From positions 1,256,581 to 1,320,580 of the forward strand of contig CAJNDT010003779.1 in assembly GCA_905221615.1 (NCBI GenBank): 64,000 bases of DNA, given 5' to 3'. The DNA is from Symbiodinium sp. CCMP2592. Its lineage: Eukaryota; Sar; Dinophyceae; Suessiales; Symbiodiniaceae. The translations under genes were made by a program, and so were the position numbers. Below the pieces are notes generated by a model. The model was not told the DNA's origin and ran no database searches. It saw nothing but the letters and a program-made list of their open reading frames with translations. Of this stretch, positions 1 to 64,000 are shown piece after piece. Numbering within the stretch: the first letter of the stretch is position 1; each line of letters begins with the position of its first letter.

Positions 1-1092
1 GCAAAATGAAACCCTTCGAACAGCCCCCAGCTGTGATTTAGAGGAGGTGTTCTTATAAGTTGCTTGATTGTGTAAGTTGCTTCTTAAGAATAGAAGGTAT
101 ATGCCGGGATTTAGGGCCTAGATGCTTGCAGGTCGAGGCTGTCAGGTCTTTAACCCATGGTCAGAGACGCTTTGTCCCTTCAACCTCTTCAGCCTCTCAG
201 ACCCACTCAACTACACCGCTTTAGGCCAAGCCTTAGGCTTTTCTTGGGATGTTAAAGGTTGTTCAAGGGATGTTAGGGTGAACCCGTTCGGTGTGACACG
301 AACTGCTCCAAGGCTCGGGTTTGTGGATTCGGGTTCAGAGAAGGGCCTGGATTTAGGAGTTTGGGATTACCAGGAACCCCCAGTGGCCCCTATGGTCCTT
401 AACAGTGGCGATTAGGGGCACAATAAAGGGTAGTTGGGAGTCTCTGGGTACGTCCCTTTGTCGGCTCTGGACGCCTGCGAGTTAGAAGTGGCACACCTTA
501 GGGTTGCTTAGGGCATACCTAAGGGTTCTTTATGGTCTCGAGTTTAGGTGTTGGCGTGCAGGTCATAGGCAGCATCCCCGAAACCTTTCTATCTTCATTT
601 TAGCGTCGAGATTAAACAGTCCGATCATGGCCATACTCATATCTATGGGAAGTTCTCGTAGCTTGGGTCGCTCTGGGGGACCAAAATTTACACGCCACTC
701 CGGTGAGAAGACCCCCTCAAAAAAAACCAGCAGATCTACAACCAGCCTGAACTTCCCCTGCACACCGTCTGCACTATAAGTATAAACTCGTTTCTCTGCC
801 TGCAAATCCCTGAGGGAATAAACGCGTTTCTCTGCCTCCAAATCCCTGAGGGTCTAAAGGCCCACTCTTTACATACCTTGGTTTAGTTTTCGGGCAGTAC
901 ATGATCATGAGGTGCTTGGACCCTCAAGCTCTTAGGAATATGGTAGAGCCTTCAAAACATCAACCCTAAACCATAAACTCTAAGTTACTAAGCCCAAATC
1001 CTTTGAAACTACAACCATGTCTGACAGTTTACCACATGCGATGAGCTGAGAGTCCCACCATGCGTCATGTTAAGTGGCCTTCCATAAGTCAC
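1..1092. other. Intergenic, no gene recognised
   Basis: Unique-looking sequence with isolated TTTAGGG-like words on either strand (for example near 110, 190-260 and 960-990). The short ORFs (under 100 codons) have no recognisable motif. The one clear structure is the tandem duplication at 783-852, listed separately. Confidence 0.6.
783..852. repeat. Two-copy tandem repeat, 36-bp period
   Basis: A block of about 34 bp reading CGTTTCTCTGCCT, then CAAATCCCTGAGGG, occurs at about 783-816 and again at 819-852 with two or three differences. It is a simple tandem duplication without a coding frame. Confidence 0.8.
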
Positions 1093-1203
1093 ACTTGGAG
1101 GTTCATGGGTAGTTATAGATGGGCTTATAAGTACCTCATACGAGATATAAGTATAGTTGCCCTACTTATAACCCTACTTAGAACTACCCATGAACCTCCA
1201 AGT
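1093..1203. mobile_element. Palindromic MITE-like element, family A
   Basis: The left arm ACTTGGAGGTTCATGGGTAG and the matching right arm CTACCCATGAACCTCCAAGT enclose an AT-rich core with TATAAGTATAGTT. The same arms recur at 8969-9183 (broken), 14963-15076, 31999-32095 and 43160-43277. It has no coding capacity, so if mobile it is non-autonomous. No clear target duplication is visible here. Confidence 0.8.
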
Positions 1204-2257
1204 ATAGTCCTTGCTTGCAGAGTACAGGGCTCCATGTGCACCTTCAGCTTTTTCATCCCTTTTCAAAGGCCTTACTTGCCATGCAGCACAGGTGCAGATC
1301 GTCACGCGGCCAGGGGCGATGAAGGCCATGGGCCATGAGGGCTGCTGACGGCTACAGTGCCGAGCTCATCCCTGAAACCCGAGGATTACAATCTCGCCGC
1401 TTTTGGGTTCATGATTAGATGCCTTCCCTACCAGTGGAGGTCGCAATTGAAAAGACTGCTGTCTGTAATGCGCTGGTTCCCAGTTCCGGTTCATGTCAGT
1501 GCAGGGAGTGCAATCATGAGCGGAATGTAGGCCTAAGGGATTTATGCATTCCCTTTTTGTATTGGGGGGGGTTCTCACGGCTTGCGGTTTCGCATACCTT
1601 GACAGGCTTGGATCGTTTCTGTCGTGCTTTCGTGTCTGTCCGGGCAGTCTTGTGCAACATGGAGCCGGCTAGCGGCGCGAATTACACAATAGTTTCAATT
1701 CAAGTTCATTCCTACTCCTCTACTCCATGGCCGCGATTACGTCATCAAATGGCTTGTCGACGTGATCAAAGATATACAAACAATGTAAGACAAGGCCCCG
1801 TTTCTTTTGCAGATGCACGTTGCACCTAAACTGACAAGGTTGAAAGCAGGGGGACACATCACAGACCCCTTTCCTCAAATCATGCGACAACTTAAGCGGC
1901 AATTCGTATATTGCAGAAGAGGAGCCCCGCGTTGGAAGTTTACATACCGGCTTGCGCCCATTCGGGAGAAACTTGTTTTCGGCATGTCCAGAAATCAAAA
2001 GTGACTCATTCTATATGCTGCCGTTTCCGAACACTATGCCACTACGCGATGCAACCACGCAGGTCGACACATGTGACACATGTTCGTACACGGACAACCA
2101 ATACACGAGCATGCCACGCATGCCATGTTGCCAGTACATTACAAGGCGACGCCGGTCCTGGTGTAACCAGTGCGATTGCAGTTCGGCGGCAAGCATATAT
2201 GGAAGGCTTCCTACAAAATCCTCGCGGCGGCTGACCTGCGGAAAGAGCACGCGCGGC
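1204..2257. other. Intergenic, no gene recognised
   Basis: Mixed-composition sequence with few TTTAGGG words. ORFs of up to 136 codons occur on + (1419-1829) but show no family motif, and overlapping frames on both strands are equally open. I cannot support a gene here. Confidence 0.5.
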
Positions 2258-2283
2258 AGAGAGAGAGAGAGAGAGAGAGAAAT

Positions 2284-2322
<39 letters not shown>

Positions 2323-2328
2323 AAGAGA

Positions 2329-2365
<37 letters not shown>

Positions 2366-3100
2366 GAGGGGGAGAGAGACAGAGAAACAGAGAGACAGAG
2401 AGACACAGAGACAGAGAGACCGAGAGACAGAGAGACACAGAGACAGGGAGACAGACAGTGAGACAGACAGAGAGACAGAGAGACAGACACAGAGACCGAC
2501 AGAGAGACAGACAGAGAGACACAGGGAGAGACACACGGAGAGACAAACGGAGAGAGACAGAGAGACCGACCGAGAGACAAACGTAGAGACAGACAGAGAG
2601 ACAGAGAGGTAGAGACAGACAGGGAGACGGACGGAGAGACAGACAGCGAGACAGACAGAGAGACAGACAAGAGACAGACAGAGAGACAGACAGCGAGACA
2701 GACAGAGAGACAGACGGAGAGACAGACAGAGAGACAGTCGGAGAGACAGACAGCGAGACAGACAGAGAGACAGACAGCGAGACAGACAGAGAGACAGACA
2801 GAGAGACGGACAGAGAGACTGACAGAGAGACAGACAGAGGGACAGAGAGAGAGAGAGAGAGAGACACACAGACACACAGGCAACAGCAGACACACAGACA
2901 CACAGGCACACAGACACACAGACACAGACACACAGACTCACAGACACACAGACACGCGGACACGCAGACACACAGACGCGCACACACACAGACACACAGC
3001 CAGCCATACAGAGATACGAAGATACAGAGATACAGAGATACACAGAGGGAGCGGGAGAGAGAGAGAGAGAGAGCGCGCGAGAGAGCGAGCAACGAAGGCG
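2258..3100. repeat. Long GA / GACA purine microsatellite
   Basis: About 840 bp of almost pure purine-plus-C tract. It starts as (GA)n at 2258-2390, becomes a 12-bp type unit GACAGACAGAGA to about 2850, then CACAGA-type units to about 2990, and ends in GA-rich sequence near 3100. Open frames of up to about 400 codons on both strands here are Arg/Glu-rich or Ser/Leu/Cys-rich artefacts of the repeat and are not genes. Such tracts can form triplex DNA and can block polymerases. Confidence 0.95.
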
Positions 3101-3870
3101 AGAGCGAGATGGACGCCAATCCCCGTAAGAGTTCAGATTATGCACGTGCAACCACCTGGATCCGAAGAACTCGGGGGTACAATTTACTGTTTTGTAGCTT
3201 CCGTGGAAGCGAGCACTGTGGGTTTTTAGTTGCAACTCAGCATGCTTAATGTCGCGGGCGTATGTCGATCCGAGTTGTTTAGCTCGGCATCATCCAAAAG
3301 TTCGCTAAGCCTTGATAGTTAAGTTTTGAGGTGTTTGTGTATTCTGCAACAGTCTCTTGGAGGCCTGGAACCGCCCCCCAATTCAGAATAGGTTAGGAAG
3401 GGCAGGGGTGATTTGGGTAGGATTCGCCCCAGTGTGTGTTTGTTTTAATTACGGGGGTGCTTAATTAACAGAAGGGGCAAGTGATTCGTGGGTTTAACAT
3501 CACGGGCGGGCTGAGGCTTATCAGTTTCACCCTTAAGCCCCGGCATAGCCCCAAGTACGATGCAAAAGGTTTCAACACATGAGTCACTGGAGCTGTAGGG
3601 CTCGGGTTTGCCATTGCCGAGCTACCGTTTACGCCGGCTGGCGGGTAGCTTGACTCCAATATGGCTGCCACTCCCGGCCGCTCCATGAGCCCTACATCCC
3701 AAAGCCATCAAGCCCGGAAACACAAAAGTTGCCCTTAGTTCAGTAGTCTTCCTTAGCTGTTACTGGTCTTGAAATGTTTTTGTTTCACGGGTCATCCCTG
3801 TATACCCATAGGCCTATAGGATGGGGGGAGATCTTAGTACGAAGACCATCCGTACAATCTCGTCCTCCCT
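3101..3870. other. Intergenic, no gene recognised
   Basis: Unique sequence, relatively poor in telomere-like words. I see no motif-bearing ORF. Confidence 0.5.
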
Positions 3871-4012
3871 GTATGTATGTATGTATGTGTGTATGTATGT
3901 ATGCATGTATGCATGTATGTCTGTATGCATGTATGTATATACATATGTACATACATGTATATATACATATATGCATTTATACCTATATACATATATGTGT
4001 GTATTTATATAT
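3871..4012. repeat. GTAT/TA tetranucleotide microsatellite
   Basis: (GTAT)n with CATG interruptions runs into TATATACATA-type sequence. The Met/Cys/Tyr-rich ORFs across it are repeat artefacts. Confidence 0.9.
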
Positions 4013-5278
4013 AATCACAATCTTCTAATCTACACAAAGAAGAACGCAGCAAAAATTGTTAAGGCTTTTTTAACCTAAACCGTAAACCCTAATTAAACCC
4101 AGCAGTGACCTTGAACCATTCCTTCGAGCCAGGCCCCGGAGCTCTTGAATCACAGGCTGGGAACACAGGGGCTTTAGGGCACGATTAGTGTAGCCCTGGT
4201 TAATCGTGTACACAAATATGTATATGTATATATATATATATATATATATACATGCATATGTACATGCATGGCCGTGGGACATACAGCAGCTTTTCAGGGG
4301 TTTGAGGCTTTGGTGGTTTTAGGGTTTAGGGTTTAGCCCCAAGCCCTGAGCTCTATGATTTTGATGCGTATTTCGGGCAGACAGGCTGTAGGTTTCAACG
4401 TAGAAGCCTAGAAGCCAGAAAGTTGGAGCATCATCAGCCCCCACTTTGCTCTTGCGGTACAGCTTAGGTATCCCAGCTGGTCATGCTTCTCCCATGTTCC
4501 AGGTAACTGTCCCAACTTCACGACGCAGGTCTAAACTAGTTTAAGTAAGGGTCCACGTGCCTCATCATATGGAATCATCCCATACTCCACCAAGTACTAG
4601 CTTACGTTACTGTACTAGTTTCCGAAGCCCAAGCCGCTGATGATCGTGCCCCGTGGACCTTTTTTGGTCGGGGGGCTTTATGATTGGATGAAGGAAACCA
4701 TAATAGGCAACTGTGATTTTGGATTCAGGTTAGAGGCCTTGGGTAAGACAAACAGTTTAGGGCTGCGCATTCTGCATGTGGGGTATCGCCGTAAAGGACT
4801 GATGATTTCAATTTGGTGTTGAGGGCTTCAGGCCTCTTTCGGTTTGGGATATTAGGTTTGGGTTGATCTCGGGGTTGAAACTGCGGATTGGTGTTTGGGA
4901 TGTTAAGGTTTAGATTCGGGTGGTGTTTTTTTGTTTGTTCGGGGGGTGTCATGTTTGCCTTCGTTTTCTTTCGGACTTTGGTTTGTTGTGAGACCCAGGG
5001 TTTTCAGGCACTGGTGGCAGATCAGTTTGGACACAGCCCCAAGTCTATTTGCGACATGTTGACGGCCGTACTACGCCTACGACAAGAGACCAAGCTACTA
5101 AGGGCTGAGAAGCCGTTCCTGCTTTGACACGGTAAGGTTTTGCGTCTGCGGCTGACTCGACCGTGTAGGGTTCACTGAAGAGTCAGCCGAACTATGTGGA
5201 ACAACGTTATCGAGAGCGCAAGATGAGGATAAATTATATTCGCCCTTGAAAGACCCTAAGATTGGGATGATAGTATAG
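4013..5278. other. Intergenic with AT microsatellite and telomere words
   Basis: It contains a (TA)n microsatellite at about 4215-4258 and three TTTAGGG copies near 4318-4336. A half copy of family F (CCAGAAAGTTGGAG at about 4415-4428) has no visible partner arm. The 60-80 codon ORFs have no recognisable domain. Confidence 0.6.
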
Positions 5279-5370
5279 TACCCAAAGAGCCCAATACCTT
5301 ATCCATTAGGAGCTTCATATTATAATTTAAGCTAGGTTCCTTAAATAGGGGGTATCGGCCTCTCTGGGTA
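5279..5370. mobile_element. Palindromic MITE-like element, family G
   Basis: It begins TACCCAAAGAGCCCAATACC and ends GGTATCGGCCTCTCTGGGTA, with a core containing AGGAGCTTCATATTATAATTTA. The same core and ends occur at 7952-8069, 33208-33283, 36100-36210 and 41006-41104. The TA at both outer ends could be a TA target duplication or part of the repeat. Confidence 0.8.
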
Positions 5371-5514
5371 TGCCGCAAAGTTTTTTCCTGTATGGACCCT
5401 ATACTAAAGCCTCCAAAACTCCACTTATGCCAACCCTTGAACTTTCTAAAGGGGACTCGACTGTGGAACTCTATTCTGGCCCTTATAGCAAGCGTCCCGC
5501 GGAAAATAGACAGA

Positions 5515-5712
5515 CCTAAATAATTACCAATGCTATTATGGGAGGTTCCATATTATAAATATAATTATGATAGTATAATTGGGGCCTATTTTAATGATAT
5601 TATGGGGGTTCCATATTATAATAATGATAGTTTAGTTGGGCCCTAGTCTAATGATATTATGGGGCTTCCACATCATAACAATGATAGTATAACTGGGCCC
5701 TATTCTAAGAAT
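5515..5712. repeat. Tandem triplication of a family N-like unit
   Basis: Three units of about 60 bp, each with TGATATTATGGG(G), TTCCA, AT-rich sequence and GATAGTATAATTGGGCCCTA, stand head to tail. The outer ends resemble family N (TAATTA/GGCCCCTA). Internal duplication of a small palindromic element is a likely origin. Confidence 0.7.
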
Positions 5713-6087
5713 TTAGGCCCCTATTATTGCGTCGTTTGAAGATCGAAGGTCGGAGGGTCTCTGGGCATTTGTGAAATTTCGGATTTGGCGCTGTTCTGGA
5801 GCTAACTTAAGGTTTCGGTTCTTGGGGTTCAGGGTTTGGGGTTTTAGGGTTTAGGGTGTAGGGTTTGGATTTTTGGGTTTAGGGTTTTAGGGTTTAGGGC
5901 TTAGGACTAGGTTTAGGTTTGAGGGTTGAGGTACAAAGTAAAGTCACCCCAACCACGGCGAGGTCGACACGGCGTAGCACCTCATCATGTTCAGGTTCAC
6001 TCGATTTTCCTGCCAGACACCCCCTTTAAAGGAAGCCTAGGAACCCTTAGGAGCCCTTATAGATCCCCTTTAAAGGACGCATTACTA
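5713..6087. other. Intergenic, degenerate TTTAGGG stretch
   Basis: 5815-5925 is an array of imperfect TTTAGGG words (TTTTAGGG, TGTAGGG, TTTGGG). 6015-6075 carries the dispersed word CCCCTTTAAAGGA. No gene is seen. Confidence 0.6.
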
Positions 6088-6172
6088 TATAGTCTCCATT
6101 GTAGTTCCTTTTTGGGGTTACCTTATATATAGTTGGTTAAGACCAAAAAAAGGAACCACAATGGGGACTATA
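6088..6172. mobile_element. Palindromic MITE-like element, family D
   Basis: The arms TATAGTCTCCATTGTAGTTCC and a matching GGAACCACAATGGGGACTATA enclose CCTTATATATAG. Relatives lie at 34833-34928, 46090-46182, 53792-53886 and 56204-56288. Confidence 0.75.
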
Positions 6173-6826
6173 GGTAAGTCGTATAATGAGGAGGGCAGGG
6201 GTAACCACCGTTTGACTACGGCAATGAACGGGTACAATGTCCTGCACTACACTTCGCGCTGTTAGGACGGAGAACAACGAGCGGGCCGAGCCTCGTGGGC
6301 CAAGGCAATGGCAACAGAGAGAGAGTGACGAGTCCTGGGTCCTTGGGGTATAGTGTCTTATGTATCAGTTTAGGATATCGTTTTCCTGTCTTGATTGGGG
6401 CAAAAAAAGCGAGACTGAGCTTGCAGGCACTGATTGCTAGGCTACACTCTTCAGTCATCAATGGCTACGGAACTTCGCTTTTGGCGAAGGGTTTTTGAAG
6501 GCCTTCTGCTGGAGAGCCCCGGACTGAACCATCCCTAAGAAAGGAACGTGCCTCAGATCGCAGTGGCAGCGGCTCCTCAAGAGTATCCCAGAATGGGAGG
6601 GGGAGATAGCCTGGATAGTCAAAGCCCTCAAGCCCCAAACCCCGTCTCACAAAATCAACAGAGGTCTTCAGGAGACATAACCAGCCTACGGATCCGCAAG
6701 GTTAACAACGCAATATGGCTTTAGGGCTTTAAGGGTCTGGGATGAAGCTGTTCTACCTGCCAAGATGACCTCCCAAGAGCCTCGCGTAGCATGGTTGGGA
6801 TCCCACATGGCTTGATTTACCCTAAG
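6173..6826. other. Intergenic, no gene recognised
   Basis: Unique sequence. ORFs of 60-81 codons on both strands overlap one another and have no motif. I see nothing else. Confidence 0.5.
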
Positions 6827-6829
6827 GGT

Positions 6830-6927
6830 CCATGTACCCATATAAAGATACATGAGCCCCAAAGTACCTATATAGGGACTACATTAAGGCCAATGTATAT
6901 ACCATATGAGTACATGGACCCTTAGGG
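6830..6927. mobile_element. Palindromic MITE-like element, family B, TTA target duplication
   Basis: A 98-bp palindrome: CCCTAAGGGTCCATGTACCC on the left and GTACATGGACCCTTAGGG on the right, with the core word CCTATATAGGGACTAC. TTA flanks both sides (6827-6829 and 6928-6930), as expected of the three-base TWA duplications made by PIF/Harbinger-type transposases. That assignment is inferred from the duplication length only. Confidence 0.75.
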
Positions 6928-7058
6928 TTACTTTTGGGGGCTTTAATTGACATCCGTGAGATCGCCGCTGCAAGGAAGTTCAGGGGCTCGCTTGCGCCTT
7001 TACGGATGTGGACTCAAAAACTGACTGGCATCTACATAGTTGCTCGCTTGTATCCGTG

Positions 7059-7155
7059 AGGGTCCATGTACCTATAAATAGCATATACTTTGGCCAAGAA
7101 GTACCTATGTAGGGACTACACTGAGGCCAAAGTATATACTATTTGGGTACATCCC
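7059..7155. mobile_element. Degraded family B element
   Basis: GGGTCCATGTACCTATAAATAG is followed by GTACCTATGTAGGGACTACA and the inverted half GTATATACTATTTGGGTACAT. The terminal CCCTAAGGG words are lost. Confidence 0.65.
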
Positions 7156-7951
7156 TTAAATCCTAAACCCTCAACCCTTTATGGTAGCCTTATGGAACCC
7201 TTAAAGGGACCCTATTTGGCTGCATGGGCCCTTCGGGGATCTGCAACATTGCAACTTTGCAGTGAGGCCTCCTGACACGGCCGCTGGCAAGGGAGGCTCG
7301 CAAGGCACTTGTGTGCTTATTGAAGGAGCGTAAATCTAAACCGAAGCAGACCTACGTATACTTTAGTAGTCTTTAGTTTGGGGACCTGTTCGCCAAAGGG
7401 ACCACTACGAAATAGAAGAGCATGCTTTCGCCCCGGGTCCCAAGTTGTATACCTGAAGAAGTCAGAGACTTTGCTTTTGAAGCCTTGCACCCTCTTAAGC
7501 GATGCATCTCCGACAGCAGTGTTCCGCAAACACGAGGTAGGTGAGCAGAGGCGGATTTGAAGATTGATGGTTCAATGATTCAGGGCCTTACTTACGGGTG
7601 TTATTTCGGGTGTGCAGAGGTCGATCCGAGAGAGTCGTTACTGACTTGGGGGGTGGTGTAGACCATGTGGGGTGTAGGGGTGGGGGGGGGGGGGGGTGGT
7701 GGTAGGGGTGGCACGTGTGGGGCTGTGGTGGTCGCAGGTATGGGGTTTGGGTGGTAAGGGCGGGGGGGTTGACTCAGTGCAGCGCGGTGTTGTTTATGCT
7801 GTTTGCAGTCGATCCGGTGCAGCACAGTAGACGGTTCAGCGTTGAACCGCCCATGATCATCAAAGATCTTCCATCTACTCTCCACCTTGAATCCATAAAC
7901 TTACGGGCGCCCAAAATTTCTACACCCCATTGGCCCATGCCCCCGACCCAA
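7156..7951. other. Intergenic with a G-rich tract
   Basis: 7645-7770 is strongly G-rich and includes a run of 15 G at 7682-7696. The rest is unique with no motif-bearing ORF. The Pro-rich minus-strand ORF over 7601-7885 reflects the G tract. Confidence 0.6.
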
Positions 7952-8069
7952 ACCCAGATAGCCCAATGCCCCTTTATGAAGGAATATACCTTGAATCATC
8001 AGGGGCTTCATATTATGTTTTGAGCTATATGCCATATTCCTGAATTAAGGGGTATTGGGCTCTCTGGGT
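7952..8069. mobile_element. Palindromic MITE-like element, family G
   Basis: It begins ACCCAGATAGCCCAATGCCC and ends GGGGTATTGGGCTCTCTGGGT, with the family G core word CATCAGGGGCTTCATATTATG. Confidence 0.8.
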
Positions 8070-8968
8070 ACCCATTAGCCTTGAACCTTAAACTCCTTAA
8101 GCCGACACCAGGTGGGGCTGGCAGCCAAACGGCTGCCAAGAAGAAGTCACAGCAGAGTCCTCAGCCCCTACCTCCCACTGAGCACAGAAAGCATGGAGTT
8201 TAGGATTCAGGGTTTAGGGTTCCTGGTTTCTGGCTTTGGGACTTAAAGCATGGAGTTTAGGGTTCAGGATTTAGGAGTTTATGGCTCCTGGTTTCAGGTT
8301 TTGGGGCCCCCAGTTCAGGGTTTTAGGGTTTTGAGATGTGGTTTAGGGTTCTGCTGATCGTTATTGCAGATGAAAGCAGCTGGACACTGAGATTCCGATT
8401 CAGATAACCGGTTGCTTACAAGGCTTGCGGAAACCCGGAAATTCGCAACGCCACGGCCCCAAAACTAAGGACAGCTACGGGGCTTCGCGGTAGCTACAGG
8501 CCTTGTGCAGCCTCATAGGTTATGTTTTTTACAGCCACGTGGCCGTCAGGTACACCGTATTACACCCAAGCACGCCCAACGCAAAGCTCGAAAAACTCGG
8601 TCCGGTGCGAGAGCAGTCACGGTCCAGTTAAAAGAAGTTGAGATGGAACAAACATGACGTGAAAACTCCAAGTCCAAACTGCAGCCGTGGTCGAGGGACA
8701 GATCCTGTTCGTATGGGACCTATACTTTTCAACTTCATATATGAGGATTCCTCATTTGTCGAAATCATTGCATTGCCCCCCCAAAGCCTACTTCAACCCT
8801 TAACCCGAAGACCTCTTTGGGAGCTTCCGGAAACAGAGGACCCTAAAATAGTACCCTTTATAGTAGGATCCTTATTTTAAGGACCCCAAACTAAGGTACC
8901 CTAAACTCCCCTATAAACTCTGAACCCTGAACCGCAACCAACCCCCGAAGCCCCGATCCCAAACCCCC
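8070..8968. other. Intergenic, degenerate telomere-like words
   Basis: 8190-8350 carries repeated but diverged GTTTAGGGTTC / GGTTTCTGG words. The remainder is unique. The 80-codon ORF at 8638-8880 has no recognisable domain. Confidence 0.5.
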
Positions 8969-9183
8969 ACTTGCAGGTTCATGGGCAATTACCCTAAGGG
9001 TCCATATACCTAAATAGGATATACTTTGGCCTTAAAGTAGTCCCTATATAGGTACTTTGGGGCCAGAGTGTATCCTATTTAGGTACATGGACCCTTAGGG
9101 TTAGTAAGGAATTGGTTCTGAGTTCATTAAATATCGGTTATAAGTACAGTTACTCTGCTTGTAGCCCTACTCACAACTACCCC
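8969..9183. mobile_element. Family A element split by a family B insertion
   Basis: The family A left arm (8969-8991) is interrupted by a complete family B palindrome (8992-9100) and resumes at about 9101-9183 with TAAGTACAGTTACTCTGCTTG and CACAACTACCC. The family B copy is bounded by TTA (8989-8991) and TTA (9101-9103). The far right arm of family A is lost. Confidence 0.7.
8992..9100. mobile_element. Nested family B element, 109 bp
   Basis: CCCTAAGGGTCCATATACC on the left and AGGTACATGGACCCTTAGGG on the right, flanked by TTA on both sides, inside a family A element. It shows the relative order of insertion: A first, B later. Confidence 0.75.
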
Positions 9184-9350
9184 AACCCCAAACCCCAAAC
9201 CGTATAGAACCCTGAAAGGATCCCGAAACTCATATGACCCTACGTATGCCTACCCATGCACCTCCAAATCCTATTCTGTAAACTAGAATCCCTTTGCTTA
9301 GGTCCTCGAAATAGTACGGCAACCTCATAAACGGATCCTACACTGGACGT

Positions 9351-9453
9351 ACGGCTGATGATATAAATCCTGCAATACCCATAATAAGGAATATACCATA
9401 ATTCCCATAGTTTAGGGTCACTAAGGTAATGCAGGATTTATATCATCAACCGT
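9351..9453. repeat. Palindromic element L (single copy in window)
   Basis: ACGGCTGATGATATAAATCC pairs with GGATTTATATCATCAACCGT across a core of about 55 bp. The arms match at nearly every base over about 23 bp. No second copy is seen here. Confidence 0.75.
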
Positions 9454-11348
9454 AATTTACAGAACTACCCCTATCTTCAGGCTCGCGGTGCCCAGTCCGG
9501 GACCCCCCTTCGCCAGGCGGGTTCCGTCTTGGCATTCAGTGGTTTGGGGTTTTTAGAGGATTTAGGATTTAGTAAGAGTTGTGGAGGCCGGTTCTAAGGA
9601 ACGTAGCGCTTGGGATTTGAGTCAGATTAGAACTTTAGGGTTTTAGTTTCAGTTTGAGGTCAATTAATTAATACAGGTTTAGCGTTTCGGTTCCAATGGC
9701 AGAGCTTTTTACAGCCTGTGGACTTTTCGATATATGACAACAAGGACCCAATCAATTGAACTCTTACATCCATCACCCCCAGGATCCTAAGTTAACTCCT
9801 AAGAGTACCCTTCCGGGGGATACTTCCTATTATAGAAGTTTTCTCACTTTCTAAAAGCAAGGTAATTCGAATTCTTTGGGCCAAGCAAAAGACCGAAACG
9901 CGACTCAACTTATTAAAGGGCCCCTGAAAAAGGGTCTAGCAGGGTTTAGGGTTTGTGGGACTGCAGCGCTGAAGGGTTTGGATTTAACAGAGGGCGCAGC
10001 TGGAGCGAAGAACTCAGGCCCCAAGCTAAACCCTAAAGCTGTAAACCCTAAACTCCTGAAGCTTAAATCCTGGGTTTGGAGTACCATACTTGAATACATT
10101 TGAATATGTTTTTGTGGTACCTGTTCCTTGAAGGAACTATTATGAAATAAAAGTCTGTACTTTTTCTTCCTGGTTGCTTCAAAGTCCAGAAATTCCCTGG
10201 ATAGGTGTCGCTTCATGGACGAGGATTGGCGGCTTTGTGAGAACGAGGCGTGGGACCCCGGCTACCGAACTGCACAATGTCAGAGTGGTTGGACACATAT
10301 GGATGGGAGAGTTGACACCCTAGTAAGACCCCCCAACTCCCTCCATTGTGCCCCAAATATAGCCAGTATTAAGGACCATAAGGGCTCTATTGAGGGGCCG
10401 TTGGGGGTACAGGTCGTTAGCAGGGTCCCATCCCAAAAGTTGTCATGCCACTGCATCAGAACTTGTCAGGAAAGTCCAAGCTTTAGACGCTTCAGACCCT
10501 TGAATGAATAACAACCACCGCGGTGTAACCGTAAGCGGAAAGAGCGAAGGTCTCTGCGCACCTCACCGAGTCTAGCGACTTTGCCGTGGTTTGCGCCGTG
10601 GGCTCTGCGGGCGCAGGGCGCTCTACCGCACCTGAGTCTGAAAGAGAAGGTTCGGCGTTGTGGGGTTCCAGGACTTGTGGCTTGAGGCTTCATGCGGTTG
10701 AGGTAGGTTCGATTTGTAGAGAACCGGGCTTGTGTAAGGATAAATTTAAGAAGTATATGTTCTGCTGCAAGAGCACAAAACCCTGTTTCATTTGATTTGG
10801 CCCCTTCGGAGTGCTTTCGTCCAGGCGATACAGTCATTCTACAGTCGAGGCCTCGTTCCTCCATAGGACGACCTCTCTGGGAACTGCTGCGTAGGTTGGG
10901 TACGGCCCCCACTCAGTAATAGTTGAACGGTATTCATAATATAGTGATACATGATAGGACCTTAATATTACTAACCATTGATATTATGGGAGCTAAGGAG
11001 CCAGGGATGATGATAATCCCTATTAAGTAAGGAGCTAAAGAGCCAAGGGAACCCCCAAAACCACTGGTTAGTTATCCCTGTTATAGACTCTTACTGTATG
11101 GGGGCAGTACCTAATGTGTAGGTCTTTGAATTCGGGGGCCTTGGACTTCCGCACCAAGAGACGATGAACCCGAAACCCTCTATGCCCTAACCCCCTTATC
11201 TGCTAACCTCCAGGGTTCGCACAAGAGCCCTAAACCTATGAAGCCCAAGCCGAGGTCCTGTCCCTGTTGCTGTCGCCCTTTCTGGTGGGCTCTGAAGCTC
11301 GTGGCTCGGCGAAGCACTTGGAGTGCCAACGGCACTGGGTGGAGAACA
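9454..11348. other. Intergenic, no gene recognised
   Basis: It carries scattered telomere-like words and an AT-rich patch at 10930-11100 with loosely repeated GGAGCTAA(G)GAGCCA words. ORFs of up to 148 codons (minus strand, about 10466-10912) are Arg-rich without a recognisable family, and the complementary frame is also open. I cannot support a gene. Confidence 0.5.
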
Positions 11349-11376
11349 CAGAGAGAAAGAGAGAGAGAGAGAGAGC
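11349..11376. repeat. Short (GA)n microsatellite
   Basis: GAGAGAAAGAGAGAGAGAGA and a few further units. The Arg/Glu ORFs across it are artefacts. Confidence 0.85.
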
Positions 11377-11553
11377 CAGAGGGAACGGAACGGAGACTTC
11401 GCAGGCCTGGCGAATATCAATAGCTCTCGGATGTATTGGTTTTCGGATTCGGCATCGGGCACATCTTACACGCTGAAACTCCGAAACTCCTGCCCTACAC
11501 GATGAACCCTGGCTACAAATTTTGAAGCGCCGAGCCCGGAACCCTAATAGCCG

Positions 11554-11649
11554 AGGGGCCTGAATAATTGCCAATATTGTGTTGTGGGTTGCCTATGAAA
11601 GTTGTAGTACAATTGGCAGCAAATTCTTGTTCTAATTATTAAGGCCCCT
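11554..11649. mobile_element. Palindromic MITE-like element, family N
   Basis: AGGGGCCTGAATAATTGCCAA on the left and TAATTATTAAGGCCCCT on the right. Relatives are at 37592-37701, 54131-54230 and, partially, 59440-59485. Confidence 0.65.
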
Positions 11650-11706
11650 ACATTAGCCTAAACCCTAAACGCTAATTAGCCCCTTGCACCGAAAGTTTTT
11701 GCATGT

Positions 11707-11807
11707 GGGTGGTTGTCAAAATTATGGTCCCTGTTTGGTTCCCTAATATAGTACGGCACCCAATATTTAGGGTACCCCAAAAGGGACCATAATTTTGACA
11801 ACCACCC
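11707..11807. mobile_element. Palindromic MITE-like element, family C, ATGT duplication
   Basis: GGGTGGTTGTCAAAATTATG and its inverse CATAATTTTGACAACCACCC enclose a core with GTACGGCACCCAATATTTAG. ATGT lies on both sides (11703-11706 and 11808-11811), a four-base target duplication shared in type with the other C and E copies. Confidence 0.85.
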
Positions 11808-11873
11808 ATGTGTATCCGGCTAAGGCTCCAGCTTGAGCCAGAGCAGCTTCAAGGCACGGCTGTGTTCCGTGTT

Positions 11874-11969
11874 CTTATCTTTGGTCAGTAGGGAGTGTAA
11901 GAATGGTAGTAATAGTAGTTATAATTGTACCCCTTTCCTCCATTCCCTAATTACTAACCAAAGGTAAGT
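11874..11969. mobile_element. Palindromic MITE-like element, family I
   Basis: CTTATCTTTGGTCAGTAGGG on the left and CCCTAATTACTAACCAAAGG on the right. The core contains GGTAGTAATAGTAG and ATAATTGTACC. The second copy at 34993-35130 has an expanded triplet core. Confidence 0.7.
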
Positions 11970-12638
11970 GTTGAGCTTCCCAATCCCTAGGGCTCCAGTT
12001 GTTCAAAACACTTATGTAGTCCCTTTAGTAGGTTACTCAGTGTGACTGACCATATACATATAATGTAACCCAGAACCCGCACATTCAAGTAGCTGGATTT
12101 TGGGGGGAATGGGTTGAGATATGAATCCTAAACACTAGACGCTAGTTCAACCCGCGGCCTGAATCCTACTTAAAGCTCACAAAGCACTAACCTCCCCAAA
12201 GACCAATTCCCAAACCAGGGCGGCTTGTTGACTGGCGACCTGTAGTTTTCCGGTTTTGAACAGAAGAAATGTCCGCAGTGGCCTGTTGCCACTGAGACAA
12301 GACTCCATACTAGGCGTATTGTTTCAAGTTTGGGGTTTCGGGAACATTGGTGTGGGTTTAGAGTAAAGCGTATAGTCTGTTGTTGTTTTCCCATGTGCAT
12401 GCATGCATTGGTCCAGCCGCGGCAATATTTACCGGTTTGATTACGACTGCGACCATGACCCGAGCGAGGAGGAGAGAGTAGTTTCCCGGACGGTAGCCCC
12501 CTGCAAGCCCAAAACCCTAAACTCAACCCTAAATCCACGCTGCCTCTTTCTGTCGCACTCTGAGAGGTGCCTTTGGGCATCAGGACGGCCGAAGCCTTTC
12601 TATCAGGCCGCAGCACGGGTTATGTGGAGCAAGGGCGT
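11970..12638. other. Intergenic, no gene recognised
   Basis: Unique sequence with one or two telomere-like words. Overlapping ORFs of 133 (+) and 148 (-) codons have no recognisable motif and mirror one another. Confidence 0.5.
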
Positions 12639-12804
12639 CCTAAGGGTCCATGTACCACATAGTATACAGTATATGCTTTATAGTTTCAGTTCTATATCGG
12701 CTATTTACTGTATATTTTGTATCAGATATAGTACATATTCTACGCTACAGCACTTACACAGGGCCCCAAGGTGCATACAGAATCGGCAGGCACATGGACC
12801 CTGA
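12639..12804. mobile_element. Family B element with enlarged core
   Basis: The left end is CCTAAGGGTCCATGTACC and the right end GCACATGGACCCTGAG. The core of about 130 bp is AT-rich and unlike the other B copies, so it may hold another insertion or be a diverged subfamily. Confidence 0.6.
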
Positions 12805-14279
12805 GACATGTATCACGGGTGTAGCTTTTTGTTGTGATGGCCCGAAGGGATCTAGCCTGCGCCTGCACTAAAAGCTTCAAAAACCAAAAGCCTAAAATCG
12901 GACAAACATGAAGCGAAGCTGCAGCAGACGGGGGTCTAGGTGCATGGCTTACAGGGCAAGAGTCTGGTTAGTTGGCCGTTGGTTCTCCGTGGTCGCCGAG
13001 TCGCCACCAGCGCCACCCACAGGACCTCAACCCAGAATCCTGCAGCCTCCCAGCAACACCCAGATCTGAATACCGTACGGTACCCGAAGGGTCCAAAGGA
13101 CCCAATAATTAGGCACTCGGGTTTCGGATAGTAGTTATGTAGGCTACTATTTTGGAGAGTTTTTTGTTTTTTAGGTACTTGGGCCCTTAGGGTTATGCAC
13201 CATTGACCTTGAACAGAGCTTCTTGAGGTTCACAGCCTGTACACAAGTCTCACACCACTTCAAAACTGGGCATAGAGCTTGCCGCAAGGCAACCCCTCAC
13301 CAATGGGTGTGGACATGTGCATCTCCACTGCTGCCCCGGCCTCAGAGAGCTGTGTTTTGTTCCTGATTGCTAGTGCTTTATGGGGGGACGGCGGCAAAAA
13401 GACCTAAATCCCAAACCTTAAACCCAAAGGCCACAACACCAAAACCCTAAACCCTGAATCCCTGTCAACCGTTAACAACGTAAGCCACATCAGATCCCCC
13501 AGGATCGGCTCTTGCTTCTCGATGCGCAGCCCCTCTTCGAGACCGTCACAGCCATGCCTGAGTCAGATCTGAAGTGCCCGGGATGAACAGGGGTGCAGGG
13601 GTTTAGGGTATACCTGTAGTCGGAAAGACCTAGGTTTTGGGGTTCCTTATTATATGATTTCTATATGTATTTCCTGAAAAAGGTACTTCCTTTCGGCTAC
13701 GGGTAGGATCTGCGAACAAGAAGTTATTTACCAACTTGGATTCGTCATTGATTTCCCATGTTGTTTGATATATCAACCCGTTGTTTACATGATGTTGGGG
13801 ACTGTTGAAATCGACACATGGTATAGTGTTGCTAGACCTAAACCCCAAACCCTATAGTACAATGTTGCTATCCGCAAGTCACAAGTCCGAGCCTCGGTGA
13901 ACGACTCAAAGACCCCAAGCGTGAAGACTGACTCAGGAGCGAGCTCTACTTGATGATCTTCTTGGCATCAATATGCCCGGGCCTCGCTTATTTATTGATG
14001 TCCTACCCAAGGCTTCCGGAGACCTTATTATTGGGTCCTTAAGGGGTCTAGGGCCCTAACTGTAACGTCCTTGGAGGCATAGGGCTATATAATAGTAAGA
14101 ATAATAATAATCATAATCTAATAGTATTCAAGTCATTGATTATATATATGTATAAATTATGATACTATTCATAGAGTATACCTTACTGATATGTTTGAAT
14201 ACGCTTCCGGGAATTCAGCATCCAGGCTTTCGCCTGAGGAGTTGCCTGCCTCCGGCTTACCTTACCCTACTTAGAGGAT
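12805..14279. other. Intergenic with a dispersed 95-bp repeat
   Basis: Degenerate CCCTAAA words occur at about 13405-13460 and an AT-rich patch at 14090-14180. The repeat at 13089-13185 is listed separately. No gene is supported. Confidence 0.5.
13089..13185 (+). repeat. Dispersed repeat, copy 1 of 2
   Basis: It begins GGGTCCAAAGGACCCAATA and contains GGCACTCGGGTTT, GGATAGTAGTTATGTAGG and TTAGGTACTTGGGC. A clear second copy in the same orientation lies at 63322-63417. Its arms are only weakly inverted, so it is not an obvious palindrome. Confidence 0.7.
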
Positions 14280-14379
14280 CATGGGACTTAGTAAGTAGGT
14301 TATAATTGGGGTTATAAGTCCCCTAAGTGGGGTTATCCTAATTATAACCTACTTCAAACCTTACTTACTAAGTCCCATG
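14280..14379. repeat. Palindromic element J
   Basis: CATGGGACTTAGTAAGTAGG on the left pairs with CTTACTTACTAAGTCCCATG on the right. The inner part is also palindromic around TATAATTGGGGTTATAAG. It abuts family K almost directly. Confidence 0.75.
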
Positions 14380-14389
14380 AGCCTTCAAG

Positions 14390-14472
14390 TAAGACTCCAA
14401 GTATACAAATAGTACCCACTTTGGGGTCTAAAGTCTATAAATACTACCTACTTTGGGCTATTTGGAGTCTTA
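14390..14472. mobile_element. Palindromic MITE-like element, family K
   Basis: TAAGACTCCAAGTATACAAA on the left and GGCTATTTGGAGTCTTA on the right, with the core TTGGGGTCTAAAGTCTATA. Other copies at 44042-44128 (inverted orientation) and 51453-51537. Confidence 0.75.
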
Positions 14473-14962
14473 GGGCTAACCCCAAATATCCTGCCTTTTC
14501 TCGGAACTCATATGAGGAGATTACATATCCTCTGGAGCCCGAAAAAGGTAGGGTTTATAGGGTCTAGGTCTGGGTAGGGTTTATAAGCCTTGCCACGCAT
14601 TCGGTCGGATTTGCGCAGAGGTACTTCTCCTGCACAAGAATCCCGCGACGTCTCAAGACCAACTCACCCCCGAACCCCGAGCCTTAAACCACCCTAAATC
14701 CCTAAAGAACCCTAAACCCCGAAAGAACCTTAAGCCCCTAAAGAACCCTAAACTAAACCCCTAAAGAACCCTAAACCCTTAAAGACTTCAAGAACCCTGA
14801 ACGTCTGAAGAAGCCCTGCACGTCTGACCCTGAACATGGGGGCTCCACTGGCATAAGGGGGTGTGATGCTTGGAGGTTCATGGGTAGTTATAAGGGTTCC
14901 TTTTAGGGTCCCTTTTAAAGGGATCTGCAGGGATTCTATAAGGGTGTAGGGTTTAGGGCCGA
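14473..14962. other. Intergenic, CCCTAAAGAA tandem words and half family A
   Basis: 14690-14800 contains four imperfect units of CCCTAAAGAACCCTAAAC type. 14869-14893 is an isolated family A left arm, followed by CCTTTTAAAGGGATC-type words. Confidence 0.65.
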
Positions 14963-15076
14963 CTAGGAGGTTCATGGGTAGTTACAAGTAGGGTCATAAG
15001 TAGGGTAACTATACTTATAGTCCATATTGGTGGACTTATAACTCCACTTGTTATCACTACCCATGAACCTCCAAGT
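14963..15076. mobile_element. Palindromic MITE-like element, family A
   Basis: CTAGGAGGTTCATGGGTAGTT on the left and TCACTACCCATGAACCTCCA on the right, with the core AGTAGGGTAACTATACTTATAG shared with the copy at 1093-1203. Confidence 0.8.
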
Positions 15077-17661
15077 AGGGTTAGGGTTTTGGGTTTCTCT
15101 AGGGTTTGTCTTCGACTACCTGAACCAACTTATTTGCAGGGCCTTCTTTTATATCATCTAATTTCGAAGCTTTAGGGACTCCGCGCAAAAGTGGCTGTTG
15201 GGAATTCAAGTTGGTACTACAGAAGCCTGCTTATCATCATATAGACCCAAAACCTGTTCGAACTATTCCTACACTGTCCCAAAACCCTAAACTCTTTAAT
15301 CCCAATCCATCAAGGTCCTGAACCCTGAAGCCTAGTGATTTCAGGCCACACCCTCCTAGTCGTGACCGACACGGTGATGGCCCGCCCCCCAGCAGAGACG
15401 GCACGGATTGGGTAATTAGGATCCTAGCAGGTTCATTGGTAGTAGCACAAGCACCTAGAATCTGCAAGCAGCGAAATAGTAAGCCTGTTTGGTCCCGAAC
15501 ACTACATCTAAGTTCCCAGCCAAGTGCTGTCTTCCGAAAGACACCTTTAAATTTGAACATGTGTAGCTGAGACCCATTAAATTCCCAATGTGCCTTACAC
15601 CATCTTCCGGATCCGTCCATGGTTTTCCCACAAGTGTACCTTAAGTTTTAACCTACCATGGCCTACTTCTTGTGTGGGTTCTTATCAAGACCCTTATGTA
15701 GAATATCCAGGGACCATACAATACAGTGAGCTTTGGCTTGAAGTACCCTCACCCCTGCTCCCGGGAGCTTCAGCAATTCGCCTGTCGAGGAGGTGCACCT
15801 GTGGAAGTTCTTGAGGCAGATGGCCATGCTGAAATCGAAGGCCGGAGGATGCAGCCCTTGTCGTTGGGGACGGGTTTAGGGTCCAGGGTTTACGGTTTAG
15901 GGGTGGGGGTTGTCGGGACTTAGGTGCCTGAAGGGTTCCTTTTCCATGAATGATTTGTACCACAAAACCTGGGTGCGATCAATCTGTGTTTGAGGGATTT
16001 GACGTCGGAGTCTCGGTAGACATCTTGCCGGGTCGAGCTTGGGGTCTATGTTGTACACTCCCTGTGGGCAGGTTAAACTAACTCTCTCCGAATCAGCCGA
16101 AGTGATTCTCCCTTGATTGCGATTGCTGCGTGACGTCAGTTGCTAGATATCAACCTCAAACCGAACATGCAATCCGAAACCTCGAAACAGGTACTAGCAC
16201 AAGAGCCAACCACACAGCCTTAATTAAACCTCAGAACCTAATCCCACGCCCAACACTCCAAACAAGTTGCAGTTAGCTTTTGGCCGACCATGGGAGGAAT
16301 AAGGAGAGGGTTTGGGATTTAAGAAAGGACACATCGACCCTCTTCACCACCAGAGTAGAGGATGTAGGTACGTTCATGAAGGTTCCGAACTTGGCAACCT
16401 TCGTTCGTCAGAAGCAAGCTCAGGCGCATGCTGGGCTTTGGTTTTGTACTAGAAAGGGCAGCGGGTTAATGATTTTCTTAGTTGTTGTTTTGTTTGGGCG
16501 ATTTCGTTGCTGTTGTGGGTTTTGGGTGCGGCTAGTGTGCAGGCAGGTCTTTTTCTTCATGAAGTGTTTTCAGTTTTGTTGTTGACGGTTGGTGGGTTTC
16601 GACAAATTGCTTTCAACAGCACTGCTCAGGGGTAGAGTTCAATCTATCGGCTTGTTTATTACATTCGCTCTGACTAGGACCGTCTAAGACCTTCTGATTG
16701 CTTTTGACAGAGGGTCCTGGTCTCTAGGAAGCCTCATGCATCGGGAGCCATAGAAAACTAGCCTTAAACCTGTCGATCCAACAGTCTTTTGCTCAGTGAT
16801 TCGATCTGTAAGGTGTAATGTGGAGTCGCGGTTAGTAAACCGTCTTTAGGAAAGCGTTTGGATTATCTGGGTCATGTTCGGGTTGCTCAAGTGCCTGTCA
16901 GAATTAGGGATCGAGTTTGCTGCGTGGTGCCGTGTTTCGAGCACTTGCCCGAAATATCACCCTACTTTGTCCCTTGACTTGATCCTTTAGGTAAACCCTA
17001 CGCCTAAACCCTAAACACCCTTGTGGTTTGGTGTTCAGAGCTTTAGGGGTGTAGGGTTCAGGGTGCAGGGGTTGAAGGGTATGGAGTTTAGGGCCCCTCC
17101 AAAGGCAAAGACCGAACACAAGTCAAAACAACATCCGCAGATCGCATGCCAGAAAGCCGGATTTATCGTTTCTACGGAAACTAAATGCATCGCTTCTGCA
17201 AGGTCTTATACGACGCCTTATAACCTTATAGTCGCAGGAATGTCTGTCCAGACCACCTCCGACATGCCGCCGCCCTGATCCCACAAAATCTCCATAGTCT
17301 CCGTGAGAGGCATCAGCAGAGCCCGTTCAGCCCATTCAGGAGGCACGGTTTCTGTGTTTCGGCTGTGGTTTGGGTTGAGGCGGTGCAGGGTTCAGGGTTT
17401 CAAGGGGGTCCAAGGATTGAAAGTAAAAAACTCCGGTTGGCGGCAGCGACGGTGCAGGGTTGACTGTACGTGAGTTGTAGAACTCGTTATATAGAGCTCG
17501 AGGTGTGTGATTTAGGGAAAGCTAGGTTTGCCAATCGCAGTACATTCTGCGCCGGGGGAATAGCCTTTCGTGTGGTTGGGTTTGGATGACGAGAACCGGT
17601 AGTCAAAGGAACAAAATGGTTGGTGGCAGGCAAGATATAGATGGAAGTTCCCAAACCTTAA
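15077..17661. other. Intergenic, no gene recognised
   Basis: Mixed unique sequence with isolated telomere-like words (15270-15300, 15880-15910, 16990-17060). The 127-codon minus ORF at 15237-15620 and the others have no motif I recognise. No palindromic element is evident. Confidence 0.5.
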
Positions 17662-17768
17662 TTAAGTGTCCATGTACCCACATAGCCTATACCCTGGCTT
17701 TAACGTCGTCCCAAGGCAGGTATCTTAGGGCCAAGGTATCTTTCATATGGGCACATGCACCCTTAGGG
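17662..17768. mobile_element. Diverged family B element
   Basis: AAGTGTCCATGTACCCACATAG on the left and CATATGGGCACATGCACCCTT on the right, around a changed core. Confidence 0.6.
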
Positions 17769-17886
17769 AAAAAGCGGCTAGAATTTAATTGCCGGCTCAG
17801 TGCTTCCTGGAACGAGTGCCCGCTATTGGTTGCTGTATCAGACCGAGAGAGCCCAAGACCACTTAATCAATGAATACGGCTGATTT

Positions 17887-17950
17887 CATAATATGAAGCC
17901 CCGCATAATTTAAGGACCATTCCTTATTTAAGGGATATTGGGCTCTATGG
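17887..17950. mobile_element. Partial family G element
   Basis: Only the half with ATAATATGAAGCCCC and TTAAGGGATATTGGGCTCT is present. The left terminal arm is missing. Confidence 0.6.
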
Positions 17951-19803
17951 GGAAGTCGTGTCATCCGCGAGCTAATCCAGGATCTGCCGCGCCTGCTGGC
18001 GGTTTTCAACAACTTGAGCCTCCAGATCGACGACGGCATGGAGGCTCGCGCACTTCGGTGGTGAAGCAGGAACTTCAATTGTTCCTACATGCTGATGTTT
18101 GCATGTGTATGTTTTATACGCATGTTGATGATAAGACTGCATGCATACACCCGTACTGGCGTGCATACCTACCTACTTACATACACATACATACATACAC
18201 AAATACATACAGCTGTATGAAAACACGTATTTAGTTACTAGGAAACTGGGAAACAATACTTCAGCTCCGTTTATTGCGCCTTATAGAAGTCTGCCCAAAA
18301 CCATTATGCCAGGTCGTCGAAAGCCGTTAAAGAAATCCGTATACAACCGTATAACATCCTATATTCAGCCCGCCAGAATTCGATAAAGCCCTGTCAGATC
18401 CTTTTAGCAAGAAACACACCATACACCAGCAAACAAAAAAAGTATAAGCCCCAAACCCTAGACCCCTTTGAACGTATAGGCCTTGATGGATGTCGTCCGA
18501 ACTTGGTTGGCAGACTTTAAGAAGGAGCTCAACAGAAAAAAGCAAAAACACACGTTTGAATCCCCCAGAGTTTCAGGTGCCAGAGCTTTATGAGCCCGTT
18601 CAGAACTTTCTCGGCCACTGCGAGTGGAAGGCCTCGTCGTTCATTCCTAGCTGAAGGTTCAAAAAGGGCTTGTGAACCCGAAACCCGAAACCTTAAACCC
18701 TGAACCCTAAAAGCGAACTTCATGGTTCAGGGCTTAGGGTTTAGGATGTAGGCCCGAGGATCTGGGCTCATTGGTTTACGAAGAGTTTGAGGTTTAGGGC
18801 TTCGGGGTACAGCAAGTGATGGTAGGTTGAGGTGGGCTTACCAGATAGCTAACGAGTCTTCGAGACGCAAAACATGCTGCTTTCGTTCGCGCAGTGCCTG
18901 GTTTGGGCTGATTGCTGTTCCCGGACTACAAAGGCGCCAAGAGAAGGCAATGCTACCGAGCCATCATCATCTTAGGTCACGTTCGGCTGGCTTAAAAAGA
19001 GCTAACTATCTAAGCCCTGGCCAGCAAATTAGATTCCAACAGCATTGAAGCCTTGAACATACGAGGCCCAGCCACTTCCTTCACTACATTTGCCTGAGAC
19101 CTGCAACTCCCTTGCCTTATTCCTATCTTTGCTTTTCAGAAAGCACACGGGGGTGTTCAGATTCGGGCCCTTAAACCCTAAACCTTAATCATGGAGCTTC
19201 CAATTTCAAGAAGCCCCCTTCGTGAGATTTTAAACGTCCAAACCATAGACCCTAAGCAGCCCTAATCGCTAGATGCTCAACCCCAAGCCTTAAGCCCAAA
19301 TCGCAAACTCAACAACAAATGTCAGCCCAAAAACCCTAAACTCTAAAACCTTAAGCTCTGGAAAGGCAGCACCTTCCGTCGACTGCATGGGCTTGCCGCA
19401 GCTGCCGGGCAAGAGTAGGGGCCTCAGTCTCTCCCACGCTAAGCCCTGCTCTGACCCTAAGAAATCTGGACAGAGCCTCCAAGCAAGCACCAGCTTGATC
19501 CTGTTTCAGAGGTTGCCCACAAACTGCAACAAAAAGCCCTTATGCCCCTTAACCCTAAACCTTAAACCCCGAACCTGAAAGGAACCCTAAAAGGAACCCC
19601 AAACCTTAAACCCCCAAGGAGAAAGTGGGCAGATTGAAGGGTAGTACCCTCATAGAAGCCTTAAAGAAGCCCTTACAGATCCTCTCTACGGTGGACAGAT
19701 TGAAGGGCTTCCCGTGCCGAGGTTGCCAGGAGCTCCTTTGCAGCGAGAAAGCTGCGGCCGCCGGACTTCGCCAGAATCCCAAGCTCTCGTCTCTCTGGTT
19801 CTT

Positions 19804-19890
19804 CGGGTTTAGGGGTTAGGGTCCCTAAACCCTAAACCCTAAACCCCTAAACCCTAAACCCCTAAACCCCAAACCCTAAACCCCGAAACC
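19804..19890. repeat. Head-to-head telomere-type repeat
   Basis: About two G-strand units (GGGTTTAGGGGTTAGGG) run straight into six or more C-strand units (CCCTAAA with CCCCTAAA variants). This G-strand-then-C-strand order is what fused chromosome ends look like. A chance meeting of scattered words is the alternative. Confidence 0.7.
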
Positions 19891-20060
19891 CCCAGATCCT
19901 GAAGCCTCGACTCCATAGACACTTGCAGGGTTACTGCTTTGCACACCCGAGTCCAGTCGCAACATTGTGACGTAGGGTAGGAAAGACGCAAAGTTTCGAA
20001 GGCACAGGACACAAAGCCACAGTAACTTTCAATGACAAGAGAAGCAAGCTAAGACAGGTC

Positions 20061-20630
20061 GTGGATCATTTGAGGATCAGGGTTCTGAGGTCAGATTTGT
20101 ATCTAACCAAATGTATGGTCTTTAGGGGTTTGGGGCTCAGCCGTTTTGTAGGCAAGCGTGGGAGCTCACGGTGCACAGCGGCAATACATAGACGATCTGC
20201 TCTTCCACTGGTCCGTATGAGGTTGCTTGATGTAGTCTGGGGGTTGAACAGTGTTTCTGGTAAGGATCATAAATATTGGTTAGTGAGTGCTTGGGGTAAA
20301 GTTTATAGTCTTGTTTATAGTACATCCGTTGGTTCATCGCAATTGAAAGTCAATGCTTTTTATAGGGTTGAAGGTTTACAGTGTCTACAGTACATAATAC
20401 ATAATACATACCGAGATGCTTTTTGGGGGTCCGACTATGTACTACAGGTAACTTGTCTGGTTCTGCGCAAATTTGAAGCAACACTCAATGATTTCCTGCA
20501 AATGCCACCGGCAGGTCTGCGCCAGCACCTCTTCTCTGAAGGCTTGATTTTGAGGGCTTCAGCACCAGACCTTGCAGGATCAAGGGGTCTACGTGGGGCC
20601 TCACGGGCTGACAGACTTTCGGGTTTTTGA
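20061..20630 (+). CDS. Hypothetical 189-codon ORF, weak candidate
   Basis: The longest ORF outside the retrotransposon and simple repeats, ending about 200 bp upstream of the 5' LTR. I recognise no domain, signal peptide or catalytic motif. The middle (about 20230-20400) is AT-rich and looks non-coding. Chance openness is at least as likely as a gene. Dinoflagellate genes usually have several exons, so a lone ORF could also be one exon. Confidence 0.12.
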   Translation: MDHLRIRVLRSDLYLTKCMVFRGLGLSRFVGKRGSSRCTAAIHRRSALPLVRMRLLDVVWGLNSVSGKDHKYWLVSAWGKVYSLVYSTSVGSSQLKVNAFYRVEGLQCLQYIIHNTYRDAFWGSDYVLQVTCLVLRKFEATLNDFLQMPPAGLRQHLFSEGLILRASAPDLAGSRGLRGASRADRLSGF

Positions 20631-20818
20631 GGTTTACCGTATGATTCGGGCGTTGTGCTGAAGCATTGCCTGCAACTTCCCTAATCTTTCAACCCTGGGC
20701 TGGGTCTAAGCATACATTAGGGCCATTAGGGTTCAGGGTTTGGGAGTTTAGGGGTTGCGGGTGTAGGCCGGACCCCCAAACCCTAATGCTTCCTGATCTG
20801 AAACCCTTACAGGGAACT

Positions 20819-20839
20819 CCAGAAAGTTGGAATAGGGTT
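20819..20839. mobile_element. Left remnant of the family F element split by the retrotransposon
   Basis: CCAGAAAGTTGGAATA followed by the 5-bp target copy GGGTT. The remainder of the same palindrome resumes at 31561 and ends TTCCAACTTTCTGG at 31629. Confidence 0.85.
20835..20839. repeat. Target site duplication, left copy
   Basis: GGGTT directly before the 5' LTR, matched by GGGTT at 31561-31565 directly after the 3' LTR. Five bases is the usual length for Ty1/copia integrases. Confidence 0.9.
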
Positions 20840-20965
20840 TGTGAAGGCGTTCCTCTGCCCACTTTTACAGTCGGCCTTACGGCACAGGCTTACGGAATCG
20901 AGAAGTGTACCAAGTTCGTTCGTGAGGCCATTTTTGTGCGATCAAAGAAGTCTTGCAGCTTCACA
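20840..20965 (+). repeat. 5' LTR, 126 bp
   Basis: It starts TGTGAAGGCGTTCC and ends GCAGCTTCACA, giving perfect 7-bp inverted ends TGTGAAG/CTTCACA within the TG...CA rule. It is identical base for base to 31435-31560. It is very short for an LTR. No TATA box is evident, and a T-rich CATTTTTGTG near the 3' part is the only promoter-like feature I can point to. Confidence 0.95.
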
Positions 20966-20981
20966 GGTCATGAGCCCAAGG
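20966..20981 (+). other. Primer-binding site, fits initiator tRNA-Met anticodon arm
   Basis: Directly after the LTR comes GGTCATGAGCCCAAGG. Its reverse complement contains GGGCTCATGACC, which matches the eukaryotic initiator tRNA-Met anticodon arm (GGGCUCAUAACC) at all but one base. Drosophila copia primes from the same internal region using a half-tRNA, and its site has a similar sequence. The tRNA sequence is from memory of other eukaryotes. Confidence 0.65.
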
Positions 20982-20997
20982 TGCTGAGCGCCTTGGG
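20974..20997 (+). promoter_or_regulatory. Leader stem-loop
   Basis: CCCAAGG and CCTTGGG are perfect 7-base inverted repeats separated by about 9 bases, overlapping the end of the primer site. The loop holds the stop of a five-codon upstream frame (ATG at 20970, TGA at 20985). A role in primer access or translation is inferred only. Confidence 0.4.
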
Positions 20998-21026
20998 TTC
21001 CGTAGCATCGTGCATCGCGAGGGTTC

Positions 21027-24000
21027 ATGGATTCAGGCCTGCGTCGGCGGCGGAGCAGAGCAGCTTCGGAGGGCCAAATTGATAGTGCGGCTGGTGGGGA
21101 CTTAGTTCTGGCGTCGAGTGTGTCAGAAGAGACGACCACTGGTCAGGCAGGTGTCGGGGCGACAGTGTCCCCGTTTTGGTCTGAACGAATGCAGTTAGAA
21201 GCTCAATTGCAGGCAGCAAGGCCGCCTGATCTGGATGAGGTTGTCGCTCGTCTGGAATCTGGACCCAGCAGCGCATCGACGGAGCTTCGGCGGAATGATG
21301 GTGAGATGCCAACTCCGAGTGGCCCTCCGGTGAGTCACGGTCCTTGTGTGGACCGCGGAGGGGCAGCCGAATCTACGCCACGCGCTGTGAGTGCGCAAGC
21401 TGCGGAACCAGCTCCGCCAATCGTGGAAAGTGACCCAGATCCGCGTGATCCGTCGCAAAGTGCGGGGATGAGACCGGGCGAGCGATTGATCATGGAGCGC
21501 ATGAAGGAGTTGCTTGAACATGTATTCCATCAGAATTCTGAGCTTGTGGAACAGAATAAGGTAGTTCAGGGTCGGCTAGAAAGGTTGGAAGAAGAAGCGA
21601 CCATGCGGTCAGCCTCGTCGGGTGGACACAGGGATCAGTTGGATGCGGTTCGTGAATTCTTAGATGTTGCCTCAGGGTTTTCCGGAAATCGAGGGACTGT
21701 TGTCGGCAATACGGGCATCAAAGGACCAGCTGGCTTGTCAAGCGTACCAGCAGCAATTCAAGGGGATTGTAGTGCCTCTGGGTTTGGTAGGTATGTATCA
21801 GCTAGGGAAAGGGGTTCGCTAGACTACCACGAAGGTGTCGAGGAAGGAATGCGGAGAGCTTTAGCTCGGAGGGATCAAGAAGAATCGCGGACACTCGTGC
21901 CGCAAGTGCCGATGGTGCCCGCGGCGCTCGGGCATGGACGAGACCTTAGTCCCCCTCCTCCACCGCGACCTCGTGATGAATCTTACAGGCCCACGACCCC
22001 TAACGGTACTGCAGTTCCTTTGGGAAGCCCCCCTGAATCTCCTACGCCACAGTTTGGATCGCCTCAGCAGTCGTTGTTACGAATGAGCTTTGAAGGCCAC
22101 CCAGCTAGATATATGGAAGGCATGGTTAGGAATTCTGCTCCAGGTGTTACTGCCACAGTCGATGGAGTCAGTACGGAGACCATGTTGGGGTCAACGTCCA
22201 TGTTTGGGTCTATGTCGATGGGAATGGCTGGTGCTCCTGATGCTCGACCGGGCTTAAGTCCATACAGACAGCCGCCAACCCCGACGGTGCCAATCTCCCC
22301 AGCTGGCGCTTCCATGCCGGCTGTGAGTAACGGCCATGTTGCTGCGTCACCTGGGCGGGACCCGTACTCTCCAGGGGATCGTACTTGGTGGAAGCTCCCG
22401 TCCCTTTGTGGTCCACTAGAAGAAGATGCCTGTATCGCGGCAGCTGATTGGATCACTCAAGTTTCTCCCATAATGGGTGATCTGTCACCGGCTAGTGCGG
22501 TGTGGTGGCGTCGCGTGCTTGCTACAGCTCAAGATGCGTACAATCGGTGGCAGGTGGCAGGGGCGCTTGAGAAGGCGAGCGTGACATGCGAAATTCCAGC
22601 AGAGTTGCAGGATTCTCGGTATGCTCGTCTAGAGTCTAGGGCTGTTGGTATGTTGTTGGAGGTTTTTCCGGAAGAAATAAAGCAACGTATGATAGCCGAT
22701 GCTGATATGTCTGCTGCGAATGCCATGTTTCGGTTGTACTTGGCCTATCAACCGGGAGGCCTTAGCGAGCGGCAGCGCTTACTACAAGGATTAACGGATC
22801 CTGGAACCGCAAAGTCAGGTCGAGATATGGCGAATCGCCTTCAAAAGTGGCAACGGTGGCTTAGCAGGGCACAGACCCTGCTCATAGCGGTCCCGGATGC
22901 AGCGCTTTTATTGGCAGGATTGGATCGGCTGGCAGCGCCTCTTTTAGCCACCCACCCTCAGGTAGCGTTCCGATGCAACAGCGCCAGGAACATCCACCAA
23001 CTTGACTTCAGCCCTAGCACGGTGACTGTGATGGGTTATGCCAGGCTTCTTCAGGCAGAGGCGGAAACTCTAGCATTGTCGGGATCTGATGTGGACTTGT
23101 CAGCTGGTGGTCCCAAACCTCCGAAGACTCCTAAAAATCCTAAGGATGCCTCTCTAGCCAAGGTTGAAGAAACGGGAAAAGGGAGTAAAGGGGAGAAAGG
23201 GGGGAAGGGAGACTCGAGCAAGGGTTTGATCAAAGGTGTGCCTTCCGAGGGTAAGGGAAAGAGCAAAGGGAAGGATTCCAAGCCCGAGGGGCCTGTACCT
23301 TCAGCTTCTGCCAAGGGTGTATGCAAATTTTATCTTTCTGCCACAGGGTGTAAGTTGGGAAAGAACTGCAGAATGACCCACGACACGCAACGGGCACAAG
23401 CGGAGGGACGTTGCTTCGCATGCGGGTCGGGGAAGCATAAGATAGCGGATTGCACTAGGCCTAAGGGTGACACGTCGGCTCAGGCTGAGGCCGCCCCGCC
23501 GGTAGCCAAAGCTGTTGGTCAGAGCGACCTCAGGGGGGAGTCCTCTAACGCCTCATCAAATGTGTCGGCCAGTGCTCCCGCAAATCAACAGTTTGCTCCA
23601 CCGACGGTACAAGACTCCACTAGCAACGCTTCTGGTCACGGGTCTCAAAGGGATGGTAACTCTGGTGCGGGGAATGCCTCGGTAAGATCGGTTGATGCTC
23701 AGGCTTCCCAGGAGAGGCTTGTGGAAGAGGCTATTGGGTTTCTTCGAGGGATCAGATTGGCGGCTGTGCAGGGCCCATCGAGTGGGGAGGATTCTGACAG
23801 TCAGGACCCCTCACCGCGCTCGGAAATCTCGCAAGACCGCAATAAGGACCCTAAAGTGACGAAGATTAAATCCCAAAACCCTAAGCATAGGACTTGTCTC
23901 CTGGACGGAGGGGCAACCCACTGCCTACGGACGGGCGCAGCATCGGAGCTGCAGCTTGCCACACCGACCAGGGTTGGGCTAGCTCAGGGTCAAGCGCACA

Positions 24001-27000
24001 TGCATGTGAACGCTCAGGGAACGTTGCTCACGGATCAGGTAGTACAACCGATCTGCTCGTTGGGGTTGTTGGTGAAGGAGTGCGGGTACAAGGTGTCATG
24101 GGATGATCAAAGGTTTGAGCTCCGAGGACCGAACGGCGAGAGAATTGAGACGAAACTTCGGGGTGATTGTCCTGTAGTTTCGGAGGGTCTTGGATTGGCT
24201 ATGATTAAGGAAATCGAAGATAAGAGACACTCCAGAGCCGTGCGACAGCTCTATCTTCGGGCAGTCAGACAGAAGGCTGCGGGAGTCGAAGGGTCGTCGG
24301 AATTAAGGGTTGCAGGTGTCACGTTGATTGAGATACTGGAGTGGCTGAATCGAGAGGCTGGGGAGCTGGGAGAGAGTGTGTTATCGCAGGTCCCTCCAGA
24401 CAGTTTTCAGGTAGAGCATCATTCGTTGGTGCTTAATCGCCGCAAACGTCGGGCCTTGGATCGGGCAACCGGGATAGTTATCCATGTGTTCGCGGGTCAC
24501 CTAACATCTCGGGATCTTAAGGGCCTTCCAGCTGGAGTTGAAGTGCTGTCGGTAGGGAGTGAGCTTGGGCGCGATCTCAGGGATGATAATCTCTTTGCTT
24601 ATTTGCTGGGCCTTGTCCGTGATGGCAGAGTGGTAGGGATCATCGGAGGGGTTCCGCAGAGAGGTGCCGGCTTGATAGTCCAGGTTCTGCGAATGCTCAT
24701 GTTGCAGTGGCTATGTGAGCAATTGCATCCAGGTAGGTCCCTGCTAGCTATTCAGGGCTTAAAGAGTGTGACCAACTTGCGAGCGCAACTTCCGGAGGAG
24801 GAGCATCCTCCGCTGTGTCTGTGGGAGGTGCCAGTCATACGCAGGATGCTCAAGTCGGGTGCCTATCAAGTAGCCACGTTCGATGGGACTAACCGTCTCT
24901 TGACCAACCAGGAGAAGTTATGGCAATGGCTTAATGGGCAGCATACAGTTCTAAGGCCAAACAAGGAAGGAGATTTAGGTGTCAGGCTTGAGCGATCTAG
25001 AGGGGTCGGGAGTTGGAGTCAGGGGCTGTGCACGTGCATAGGACAGGCTCTCAAACACCACTGCGAGCAGCTCTCCTTGATAGCTGTGAAATCGCAGGCC
25101 AAGTCCCAGGTACCAGACTCCACGCCACAGGTCCAGGCTCTATCCCAGCGCGAGCTAGCCTTTAAAACCCATTGCGAGTCCGATCATATCACCTTTCGTC
25201 CTGATTGTCAGGTTTGTCTCAGCGGGGCAATTAAGACCCACATGCACTTCCGCAACAAACATAAGGCACGCAACGCACTTACGCTTTCAGTAGACCTTGC
25301 GGGCCCACTTGTGAGAGCGAGGGATCAGGAGAGTAGCCCTTTGCGACCGAGTGATCAGATGCGGTATCTGTTGGTGGCGACGTTGTCGGTGCCATGGTTT
25401 GAGGGTGGTAAGCTGGTAGACCTTACTAAAGGGGACTCCCACCGTGATCATCCTATCCCTCCCGATGGCGATGATGAGATGTTTCTTGCCGATGGCATGC
25501 TGGATGGACTGGGATGTGAAGTTGAGGAGGCTCCAGGTGAAGAGGCTGGGGGCGTAGGTCTGGGGGAGGTCTTGACGCTTGACGCAGACGACGAGGATGG
25601 TCCCGAAGACTCGGTAGGCGCAGTGAAGGCAGGAAAGAAAACGGATGAACAGGAATCGTATTGGCGTAAGGAGTGTGAGCGTCTTCAACAGCCGTGTAGA
25701 GTGCGACATCTCGTATTTGCGATCCCAATTAGGTCTAAAAATGCTCGGGTAGTCCTTTCAGCTGTTCAGCAGTTGTTCTCCAGAATACGATCGCTTGGAT
25801 TAGGAGTACGTCGACTTCACACAGATCAAGGTACGGAGTTTCGCAACGGGTTGCTAGATGCCTGGGCTGAAGCTCGGGATATTCATCGTACGTATTCCCT
25901 TCCTGGAGACAGTCGTTCCAACGGGCTCGCTGAACGAATAGTGGGTCAAGTCAAGGCAGGGGTACGCAGTCTGCTTGCGGGGGCTAATCTCGGAGCTACG
26001 TATTGGCCTCATGCGGCGCGGCAGTGGAGCGCACAGCATCTGGCCCGGACGTTGCAGGAGCTCGGACACAAGCCGGCCAAACCCTTGGTTCCGTTCGGTA
26101 CCCCCGTGGTTGTGAAGCGTAGGGAACTGCCTGCCGACAAGAAGCATACTTTCAAATCACGCACCTTGGTAGGAAAGGCATTGGCTCCTAGTGTTAGAGT
26201 CCCGGGCGCGACTGTAATAGAGGTCCCAGACGACTCCGGCGGAACTCGCCTCTACACTGCTCCGGTGACGTACCAGCATGTGCGCACGCCTGCGCAGTTT
26301 GCGGGTCATGAAGCTGATCTGCTGCTTCCTCCCGGCACCCGAATACGCAGGAAGACACCGGACCCACTCCTGAGTGCTGTAGTAGGCGACCGCTCCAGTA
26401 ACAATCGAGCTTCGCTTATTGGGGGGCAAGCCAACCCATGCGAGGATCATGTTGCTCTGCTTATTGGGGGGCAAACCAACCCATGCGAGGATCATTCTGC
26501 TTTGCTTATTGGGGGGCAAGCCAACCCATGCGAGGATCATGTTGCTCTGCTTATTGGGGGGCAAACAGATGCCGGAGTGAGCTCCGGGGGGGAGTCGGTG
26601 ATGCAAAAAGAATCGGAAAGACACGGCGCTTCTGATGATCATGATGCTCAGGATAGGTGGAGTTTCGGAGAAACCTATGTGAGGGTTGATGGTAACAATC
26701 GCGAAGAAAAGCAGAAAGACAGTGGTGAGAGTGAAAACGGTGAGGGTAGAGAGAGTTGGGTAGCTGGAAGCGCGTCCTCCACAGAAGCTGCGGTAGATGT
26801 TGTGGGACGTGAAGCAAGGATTCTAAGCGAGGCGATGGCCGAGAAGTTGCTTAGCTATCCGGATCCGCCCACGCGAGAAGCTCTCGACAAGGTTGTGCAG
26901 GCTGCTCTGCAACAGGGGAACCGGGCACATCGACGTGTAGACAAGGAGAGTAAAACACGAGGGTGTAAATCTCTTACCTGTGGATTTTGGGCTTATGGAG

Positions 27001-28463
27001 GTTCTGTAGGCTTGAGTAGAGACGCCATGCAACATCCGAACTTGACCCGTCTTGTGAACTGGTACCTAGCCGAGCAGTATCCCGACAAATCCTGGGCTGC
27101 AATCCGAATTACCCTTAACAACCAGTCGAGTCCACACAAAGACCATCACAATCAACCTGGTACGAGTAACTTATGCGTCCCACTCACCAATCACAGTGGA
27201 GGTCGTGTGTGGGTGGAAGGAGAAGGCGAGGAGGAAATACAGGTTGGGTCTAGGAGGGTTAAAGGGTCATTTCTCGGAGACTCGAATTCTGTGGTAGAGT
27301 TCGATCCGCGGAAGCTGCACTTTACGGAACGGGCCTTAGGAGATAGAAGGGTGCTCATAGCGTATACTCCCAGATCGCTTGAAAAGGTGGCTCCTGTAGA
27401 CAGAACGTTGCTGCAGTCGCTAGGCTTTCCTCTCCCTATTGACCGAGCCCCAGATCCGCGTCCTCCCTATACGAAGGCCCTCTACTACTCTATACAGGAC
27501 CCAGACGAGTGTCAGAGCCCAGCAGGTTTTGTCGACGTCTCCGATAGTTCGGGGGATGAGGCAGTGGCCGCCCTGTGTGCGGTTGAGGGGTCGTGGGAGC
27601 AGATAGATAGTGAGGGTTACGAGGGTTGGATAGCAGCTGCTAAGCGACACGTAGCACAAGAGCAGAAGCACATGTGTGACGAGATGCAAGCTGGCAACGA
27701 CGATGCGGCGACAATTACTGCCGAGTGTATCTCAGCGCTGTACTCTGAGATTCGGAAGGCGGAGGCGACAGTCGAGTGGTTGCGTGCCCAGAGTTTGAAA
27801 GCGTGTGGCTCGGGCGATGAGGCCCAGTTGAGGGTGTTGCTTGCGCGTGAGTCGTTGGTTGAAGACGAAGCTCAGTTGGTCGATGAGGCTGCTTGGACTC
27901 CGTTGGCCGATGATCCAGTAGAAGATCGGTGTGACCCTCATTTAAGTCCTCAGGATTATGAGCTCCTGAATGGGGACGGGCGTGTGGTGAGGCCAGATCA
28001 GGGTCCACAGTCATGGCAGGCTGAGCCGGCTGGACCGCTTCACACACAGACCATCAGCCACGCTGAGATCAACAAGGATCCTAGGAAGTGGGACTCCACG
28101 GTTGGTGAGGAACTGGGCTCGATCTTCGATGTACACAAAACGCTCAAGAGAATAGACGACGACGAGGTCGAGAGACTTCGTGAGGCCGGTTATGTTATTG
28201 AATGGGTTCCGACCAAGGGGATCTTTCAGATTAAAGCTCATACGGCACGACAAAAGTGCCGCTTAGTGGCATGTGGCAATTACGCCAGTGACGCAGGCTC
28301 GAAGGATCGGTCTCACAAGCAAGCGCTCTATGCTGGAGGCCTTGACTCCCTGGCATTGCGATGCCAGCTCAGACATGCGGGCCTCAAAGTCTCCCAGAAT
28401 CACGACAAGCCAAAAGCGGACCAGTGGACCGCCGCAGGCTCTGACATCAAAACGGCGTTTTAA
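21027..28463 (+). CDS. Copia gag-pol polyprotein, part 1 (gag, protease, MTase-like, integrase, oxygenase-like, RT start)
   Basis: 2,478 codons ending in TAA inside reverse transcriptase motif A (…DIKTAF then stop). The ATG at 21027 is the first in frame after the TGA at 20985, 61 bp beyond the LTR. Order by residue: Pro/Ser-rich N-terminus; predicted coiled coil 156-193; Lys/Gly-rich linker about 712-755; CCCH finger 766-785; CCHC knuckle 796-809; protease with DGGATH at 960-965; methyltransferase-like module about 1150-1340; integrase HHCC 1382-1397 and D1423, D1600, E1636; 15-residue tandem repeats 1797-1841; oxygenase-like module about 1975-2125; RT N-terminus from about 2352. In a working element the product would be cleaved by its own protease, packaged in particles with the RNA, reverse transcribed and integrated. 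The downstream frame 28464-31097 is the same frame. Confidence 0.92.
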   Translation: MDSGLRRRRSRAASEGQIDSAAGGDLVLASSVSEETTTGQAGVGATVSPFWSERMQLEAQLQAARPPDLDEVVARLESGPSSASTELRRNDGEMPTPSGPPVSHGPCVDRGGAAESTPRAVSAQAAEPAPPIVESDPDPRDPSQSAGMRPGERLIMERMKELLEHVFHQNSELVEQNKVVQGRLERLEEEATMRSASSGGHRDQLDAVREFLDVASGFSGNRGTVVGNTGIKGPAGLSSVPAAIQGDCSASGFGRYVSARERGSLDYHEGVEEGMRRALARRDQEESRTLVPQVPMVPAALGHGRDLSPPPPPRPRDESYRPTTPNGTAVPLGSPPESPTPQFGSPQQSLLRMSFEGHPARYMEGMVRNSAPGVTATVDGVSTETMLGSTSMFGSMSMGMAGAPDARPGLSPYRQPPTPTVPISPAGASMPAVSNGHVAASPGRDPYSPGDRTWWKLPSLCGPLEEDACIAAADWITQVSPIMGDLSPASAVWWRRVLATAQDAYNRWQVAGALEKASVTCEIPAELQDSRYARLESRAVGMLLEVFPEEIKQRMIADADMSAANAMFRLYLAYQPGGLSERQRLLQGLTDPGTAKSGRDMANRLQKWQRWLSRAQTLLIAVPDAALLLAGLDRLAAPLLATHPQVAFRCNSARNIHQLDFSPSTVTVMGYARLLQAEAETLALSGSDVDLSAGGPKPPKTPKNPKDASLAKVEETGKGSKGEKGGKGDSSKGLIKGVPSEGKGKSKGKDSKPEGPVPSASAKGVCKFYLSATGCKLGKNCRMTHDTQRAQAEGRCFACGSGKHKIADCTRPKGDTSAQAEAAPPVAKAVGQSDLRGESSNASSNVSASAPANQQFAPPTVQDSTSNASGHGSQRDGNSGAGNASVRSVDAQASQERLVEEAIGFLRGIRLAAVQGPSSGEDSDSQDPSPRSEISQDRNKDPKVTKIKSQNPKHRTCLLDGGATHCLRTGAASELQLATPTRVGLAQGQAHMHVNAQGTLLTDQVVQPICSLGLLVKECGYKVSWDDQRFELRGPNGERIETKLRGDCPVVSEGLGLAMIKEIEDKRHSRAVRQLYLRAVRQKAAGVEGSSELRVAGVTLIEILEWLNREAGELGESVLSQVPPDSFQVEHHSLVLNRRKRRALDRATGIVIHVFAGHLTSRDLKGLPAGVEVLSVGSELGRDLRDDNLFAYLLGLVRDGRVVGIIGGVPQRGAGLIVQVLRMLMLQWLCEQLHPGRSLLAIQGLKSVTNLRAQLPEEEHPPLCLWEVPVIRRMLKSGAYQVATFDGTNRLLTNQEKLWQWLNGQHTVLRPNKEGDLGVRLERSRGVGSWSQGLCTCIGQALKHHCEQLSLIAVKSQAKSQVPDSTPQVQALSQRELAFKTHCESDHITFRPDCQVCLSGAIKTHMHFRNKHKARNALTLSVDLAGPLVRARDQESSPLRPSDQMRYLLVATLSVPWFEGGKLVDLTKGDSHRDHPIPPDGDDEMFLADGMLDGLGCEVEEAPGEEAGGVGLGEVLTLDADDEDGPEDSVGAVKAGKKTDEQESYWRKECERLQQPCRVRHLVFAIPIRSKNARVVLSAVQQLFSRIRSLGLGVRRLHTDQGTEFRNGLLDAWAEARDIHRTYSLPGDSRSNGLAERIVGQVKAGVRSLLAGANLGATYWPHAARQWSAQHLARTLQELGHKPAKPLVPFGTPVVVKRRELPADKKHTFKSRTLVGKALAPSVRVPGATVIEVPDDSGGTRLYTAPVTYQHVRTPAQFAGHEADLLLPPGTRIRRKTPDPLLSAVVGDRSSNNRASLIGGQANPCEDHVALLIGGQTNPCEDHSALLIGGQANPCEDHVALLIGGQTDAGVSSGGESVMQKESERHGASDDHDAQDRWSFGETYVRVDGNNREEKQKDSGESENGEGRESWVAGSASSTEAAVDVVGREARILSEAMAEKLLSYPDPPTREALDKVVQAALQQGNRAHRRVDKESKTRGCKSLTCGFWAYGGSVGLSRDAMQHPNLTRLVNWYLAEQYPDKSWAAIRITLNNQSSPHKDHHNQPGTSNLCVPLTNHSGGRVWVEGEGEEEIQVGSRRVKGSFLGDSNSVVEFDPRKLHFTERALGDRRVLIAYTPRSLEKVAPVDRTLLQSLGFPLPIDRAPDPRPPYTKALYYSIQDPDECQSPAGFVDVSDSSGDEAVAALCAVEGSWEQIDSEGYEGWIAAAKRHVAQEQKHMCDEMQAGNDDAATITAECISALYSEIRKAEATVEWLRAQSLKACGSGDEAQLRVLLARESLVEDEAQLVDEAAWTPLADDPVEDRCDPHLSPQDYELLNGDGRVVRPDQGPQSWQAEPAGPLHTQTISHAEINKDPRKWDSTVGEELGSIFDVHKTLKRIDDDEVERLREAGYVIEWVPTKGIFQIKAHTARQKCRLVACGNYASDAGSKDRSHKQALYAGGLDSLALRCQLRHAGLKVSQNHDKPKADQWTAAGSDIKTAF
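21492..21605 (+). other. Gag coiled-coil segment
   Basis: Residues about 156-193 have heptad-like Leu/Val/Met spacing with Glu/Lys/Arg between (MERMKELLEHVFHQNSEL and onward). A role in gag self-assembly is the usual inference. Confidence 0.6.
23322..23453 (+). other. Gag zinc fingers: CCCH plus CCHC
   Basis: C766-x8-C775-x5-C781-x3-H785 is a CCCH finger. C796-x2-C799-x4-H804-x4-C809 is a retroviral-type zinc knuckle. A Lys/Gly-rich linker precedes them. Both motifs bind single-stranded RNA in known families, so a nucleocapsid role is likely. The CCCH + CCHC pair is unusual outside algal copia elements as far as I recall. Confidence 0.85.
23892..24180 (+). other. Retropepsin-like aspartic protease domain
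   Basis: LLDGGATHCLR around D960 matches the catalytic D-S/T-G-A motif with Gly in place of Ser/Thr, followed by beta-rich sequence. Position between the fingers and integrase is as expected for copia. Gly at the second position occurs in some copia proteases but could lower activity. Confidence 0.75.
24474..25040 (+). other. Degenerate C5-methyltransferase-like module
   Basis: Residues about 1150-1340 begin IVIHVFAGH (F1155-A-G, like motif I FAG). They continue with GVEVLSV and DLRDDNLF, then IIGGVPQR (P1210-Q1211), where a cytosine methyltransferase would have G-P-P-C. FAG to P is 55 residues, close to the roughly 60 of DCM enzymes. CLWEVPVIRRML...VATFDG follows. The catalytic Cys is absent, so methylation by this copy is unlikely. 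I recall dinoflagellate copia polyproteins with an intact GPPC version at this position. The assignment is from motif spacing alone. Confidence 0.5.
25170..26300 (+). other. Integrase (HHCC zinc site, D-D-35-E core, acidic insert)
   Basis: H1382-x4-H1387-x6-C1394-x2-C1397 is the N-terminal zinc site. SVDLAGP holds D1423, HTDQG holds D1600 and SNGLAE holds E1636, with exactly 35 residues between the second Asp and Glu. D1 to D2 is 177 residues, far longer than in typical copia integrases, owing to a Glu/Asp-rich insert at about 1461-1560. This enzyme inserts the DNA copy with a 5-bp stagger, consistent with the observed GGGTT duplication. Confidence 0.9.
26415..26570 (+). repeat. 45-bp in-frame tandem repeats (3.4 copies)
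   Basis: Units at 26415-26459, 26460-26504, 26505-26549 and a partial fourth encode LIGGQANPCEDHVAL-type 15-residue repeats. They differ at only a few bases, so expansion is recent. They lie between integrase and the oxygenase-like module. Confidence 0.95.
26949..27401 (+). other. 2-oxoglutarate/Fe(II)-oxygenase-like module
   Basis: Residues about 1975-2125. SPHKDHHNQ gives H2037-x-D2039. A strand GGRVWVEG follows, then KLHFTE gives H2098 and GDRR gives R2107/R2108. HxD to distal His is 59 residues and His to Arg 9-10, the geometry of the double-stranded beta-helix 2OG oxygenases (as in prolyl hydroxylases), with all iron ligands present. Known family members hydroxylate protein side chains or nucleic acid bases. 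The substrate here cannot be read from sequence. It is not part of standard copia pol. Confidence 0.6.
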
Positions 28464-29240
28464 AATGCACCGTTGGATCTCGGTGACAAACGTGTCATTC
28501 TACTCAGACCGCCAGCCGTTATGGTGCGGAACGGCTGGGTATCGCCTAACGAAGTCTGGCGCGCCGATGGCGCTATCTATGGTTTGATTCAGAGTCCGTC
28601 CGCTTGGTCTCACCACAGGGACAGCAGAGTCCCACGCTTAAAGGTCCAGCTTGGTGATCAGGGTTTTCGGCTAGTCCAATCAAGATCGGATCCTAACATC
28701 TGGTTGCTGCGGAAGAGTTTGCCTGATGGCACACTGGGACAGGACATTGAAGCCGTTGTAGGCATATATGTCGACGACCTTCTCGTCACCGGACCCAGAT
28801 GTAAGGTTGATGCGGTGCTGGATGCTTTCCGGGCGGAGTGGCAGCTGAGCACTCCAGCTTATGCTACTGATGCGGGTGGCATCAACTTCTGCGGCATGCA
28901 CATCAGTCAAGCTGACGACGCGATCTATGTTGATCAGACCCAGTATGTGGGAGAGCTTTTGGCTCGATACCCGGATGTTGAAGGAACGCTTCATACGCCT
29001 TTCCTGAAAGACCACTCGGGGGAGGAACCGTGCAGCAAGGTAGATCCGGCTCGCCTCAGGCTTGGACAGAAAGTAGTAGGGGAGCTTCTCTGGCTCTCAG
29101 CCAGAACACGCCCCGATTTATCATTCGTCGTGAGTCGGCTGGGGCAGCTCGTTTCTAAGGATGCTGAGTTCACCATTGCAGCTTCTCACAATGTGTTGCG
29201 GTATCTTAGGCACACGAGCCACTACCGGCTGAAGTACGGT
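28080..29240 (+). other. Reverse transcriptase domain, interrupted by TAA
   Basis: It starts near KWDSTVGEELGSIF, reaches motif A DIKTAF at 28443-28460, has TAA at 28461-28463, and continues with NAPLD, GAIYGLIQSP, YVDDLLVTGP (YVDD at 28767-28778) and LLWLSARTRPDLSF. The motifs and their order are those of copia-type reverse transcriptases. The catalytic Asp residues are all present, and only the stop codon breaks it. Confidence 0.93.
28461..28463 (+). other. In-frame nonsense codon TAA in RT motif A
   Basis: The codon falls between TTT (Phe) and AAT (Asn), where copia elements usually carry Leu. One base change from TTA would produce it. The frame before and after is identical, so it is a substitution and not a frameshift. 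Confidence 0.9.
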
Positions 29241-31097
29241 GACGCAGGGTCCGGGGGAGAATTGCCTGAAGGGTGGCAAGAAGGCTCCCCCGGTTTGCTT
29301 GAAGTTTTTGCGGATGCATCCTTCTGCCCGGGGTCCGAAAGGTCCCAGAGCGGCATAGTGTTGCTTTGGGGGAGGGCTCCAGTCGCATGGTGCTCGATGA
29401 GACAAAGCACCGCGTCTCTCTCAACGTGTGAGGCGGAGCTCGGTGCGACGCTGGATGCTATGACGCTAGGTAACTGCTTGATGCCCTTGCTGAACGAACT
29501 TTCCCAAACCTCTCAACAGGCCGTAGTTTATAATGATAACGTCGGTGCTTGTACAGTCATGCAAGTCCCGGCAGGGGCGTGGCGAACACGCCACCTGAGG
29601 TTGAAGGCACAGTGGTTTATGCAGCAGCTTGAGTTCGCTAAGTACACGGTGTATCATGTTCCGGGAAAGTGGATGTTGGCTGACCTCGCTACCAAGGCGT
29701 TGCAAGCTAGTCGTTGCCTTGAGTTGCTTCGACTCATGCGTTTGGACTTAGGCGAAGAGCCGTGTGTGAGTGCTCTTCGGGGGGAGTCGGGCCCTTCAAA
29801 CGACGAAAATATGAGTCATGGCAAGCGTGAGCGTGGTTGCAATCAGTTGCGTGACTTTGGTCGTGCCCAGTTGCTGGAGCGTGGTCGTCGTGAGAGCAGC
29901 GCGTGTAGCAGTCTCGGGTCGCTTGAGCGTGCTTGTCTTGAGCCTAGCGGAGTAGCGTCGAGCGTTGGAGCGACGGCTGCAGGACCTGCAAGCGCTGCCA
30001 CCTTGATATCCCTCTCCTCGTCATCTGTAGGGGTTGAGGACAGTTGGTTGCGTAAAGCGTTGTGCTTGCTTGTTTTGGCATCGCGAATTTGGGCCGCGCG
30101 AGCTCGCGAAGTAGTCACGACTGTCGGCTTGGACGAAAGTGGTGAGGAGGCTAAGCTTCCGAGGAACCACGTTGTGGGCATGCTTGTGACCGTGCTTGTG
30201 GTTGTCGCCGTGCTTGCGTTGGTATCTTGGTGTTGCCGTGGTGAGCCCAGGGATCCAAGTGAACCACAGGTGAGGGCAGCTGCTTCACTCGATGAGGTTC
30301 AGAGTGAGTGGTCTCTGATAGAGCCGTCTCCTTCGAGAGGTGGGCAGAGTAGGATAATCATAAATCCTGATTCCTTAACCCTTCATGGTTGCAGTAGTGT
30401 CCCAAGCTTTGTACCCCCTGCAGGTCTGCGGCAAAGAATCCCTAAGGTTGCTAGCCGTCCCGGCGCCTCTGATGACCCTAGTACGGTTCCCCTCCCTATG
30501 CCTAATTTAGGTTGTGCGGAGGGGAGGAGGATTGCAGACGGAGGAGGACTGCAGCTCGAAGAGTCAGCAGAGGCACGAGCTGGAGTCAGACATCTTCGGG
30601 AACTTCTGGCAGAGTGTAAAGTTACCATGTATGCGGACGATCTCCACATTACTGGTCCGAGGGCTGTCATCGAAGCGATTGTTGAGCGCTTCAATCGTGA
30701 ATCTGGCGACCTGGCAGCTGCAGGCCTAACTGATGCGAGACTTCTGCAGACATTTGACCAGAAGGCGGAGTCCTCACGAGAATCTGGTGCGAGAACGGAG
30801 GCCGCTCTTCTCGGTCGTACAGTTGAGACATTCTTGCATGATGTGCAATCATTTGACCAGAGGGCGGAGTCCTCACGAGACTCTGGTGCGAGAACGGAGG
30901 CCGCTCCTCTCGGTCGTGTCATCGAGGCAGTATTGCACGCTCCTGAGGTTCGGAATGTTACAGACGCATCATGGCCTGATGAGGTTCTTGATCCAGGCGA
31001 TGAGAGTGCAGAATGGTTCGGCAGTGTAGCGAGCTCAAGCCCAGCGTCATCGGAGAGAGAGAAAGCGCTACCGCCGTACCAGTTTGCGCAGAGGTGA
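28464..31097 (+). CDS. Copia polyprotein, part 2 (RT, RNase H, TM segment, YADD fragment)
   Basis: Same frame as 21027-28463, open for about 877 codons after the TAA. No ATG lies near its start, which fits a continuation and not a separate gene. It holds the RT palm with YVDD (28767-28778), the connection region, RNase H (about 29295-29715), then a copia-atypical tail of about 460 codons. The tail is Ser/Arg-rich, then has one strongly hydrophobic segment (30171-30236), a YADD fragment (30630-30641) and two 33-residue repeats (30751-30948), ending at TGA 31095-31097. The tail could be a C-terminal accessory or env-like region; I do not recognise a family for it. Confidence 0.88.
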   Translation, partial: NAPLDLGDKRVILLRPPAVMVRNGWVSPNEVWRADGAIYGLIQSPSAWSHHRDSRVPRLKVQLGDQGFRLVQSRSDPNIWLLRKSLPDGTLGQDIEAVVGIYVDDLLVTGPRCKVDAVLDAFRAEWQLSTPAYATDAGGINFCGMHISQADDAIYVDQTQYVGELLARYPDVEGTLHTPFLKDHSGEEPCSKVDPARLRLGQKVVGELLWLSARTRPDLSFVVSRLGQLVSKDAEFTIAASHNVLRYLRHTSHYRLKYGDAGSGGELPEGWQEGSPGLLEVFADASFCPGSERSQSGIVLLWGRAPVAWCSMRQSTASLSTCEAELGATLDAMTLGNCLMPLLNELSQTSQQAVVYNDNVGACTVMQVPAGAWRTRHLRLKAQWFMQQLEFAKYTVYHVPGKWMLADLATKALQASRCLELLRLMRLDLGEEPCVSALRGESGPSNDENMSHGKRERGCNQLRDFGRAQLLERGRRESSACSSLGSLERACLEPSGVASSVGATAAGPASAATLISLSSSSVGVEDSWLRKALCLLVLASRIWAARAREVVTTVGLDESGEEAKLPRNHVVGMLVTVLVVVAVLALVSWCCRGEPRDPSEPQVRAAASLDEVQSEWSLIEPSPSRGGQSRIIINPDSLTLHGCSSVPSFVPPAGLRQRIPKVASRPGASDDPSTVPLPMPNLGCAEGRRIADGGGLQLEESAEARAGVRHLRELLAECKVTMYADDLHITGPRAVIEAIVERFNRESGDLAAAGLTDARLLQTFDQKAESSRESGARTEAALLGRTVETFLHDVQSFDQRAESSRDSGARTEAAPLGRVIEAVLHAPEVRNVTDASWPDEVLDPGDESAEWFGSVASSSPASSEREKALPPYQFAQR
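29295..29715 (+). other. RNase H domain
   Basis: Asp in EVFADASF, Glu in CEAELG, Asp in VVYNDNVGA and Asp in MLADLATKAL supply the D-E-D-D metal site in the copia order. HLRLKAQWF is the typical preceding helix. It degrades the RNA strand during reverse transcription. Confidence 0.9.
30171..30236 (+). other. Predicted transmembrane segment in the polyprotein tail
   Basis: About 22 residues, VVGMLVTVLVVVAVLALVSW then CC, flanked by Lys/Arg before and Arg after. A weaker hydrophobic stretch (WLRKALCLLVLASRIW) lies about 30 residues upstream. The copia core has no membrane segment, so this is an addition. Confidence 0.75.
30612..30720 (+). other. Second RT-catalytic-like fragment (YADD)
   Basis: CKVTMYADDLHITGPR, followed by AVIEAIVERF, resembles the element's own GIYVDDLLVTGPR...AVLDAF and also LINE-type YADD motifs. 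Only the motif C region is present; motifs A, B and D are absent, so it cannot act as a polymerase on its own. Confidence 0.6.
30751..30948 (+). repeat. 99-bp in-frame duplication (33 residues, two copies)
   Basis: CATTTGACCAGA(A/G)GGCGG starts at 30751 and again at 30850. Each copy encodes FDQ(K/R)AESSR(E/D)SGARTEAA and onward. The copies differ at several sites, so this duplication is older than the 45-bp array. Confidence 0.9.
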
Positions 31098-31422
31098 ATG
31101 AGCCAGCAACCGAGTCACAAGATAGATGAGCTATTGGCTGCAAGGAACGCGCAGAGTTGAAACTGCTGTGGCGCATAGACGTAGGCATCTGAATTTTGAC
31201 AGCCCCGGAGTAACCCGTTTGGCTGAGTACAGCGGATGCGGAGGCATAGACGCTTCGATTTGTGCGTATGCGCAGTTCAGCTCACCTGACGGTCTGATGA
31301 TCTGATGGCCTTGAGTCTTACTGAACATCGTTTGAAATCGATGGCCTTGAATCTCTTCACAGTTTTCCGGAGGTGTAAAGGTGCAGTGGCCGAGGGCTCT
31401 GTGAAGTCCCTGCATGGAGTGC
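31098..31422 (+). other. 3' untranslated region of the retrotransposon
   Basis: About 325 bp between the polyprotein stop and the purine tract. It contains a small repeated word GATGGCCTTGA(G/A)TCT at about 31302 and 31340. No ORF of note. Confidence 0.7.
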
Positions 31423-31434
31423 AGGGAGGGGGAG
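31423..31434 (+). other. Polypurine tract
   Basis: AGGGAGGGGGAG sits directly against the first base of the 3' LTR, where plus-strand DNA synthesis is primed. Confidence 0.9.
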
Positions 31435-31560
31435 TGTGAAGGCGTTCCTCTGCCCACTTTTACAGTCGGCCTTACGGCACAGGCTTACGGAATCGAGAAG
31501 TGTACCAAGTTCGTTCGTGAGGCCATTTTTGTGCGATCAAAGAAGTCTTGCAGCTTCACA
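31435..31560 (+). repeat. 3' LTR, 126 bp
   Basis: Identical to 20840-20965 over its whole length, with the same TGTGAAG/CTTCACA ends, followed by the target copy GGGTT. Confidence 0.95.
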
Positions 31561-31629
31561 GGGTTTCATGGTAGGATCCCCTATATTTTGCCTTAAAGGG
31601 ACTATGAGAATGATATTCCAACTTTCTGG
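31561..31629. mobile_element. Right remnant of the interrupted family F element
   Basis: It starts with the target copy GGGTT and contains GGTAGGATCCCCTATA and CCTTAAAGGG, ending TATTCCAACTTTCTGG. Together with 20819-20839 it gives a family F element close to the copy at 38771-38861. The outer flanks (CTTCTACTGT here, GGGAACTCC at 20812-20820) also match the flanks of that copy. Confidence 0.85.
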
Positions 31630-31998
31630 CTTCTACTGTATTCCGTACAGCCGAAGTACCTTGAACCCAGAGCCGACACCGTGCTGTGCCAAGCTGTCCT
31701 ACCTGAAGTCCCCAGAGACTCCAATACCCCTTAATTATGGAAATATACCTTTAATTACAGTAGGATCCTCAATATGATTTAAGGAATATTCCGTAATTAA
31801 GGGGTATGGGAGTCGCTGGGTCTCCATGTTTGGGGTCCATCTAATTATTTGGTTAACTGTACTAACAGAGTTAGGGTTTAGGGTTTAGGGTTTCGGGTTT
31901 AGGGTTTAGGTACAGTAGATGTTCACACTGCCCAAGTCCGGCGCCTTGAGCCCTGTAAGACTTGGGGTTTAGCAAGGGCTTCGAAGGTTTAGGGTTTG
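31630..31998. other. Intergenic with a family G-like palindrome and telomere words
   Basis: 31707-31822 reads CCCAGAGACTCCAATACCCC on the left and GGGGTATGGGAGTCGCTGGG on the right, a diverged family G element. 31870-31910 contains six TTTAGGG-type units, one of them TTTCGGG. Confidence 0.65.
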
Positions 31999-32095
31999 CT
32001 TGGAGCTTCATGGGCAGTTATAAATGGGGTTATGAGTCACCTAGTATGCGCTATAAGTATGGTTAAACTGCTTATAGCTACCCATGAACCTCCAG
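31999..32095. mobile_element. Palindromic MITE-like element, family A
   Basis: CTTGGAGCTTCATGGGCAGTT on the left and GCTACCCATGAACCTCCAG on the right, with the core GCTATAAGTATGGTTAAACTG. Confidence 0.75.
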
Positions 32096-32590
32096 ATAGC
32101 TTCAGGTTTGGGTGGCTTGGCCGCCTTATACGGTGAAGATCAAAAAGAAAAAGCCTTCTGCAGACAAGTTTTCGAAGCTCCTCGCCACGGTACGACGCAC
32201 TCGACACAACCGTGTCGCAAGATAATTATCGCCTACGCGCTATTCCACGGCGAACCCTAAACCCTGCATCCTAAACCCCAAACCCTATATCCTAAACCCT
32301 ATAAGGCACGAAACCTCGATTTGGATGCTGCGCATGGCAGGTCATCCACGCGGCCGATTTGGACCCGACGGGCCGCGTTGGCTGAGCTTCATGTGATGCT
32401 GGGGTTTAGGGGTGTTAGGGAGGTTTAGGGTTTAGGGCATGTTGGGGTAAAATTCTTGCAATTTCTGTTTGAGGATTCTAGGAGGGTCGTTTCGGGACGG
32501 GTTTATGAGGGTTTTTTGTTCTGAGGGCTGGAAGGCTTATGTGGCTAGTTCTGTGTGAGTGCATGTATCACTCCTTCGGAAGGAAGGTCA
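32096..32590. other. Intergenic, telomere-like words
   Basis: Degenerate CCCTAAA/TTTAGGG at 32250-32305 and 32400-32435. No gene. Confidence 0.55.
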
Positions 32591-32709
32591 GGGTATACCT
32601 TAGAAGCTGCCCCCACCCTGTATTAGTGGTATAATAGGAACATACTAGGGCCCTAATACAATCCTTATAGTCGCTATTACAGGTTGGGGGCAGCTTCTAA
32701 GGTATACCC
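32591..32709. repeat. Long palindrome M (single copy in window)
   Basis: GGGTATACCTTAGAAGCTGC on the left and GCAGCTTCTAAGGTATACCC on the right. The arms match over about 35 bp with only two mismatches, around an AT-rich core. The tight match suggests a young element or hairpin. Confidence 0.8.
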
Positions 32710-33091
32710 CCACTCTGTGCACATCCCAGCAAGAGTCTCCAGTATAAGCCTTATATTACTAAGCGACGGCCAAAAAGTGAAGATAAGTCAAGGAATGGAT
32801 TCACGGAGCTCAGGTAATATAGGCTGTAACAGGCAGAATCTATTGTTATTGTTTGGGGGGTGGTTCATTCTTCATAGTAAATTTTAGAAGATACTTGTTC
32901 ATGGGAACCGTAGCGGGATCCTAGTGGCCAGACGCAGCCTCTCAGGCTCACCGCTGCAGTACTTGCACTTCGATACAGATGCCTGAGTCATTCATAAATG
33001 CTACTCTTCCTTTGGGTTCCCGATATATGATAAACCGATCGAAACATATTGCAACGCTTCAAGGAACTTTTTAGACCTACAAGAATCCCAA
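32710..33091. other. Intergenic, no gene recognised
   Basis: Unique sequence. Nothing recognisable. Confidence 0.5.
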
Positions 33092-33283
33092 TAGTTGGAA
33101 ACCTAATGGCCTCAATCCTTAAGAGTAATGTATCGGGAATCCTAGCACTATTTGGCCTTAGTCCGGTTTCCAACTGTATGGGCTTTACTGTAGTCTCCAT
33201 GGTAATACACCCTAAATCATTAGGGGCTTCATATTATGATTTAAGCTTTTTTCCTTACTTAAGGGGGTATTGGACTCTCTGGG
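33092..33283. mobile_element. F-related palindrome followed by partial family G
   Basis: 33092-33175 is a palindrome with AGTTGGAAACC...GGTTTCCAACT ends and the core GGGAATCCTAGCACTA shared with family F. An inverted copy lies at 38465-38541. It is followed at 33208-33283 by a family G half with ATTAGGGGCTTCATATTATG and GGGTATTGGACTCTCTGGG. Confidence 0.65.
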
Positions 33284-33393
33284 TCCTTCGTCTTGAATGG
33301 CCGTACATTTGGACTCCACAGTCCTGCTGCTTCGGCTCAGGCTTCAGCTGACCGAGAAGCAGTGGCCCGAACCTCAGAAGCCCTCATCTGGTG

Positions 33394-33484
33394 TGTTTAG
33401 GGTTTAGGGTGTATGCTCCCTAAACCCTAAACCCTAAACCCTAAACCCCTAAACCCCTAAACCCTAAACCCTAAACCCTAAACC
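33394..33484. repeat. Head-to-head telomere-type array
   Basis: Two G-strand units (TTTAGGGTTTAGGG), a spacer of about 9 bp (TGTATGCTC), then about nine C-strand CCCTAAA units. The orientation is that expected at a fused pair of chromosome ends. Confidence 0.75.
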
Positions 33485-33906
33485 GTGGGAGTTTTGCTTT
33501 GGGGGTTTCAGGCTTCAGGGTCGACAGAGGGGTATGAGGTTTTAGAGTTTAGGGCTGTTCAGGATCCTCCTGTAGTGCAGGGCTTTAGTTACATTTGCTA
33601 GGATCCACAGGTTGTTTTGGGATTTCAGGCGTGTAGGATTTGCGGGGCTGTAGTGGTGTACGGTGTATGAGGTTCAGGGTGCAGGGATGTTGTGTACTAT
33701 AGGGCTTTAGGGTTGCAGTGTGTTTTCGTTCGGGCAGTGCTCCATGATTTCGAAGTCTAGTTTATGTGGTATTGGTTTGGGGATGTGGGTGTTCAGGTCC
33801 ACAGGGTTTCAGGTTGAAGCACGGAGCTTGGGATGTAGGAGTTACAGACAGGGTGTGGGGTTTCGGGATCAATGGCTGTGGCGAATTGTCCTGCTCGCTC
33901 TTATAC
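33485..33906. other. Intergenic, G/T-rich degenerate telomere-like sequence
   Basis: Many diverged GTTTAGGG/GGGTGTAGG words. The 65-codon ORF at 33720-33917 runs through them and is not supported. Confidence 0.5.
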
Positions 33907-34118
33907 CTAAACCCTAAACCCTAAACCCTAAACCCTAAACCCTAAACCCTAAACCCTAAACCCTAAACCCTAAACCCTAAACCCCTAAACCCCTAAACCC
34001 CTAAACCCTAAACCCTAAACCCTAAACCCTAAACCCTAAACCCTAAACCCTAAACCCTAAACCCTAAACCCCTAAACCCTAAACCCTAAACCCTAAACCC
34101 TTAAACCCTAAACCCTAT
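33907..34118 (-). repeat. Largest telomere-type array, (CCCTAAA)n
   Basis: About 30 units of CCCTAAA with occasional CCCCTAAA, roughly 210 bp, C-strand on +. It is interstitial here: unique-looking sequence and MITE copies continue on both sides. A true chromosome end would stop here. Confidence 0.95.
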
Positions 34119-34191
34119 TATAACTATATTCTGGTATAGCCGGTGGAACCTGCAAAGGCCTGATCACTTGCATCAAGCCTGGAAGTCCCAA

Positions 34192-34252
34192 GGGCCCCAA
34201 AAAAAGCACATAAGCAAGAACAAAGTTGGTGATATCCCATATAAGCGCACTT
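34192..34252. mobile_element. Partial family O element
   Basis: GGGCCCCAAAAAAAGCACATAAGCA and GATATCCCAT match the family O copy at 53996-54127. The opposite arm is only weakly recognisable. Confidence 0.5.
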
Positions 34253-34419
34253 ATAATAGAGCCAAAAAAGGTAGAGATAAGTATCCCGTGACTTGCACCT
34301 GATTAGTCCTTAAACCTCCTAAACCCCTACATAAACCCCTGAACCGCGCTTGAGCGAGGCTTCACTACGTTGCCGAGTACTGGGACTTCGTGCAGAACCA
34401 TGCAGCCACCGCCCCAGAT

Positions 34420-34526
34420 CCTAAGGGTCCATGTACCCATATAGCATATACTTTGGGCCCAATGTGCCTAGATAGGGAGTACTTTAAGGCCAATGTGTAT
34501 ACTATATGAGTACATGGACCCCTAGG
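34420..34526. mobile_element. Palindromic MITE-like element, family B
   Basis: CCTAAGGGTCCATGTACCC on the left and GAGTACATGGACCCCTAGG on the right, with the core TAGATAGGGAGTACTTTAAGG. Confidence 0.8.
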
Positions 34527-34832
34527 GAGACCCTCGCTCATCGCCCGAAGCCCTGATTTTAGCACGGTCTTTTGAGCCCCCAAGTCATGAAAGACCTACG
34601 TTTGTCGGGATTGACGGAATTTTTGGGGCATTGGGGGTGTTGGGGATATTGATCCCCTAGCGTCCCAAAAGCCAGAAGCTAAGTGCTGGATCTGGGGTTG
34701 GGGGTTTGGATCTGAAATTCCCTTGGGTTTGGTCAAATTCGGGACCCGAATTTTGAGAACTACCCATATCGAATCTTCACTCCGTAGCCATCAAGTGAGA
34801 GCCTCCGCCGCCCTGCGTCTGTAGCCCTGCAG
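34527..34832. other. Intergenic, no gene recognised
   Basis: Unique sequence, nothing recognisable. Confidence 0.5.
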
Positions 34833-34928
34833 TACCCTAAGGCCCCAAAGTAGTTCCTTTTTGGGATTACCTTATAGGATTCTATATATGAACCCCTAAA
34901 AAGGATCTACTTTGGGGCCTTAGGGTAG
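34833..34928. mobile_element. Palindromic MITE-like element, family D
   Basis: TACCCTAAGGCCCCAAAGTAG on the left and CTACTTTGGGGCCTTAGGGTA on the right, a perfect terminal match. TA at both outer ends may be a target duplication. Confidence 0.85.
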
Positions 34929-34992
34929 CTGCCAGGATATCCAATCCTACTTCGACGTGCTGATGGCAGGCCGGCCTCAGAATTGGCGGTTA

Positions 34993-35130
34993 ACTTACCT
35001 TTGGTTAGCAGGAAATGGAGGAATGAGGTACAATTATAACTACTACTACTACTACTCCTCCTCCTCCTGCTGCTGCTGCTACTACTACTACTACCACAGT
35101 TCTTCCATTCCCTACTAACCAGAGGTAAGT
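34993..35130. mobile_element. Family I element with triplet-repeat core
   Basis: ACTTACCTTTGGTTAGCAGG on the left and CTACTAACCAGAGGTAAGT on the right. The core (35038-35096) is a run of triplets: ACT, then CCT, then GCT, then ACT again. The copy at 11874-11969 has only a short GTA-rich core, so triplet expansion happened inside this copy. Confidence 0.8.
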
Positions 35131-36099
35131 TAAGAGTTTAGTGCTGCAATGCCGGCAAGCCCCAGATTTTCATCAGTTGAAGGAAGCGTTAGCAAGATGC
35201 CCCACATCCTGCCTGCCTCTAACTCCAGCACAGGATGCTGTGAGCAGCGGAGCCGTTTGGAATATTTCGGCCTAAACCCTAAACCCTAAACCGTGGCTCT
35301 AGAAAGCCAGTTGAACTGGCATAGTCTGTCATATTCCTTGCACGCCCTTGCTGGCAGGGTCGGAAACTTAAATGAGATGTCCAACAAATACAAGTAGCAT
35401 AGACAAGGCCTGGGTAAGGCATGACATGCCAGATAATTGTGTTAAGACTCGTCGGCCGCAATTCCCAGTGTCCCGTACGGAAAACGCAGACTGTGACCCA
35501 GAAAAGCCGTGAACATTGCAGAGAAGCTTCGGTGAAACCTCATCTCCATGCCCCCCAGAGCCTGGAAGTAGTTCGAGTCCAGAATACCAGTGTAGAAACC
35601 CTGAACCTAAAGTCCCAAACCCTGCACGAGGTTTAGATTGAGTTCATGCTTTTGCGCACCAGGGGTTCAGCTTGTGTCCTTTTATACTTGGGCCTGAAAG
35701 CTACAGTGTAGTCGAAGCCTTGCTTGTGCCCTGAGGCTTGCATCAATCCAAAACCTGTACTCTAAAACTAATTCTCTATACCCTTAGCCCTATGGCCCTA
35801 TGGACCCTTATGGTTCAGGGTTTAGGGCCTAGCCTATAAGCCCTAGATCCTTAAGGTTTAGGGTTTCGGGCTCAGGCCCTGAACCCTGAACCCTAAACCC
35901 CTAGGCCCATGTCGTCTGAATTTAGGAGTGCGTCGCCAGACCCTTGCAACACCATCAAAAAAAGCCTAGGCCCTGAAGTCCTGAAGCTGCAACCCCCCGA
36001 AACCCACAGGCAGCTTCCGCAGCAGTGCCTCACCGGATCCCAAGTCCTGAGAAAGCCACTTAGGGCGACGCGGAAGGAGGCGCGGGTTCCATAGGGGTG
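35131..36099. other. Intergenic, telomere-like words
   Basis: Three CCCTAAA units at about 35274-35292 and degenerate words at 35815-35910. No supported gene. Confidence 0.5.
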
Positions 36100-36210
36100 T
36101 ACCCAGAGAGCCCAACATCCCTTAATTAAGGATTGTAGCTTAAATCAGAATATGGAGCCCCTAGCGATTTGAGGAGTATCCCTTAATTGAGGGGTATTGG
36201 GCTCTTTGCG
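36100..36210. mobile_element. Palindromic MITE-like element, family G
   Basis: TACCCAGAGAGCCCAACATCC on the left and GGGGTATTGGGCTCTTTG on the right. The core is in the opposite orientation to 41006-41104 (AATATGGAGCCCCTAGCGATT). Confidence 0.8.
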
Positions 36211-37591
36211 TTTAGGGTTTAGGGGCAGGTTTGGGCTTTAGGGGTTTAGGGGTGGGTTTAGGGCTTTTAGGGGTGAGTTTAGGGGTTTAAGGATAGGGCT
36301 TCTTTAAGGAATCCTTTATGGGATCCTTTTTATTTCTTACAAGGTTTCTTCCAAGGTTTACGAAGCCCCAAGCACTGAAACACTGTACCGCAATGCTTGT
36401 GACTGCTCACCTGGGGCCTGTCCTGAATTGTGTGATCTGGTTTGCAGGTCAAGGTACCTGAAGGTTGAAGGTCACAGATAGACGATCTTGACAGCGACCT
36501 CCTCACACACACAACGAAAGGCCTAAGACACTGCATACACCAAGACGCCGTTATCATCCCTGAAATCTCAGCAGCTTGCCTCATATCCCGCACCCCGCTC
36601 TTCAAGCCCCAAAGCCCTGTGAAGCCTGAGACCTCAACCCACCAAAAGCCTTAAAAAGCCCTGCAACCCGACAGTCCGCAGCGTCTAAAACATCCTATAG
36701 AGGCTCGGAGGGTCCCAGTACCTAGCGTAGTAAGAAGCACCAGGTTCCCCAGTACTACCCTCTTTGGTTCCCTTATTAAAGCCAGTTTAGGGTTTAGGGT
36801 TTAGGGTTTAGGGAAAGCCAGTAGGTAGGAAGAAGGGTACCCTGAGTTTTAAGGGGCACCTCAGGAACCTGAGCATGAACGCCCCCCGAAACACTGACCA
36901 TTACCAGTATCCAAAACCTGGGCGCCTTGCGATTGCTCCCGTGATGCTAACTTACAGAATCAGTATATCCTACACCCAAGCACCTTGTTGCTTGGGTCCT
37001 TCGGACCCTTCGGGCTATAAGGCCCCAAAGTGGCAAACCCTAAGCCCTATAGGCCCTATAAGCCCGAAAACCTGAAAGGCCCTAAACCCAGCTTCAAGCC
37101 ATGGCCGTGTTGCGCATCCTGTCCTTGTCGGGCAGCGTGGTGACCGCAACGCGGCCTTGACAGTTCTCAGACCTTTGGGGTTGGGCTTAAGAGTTCCTTT
37201 AAGGGTTCTGTTCAGGATTCCTTCAAGGGTTCTTGTAATTGCGTGGAGGGTTGGTTCTAAAGGGTTTCAAGTCTGACAGCTCTTGAGGCTTGATAACTTG
37301 AGACTGAAAAAGCTATTCTTGGCAGCAGGGTTTTAGGTTTGTATCTGAACTCTTTAGCACAGTTCCTTAACGGTTTCGTCTTGCTGCAACGGGAACTCCT
37401 AGACCCTCCATCTACCCTCTATTAGACCCTAAATGCCCACTACTTGGGACCATATACCCCTGTTGGAGGGCACAAGGAGGGTCCTGGCTATTATACTGCC
37501 TGCATTGGGCGGTGCAGGCAAGCCTTGACGGTTGCGGGTTTGGGGCTTTCGCGATGCCAGGGCTTTGGGCTAAGGCAGTTTCGGGTTAATA
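36211..37591. other. Intergenic with an inserted telomeric block
   Basis: 36210-36300 has diverged GGGTTTAGGGG words. The block at 36778-36821 is listed separately. The rest is unique, with no recognisable ORF. Confidence 0.5.
36778..36821 (+). repeat. Exactly four TTTAGGG units between 8-bp direct repeats
   Basis: AAAGCCAG (36778-36785), then (TTTAGGG)4 with no error (36786-36813), then AAAGCCAG (36814-36821). The direct repeats look like a filled-in staggered break. Confidence 0.9.
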
Positions 37592-37701
37592 TAGGGGCCT
37601 TCTTAGTTAGAATAGCTTTTTTGGGGGCCCACTATACTATAGTTATAATTATAATTATAATATGGACCGCCAAAACCCTATTCTAACTATTCAGGCCCCT
37701 A
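37592..37701. mobile_element. Palindromic MITE-like element, family N
   Basis: TAGGGGCCTTCTTAGTTAGAA on the left and TTCTAACTATTCAGGCCCCTA on the right, with a (TTATAA)-rich centre. Confidence 0.8.
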
Positions 37702-38005
37702 CACTAGGGCTCTCGGGCTTTCAGGGCTTTGGGATGAGGGATGTTTCGGGTTAGGGCCTGATGAAGCGCTGTCGCGTTGACAGCTTCATTTAGGTCTCGA
37801 GGTCTCGGTCTTTCCCCGGCCAGAACCTAGGAAACCCAAACCTGTGCAGTTTCTCCGACCTCCAGAAAACGAGCCCGAGGCACTCGACTCTGAGGAAATT
37901 GGGAAATTAGAGGCTGGGGTGGGGCCGCATGCGTTTGAGGGCAGATTTCTTAGGGCTCAGGGTCTGGATGTCGATTTCGAGTCTGTCGTGCAATTCTCCC
38001 TGCTT

Positions 38006-38085
38006 CTTGGTAGGGAATGGGAAAATGGATATTGGGGACTTTGGGGGGCTACTATAGGGATCCGCTCCCCCATTCCCTACCAAGA
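38006..38085. mobile_element. Palindromic MITE-like element, family H
   Basis: CTTGGTAGGGAATGGGAAAA on the left and CCCCCATTCCCTACCAAG on the right. Second copy at 53573-53647. Confidence 0.8.
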
Positions 38086-38186
38086 GTCAGGCAAGTTTGG
38101 TAGGGGTAGGGTGATAGGCTCAACCACGTGTAAGACATGTTTCAAAGGATCATGTAGCGTCCTGTAATTATTGACTCACTGTGCTT

Positions 38187-38241
38187 ATACATGTATGTAT
38201 GTATGTATGTATGTATGTATGTATGTATGTATGTATGTGTG

Positions 38242-38281
<40 letters not shown>

Positions 38282-38378
38282 CTGTGTTTGATGAATTTGT
38301 GAGATGAATACACATACATGCACCGTTACTTACATACGTACATGCATACATATATACATACATACACACATACATACA
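38187..38378. repeat. (ATGT)n, (TA)n and (CATA)n microsatellite cluster
   Basis: (ATGT)n at about 38191-38240, (TA)n at about 38243-38272 and (CATA)n at about 38321-38375. The outer blocks are inverse to each other, so the cluster can fold into a hairpin. Confidence 0.9.
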
Positions 38379-38464
38379 AGCCTACCAGGATATTGAAAGG
38401 ACGCATTGGCCTTGAATGCTCTCCATGTGTAAGAAGCTCTACAGGAGTACAGTGAACCGCATAA

Positions 38465-38541
38465 AGTTGGAAATCGGATTAAGGCCAAACAGTGCTGGGA
38501 TTCCCTATACATTACTCTTGAGGATTGAGGCTATTGGGCTT
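38465..38541. mobile_element. F-related palindrome, inverted copy of 33092-33175
   Basis: AGTTGGAAATCGGATTAAGGCC and onward is the reverse complement of the 33092-33175 sequence with scattered changes, including GTGCTGGGATTCCC and ATTACTCTTGAGGATTG. Confidence 0.7.
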
Positions 38542-38770
38542 CCAGGCTTCTACTGTAAACCCTAAACCCTAAACCCTTTATAAAACGCTTATGGATCCCT
38601 TTAAGGAACCCTCAAAGGATCCCTTTAAAGGAACCTTAAACCCCGCCACAGCCACTCGAGCTGTCCCTGGCTGCAGGGCACGAGTTTCGTCTCTGCATTG
38701 AAGCATCGGCTGCGGCCTTTGCTCCCTGTCTCTGAGGGCCGAGGGTTTGTTTATGGCTTTACAGTAGAAG

Positions 38771-38861
38771 CCAGAAAGTTGGAATATGATTATCCTAACC
38801 CCTTTAAGGTAAATTATAGGGGATCCTACCTTAATCATTAATCCATATTCCAACTTTCTGG
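38771..38861. mobile_element. Palindromic MITE-like element, family F (intact reference copy)
   Basis: CCAGAAAGTTGGAATATG on the left and CATATTCCAACTTTCTGG on the right, with core words CCTTTAAGGTAAATTATAGG and GGATCCTACC. It is the closest relative in the window of the element split by the retrotransposon. Confidence 0.85.
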
Positions 38862-39775
38862 AGTTCCCTTTAGAGTTTGGGGCCCAGAGTTTCTGTATTT
38901 ATGGTGTCCCAAGGGCAGCTAAGCAGGTAGGTGTCCCTATTTTTTAGAGAAGCCAAACCCTTGACCCAAATCCAGAAGAGAAACGAAGGCTTGGCGTGTC
39001 TCGCTTCCGCCAGCGGCTCCTCTGCGGTGAACTCACAGCCTCCGACACGGCGAGTTATGAGGCCAATTTGTCCGCAGGTTGAGGATAGGGATTAAGGGGC
39101 CATTAAGGTGACTGGGGTGTGGGAGTTTCGGGTTTCAGGTTTAGTGTCTCTGTTGCTTGAAGGGTGTATGTAATTAGGGGGTTGGGATTTACAGTGTCGA
39201 CTGTGTAGTGTTTAGGGAATAATTGTCAGGGTTACAGCTCCACTGGACCTCAACTTTTGAAAGCACAGGCGCTGGTATAAACGCCCGTGCGCTGTCTAAA
39301 CTCCGAGCCGAAATCCAACACAAACCTTAGCTTGCACACAGGAATCTGCTGCGCGCTCATAACCCTCAACCCTAAACTTAATCCTAAACCCCTAAACTCG
39401 GAACCCTAAACAGTGACCCCAAACCCATCTTAACGTTCAACAATTACGTAACCTTCAACCCCTAAACTCGGAACCCTTAACTCTCACCCTAAACCCGCAA
39501 ACTCTAAACCCTAAACCATCAACCCCTAAACTCGGAACCCTTAACCCTCAGCCTTAAACCCTTAAACTCTGAACCCTCAACCCTACATACTCAACCCTCT
39601 AAACCCTGAACCCCTAACCTCTAAACCCTCAACTCCTAAATCCTGAACTACACCCTCAACCCCTAAACTCTGAACCCTCTATATACACCCTCAACCCTAC
39701 ATGAAATCCTTGAGGAGCTGGGATCTCCCCGGGAGCTTCATGTGGTTGCTCCTGCCGCAAGCAGTGGCGCCATAG
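38862..39775. other. Intergenic, long degenerate CCCTAAA/CCCTCAACC zone
   Basis: 39360-39710 is built of AACCCTCAACCCCTAAACTC-type words, a diverged telomere-like or minisatellite zone. No gene. Confidence 0.6.
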
Positions 39776-40135
39776 CTGAGGTCTTTAGGATCTAGAGCAT
39801 AGGATTAGTAAGGATTGAGGATTTAGTGCATCTTAGCTGAGGTCTTTAGGATTTTGAGCATAGGATTAGTAGGGATTGAAGATTTAGTGCATCTTCGATG
39901 AGGTCTTTAGGATTTTGAGGATAGGATTAGTAGGGGTTTAGGGTTTAGGGCCGAGGTCTTTAGGATTTAGAGCATAGGATTAGTAGGAGTTTAGGGTTTA
40001 AGGCATCATAGCTGGGGTCTTTTCGGGTTAGAGCAGGGATTTAGCGTTTAGGGCTCGTGGCCGGGGTCTTTTCGGTTGAGGGCAAGGATTTGGAGTTTCA
40101 GGCATCATAGCTGAGGTATCTACGGTTTAGGAGTT
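39776..40135 (+). repeat. Minisatellite, about 58-60 bp unit
   Basis: Starts of (G)CTGAGGTCTTTAGGAT recur at about 39775, 39834, 39893, 39950, 40009, 40059 and 40108. Units contain GAGCATAGGATTAGTA and GATTTAGTGCATC. Later units are more diverged. Confidence 0.85.
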
Positions 40136-40800
40136 AATTAACGGCTTCGGGTTCAAAGCTCGTTGGGTTCAGGGTGAACTTCAAATCTCTAAACTAAAGC
40201 ATTAGAAGTCCCGCTTAGGGTTTCAGCTCTTGGATCTAGGGGTTTAGTCGCGGATTGGCTTTTCGGCCTTTTTGAGGTTTGCTGCTTTTTAGGTGTGTCA
40301 GTGATCTTGACACTCAGCGACGGGCCGGTTCTCTTTGCGGCATTTGGGCTCCCATATTGGGGCTCAATCAAACCGCAAGCCTTCGGTTCGGAATGCCAAT
40401 ATTCCCCACCGGGTCCTGAACCTGCAAAGCCTAATAAACTGGTAAGACAGCTGGTGTCCTGCAATGGCTTGGGTCCCTGAACGTGTCTGGAACTGCCAGA
40501 AACATTGTTGCTCGCCTTGGCCCAGGCCTAGACCTGAACTGCCCTACTTCCACATTGCACAACTGAACACCTACTTAGAGCATGAGACATGCAAATCCCG
40601 ATAGCTGTCTCCTCTGAAGCTTGGCCTTTTGCAGCAACCTTTTTCTCAACCAAAATGGGCCTCGAGAATTTATGTTGGAATGACGGCTGCGCTGTGACGA
40701 AGCAGAGTTCCTGTGATCGAATATTTCTGTTGAGGCATGTACGGATGTCCCCAGATGCCCAAACCAGCGTGCACCGAACAACATACTACATGCAACGGTG

Positions 40801-40804
<4 letters not shown>
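40136..40804. other. Intergenic, no gene recognised
   Basis: Unique sequence. ORFs here run into the AT microsatellite and are not supported. Confidence 0.5.
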
Positions 40805-40833
<29 letters not shown>

Positions 40834-40854
40834 GCATATGTATATGTATATATG

Positions 40855-40906
<52 letters not shown>

Positions 40907-40913
40907 TATATAA
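40805..40913. repeat. (TA)n microsatellite
   Basis: About 109 bp of TA with a few GCATATG/GTATTTA interruptions. Confidence 0.95.
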
Positions 40914-40988
40914 GACAGCTCTCCTTGTCTTCCGGATCTCCCGACCATGAAACCCTAAATCCCAAGGCCTAAACAAACCACTTGAGCT

Positions 40989-41121
40989 CTGCCTATCCCG
41001 GTCGAAGAGCCCAATACCCCTTAATTAAGGAGTATCCCTTAAATCATTAGGGGCTTCATATTATGGTTTAAGCTGTATTCCTTAAACAAGGGATATTGGG
41101 CTCTCTGCCTATCCCGGTCGA
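40989..41121. repeat. 17-bp direct repeats flanking a family G element
   Basis: CTGCCTATCCCGGTCGA occurs at 40989-41005 and again, identically, at 41105-41121. The family G element fills the interval exactly (41006-41104). Confidence 0.9.
41006..41104. mobile_element. Palindromic MITE-like element, family G, in a 17-bp duplication
   Basis: AGAGCCCAATACCCCTTAAT on the left and GGGATATTGGGCTCT on the right, with the core CATTAGGGGCTTCATATTATG. It lacks the outer CCCAG/CTGGG of the other copies. Instead it is flanked by the 17-bp direct repeat. Confidence 0.85.
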
Positions 41122-43159
41122 CGCGCCAAGGTTGTCCTGCCCTACAGCAAAGACAAGGCCAGCGTCCGGGAAACCCCCAACCTGCGGTATGAACAACCCT
41201 GGGGATCCCTTATGAGACTGCAGGGGTTAGGGTTTCATAAACCAGGCTTCATGACGTCCTGGAATGGCATAAAGTGGCGTTACTTTCGCAGAGGTTTAAC
41301 TAAAAATTTATCTCCAGAAGTTCAGAAGCTTATCGAGGGGGGTGGCTGTTCTCTCAATCCTGTGACGGCTTCTATGGTGTGCCTGATGCTTGTGAGGGAA
41401 CGGCACTCTCGACACGTTTCTGCATAAATGTCACGGTCCGAACATAGCACACTGTGCAGGCACATCTGGAATGGAAAGTTCCACCTGCCTACATCCTCGA
41501 GCCTACCAAAACATTCTTTCTGAGCCGATTTCTAAACTACTCGCAAGATACAAATAAGTTCAAGGCCAACGAAGCCATATGTAGATATCACTGGGGTTAT
41601 AGGGGCTCCTTATGCACAGGTTTCTACACTGGAGGATTCAGGGGTTGAGACATTGTTGACGCTCAGTTCGCGTCCAGACAGGTGCTGGAGCTGCGCTCCG
41701 CTTCAGCGAGAGGCTGCGATTCTTGGCGTTCTTCTGGCTTAGGATTTCAAGGATAATTGATGGGCAACCCGTAAACCCCTGAACCCCTAAACACAGCCTG
41801 AACCCCTAAACCCGGAACCCTAAACCCCTAAACCCTAAACCCAGCCTGAACCCCTAAACCCAGAACCCTGAACCCTCAACCCTAAAACCTAACCACCCTC
41901 CAACCCGGAACCCGGGATGTCTGTCACCCCTGGAAGGTGCTTTGGAGGAGGTGCAGCAGCTTTTGGAGCTGCCGCAGGCGCTGGGAAACTGATGCCATGA
42001 TACGTATATCAATTAGGGTTCCTGTAAAGGGATCTATACGTGTTCCTTGTGATGGTTCCTTTAAAGGGTGCTAAAGGGCTCCTTTAGCTTAGATCCCCGA
42101 TACCTACCCCTTTAAACTTGTTGGGTTCTTGTAGTTTAATAGGAATCGTGGCTTATTGGGGTATTAGGGATACTTATGGGACGTTAGTTATATAAGGTCC
42201 GGTTTAGAGTTTAGGGTTTTCCAATGTCTCTGATGAGGTTGAGAGGATCGCTCACTTACTCAGGCACGCACGAACTCACTCTAAGACTCTATAAGGTTTG
42301 GGGGAGATTGGGCCCTGGCCGTGGCCTGACAGGGTGCCTATAGGGTGTTTTGGTCGCGTGCTTGAATGTGCGTGTTTCGGGTTCCTTTCAGTTACAGAAT
42401 CCCGATGCCTAAACCCTAAAGCCTAAACCCCAAACCCGTAGCATAACCACTTCGCAAAGTTGCTTAGCTAGGTCAAGAGAGCGGACGGCCTGCTTGTGCA
42501 GCCTCGGCTCTGCTGACAACAAATCCGTACTTGGGACCACGCCCCTTTCGGCGGATTCGGGCTTTTGGGCCGTAAATCCTGATCCCGAAACCCTAAACCC
42601 TAAAGCCTAAACCCCTAGCCCCTACACCTCTAAGCCCTTAAATCCTGATCCCTAAAGCTTTTCATGAGGATCCCAATGTTGCTCGAGCCGACGACCGCAG
42701 TGCGGGCAGCTCCAGCAGGCGGCGGCTGACGGTTTCGACAAATATGACGGTTTAGAGTTTATGTTTTAGGTATAGGGGTTCTCGTGATGATGACCCGACT
42801 TTTCGGAGTGTGTGGGTGGTAGCTGCGCACCCTGCTGAAAACCCTAAGGGTTTAATACCGTCTGTTCACTTATCTCCGGCACGTCCTTTAGCCTTGATTA
42901 TACCCAAAACCCCAAAAACCCTGAAACTCAGACTCCTTGAAGATGAGAATTTCTGATACAACTATACAAGGCCCGATGTTCAACTGTGAATGTATGGGGG
43001 CTATAGAAGCCCTACTTCCTACTGCGTAGGCACAGCCCTACACGCTGCAGACCCTGAAATCCTACAAGCCCTAAGCCCTAATCCCTACGCCTTAGCCCAA
43101 GGTATATGCAAGCATACCCCAAAACCCTATAAGCCCTATAAACCCTAAACCTCCAAAGT
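41122..43159. other. Intergenic, telomere-like words and TTTAAAGG words
   Basis: Degenerate CCCTAAA words at 41770-41910, 42400-42440 and 42590-42650. GATC/TTTAAAGGG words at 42020-42110. ORFs of 60-70 codons have no motif. Confidence 0.5.
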
Positions 43160-43277
43160 CCTACTTGGAGATTCATGGGTACTTATCAGTGGGGTCATAA
43201 GTCCCCCAATACGGGTTATAAGTACATTCGCCTTAGTTACAACCCTACTCATACCTATCCATGAACCTCCAAGTAGG
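43160..43277. mobile_element. Palindromic MITE-like element, family A
   Basis: CCTACTTGGAGATTCATGGG on the left and CCATGAACCTCCAAGTAGG on the right, with TATAAGTACATTCGCC in the core. It is the copy with the most complete outer ends. Confidence 0.8.
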
Positions 43278-43664
43278 CCCTAAACCCTATACTCTTGTAT
43301 AATCCTTATAGATCCCTTTAAAGGGACCCGTAAAGGAACCCTTATAACAAGTAGTCTCTAGGCCCTGGCCCTTTTTGGTATGATGGGCCCCTTCTCTTCG
43401 CGGCCCATACTTGGAAGTCATGTTTTTTTGTAAGTGGGGTTACAAGCCAAGGCATGGGCCATACCCTTATAGAATCCCTATGGATCCCTTTAAAATCAAG
43501 AGGCCTTCTCTTTCTTCACACCCTTATAGATGGATCCCTTTAAAATCCCTAGGCCTTTGGGCCTCTTTCTTCACGGCCCAGGCTGAGCCGCGACCTGGCC
43601 CTCACTCCACTGCAGTGCGCGGCGGATTGCGGACAGCTCGAGGCTGCGGCTACAAATAGGGCTC
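43278..43664. other. Intergenic, GATCCCTTTAAA words
   Basis: Repeated GGATCCCTTTAAA(A/G) words (43310-43350, 43480-43560), a prelude to the minisatellite that follows. The 82-codon ORF is not supported. Confidence 0.5.
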
Positions 43665-43945
43665 GTTTAAGAGAGGGTCTACAGGGCCCTTTAAGGGGTA
43701 GTCTGTAGGATTCCTTTAAAATTTTAAAAGGGGTAGTCTACAGGGTTCCTTTAAAAGGGGGTTGTCTGCAGGACTCCTTTAAGGGGTAGTCTGTAGGATT
43801 CCTTTAAGGGATAGTCTACAAGGTTCCTTCAAGGGGGAGTTTGTAGGATTCCTTGAAAGGATTGTCTACAAGGTTCCTTTAAAGGGCAGTTTGTAGGATT
43901 CCTTTAAGGGATAGTCTACAAGGTCCGTGAAAGGGGTAGTATATC
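43665..43945 (+). repeat. Minisatellite, about 29-33 bp unit
   Basis: Alternating units of GGGGTAGTCTGTAGGATTCC and AGTCTACAAGGTTCC joined by TTTAAAGG, about eight or nine copies, with one AT-rich interruption near 43720. Confidence 0.9.
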
Positions 43946-44041
43946 CTTTACATATCAGCTGCCCCAGCCATAGACGCTGAAGCCGAAGTCCTTGTATACT
44001 CGCGCCTGCAGCGCAGCCTGGCACGTGTTGCAAAACATAAC

Positions 44042-44128
44042 CCTAAGACTCCAAATAGCCCGAAGTAGGTAGTCTATGTAGACTTTAGACCCCAAAGTGG
44101 GTACTATTTGTATACTTGGAGTCTTAGG
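44042..44128. mobile_element. Palindromic MITE-like element, family K
   Basis: CCTAAGACTCCAAATAGCCC on the left and TATACTTGGAGTCTTAGG on the right. It is an inverted copy of 14390-14472 with the shared core TAGACTTTAGACCCCAAAG. Confidence 0.8.
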
Positions 44129-44238
44129 ATGAGACTGTGGCCGCCGTCTTCCACATGTGTTCATCTAAGTTAAGGTATTCATGCATGACTCATGGCTCCA
44201 ATGTCTATGCCGTGGGGCTAAACTGACTTGTGGATCTT

Positions 44239-44389
44239 TTCTTGCTCTCCCTCTCTCCCTCTCTCTCTCTCTATCTCTCTCTGGCTTTTGTTTTTTATTC
44301 TCTCTCTCTCTCTCTCTCTGTCTCGCTTCTCCTTGTTTGTTTTGTGTTCTCTCTCGCTCTCTCTCTTTCGATCTGTTTTTTGTGTGTGT

Positions 44390-44440
<51 letters not shown>
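44239..44440 (-). repeat. (CT)n pyrimidine tract
   Basis: About 200 bp of CTCTCT with TTTGTTTTTT interruptions; the GA strand is on minus. Ser/Leu-rich (+) and Arg/Glu-rich (-) ORFs of 87-172 codons across it are artefacts. Confidence 0.93.
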
Positions 44441-44441
<1 letters not shown>

Positions 44442-44617
44442 CTGCTTGGCAAACCCTGAACCCCTTAGGTCTGAGCCCCAAACCTTACACCCCCAGACCA
44501 TGGAGCCGCCAGCCGCCCGAGCGCCTCTCCCGGAGAGGTGGTGCAGCTGCTGTTGGAGGCCTTGGCAGAGCCAGATCGAGGCTTCTTGCCTCGGAAGTGG
44601 ATAGTTTGTAGTAGAAG

Positions 44618-44735
44618 CCAGAAAGTTGGAACAGTAGAATCCAGAAAGTGGGAACATTAGTATCATCATGCCCTTAAGGTAAAGCATAGGGGATCCTGGC
44701 ACTAATCCTCCTAAACCCATGTTCCAACTTTCTGG
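44618..44735. mobile_element. Family F element with duplicated left arm
   Basis: CCAGAAAGTTGGAAC at 44618-44632 is repeated as CCAGAAAGTGGGAAC at 44641-44655, then the core CCTTAAGGTAAAGCATAGGG and the right arm GTTCCAACTTTCTGG. Confidence 0.8.
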
Positions 44736-46089
44736 GATCGCTATTTCGGTTAGGGCTGTGGCTAGGATTCTTAAGGGTTTAGGGCCTAGGGGTGTAAGGT
44801 TTAGTTGATTCATGGGTATTGGGGGGTTATAGGGTTGAACTTTGGAGTTCCAACTGTTTAAGGTTGAGATCTTAGGGTTTATTTAAATGAAGGGTTTCGA
44901 GGCTGCCCTAAGCCCTGAGCCCTGACACCCACTGACACCAGCTAGGTTTCTAGCGACTCTGATGCTAAGACGCCTATCCGGCCAAAGTCATGTCATCGTA
45001 CATGACGCTTTCAGGGCTATGTTGGCTTTAGATATTGCATGTCTGCCGCCGTCTCAAACCCATACCCTGACAAGAGCTCCTACTTGTTAAGCCCTGAAGC
45101 CCTACAGGAACCCTATCAAGACACAATGAAGCCAGCAACCCCTGAACCCTAATGCTTAAAAGCTGCAGACTCGCTAAACCCTTGGCTTTAACCCTAACCC
45201 TAATCTTGAACTGCAAGAGGCTGTCCGTCTCCGCTTGGGTTTGCTGCAGCTCACGGACATGCCGAGGCCAGACCTTTTCTTTCCTGTAGCAGGGGATTTG
45301 TGGGGCTTGTTTCACGTGGTTAAGGGATCTAGCGAGAGGGTTTGAGTATTAGGTATTAGGGCTCGGGTATTTAGGGCTTCAGGTTGGCGAGGGCTTCCAT
45401 GCTGGCATCAGGGGTTGTTAGCGGCCTTGCGGGGAGTTGTGATCCCACAGGTCCAAGCACCTGTTTAGCTGATGCCCTGGCCCGAGATCACTGCACAGAC
45501 GTGCTCCCTTCATTCGGAACTGTATGCGACGCATTGGTTGGACTTAGGTTCTCCCATGCAGCGAGCACTCGATCCACTCTCAATCCTATAGTGCAGATAG
45601 CACATGTAGTAGTCTTCCAAAGAGCCAAGCCATTGGTTCCATTAGTTGGGATGTCCTTATCGGGAAGTGTTCCTCCTCTGACAGGACCTTATATCGAAAA
45701 TTCCCCGGCTTGTAGGATTCAGGACTTAGGCCCATATCCTCAGGTTACCCCGTTAAGAAAGCCAAAAACCTTTCCCATGGAGGTCGCGCAATGCTTGCTT
45801 GAAGCCAAAGCGTGCAAGGAGAAGGCTAGGAATTCCTTTTTGCCCTTGGGGTTCAAAGGGGGCAGCCTAAGACAAATGCGAAATCATCACTGGGAATGAA
45901 GACTTAACGGCCTAAGGTTCATGGAATCCTTCAACTCTCAACCCCAAACTGTAAATTCGGTTAGGGTTTAGGATAAACCCGCAGCTGCAAGTCGAATGGT
46001 GTGTGGGCTTGACGGTTTAGGGTTAGTAGGGCAGGATCCGGAGCTGGGTATTCAAGGCTTAGGGAGCTGGATATGGAACTATAAGACTA
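44736..46089. other. Intergenic around one candidate ORF
   Basis: Degenerate TTTAGGG at 44775-44890 and CCCTAA words at 45060-45215. 45385-45900 is free of telomere words and holds the ORF listed next. Confidence 0.5.
45384..45899 (+). CDS. Hypothetical 171-codon ORF, weak candidate
   Basis: Open from ATG 45384 to TGA 45897-45899, in a stretch lacking repeats. Residues include SLSGSVPPLTGPYIENSPAC and a Lys-rich helix-like AQCLLEAKACKEKARNS near the C-terminus. I recognise no domain. It may be an exon, a decayed element or chance. No splice or leader signal was identified. Confidence 0.15.
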   Translation: MARASMLASGVVSGLAGSCDPTGPSTCLADALARDHCTDVLPSFGTVCDALVGLRFSHAASTRSTLNPIVQIAHVVVFQRAKPLVPLVGMSLSGSVPPLTGPYIENSPACRIQDLGPYPQVTPLRKPKTFPMEVAQCLLEAKACKEKARNSFLPLGFKGGSLRQMRNHHWE

Positions 46090-46182
46090 TACCCATAGGC
46101 CCCAAAGTAGTTCCTGTTTGGGATTTCCTTATAGGATTCCATATATGAACCCCAAAAAGGAACTACTTTGGGGCCTTAGGGT
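46090..46182. mobile_element. Palindromic MITE-like element, family D
   Basis: TACCCATAGGCCCCAAAGTAG on the left and CTACTTTGGGGCCTTAGGGTA on the right, with TATAGGATTCCATATATGAA in the core, nearly the same as 34833-34928. Confidence 0.85.
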
Positions 46183-47166
46183 AAGGGCTATCTACCATCC
46201 GCAGGCCAGGTGTATCCGAGCAGGTCAGCTGAGGAAATGTAAGATGCTTTTAGTCATGAACTTGCTCTCCTGAGTTGCTGAGATCTCAGGGGTGCCCGGG
46301 TCGTGTTCAAGATTTCAGAGCTACAGTTTGTACGACACAGCCAAAACCCAAGACGACTTCAAAAGCTTTGCCGCCGTTGCTTAGCCCCAGCTTCGGCAAA
46401 AGCAGGGGGCTGGCTAACCCTAACCTTCTCAAATCCCATGTGCTCGAAGTCTGACACATCGCATAGAGTCATGTGCACGCAGCCAAGCACAACCGAACTC
46501 TTGGGTCATGTGATCAGAGCTCTGGTTGCTGGGTCTGCGGGTTAAAAAAATCGTCGTTGCATCCCGGTTTTGGGTCCAAGGGCTCCGTGCATGGGACGTG
46601 GACAGCGCAAAGAAACACAGGCTCTTACCCTCCCCTAAACAAGCAACAACTCCACACATGGCCCTGCGTCAAGCTAACAGTCTTTGGGGCGCTTGTAGTA
46701 GGTGATATGTTAGTCTAGGCACGGTAGCGAGTACTTGATCCTCGTTCCTACAATGCTTATCTTCAACTTCAGCCCATAATTATTCCAAAAACACTTGCAT
46801 AAAATACGCTGCACTCCAGCGTCGAGTGAGGCAAAACGCCTGAATGTAATAGCTGGCGTTTAGCGCGTTTAGCCCAGGGTGGTTGAGCTCCTAGCACTAA
46901 CCCCTTAGGGCCGAAGACCGACAATGCCGAAAACCCTAAACTTCAAGCCATAAGCCCTTAGCTCCAGTCCAGTGCATGCCAAGTCCCCTTTAAGAGTGCT
47001 CTTATCGTAAAATCAGCGGAGATCTTACGTGAAGTCCTAAACTCGCAACCCTAGACCCTAAATCCTAAGCCATCGCCCTGACCCCGAAAACCTCAGCGCT
47101 TTGCAGCCTAGACAGGACCCAAGCTCCGCCCCGCCCCGCTGGTTTAGCGTTTGGGATTCAGGATTT
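46183..47166. other. Intergenic, no gene recognised
   Basis: Unique sequence with few telomere words. ORFs of 76-81 codons on both strands overlap without motif. Confidence 0.5.
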
Positions 47167-47263
47167 GGGAGTTTCCGAAAATTAGGGGCACCTTATTTTG
47201 GGGTCTTCATAACCAGGATCCTACTATTTGGGGTACATATATCTGTTGTTTGCGGAAACTCCC
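47167..47263. mobile_element. Palindromic MITE-like element, family E, ATTT duplication
   Basis: GGGAGTTTCCGAAAATTAGG on the left and TTTGCGGAAACTCCC on the right. ATTT flanks both sides (47163-47166 and 47264-47267). Confidence 0.8.
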
Positions 47264-47444
47264 ATTTAAGCTTTAGGGCTTAGGGTCCAATGAAGAGGAC
47301 GGCACAGCAACAAAGACAAGCTCATGTTTGAAAAGTCATGAAGTCCATGGTCCCCTATAGGACTCGCAACCAAAGCCATAGCCACAACCTTCGCATGCCC
47401 TATGAAGCACACAAACAACACCATTAATCCCTCGTAGGCAATAT

Positions 47445-47548
47445 GGGAGTTTCCGAAAATAGGGGACCCTTTTATAGTACGCGTTAAAGAGTAGGATGCA
47501 TATTATAAGGAGCCCAGAATAAGGTACCCCTAATTTTCGGAAACTCCC
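47445..47548. mobile_element. Palindromic MITE-like element, family E
   Basis: GGGAGTTTCCGAAAATAGGGG on the left and CCCCTAATTTTCGGAAACTCCC-type right arm. Flanks ATAT (47441-47444) and AGAT (47549-47552) differ by one base. Confidence 0.85.
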
Positions 47549-47639
47549 AGATAATACCTACGCCAGGCAGACAGCTCCGACCGAAGCCCTGTCTTCATGG
47601 CTGCAATTCATGGTGCCTGGCCTCATATTGGCCTCATGT

Positions 47640-47746
47640 GGTTTATAGTTGTCCAAATTAGGGCCCTTTTTCGGGTGCCGTAAGTATTAGGTGCGGTATT
47701 GTAAGAATAAGGACCCAAAAAGGAACCATGATTTTGACAAACACCC
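47640..47746. mobile_element. Family C element with altered left arm, ATGT duplication
   Basis: The right arm ATGATTTTGACAAACACCC is typical, while the left arm reads GGTTTATAGTTGTCCAAATTA. ATGT lies on both sides. The right flank ATGTGGTTTATAATTGT nearly copies the first 17 bases of the left side (16 of 17), so the left end may be chimeric. Confidence 0.7.
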
Positions 47747-48056
47747 ATGTGGTTTATAATTGTTTGTTGCATTCTATCAGGGTTTATATAGAGAGAGAGT
47801 TGGGTGCACCAAGTTCTGGGTTTAGGGCTTTGGGTCTGCTGAGTTCGGATTTTAGGGTTTATGGGGTCGAAAGTCGAACAGGTTTGTGGTCCGGGGTTGT
47901 ATGGCTTGGGGTTTTTACGGTGTGTTGCAAACCTTCAAGGGGTTTGAACCCATTTCATTGCCGGGTTTAGTCCGCAGCTTGTCACACACCGTGCGAATCC
48001 CTGGTGGAAAGAGACCCGCGTCGAATGCCCCGTCATGAAACCCATAGGATACTACT
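47747..48056. other. Intergenic, no gene recognised
   Basis: Unique sequence with a few TTTAGGG-like words. Nothing else. Confidence 0.5.
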
Positions 48057-48206
48057 ATTATGGGATTATATAGGTCCCAAGAGACCATCCTTGGTATGGT
48101 TTTCGGGACCTAAATCCATAACCGTACTATATAATTATGGGACTAGGTCCTAAGAGACCATCCTTAGTGTGGTTTTGAGGACCTAAGCCCATATCCGTAC
48201 TATATA
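48057..48206 (+). repeat. Two-copy tandem repeat of about 75 bp
   Basis: ATTATGGGA...GAGACCATCCTT and onward to CCGTACTATATA at 48057-48132 is repeated with changes at 48133-48206. Each unit contains a GGTCC(C/T)...GGGACC-type inverted repeat. Confidence 0.85.
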
Positions 48207-48259
48207 TATATATATATATATACATATATACACATATATATATATATATATATATATAT
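48201..48259. repeat. (TA)n microsatellite
   Basis: TATATA with CATATATACACATA in the middle. Confidence 0.9.
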
Positions 48260-48989
48260 GGACCCTCTTGGAAACAAGCTCAGAGCCTTCGGCTCTGTGT
48301 GTTCAGGCCACTACGACGTCATGCAACTGCTGGTCGAGGTTCTCCGGCCTTGGGGGCCAACGGGTTCATGATGTTGTTACCGCTCTCATGGGGCTTTAGG
48401 CGGTTTAGGGTTTAGGGTTTAGGGATGAGGATAAGTGGACTCTTGGCATGGATCTTTTTAATCATCTGTAGTAACTCAGTAGGATCAGCAGCCGTGCAGA
48501 AATAGCACGGCCCGAGAAGTTGAGCCTTGCAAGCACACTCCTAGTTAACTACACATGCAGAAGGCCTAGGGCCTAGTCCAGACTGGTGAAGTTCCGATGT
48601 TTGGGAGGCTCGCGCTTCGGTGAACTCGATTTCTGAGAATGGCCACTCCCCTCTGAGCGCCGTTTGCGCAATGGGCCGCAGCTTGGCAAGTAGGGTTAAA
48701 CCCTAAACCTTAAACCCTAAACCCCACACGGTCCCTGAATCCCATTATCCCGAGCCAAGCCCTCAACTTTCCAAAGGTTCAAAACCCAAGCCCTGAGACT
48801 TTCAAACCCGACCCCGAAGCCAGTTGCACTATTCCCTAAACTTTTAAACCCAAAGCATACGTCATTTACAGTAAGCCGAGGAGAGAAGATGGTCCGTAGT
48901 TTGCTGGAGTTGCGTGCAGACCCGGCCCCTTGGCAGTTCAACGATGGACGGGATGGGTTCAGGGTTCAGGATTTGCATTGGGTTTAAGC
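48260..48989. other. Intergenic, telomere-like words
   Basis: Three TTTAGGG at about 48408-48424 and CCCTAAA words at 48695-48725. No supported gene. Confidence 0.5.
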
Positions 48990-49083
48990 GTTTAAGTTGG
49001 AACACCATTATCCTCATGCCCTTAAGGTAAAGTAGAGGGAATCCTAGCACTAATCCTCCTGAACCCATGTTCCAACTTTCTGG
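48990..49083. mobile_element. Family F element, left arm shortened
   Basis: The left arm is only AAGTTGGAACACC. The core CCTTAAGGTAAAGTAGAGGGAAT and right arm GTTCCAACTTTCTGG match 44618-44735. Confidence 0.75.
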
Positions 49084-50869
49084 CCTTCACTAGACGGTCT
49101 ACGACCCAACCCGTCACCTCAAATTCTTCAAGTAGCTTGAGGCTTTCTGAGCGCGGGTTCATGCAAGGTACTGAGAATAAGAAGGGTTAGGGTTAAGGGC
49201 TCGGGGTCCAGAAGTTTGCGAGTTTCGGGTGTTGAAGAACCTGTGTTCGAGGTACATACTATACGACAAGCTAACCTGCTTGTAAGGGGTTTCCGCCCTT
49301 TGAATGCCTTATCAGGCTATACCATGGACACCTGCGGGTGAAGTGTCGTTGGTCTCGGCAGTGAGAGGCGGACATGTTGCTACTTGGCGACCAGTACAGT
49401 CCCAATTCTGAGACATTGAGCCTACGGTTAGTTAGGGTTTAAGGGGGGTTTAGGGTAGTTACAAGTGGGGTTATAAGCCGCCTAATATGGGTGAGCTCTT
49501 TCGCGCTTGTGATGCACAACTCTAGGGCTACTCGGCTGCCAGCTCTTTCTACTCTCCCCGCTAGCCTGCGAGAAGCCATTTCCGTCATTCCTTCTCAGGT
49601 TCTGGGGTTCGGGTTTAGACCGAGTAGGCGAGGAGATAATGTTCAATCTTCCAGGGTATTGCCTAAGGCCGAATGATTCTAACGGCGTTTTCTACCTTGC
49701 TTTTCCTCCCTTAATCCCGAGCCCCCAAACCCGTGCCCTTGTCAACGCCCGTTTCAGGATCAAGACCTCTCACGGGTAAATGCATAGTTACTTCTATTTT
49801 AATGTTTGGTACTACGTCCACTTACACCATGATTAGAGAGTTTTTTGAGACCCAAGTAATGGCAGTATCTTTCGACCCCTTAAGCACTTTTTAAGAGGAA
49901 CCCTCGACCCCCAAAATGCAGTGTCCGGCACTTCGAGGCCGTCGTGTCTGCACTCTTAGATGCCGCTGCAGATCCATGCTCTGCAGTGCCAGGACCCCTT
50001 TCTCTGGGTTAATAAGAGTAACAATAACAATAATATTAATAATGATAGTAGTAGTAATAGTAGTAACGGGTTCTGTGCGTCGGGCTTGCGGGCTTTAGGT
50101 TTTGGTCGGATTAAGGGTGCAGAGTTCATTTTTTGTTTTTTTGGTTCTTTGGTTCTCAGGCTTGGGGCTTTCACGACTGCCCTCTCAGCCACGCAAACCG
50201 GACCCACTCAATGAGCTATGTTCGAAACAGGTGGAGAATTGACACTTCAAGACCTGCAGCCCCACCTCAACATACCTCTTCAATACCTGGATGCCAGAGC
50301 AGCTTCAAGGAGAGTCGAGATATGAATGCCAGGACAGCCATGTCTTGCAGACAGCACTCGGTCACGCAGGCCCGACGCGTAGCATCCGCATCCATGCTAA
50401 TATAAAGACAGTATTTCTATGATTCTATGACAGAAGGCAGATCTCACTTGGAGCCTTGATCCAAGTAGCTGTTTACGTTTGTTTTGCATCCGTACATCGC
50501 ACAAAAGGCAGAAACAACAAGTACACTACAGGGCGAGAGCCTGGCCGACAGCACGGCTTTGAGCTAAAAGCAGCTCAGAGATCTAAACGTGCTCTAAAAC
50601 CGTGAAACACCCACCATATAAGGGTCTAAGTTGCTATATGTAGTCCTTATATATGGCTTTTGGTACCCAAAAAAGGCCCCAAAGTTCTAGATTAAGCAGT
50701 ACTTGGACCCTTAGGCCACGCAAGATCTGATTCTTGCCATTTAGACCACAACGGTTCTGGGACCTGGAGACTGGTAAGCTCGAGGTGTTGGCGAGGGGTT
50801 TCGGTGATACTTTAGGTTTGGGATTAATTGGTTCCGGCAGGGACAGGGACCGTGAATAGCCCAAACTTT
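49084..50869. other. Intergenic with a GTA-rich patch
   Basis: 49445-49490 is a half family A (GTAGTTACAAGTGGGGTTATAAG). 50010-50065 is an AATAAT/GTAGTA triplet-rich patch. 50618-50716 is a diverged family B-like palindrome. No supported gene. Confidence 0.5.
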
Positions 50870-50978
50870 CCCGAAGGCTCCATGTACCCATATAGTATAT
50901 ACTTAGGCCTTAAAGTACCTGTATAGGGACTACTTTGGGGCTTAAGTCTCTACTATAAAGGTACATGGAGCCTTTGGG
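50870..50978. mobile_element. Palindromic MITE-like element, family B
   Basis: CCCGAAGGCTCCATGTACCC on the left and GGTACATGGAGCCTTTGGG on the right, with the core GTATAGGGACTACTTTGGGG. Matching changes in both arms (GGTCC to GGCTCC) suggest a subfamily. Confidence 0.8.
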
Positions 50979-51452
50979 TTTAAGCATTTCAACTTCCTCC
51001 CGGCGCGTCAAAGCCGCCCACAGAGTCCCGGATGAAGCCAGGTAGCCCATGCCCCAAAATCCAAAATGCTTTTACTGTCACTGCCTCTAATCCTTGGCCC
51101 TGAAATTCGAGACCCTAAGCCGTAAACCGAAACTTTGAATCCCAAATCCGATAAACCCAAGCCGAAACCCTCAACCCAAGCAATCTTCAGAGCCTTTCGA
51201 AGTCCCCAAGCCCCATAGTTTCCAAACCAACGACCTAAATGTACTTCCCAAAACTCCCAAGCCCTAAGACCCACACCCCCAAAGTCGCAAGCCGCAATCC
51301 CCAAACATCCAAACTCCAAACTCTCCTAAACCCAAGCCTTAAGCCCCACAAGCGCAAGGCACGAAGATGTCGCCCAGCTTCTTTTCGAGGCGCGTGCTGC
51401 GGAGGACTCAGAGACCTATGGAGCTGAAGAGCTCTGGGTTCCTCACAAACCT
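50979..51452. other. Intergenic, no gene recognised
   Basis: C-rich unique sequence with AAACCC-type words. ORFs without motif. Confidence 0.5.
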
Positions 51453-51537
51453 TGGGGCTCCAAATAGCCCACAGAAGGTCCTATTTATAGACTTTAGGGC
51501 CCAAAGTATACATACTGTTTGTATTCTTGGAGCCCTA
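51453..51537. mobile_element. Palindromic MITE-like element, family K
   Basis: GGGGCTCCAAATAGCCCACAG on the left and GTATTCTTGGAGCCCT on the right, with the core TAGACTTTAGGGCCCAAAG. Confidence 0.75.
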
Positions 51538-51569
51538 GGGAAAAGGTTGATAATAATAAGTTACTATAT

Positions 51570-51670
51570 GGGTGGTTGTCAAAATTATAGTACCTTTTTG
51601 GGTCGTTATTATAATACGGCACCCAATATTTAGGGTACCCAAAAAGGGGCCATAATCTTGACAACTGCCC
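51570..51670. mobile_element. Palindromic MITE-like element, family C, ATAT duplication
   Basis: GGGTGGTTGTCAAAATTATAG on the left and CATAATCTTGACAACTGCCC on the right, with the core ACGGCACCCAATATTTAGGG as in 11707-11807. ATAT on both sides (51566-51569 and 51671-51674). Confidence 0.88.
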
Positions 51671-51841
51671 ATATGGGATCTATAGGGGTTCCGGGAAGCT
51701 TAAGAGCTTCTGCTTTGGCTTTTGGGTTTCGGCTGCAGGCTCCAGTATATGAGGCTTGACCGTCGAGGGTTCACAGGGATTAGGGTTCTAGTCAGGGCTG
51801 AGAGTTGCTGGGAGTCTCGGGGTCCAGGGTGTAGAGCTTCT

Positions 51842-51953
51842 CTAGGATGCCCAGTAGTACCCTTCTTCCCTTTATGTAGTCCTAGGTTCCTTCTACAGTT
51901 ACCCGATACCAAAAAGGGAGCCCTTGTTATTCCGAGGTTACTGGGCATCCTAG
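51842..51953. repeat. Palindromic element R
   Basis: CTAGGATGCCCAGTA on the left and TACTGGGCATCCTAG on the right are perfect 15-bp arms. Inner words CTTTTTGG/AAAAAG suggest a relation to family D. Confidence 0.75.
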
Positions 51954-52046
51954 TTATCGAGTATGCACTTGGAGAACTATTTGGCAATTGCATTTTGCAA
52001 GACCGGTCCGTGCTCTTCGAAAAGTATTAGTATTGACTCCGAAACC

Positions 52047-52122
52047 AGGGTTTAGGGTTTAGGTTCAGGGTTTAGGGTTTAGGTTCAGGGTTTAGGGTTT
52101 AGGTTCAGGGTTTAGGGTTTAA
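52047..52122 (+). repeat. 20-bp higher-order telomere-variant array
   Basis: CAGGGTTTAGGGTTTAGGTT is repeated from 52047, 52067, 52087 and 52107 with essentially no errors. Each unit contains two TTTAGGG plus TTCA. Confidence 0.93.
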
Positions 52123-53572
52123 AGCATTGCCGAAGACTAGCGGTCCCAAAGCCCTATCAAGCCTTCAACCCTGAGCCCTCAAGCCTGCTACAACCTCATT
52201 GCAGATGCACCCAAACACAATTCGAATGACCCAGCAAGTTTCGGTGGCGAGCCCTATAAACTCTGAGCTTTTTTTGTGGGCCTTCTTTCCCGACGCCAGG
52301 AGCGCACCGCCAAGCGCCGTCGCCGCGATGGCCCACCATCTGATGCAACGCCGTCGAGCGCGCCGGAAGAAGATAGCAAAAAGGGAAAGCTCCTGAAGAC
52401 ACTCTTGTAATTTACATAATACATGCATCACCGGGTTTGTGTGGACAACGGCTTTTCGTGTTTGCATTCATTTGATTACTGCTCCAAGATGTTAGGCTCC
52501 AGTTTTCCGGTCTGACAGGGTTCTTTCCTTTCAGCCGGTACACGGATTTATGTCAAGTACAAAGTTGCTGAGTAGACTACAGCCCTTGTTCCTACAGGAC
52601 TCTGCTTAGTGTCTGCCGTCCCGACCTCAGAGGCTTCATCTTCGCAGGAGAGGGGGAAGCCTTTAATTAATGTTTCTGGGGTAAGAAGGCGCCGTTCCAA
52701 TCGGGAGTTGTGCGAATCTCGTCTGTTCCTTGACTCAGACAGCTGGGAAGTTCTATCACACATCAATTTCGGTCGTTGTGTGTGTGTGTGTGTGGAATTT
52801 CAGGATTGAAGCAAATGAAGACCAGCACCAACCCCCGAGCCGACTCTAAACCCTAAACACCCCTAAACCCTAAACCCTGACAACGAGCGCCGATGCGCGG
52901 TGGCAGGCTGCACTGCGGTACCGTACCATATCAAGCCGCAGGGCAGGCCGGGCCACCGTTGAGGTTTAGCTTGACTGTCAGGGATCATGCCAGAGTAAAT
53001 GCAGGCTAATATCTATATAATATGTGTGTATATATATATACACACACACATGAACATAGGTCTTGTCTCGCATTTGCCAAGTTGGAAGTAGACTCACTCT
53101 TTGTCTCTCGTTCATTCTTCTCGCTCGGTATTTTTCTATCTTCGACTCTTCATGTCAGCCATCCTCAAGATCACAATCATCTTCGGTTAGATCTTCTTCT
53201 ATAATTCGCAACCTTTTCTCAGGTTCATGCCACAATCTTGAGGAGGTCTTGCATGATAAACCACCTTTTTGTTTGTCTGTTCGCGCAGCTCCCGTGATGT
53301 TGGTCGCCAGCTGCCATTACTACTTTTTTCTCGCAGTGGTTAAGCTAGCTGAACCTTAAATCTATTATTCCTAAATGTTGCGTAATCGGCGCGATCGTCA
53401 TGACATCGATGAGAACGATGGCTGGCTCGGTTTTGCGATGATATACGTGCAGGTCATCAGTCTCTGGATGCTAGTATTGCATACTGCTCGAATCTCAGGT
53501 TACGCAGCCCTATGATGTTCTCAGATTTCTCAGGACCCAAAACGTGACAACTCCCTAGTGCGTAGTAGGGAA
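52123..53572. other. Intergenic, no gene recognised
   Basis: Mixed unique sequence, CCCTAAA words at 52845-52880 and a TG/TA microsatellite at 53020-53052. ORFs of 60-100 codons have no motif. Confidence 0.5.
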
Positions 53573-53647
53573 TGGGGGAATGAACCCCTATAGTAGTCCC
53601 TATATAATCAATAGTAGTCCCCATAACCCATTCCCCCATTCCCTACT
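53573..53647. mobile_element. Palindromic MITE-like element, family H
   Basis: TAGTAGGGAATGGGGGAATG on the left and CATTCCCCCATTCCCTACTA on the right, with paired TAGTAGTCCC words inside. Confidence 0.85.
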
Positions 53648-53791
53648 AAGAACCAGAGCCTAAATCGTCAACTGCCGGAAAATGTGCAGGCGGTCATCGC
53701 CCATTCCTGATGGCGAGAACGGCCAGGCGGCGTACCAGGCCAGACAAGGTCATCGAGATCGTGGGGTAGGGTTGTGGTTAGTGGTAGGTTT

Positions 53792-53886
53792 TACCCATCG
53801 GCTCCATTGTAGTTCCTTTTTGTGGTTCATATGCAGGTTCCTTTAAGGTACTCCCCAAAAAGGAACCACTATGGAGCCTATGGGTA
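53792..53886. mobile_element. Palindromic MITE-like element, family D
   Basis: TACCCATCGGCTCCATTGTAG on the left and CACTATGGAGCCTATGGGTA on the right. Confidence 0.85.
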
Positions 53887-53995
53887 TGCTTTAGGATTTG
53901 AACTGTGTGGCTGGACTTGGGGATGTTGCAGGTCGGTTTCCGAGGGTTGGCCGCTGGGGCTCAGCTCTGAAGATAGAAGGTACGAAGCAGTAATA

Positions 53996-54127
53996 TTAGG
54001 GGCCCAAAAAACACATAAGCATAAGCCTTTTATAGGGACATCCCTACCTTACTGGGCTTCATTATACGGGGATTTATTTGGGATATCCCATCCTTATTGT
54101 TGCTTATGTGCTCTTTTGGGGCCCTAA
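53996..54127. mobile_element. Palindromic MITE-like element, family O
   Basis: TTAGGGGCCCAAAAAACACA on the left and GTGCTCTTTTGGGGCCCTAA on the right, with CTTATGTG/CACATAAG inner arms. Confidence 0.8.
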
Positions 54128-54130
54128 ATA

Positions 54131-54230
54131 TAGGGGCCTTAGTAATTGCCTATACTATTTTAGGGGAGTACCTTATTCGACTTATAGTATAATGGGCCCC
54201 AAAGCCCTATTCTAAGTATTAAGGCCCCTA
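54131..54230. mobile_element. Palindromic MITE-like element, family N
   Basis: TAGGGGCCTTAGTAATTGCC on the left and TCTAAGTATTAAGGCCCCTA on the right. It starts three bases after family O ends. Confidence 0.8.
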
Positions 54231-54235
54231 GAGTA

Positions 54236-54443
54236 CCTTAAGGGTCCATGTACCTATACAGTTGAAACTTTTGCCTTCATGTGGTTTCTTATATGGGTAG
54301 TTGTCAAAATTAAGGTCCCTTTGGGGTACCCTGAAGTGCCATATTATAATAAGGACCCAAAAAGGGACCCTAATATTGACAACCACCCATATATGCACCC
54401 TAAGCAAGGCCAAAGTAACTATGTAGGCACATGGACACTCCGG
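54236..54443. mobile_element. Family B element containing a family C insertion
   Basis: Family B arms CCTTAAGGGTCCATGTACC and GGCACATGGACACTCCGGG are separated by a complete family C copy at 54295-54388 with its own ATAT duplication. Confidence 0.75.
54295..54388. mobile_element. Nested family C element, ATAT duplication
   Basis: GGGTAGTTGTCAAAATTAAGG on the left and CCTAATATTGACAACCACCC on the right. ATAT on both sides (54291-54294 and 54389-54392). Confidence 0.88.
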
Positions 54444-54532
54444 GTCCCACATCATCTCACTACCTTTGGTCGCCCAAGAACCCTAAGACAGGACTGGCTG
54501 AATCTGCACGTCCATATTCTATAGGGTTGAGA

Positions 54533-54633
54533 TATAATAGTATATGCTTTGGCCCCAAAGCACCTATGTAGGGACTACTCTAAAGCTGAAGTACTGAAGT
54601 GTATACTACATGGGTAGATGAACCCTTAGGGTT
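54533..54633. mobile_element. Diverged family B element
   Basis: ATAGTATATGCTTTGGCCCC, CACCTATGTAGGGACTAC and the right end GAACCCTTAGGG are recognisable. The left terminal arm is decayed. Confidence 0.6.
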
Positions 54634-56203
54634 GTGGAGGAGTGAGACCCCAAGCGCCGAGTTGTTCACAGGCCTTTATGTTGCTCTCTCCGAAGCTACC
54701 TCGAGCACAGCACATCAGTACATAGGCGGCAAAAGGGCTGCCGTACCTGTGAGCAAACAGGTCGGGTGCCTTGAGCAATTCTGCTTGTTGTTGCCATTCT
54801 AGAGAACGCGTTCCCTGAGATCCGCATAATTAACAGTTAAATCCTGCACCCAAACCCAACTTAGCGTAAACCTCTCTATACCCTATAATCCCTAAACCAC
54901 CGAACCCTAAAAGCCACTAAACTATGAGGCACATGATCCGACCAGCACCTATGGCGACCTGATCTCTGAGAGCCGTGCCGAACGCTGCGCAGACAGCTGC
55001 GCGGAGCCGCACGCCAGAGAGGAAGTTTGGGGTTTAGGGTGTACGGGTGGGTTTCGGGTTTAGGCTTTAGAGGGCTCGTGGCACAAGGGCTTTTACAAGG
55101 ACTGACACCATAAAGCTCGATGCCCATCTGGCCATTACGTTGCCTCAACCCGTATTCTGCAACCTCAGCGTGCAGCTCGCTCTAACTACATCTCAAGCCG
55201 CTGAAGTCTTATAGGGAACCAGTTCTACTCATAGTCAGAGGAAGCCTTGGTTTCGCAACATGTAGGCAGCTGGGGGGGGCCCTGTGTTGAGAAGATGCGT
55301 AGCATGCCCCGAATGCTTCCTCCCGTGTGGCTCGCCTGGAATCGACGAGCGGATTGATGCCGGCAGTTGACAGGGCTTCCGGAGGCACCCATGTCTGGCT
55401 TACATAGAGACAGAGGGTTGAGGGAGGGGTCCAGGGGTGTTGGAGTTATAGACGATTCCCGCAGCAGTATGCTTGCTGCTTGAAAAATATCTCCAAACAT
55501 GCTTGTCTTTGTGGCCCATGAGCAAGTCTGAGTAGCAGGGAATAGGTACTCTTGTTTTCAATTGCCACTTGGACGCTACGACTGGGTCAATGTCATCAGT
55601 TCGTGTCAAGAGGCGTTGTTTGTCTTCTTATCTAAACCTGCTTGGGGATCATCATCCTTCTCTAGATGACGGAGGCAGGTCTACAGGTGTGAGCAGCCGT
55701 CTGAACAAGCTACTCCAAATTTCATTAGGGTTGCACATTGCAGGACCCTCAAACCCTGAACCCGAAGCCCTGTACCCTAAGCCCTGAACCAAAACCCTGA
55801 ACCAGAAAACCTACCCTAAATGACTCTAACCCAGACCGCAAGCCCATCGGAGCCCGAAGCATCCTGCAGCCGGCGCCTGTCTCGAACACGTGAACCGCAA
55901 TGCGCGGTCGTCCATTCGTCGTGAAAAGCGCACCAAGGCTGCCATCCAGAAGTTCTTGAGACTTGACACTGTAGAATTATCGACAAGACCTCAGAAGCAC
56001 GAGAGAAGTCCAACATTTACGAGGTCGACAACTCGAGAGAACTCCAGAATATCCCGGAATCGATACGCACGAGTAGGTCTTCGTGTAGGTCGTTGACAGA
56101 CACGGATGCCCCAAAAACCAAAACAAAAACCAGGACTGCAGGGTGTGGGTCTTCGGCCGTCTGCATGCAGAGCTTTCGATCCTGTCGGGATATGCGTACC
56201 GCT
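54634..56203. other. Intergenic, no gene recognised
   Basis: Few repeats. ORFs of 65-91 codons on both strands (for example 55569-55787 + and 55225-55500 -) lack recognisable domains. CCCTAA words at 55750-55815. Confidence 0.5.
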
Positions 56204-56288
56204 ATATAGGCTCCATTGTAGTTCCTTTTTGTGGTTTATTTAGGGTCCTATAAGGTCATCCCGAAAAGGAACTACTACCGAGCCTATT
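56204..56288. mobile_element. Palindromic MITE-like element, family D
   Basis: TATAGGCTCCATTGTAGTTCC on the left and GGAACTACTACCGAGCCTAT on the right. Confidence 0.75.
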
Positions 56289-59200
56289 GGCAGGCATGTA
56301 GTTTGATCATGATCGTTGCTTTCAGTGCGAATGCTGCTTGCCTTGCAGATGTTAAAGGCATTGCAAGTATCCGAAACGCTCAATTCGCAACAGAAAGGCC
56401 CTAAATCCCAAGCCGTACAGTTTGTAAGGATCTTCAACTCCTTAAGCCCTTAACCCTATAAGCCTTGGGTTTCCAAATATCCTAAACCCCCAAACCCAAA
56501 AGTGCTGGTAAGGATGCTAAACCCCCAAACCTGTGAACCTCTAAACCCTAGAATGTTGCCCTTACCCTAAAGCCAATAGAACCTGGCATTTCTAAGTTTC
56601 TAAACGGTCTTACAGCCCTAAGCCGTAACGTTCCTACAGCCGAAGCTTTGAGGCTCCAGAGCGTAGATCTCTAGCCTTTGATTGTGCAATCCTAACCTCC
56701 CAAGAGCCTTGAGCCAACAAAGGTAAAGCTTTTTTGTAAGGTTCAATGTTTCAATTCCTATAAAGTAAACCTCGAACACCCCCTTACCTAGATCCGCAAG
56801 ATTGAAAACCCAACGAGCCTTCTAAACCCAGCCCTGCAACACTTCAGCTGACACTTCAACCCGAAATGCTAACACCACAAATCCTAGGCCGGCAGGGTGA
56901 ACCCTTCTTGCCATCGCCCTCAAGCCTTCTGCGTACAGAACGACTATATCCGTATATCATACACATGCCCAAAGACTGATGTGCGAACCTTCGTTCTGAT
57001 TCCCATGGGCGGCCGTACTTCGCGCCTTCGCTGCAGGCCGGGAAGCCGAATTTGAGGGCTCGGCTAGGCGGAGCCCCCATGTGCCGTTAAGGGTATCTAA
57101 TAATCCTCGTTGGGGGTTGCGTGTTTTGGGGTTTAGGGCTTCAGGATTGCCTCAGGGTCTGCGCAAAGATAATTCTGGGACCTTTGGTGTAGAGGCACCC
57201 GGACAGGGTGTCGGGTGTCTTTTGGGTTGGAAGTGTTTGGGAGATAGACGTTTTAGACAAGACGCAGAGACACGATAGATTTCGTGCGTGACATGCTTGT
57301 GACCTGCGATGCTTGCTATCATTTGAAACACCGTTGACATCAATTTCGATCTGGGTGTCATTAGGATGTTGCTTTTTTTCATGGGCACCTTCACACATGC
57401 CCTGGCTCGAACAGTTCGAACACCCTCACTACAGACAGCTGCGAGTGAGCAATGCGCTCTAGGTCTCGCCGCATGTCTTCGGTCAGGCTGTGGGCCATTT
57501 CCGCCACTCGGCCGCGGTATTCAGTTTTTCTTGATGCATCCCGTTCGAATCAAGCAGTGGAGGCGTGACAGTTCTTGTAGGGGCGGCCTGCCTTTGTGCT
57601 GGAAGGATTTGTCCACACAGACTAAACCCAACCACAGGTGATCAACCAAGGTTGTCCTTGCTACTGCTAGAGGTCCTCTGCAAATTGCAAGAGAGATCCA
57701 TTCGGATAGTTTCGTGAAAGTGAGGCTCTTATATAGCAGCGGACAATCTGCAACGATTTGTTTAGTCTTTTTGGAGAGACGACTCTGGAGAGAGCTTTGG
57801 GGTCGTCGCTCGTGGAAAGACCGGACAGGGACCGTTATGATCGAACCCTACTATATACTGCAGGGGCGGTAATGATTACCTAAACTATATTGGGGTTCCT
57901 CATTAACAAATTATCGTATTTCAATGGGCCCCCAACCCCTTTTTCTATACGTGGGCCAAGGGTAAGCATAGACAAGCTAGATCCTGTGCCTCCCCCGAGA
58001 CTTGCAACCCCAAACTCCCACCAGGCCCTGACTAGTCAGTCTCTGTCCTGAAGCTGCTCAGGACATTCACACAGACATCAAGGACTGTCGTCTGGGCGTC
58101 GTTTAAATTTGCGGCCTGACAACATGGAAGTAGCCAAGTTTCCGAGACTGCAACCCCCTCAAGCCTACATCTCATCGCGCTCAAGCTTACGGAAACTGGA
58201 GCCAGAAGCCGCGCGCAGGAGAACCTTGCATGGATTGAGAGTATCTCAGATACGGACTTTCTGGATGATGCGCTGATCGTCGCAGGACTTCTTTGCGAGA
58301 GTTCGCTGAAGTTTCCTTAACAGGCAATACTGTGCAGAGCACTGATCCGTTGATGGTGGAACCAGTCATAGACCTTCAACTTGTGAAAACCCTAAGCCGT
58401 AAGCCAACCCTGAAAACGTCTCGCAAGTCGTCTAGAGTTCTGAATTTTAAGCCTTAGCCTGAGAACCCTAAGCTGCCGGCAGGAGACGTCTCTGACTCCA
58501 ACGAAGTTCTGCAGAGGACCTTGGCCAGGATCTTGGTTTCGGTCAAGCGCCCTGAGAAGGGTTATGATACTCTGATCATAAGGGTTCCCTTATAAGGACT
58601 ACTGAGGCTTGCTATCACTCTACTTCGCTGGTGTTGCTTGGCGTTGGCCTTTTGTCTTGGCCTTCTGAAGCCCACACCCGCCTGGGGCTTTCAGAATCTT
58701 GCGGGTGTGGGGAGTGGCAGATGTTCTCGGTAAAATTATCTGGGTCGGCTTAAGAATGGTGGAGTTCCGGGAGCTCCGCCTCAGATGTGCTTCCGTTTGG
58801 GCTTCGGCTTCTCTTAGAGGTCCCAGGTTGATTGACGGACCAGATGGCTTATTTCGAGCACCCATGTTTGGAGCCATAGTTCCAGCTGATGTGTGCAAAA
58901 AATACCTGAACTCTCAACCCCGTAGACTTGGGGAAGTGCACAGCAAGTCCACTCGTCGATCCCGCAACCCCGAACACCGATTCCCCAGAATCATCCCTTG
59001 TGTAGTCGTTTGTCTTCGTTGCAGTACCCCTGTCTGTTTGGAAAGAGTTGATAGGATCCTAGCGGTCCTAGCAACTCCTAACCAAAAGTCATAAAGCTGC
59101 ATAAAAAGGAAGTATAATGAATACCCGTATCTCTAAAGCCTAAACCGTCAATCCTAAGCTTAAAAAACCAATCGTATCACGCCAAACCAAAGTTAAAGTC

Positions 59201-59705
59201 TACCCGGCACCCAGGCGGTGCTGAAGCGGAAGTTCGCGCATGTCTTCTTCGTCCCGGGCAATCACGATCTTTGGGCCAGTCTGCTCAGCCTGTCTGGGAA
59301 GAAGAGGTTGTTAGATTGAGCATCTTGGGTTTGTACCATATTACACCCCTAAACCCCAAATTTTCCTCATCCCTACACACTGAACCCGACTTCCTAAACC
59401 CAAAGGAGGAGGTTGAGGAAATCCTCCTTATTCTCAGCATAGTATGATGGGCCCCAAAACTCTATTCTAATAATTAAGGCCCCTACAACAATCTGAGGCA
59501 GAATCCAAATCGCTGGATGTTTGATTTGAACTTGCTAGAAAGAGCCCGCACTTTTTTATCCGCCTCGTGAATTCGAAGATATCTCGGAAGAATTGCATGT
59601 CTGTGGCTGAGGTCGATGGAGACGACACTTGCGTGGATAAGGTGGCACAAATCCAGGCGCCCCCTGTGCTAAATTTGTGAGGAGATAACTACTTGCAACT
59701 CATAT
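56289..59705. other. Intergenic, low repeat density
   Basis: CCCTAA-type words at 56440-56540. Degenerate family N fragments at about 57861-57950 and 59440-59485. The longest ORF (58699-59094, +, 131 codons) has no recognisable motif. The sequence is more unique than the left half of the window and could hide small exons I cannot call. Confidence 0.45.
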
Positions 59706-59807
59706 GGGAGTTTCCGAAAATCGGGGATCCCAGTATGGTACCCTAAATAATAGGATCCTTATTATAAGGACCCCTGAATAATGTACCCCTAATTTTCGGA
59801 AGCTCCC
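59706..59807. mobile_element. Palindromic MITE-like element, family E, ATAT duplication
   Basis: GGGAGTTTCCGAAAATCGGGG on the left and CTAATTTTCGGAAGCTCCC on the right. ATAT flanks both sides (59702-59705 and 59808-59811). Confidence 0.88.
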
Positions 59808-61551
59808 ATATAACCTACAGCGTAGACCATGGTTTGAGGCCCATGCTCCCCTGAACGATCGAGAACTCACCAGTTTATAACCAAAGACCTCATGAACTCT
59901 AAAACCCGACGGCGCCAACATTTACGAGAAGTTTCAACGGTATCCTTGTTACATACAGCTCGAGTGTAACCTATCTGAATTGATTATGCGTACCCAGGCA
60001 GCCATGCAAATTAAGAAACTAGAGTGTCAGTGTGGCGCCTCTGGTCTTGAATCAAGCCGTCCCAAATCCGTCCGATGTGGTTTTGTTCGTAGCTGCGTTG
60101 CTGTTGAGTGTGTCTGCCTTGTAAATCGAAAACAACTCTTGACTCTTGACATGCTGATACTCACTTCCTGCTCCAATTAGCCGCTGATTTCTTGTGTACT
60201 GCGACCACGTCCCTGAAGAAACTTCACAGCAAACCCGCACAAGAAGCACCAGCGGCCAGTCATGTGGAAGCCCGAATGCTCAAACATACGATTCCTTAGA
60301 TATCCGCACTCGGCTTGAATACAGTTACAGCATACCATCATTAATAGGCCTTAGTACAGTCATAGTAAGCGACCCCCTAAACCCTATAGACCGCAGATCC
60401 CGGGAGACAGGATCTTTGTCGCCGCCTTGGGGTGCACAGCGCCGCGGCACGCGTGGGCACGGCGGAGAAGGCCCTGTCATGCGTCTGTTGAGAGTAGTGC
60501 AGTGACCAAATAACTACACTAGGATTTGTTGGGGTTCTTGTCCGAAAAACTTGCGAAGGAATAGAACAAGCAAGTGTTCAGGTGTCCACGCAAAAGGATG
60601 CTGGTTGCCCTTGCCCTATATACCCAAGTCTCCCTCATCTCCAAAATCCCGTAGTTCCGAAGCATGGCAAGGCGTTCAAGAGTTCGAGGCCACTGTGATC
60701 GAACCCTGACAGATCCTGCCTCGGACTCCGGGTACCTAAAGAATAGGTTGTTGGGATGCATAGTATGGTTGACCTACTATTAAGGTATCTGGAGCCCCAA
60801 GACCCTGATCTCCAAGACTTCTGGAAACCCACGCCTTAAACTTGGAGCCCCTGAGTGAAAAACTCTCGGACAGGGAGTTTGGGTGTGTCCCATCCTGTCG
60901 TGGCATCACCAGCAGCTGGGTGGCAGTCCAGCAGATGGGTTTCCGTAGTTTCAGTGATGTTGCCAGCGTGTAGCTGCCAAGCCCCTTTTGAGCCTTCCGT
61001 GCCTGGATTAGGTTCCCAACCAGTGCCCTTGCTCTTTTGTTTTGGAGTTCGCTATTAATGCTACTGTACCACTAGGATCAGGGGTACCCGTATGATCAAG
61101 GAGTTACTCCCAGTAGCTGAGTGGATACGCTTTACACTTTTTGGGATAACATTCCCCACGATAAAGCTGAAAGTGTACACTTTTTGGGAGCTTGTGAATT
61201 CAGCAACTAAGTACTGAAGAACCTGGTAGAAGCTTCACACCTCCACGAAGCTCCCATTGCCGAGCTGAGGAGTTGGGACCCCGAGCCCGATCTCGAAGGC
61301 AAGAGGGCTTGGGGGGCTTCGGAGTTTAGGAGTTTAGGAGGGATTGTTTAAAAGAGTTTTGATGATTGGAGTCGTAGGGTTTGTGATGAGAGATTCGAGG
61401 CTTCTCGGGCAGGGTTTGGGGTTTAGAGCTTATTTGTGTTTGGGGAGCTTACGGCCTTGAGGCTTGATGAGGGGTGTTGTGTTGCGCTTCGGTGCTTGTC
61501 GGGTTTAGGTTTTGAACGCTCGTCGCTGGGGAGGTTAATAGTGCGAAGGAC

Positions 61552-61851
61552 TCAGGCTAAGAAGGAGTTAACTTGTGTCCTCGAGTCCTGCCCCTTTGCT
61601 GAATGTTTTGCGGTGATTCCCCAAGTTGCATCCTGCGCTGCCAAATCCCTTAACCAATCCCATATTGCACGAAGCTGCAGAGCTTCAGCTTCCGAAACTC
61701 TCCCCATGAGGCTGGAAAGTTCCTTCGGTCGCAGAGTGCATGGTGGACTACGAGCGGTGCCGGTTCCCACCCGGGGTCGTGGCCCTACATGTGTGATACT
61801 TTCCATAAAAGTCAGGCGGGAGCAATCTGTCGATCTTCCAACATGTCCCAT
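61552..61851 (-). CDS. Hypothetical 99-codon ORF, weak candidate
   Basis: The minus frame contains MGRVSEAEALQLRAIWDWLR and onward, a plausibly helical, protein-like stretch. The overlapping plus frame (61436-61855, 139 codons) is also open and Cys/Arg-rich. I favour minus slightly by composition only. Confidence 0.12.
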   Translation of the reverse strand: MGHVGRSTDCSRLTFMESITHVGPRPRVGTGTARSPPCTLRPKELSSLMGRVSEAEALQLRAIWDWLRDLAAQDATWGITAKHSAKGQDSRTQVNSFLA

Positions 61852-62436
61852 CTAATTGTTTTGACCTTACCTGCTGTAACTTAACTGTTGCCTTGGAGAC
61901 TTCTGGTCACCCCGTGTTTTCAGTAGGGCCCAAACGTGCCGAGGTTTCCATGTTCGATGACTCGGCGGCGCGGCGGATTGACAAAATGAGACATGGTAGC
62001 ATCAGATAGGGGTCGAGGAGTTCTTTCACTAGAGGCGACTTCGGGGTTTCAGTTTCTAATCAATGGTTCGTTCTTCGGTTTTCCTCCTCTACTGCAAGAC
62101 CCGTGACAGAGCCTGACTGAATTAGACTAGTCTTCGGCCTAGATGCTAACTGCCAACTCTCGCAAACAAGAGAGAAGGCCTATCGCATGCAGATTATCTA
62201 CCAAGACCGTTTGCTTCGGCTTCGAAACATTTACGGTGCACTGCCCAGTGCACTACCTAGTGTACTCTGTGTCTTTAGGGTTGCATGAAGTCATTAGTCA
62301 TGGCATACAGACCTCAATCAGATGCTCAGAACATCAGGAATGAAGCGCTTGGATTGCAGCTTCCGTTGGCCGACCGCCCCAGCGATGAGGCCTTTCGGCG
62401 GGGCCTGTCGAGATCGGCTCCGGGCCTAGCTAGTGT

Positions 62437-62790
62437 TTAAGGCAGGCATTGCAGTTGTAGTGCGTCCTTCAGCGGATCGCGAAAGTAGTGCTTGTGAGGG
62501 AAGGAATCGACGTGCAAACTGTAATTAATGCCGCGACAACTCATCGTGGCGTCTTGCCACTTGCGATAGCAGTAGAAGCACGAGGTGTGGGCTCCGGAGT
62601 GCTGGCAGCTTTGCTTCCAGGATAAGCGTTCGAAGATTGCAGTGGATAACCTGCGCGTGAGCTTAAATATTTTGAAGATCAGTTCTTCAACGCCAGCACT
62701 CCGAGCCCGAAGCACGTACTGCCAGGATCCCTTGAAAAGGCCCTTAACCGTTCGACTGGCTGTGGCTGCAGGCTCTGGTGACGTTCTCAC
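62437..62790 (-). CDS. Hypothetical 117-codon ORF, possible exon
   Basis: The minus frame reads with protein-like composition, including SCFYCYRKWQDATMSC (a C-x2-C and a later C) and aromatic-rich HVDSFPHKHYFRD. No family is recognised. If real it is more likely one exon than a full gene. Confidence 0.18.
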   Translation of the reverse strand: MRTSPEPAATASRTVKGLFKGSWQYVLRARSAGVEELIFKIFKLTRRLSTAIFERLSWKQSCQHSGAHTSCFYCYRKWQDATMSCRGINYSLHVDSFPHKHYFRDPLKDALQLQCLP

Positions 62791-63321
62791 ATTTCCTGCC
62801 CCGGATCGTTTCCTGACGGCAGAGATTCGATGAAAGGTAAGATGTTTTGCCCGGGTAGGGCTTCAGGCATAGCTGCTATCAGTTTTTGCATCGCGAGGGC
62901 GTGTGCACCGGAGTTGCCGTCAGGCAAATATGGGTGCTGCTATAGCTAGGATATCCAAGTCTGGCACCGCGTTGCAATAAGCGCACAGATGACAGTCGGA
63001 GCCGATTTTCAGCGCACTCGCAGCTACGGCAGCAAGGCTGCAAGGCCTAGCCGGAAGCTGCTTTAACCGTTGCAAGACTGGACTAGACGATGAAGCTGTC
63101 CCTTCACCTTTATTTACCGTAATGACACTCGAGTCTCTGATATCCCAAGCACTTCCGGGTACAACGCGTTTTCAGGTTGAGTTCCTGCTTCACCTTGTGT
63201 GGCTCATCGAAAGCAAAGGGCCGCTCCGGATCCTTGTCTCGCCCAGGAGCTTTCGCTCGAGAAGCGCTACTTGGCGCTGCCCTGCCTGCCAAAGGCCAGG
63301 CAACTTGCTGCCTCACCCAAC

Positions 63322-63417
63322 GGGTCCAAAGGCCCCATAGTTAGGTACTCGGTTTTAGGATAGTAGGTATGTAGGTTAAGAGTTTGGAGACTGTATGATT
63401 ATTAGGTACTCGGACGG
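63322..63417 (+). repeat. Dispersed repeat, copy 2 of 2
   Basis: GGGTCCAAAGGCCCCATAGTT, GGTACTCGGTTTTAGGATAG and TATTAGGTACTCGG align with 13089-13185 in the same orientation. Confidence 0.7.
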
Positions 63418-64000
63418 TTGGGGTCAGGTAGCCTGGAAAGTGTTGTTCAAAACCCTCAACTCCTAAGCCCCGACCCGAAGCCGCAAGACGCCAGCACCAT
63501 GAACACCAAAGCCTGTCTCAGTGAAAGGCCAGCGGTTCAAACTACCTGCGGAAGCGGGTGGAGGAACCAATGGGCTGTTTGCTTCGCAGTTTTTGATCTT
63601 CGGAGGATTCTGCCTCATTCATCATGCCGTCATGCTTTGATCAAGATCATCAGCTTCGTGAGGTGTACGCCAGAAGAAGAGGCCAACATCGTATTCGCAA
63701 GCTGAAAACTCCTTTGCCCCAGTGCGCGCACTTTCAGCTTCGACAATGCTACCCGCCCCGGTTCGTGAAGCTGCTAGAACTCTCAGTACCCAACCCCAAA
63801 CTTGAAAAATTGGAGGGATTTCTTAAGGCTGTCAGCAGTAAAAGTCACTGCACCAGGTCGCGGTGCTTGATAGCTGTCTGTCTGATGAGGAGGATCCTGT
63901 AGGAGCTACTCTACATCACTCAACCCCTACATCTCGCGGGAGTAAGGTCGAGCGAGCAATTGTTATGCCTCTCTGGAAAGGATGGTCATGTACCTATTTC

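Follow-up and report, generated by a model that had tools for sequence, protein, structure and literature searches.

A predicted Fe(II)/2-oxoglutarate oxygenase module between integrase and reverse transcriptase in copia polyproteins of Symbiodinium

The window analyzed here, a 64,000-nucleotide stretch of the genome of Symbiodinium sp. CCMP2592, contains a copia polyprotein in which an earlier note had recognized, between integrase and reverse transcriptase, the residue pattern of a 2-oxoglutarate (2OG)/Fe(II) oxygenase. We asked whether this part of the polyprotein is indeed an oxygenase module and what such a module would act on. A single open frame on the + strand (21027-28463, 2478 aa) does span both the integrase and the oxygenase-like stretch, and direct reading found H2037, D2039, GGRVWVEG, H2098 and R2107/R2108 exactly where the note had placed them. 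Used as a query, residues 1890-2150 matched a single protein, P0002, of 2820 aa and labelled 'RE1', from Symbiodinium sp. CCMP2592 (34% identity, E 3.6e-13). When the corresponding part of P0002 served as the query in turn, 47 polyproteins were retrieved, P0002 included, whose named sources are Symbiodinium, the rest coming from ENA or EukProt. These 47 and the window copy make up the 48 domains compared below. The layout of the element is as follows:

20835..20839 and 31561..31565, no strand: target-site duplication GGGTT, left and right, 5 bp
20840..20965, + strand: 5' LTR, 126 bp, TG...CA ends, matching the 3' LTR with 0/126 mismatches
21027..28463, + strand: gag-pol ORF, 2478 aa, ending in TAA within the reverse transcriptase core, after SDIKTAF
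23322-23381, + strand: CCCH zinc finger (gag), residues read directly
23412-23453, + strand: CCHC knuckle (gag), residues read directly
23892..24230, + strand: region homologous to the protease segment of P0002, which we take to be the aspartic protease from its motif LLDGGATHC (23898-23924)
24402..25139, + strand: predicted C5-methyltransferase-fold module, aa 1126-1371, homology by BLASTP and alignment, fold taken from the model of the relative P0018
25125..25907, + strand: integrase zinc finger and core, from the segment search with P0002; HCESDH..DCQVC at 25170-25217
26409..26566, + strand: 45-bp tandem repeats (15 aa, LIGGQ[AT]NPCEDH[VS]AL) in the linker from integrase to oxygenase module
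26862..27419, + strand: predicted 2OG/Fe(II)-oxygenase-fold module, residues 1946-2131 (model residues 15..197 aligned to NgTET1)
28473..31097, + strand: pol continuation past the stop in the same frame, with reverse transcriptase, RNase H and a hydrophobic segment
28767-28796, + strand: reverse transcriptase motif YVDDLLVTGP, in the post-stop frame
29310-29327, + strand: RNase H motif ADASFC, in the post-stop frame
31435..31560, + strand: 3' LTR, 126 bp, pairing with the 5' LTR

The insertion is structurally complete, with identical LTRs, TG...CA ends and the GGGTT duplication, and these perfect ends indicate that it is probably of recent date. By its sequence it belongs to Ty1/copia, considering the order protease, integrase, reverse transcriptase and RNase H, the RVT_2 similarity and the LTRs with a 5-bp duplication. 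Pfam scores in the window copy stayed under the cutoffs, just under for RVT_2 (E 1.5e-6, 28.4 of 31.6 bits) and also for rve on the integrase (E 6.3e-4) and zf-CCCH_4 (E 0.062); RVT_2 was over cutoff in the relatives P0007, P0009, P0048 and P0019, and zf-CCCH_4 in P0007, P0009 and P0019. An in-frame TAA at 28461-28463 splits the reverse transcriptase core, and the frame resumes past it. Considering this stop together with the identical LTRs, the copy reads as young but not autonomous. The oxygenase stretch that the earlier note had marked, 26949-27401, falls within the module as delimited here, and a trailing helix reaches model residue 200.

Some observations concern other parts of the same element. 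The 45-bp in-frame repeats are overlapped by an antisense ORF (26157-26642). After RNase H, the second frame encodes a strongly hydrophobic segment (30057-30230, aa 529-586, or more narrowly 30177-30230) that is found in 34 of the 36 relatives having at least 60 aa there (19-aa mean hydropathy of at least 1.9) and that is possibly an envelope-like or membrane tail. Near the C-terminus, MYADDLHITGP (30627-30659) is similar to YVDDLLVTGP in the same frame and is perhaps a partial duplication of this reverse transcriptase motif.

The residues that would build the active site, with their conservation among the 48 domains, are the following:

27135..27143, + strand: H2037-K-D2039, predicted Fe(II) ligands; H in 48/48 domains, D in 47/48
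27198..27221, + strand: GGRVWVEG strand, residues 2058-2065; first G in 48/48 domains, W in 47/48
27318..27320, + strand: H2098, predicted third Fe(II) ligand; 47/48 domains, one gap
27345..27347, + strand: R2107, predicted ligand of the 2-oxoglutarate carboxylate; 48/48 domains

The distances reported earlier proved correct, with 59 residues from D2039 to H2098 (61 from H2037) and 9 from H2098 to R2107. The codons of R2107/R2108 occupy 27345-27350, and R2107 is the arginine that aligns with those of the relatives, R2108 not. Taken by itself, this motif says little: when the window polyprotein was shuffled 2000 times, a loosened form (HxD, 45-70 residues, H, 8-13 residues, R or K) came up in 1324 of the shuffled sequences, and the polyprotein itself matches it at two further places. 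We therefore rejected the bare motif as sole evidence, since it stands at chance level. What raises the stretch above chance is its conservation in diverged relatives, together with the predicted fold.

Retention of the ligands in sibling copies, which the earlier note had proposed as a check, was clear: all four residues occur together in 46 of 48 domains, the exceptions being P0013, with D changed to G, and P0047, whose gene model is without that stretch. In a non-redundant set (<85% identity) of 31 domains, the four ligands were invariant in 31/31, and 23 of the 168 alignment columns were invariant, gaps ignored. In the aligned sequences, then, the HxD...H facial triad is conserved, and the polyprotein domains have an arginine after the second His suited to anchoring 2-oxoglutarate. 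The spacing from His to Arg is 9 in 47/48 domains, and that from H to H is 70 or 71 in 45/48, 68 in one and 61 in the window only (P0047 is gapped). A link to the prolyl hydroxylase PHD2 through the spacing of 61 was rejected, as this value is peculiar to the window copy.

The surroundings of the module are conserved as well. Searches with the segments of P0002 showed the same order of gag, CCCH, protease, methyltransferase-like module, integrase, oxygenase, reverse transcriptase and RNase H in 48/48 polyproteins, with the oxygenase module detected in 48, integrase in 47, the methyltransferase-like module and reverse transcriptase in 45 each, protease in 43, RNase H in 41, and gag and CCCH in 38 each. 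Integrase preceded the oxygenase module and this preceded reverse transcriptase in all 44 polyproteins where the three were detected; in the window, the order search covered the first frame, the reverse transcriptase of the second frame lying outside it. Median pairwise identity among 25 of the 47 relatives was 0.54 for the oxygenase module and 0.55 for reverse transcriptase, so the module appears constrained about as tightly as the latter, the other values being 0.47 for RNase H, 0.44 for integrase, 0.49 for the methyltransferase-like module, 0.61 for protease, 0.58 for CCCH, 0.30 for gag, and 0.30 and 0.39 for the linkers.

Identity matrices of the oxygenase module and of reverse transcriptase in 26 relatives were correlated (Mantel r 0.58, reached by 1 of 2000 permutations), as were those of the oxygenase and methyltransferase-like modules (Mantel r 0.74, reached by 0 of 2000). 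The oxygenase and reverse transcriptase trees have subclades in common (P0021/25/26/32, P0037/38, P0039/45, P0002/3 and P0007/8) and conflict on P0016, which falls in a different group in each with well-supported branches. The P0002 group, P0048 and the window represent three lineages that have diverged from one another, and in each the module follows integrase; this argues that the capture is old and that the domain has since mostly been inherited along with the element. No reading on the origin of the domain was drawn from the tree that includes short proteins, where the branch of the window domain is long (2.05) and its grouping with a short-protein branch is weak (91/49). Relatives were absent from prokaryote genomes and viral contigs in a narrow test with patterns from the P0002 subfamily, and from phages with P0050 as only query.

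We also looked at the predicted fold, using an AF2 model of window residues 1932-2158 aligned with 20 relatives (pLDDT 84.1, pTM 0.80). The model predicts a double-stranded beta-helix, in agreement with what the note had anticipated. Foldseek against the PDB gave 76 matches at E up to 0.001, and 46 of the best 50 are 2OG or JmjC-type oxygenases, while the other four (8vni, 8ag3, 3dkq, 4xaa) carry no class. The top kinds were CcTet, ALKBH2 and an algal prolyl hydroxylase, with NgTET1 and PHD2 among those that followed. In the model, HxD comes after strand 94-99 and the last strands open with the second His and Arg, an arrangement that a 2OG fold requires. Query-normalized TM-scores were low (0.22-0.44 in the best 50 of the 76 PDB matches), so by its modelled structure the domain belongs only distantly to the 2OG fold. 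With VIA-align, NgTET1 scored Z 11.2, 11.1 and 11.0 (rmsd 3.0-3.2, 152 aligned), followed by a Burkholderia 2OG oxygenase (9.9), PHD2 and ALKBH5 (9.7), CcTet (9.3) and TET2 (8.8), a lead of NgTET1 over the remaining 2OG folds of about 1.3 Z. TET-like DNA dioxygenases thus head both lists, CcTet in Foldseek and NgTET1 in VIA-align. The viral models that matched include 2OG proteins of giant viruses and phages, some with the label JBP1/TET, alongside many models without a name.

By predicted fold and ligands, the module is placed in the 2OG/Fe(II) superfamily, and TET/JBP is structurally its nearest family in the model comparisons, whereas the sequence comparisons do not establish this membership. 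Indeed, the 2OG profile match that the earlier note had expected did not appear, as neither Pfam nor NCBIfam gave a significant one for the window domain. Across 21 aligned domains, Pfam offered two 2OG-type names and no others, Asp_Arg_Hydrox (E 0.059) and WelO5 (E 0.093), each for a single member and neither significant. TET/JBP models were absent from the Pfam rows for these 21 domains (E up to 10) and for 9 short relatives (E up to 5), a comparison in which HMMER filters may hide weak matches. Sequence searches of the PDB with the domain and with profile A1 gave chance-level matches only, to Fdc1 (E 0.17) and neopullulanase (E 1.8). In PHROGs, the translated segment 26820-27500 matched phrog_274, labelled DNA endonuclease V, weakly (E 0.021, residues 94-183 of 227), and phrog_4931 at E 0.42; a cyanophage protein with the same endonuclease V label is among the viral fold matches (rank 34), and this phage label may hide a 2OG fold.

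When the profile was compared with the single sequences of NgTET1, ALKBH2 and PHD2, the last scored best and none was convincing. The PHD2 score was reached by 0/60 shuffles with either reference row, that of NgTET1 by 5/60 and 2/60, and that of ALKBH2 by 7/60 and 8/60 with the two reference rows. The displayed NgTET1 alignment misses the active site, and the PHD2 alignment includes the last His and Arg. Identity to Naegleria gruberi NgTET1 (4lt5, 5cg8, 5cg9) is 14%, without a sequence-profile match, and its spacings are 50 and 10 against 61 and 9 in the window; for human PHD2 (EGLN1), identity is 12-13% in the first matches listed, and the relatives of the element mostly have an H-to-H distance of 70-71.

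A profile search among domain-size proteins gave 20 matches, all from ENA. Thirteen of them (P0054-P0063, P0065-P0067) form a group of the sequence type GGRVWVEDENGD...RRFHQVEPHEGHMWALAAYTPRA, and members of it make up the branch nearest the window domain, with long branches and weak support. They retain HxD and H and have no Arg at +9, and among the 17 short proteins examined only these 13 are without it; in P0055 and P0062 an Arg stands at +8. Nine of the 13 stop directly after the domain (for example ...GFPLPSK), which suggests that the members may be small separate genes related to the module.

A second module of the same pol bears on the possible substrate. Ahead of integrase, the polyproteins have a stretch for which the model of P0018, a relative and not the window copy, predicts the fold of a C5-cytosine DNA methyltransferase. 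In the window, its homology to P0002 was seen by BLASTP up to aa 1212 and in alignment A2, and the searches with P0002 segments did not detect the methyltransferase segment there. The window copy reads VIHVFAGH at 24477-24500 and IIGGVPQR at 24639-24662, with Gln at the position of the catalytic Cys. That motif IV Cys was found in 0 of 44 aligned copies (2 more are gapped), where GGPPGR is commonest (29 copies) and the window has GGVPQR. Pfam on 4 full relatives and 14 aligned pieces was negative, as was a PDB profile search, and the score against M.HhaI was reached by 33/100 shuffles; its identity comes solely from the predicted fold. As the catalytic Cys is missing in all 44 aligned copies, this module alone is no argument for a methylation cycle.

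The predicted fold and the ligands retained in siblings thus support the oxygenase interpretation, from which we infer catalysis and substrate. We give roughly even chances to the reading that residues 1946-2131 are an Fe(II)/2OG oxygenase domain of old capture, a working part of pol, with a DNA base as its likeliest substrate. A copia lineage would have captured the domain long ago and retained it between integrase and reverse transcriptase. Once the protease has cut the polyprotein, the oxygenase could stay with or near integrase in the particle and the pre-integration complex and would thereby get to the cDNA and the target site. There, judging from the conserved residues, Fe(II) on H2037, D2039 and H2098, 2-oxoglutarate on R2107 and O2 would oxidize the substrate, most likely 5-methylcytosine or thymine in the element's own cDNA or in the target site. 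Such base oxidation might benefit the element by blunting silencing or altering chromatin at the new copy. A DNA base is considered likeliest because the nearest fold is TET-like and the relatives carry the Cys-less C5-DNA-methyltransferase fold. Since most of the Symbiodinium genome is stated to be methylated at CG (PMC5890265), 5-methylcytosine is a plausible substrate; thymine is another, because dinoflagellate DNA is reported to contain 5-hydroxymethyluracil (5hmU) at 12-68% of thymine, enriched over repeats (PMC11071213). In the available text of that study, Maverick elements, not Copia, are named as most enriched in 5hmU, and no dinoflagellate enzyme is named for it. Against this reading as a whole stand the absent sequence match to 2OG or TET/JBP families, the single-sequence comparisons in which PHD2 came out best, the low TM-scores, the methyltransferase-like neighbour without its catalytic Cys, the modest lead of NgTET1, the nearest short-protein branch without Arg at +9, and the reverse transcriptase stop in the window copy.

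On the model of ALKBH5 (m6A RNA) and of prolyl hydroxylases (peptides), the enzyme may instead act on RNA or protein, stripping m6A from the element's genomic RNA or hydroxylating the capsid or a host protein; PHD2 itself acts on a protein substrate. We regard this as a serious possibility that we would nonetheless bet against, for NgTET1 is ahead by >1 Z and CcTet is first in Foldseek, and the H-to-H spacing of 61 that the window copy shares with PHD2 is no trait of the family. In its favour, the one tested 2OG domain of a retrotransposon that was found, in orchid Gypsy elements, is described as acting on m6A RNA (PMC9289625); that domain, however, is a separate extra ORF and clearly AlkB by sequence, and the copia module is neither.

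It appears improbable to us that the domain is an ex-oxygenase which pol retains for structure or binding and which no longer catalyses a reaction. The lineage does keep folds without chemistry, as its methyltransferase-like neighbour has lost the Cys in 44/44 copies, and the missing Pfam match and the loss of Arg at +9 in 13/17 short relatives would fit; yet a scaffold would not need His-Asp-His-Arg, and these are the residues that never vary among the 31 non-redundant domains. Least of all do we believe in a chance motif in an unrelated integrase-reverse transcriptase linker, which the frequency of the loosened motif in shuffles and the silence of Pfam and NCBIfam profiles would allow and which conservation in relatives and the predicted fold refute.

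We return to the oxygenase with a DNA base as substrate, which can be compared with known systems. The Phalaenopsis Ty3/Gypsy elements with an ALKBH5-like 2-ODD domain, demonstrated to be active, are likewise LTR retrotransposons with a 2OG/Fe(II) oxygenase and HxD...H; they differ in being Gypsy and not copia, in carrying the domain in an additional ORF outside pol, and in its clear AlkB sequence, and there it is described as a recent acquisition, whereas the copia module is common to 47 diverged polyproteins (PMC9289625). Fungal DNA transposons with TET/JBP genes (Kojima 2025, PMC12730594) share the transposon-borne dioxygenase and the TET-like fold, NgTET1 being the secondary-structure line of an alignment figure there. 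In that survey of fungi, the carriers are DNA transposons and Helitrons only, with clear TET/JBP sequence membership, unlike the copia module, and its available text notes none in a retrotransposon. The Symbiodinium retrotransposons of de Mendoza 2018 (PMC5890265) are dinoflagellate elements with DNA-modification folds as well, in that case DNMTs capable of de novo CG methylation, which belong to other classes, with LINE and DIRS elements named in the available text. The copia pol differs by combining a Cys-less C5-methyltransferase fold with an oxygenase, and the available text of that paper states the Symbiodinium Copia superfamily to be without any DNMT domain. A retrotransposon-borne 2OG oxygenase has its precedent in orchid Gypsy elements; among the titles and abstracts listed, mainly open-access, no copia or dinoflagellate retrotransposon with such an enzyme is described, in line with the earlier note.

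An intact oxygenase active site within copia pol, beside a methyltransferase fold, would suggest that retrotransposons too carry base-oxidizing tools, and from the predicted fold and the alignments this copia lineage may use the module to alter DNA, RNA or proteins chemically, to its own benefit. A bolder proposal, which we consider rather doubtful, is a pol with two base-modification folds, in which integrase is followed by a TET-like dioxygenase and preceded by a Cys-less, SAM-binding module like DNMT3L, as a self-contained read-and-oxidize device at the integration site. With it, retrotransposons would have their first oxygenase of TET type, which would also be a candidate for, or domesticated ancestor of, the dinoflagellate 5hmU maker. 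The domains can be expressed and assayed directly on T and 5mC, and an old question thereby becomes testable.

In the 64-kb window, Rfam at gathering thresholds gave no match, no tRNA genes were found, and the dinoflagellate spliced leader (up to 3 mismatches) was absent. Interstitial arrays of the telomere-like CCCTAAA flank the element on both sides (19802-19883, 33397-33478 and 33878-34130), and a long simple repeat with pyrimidine/purine bias at 2011-3235 reads as open frames (SLSLS, RERER).
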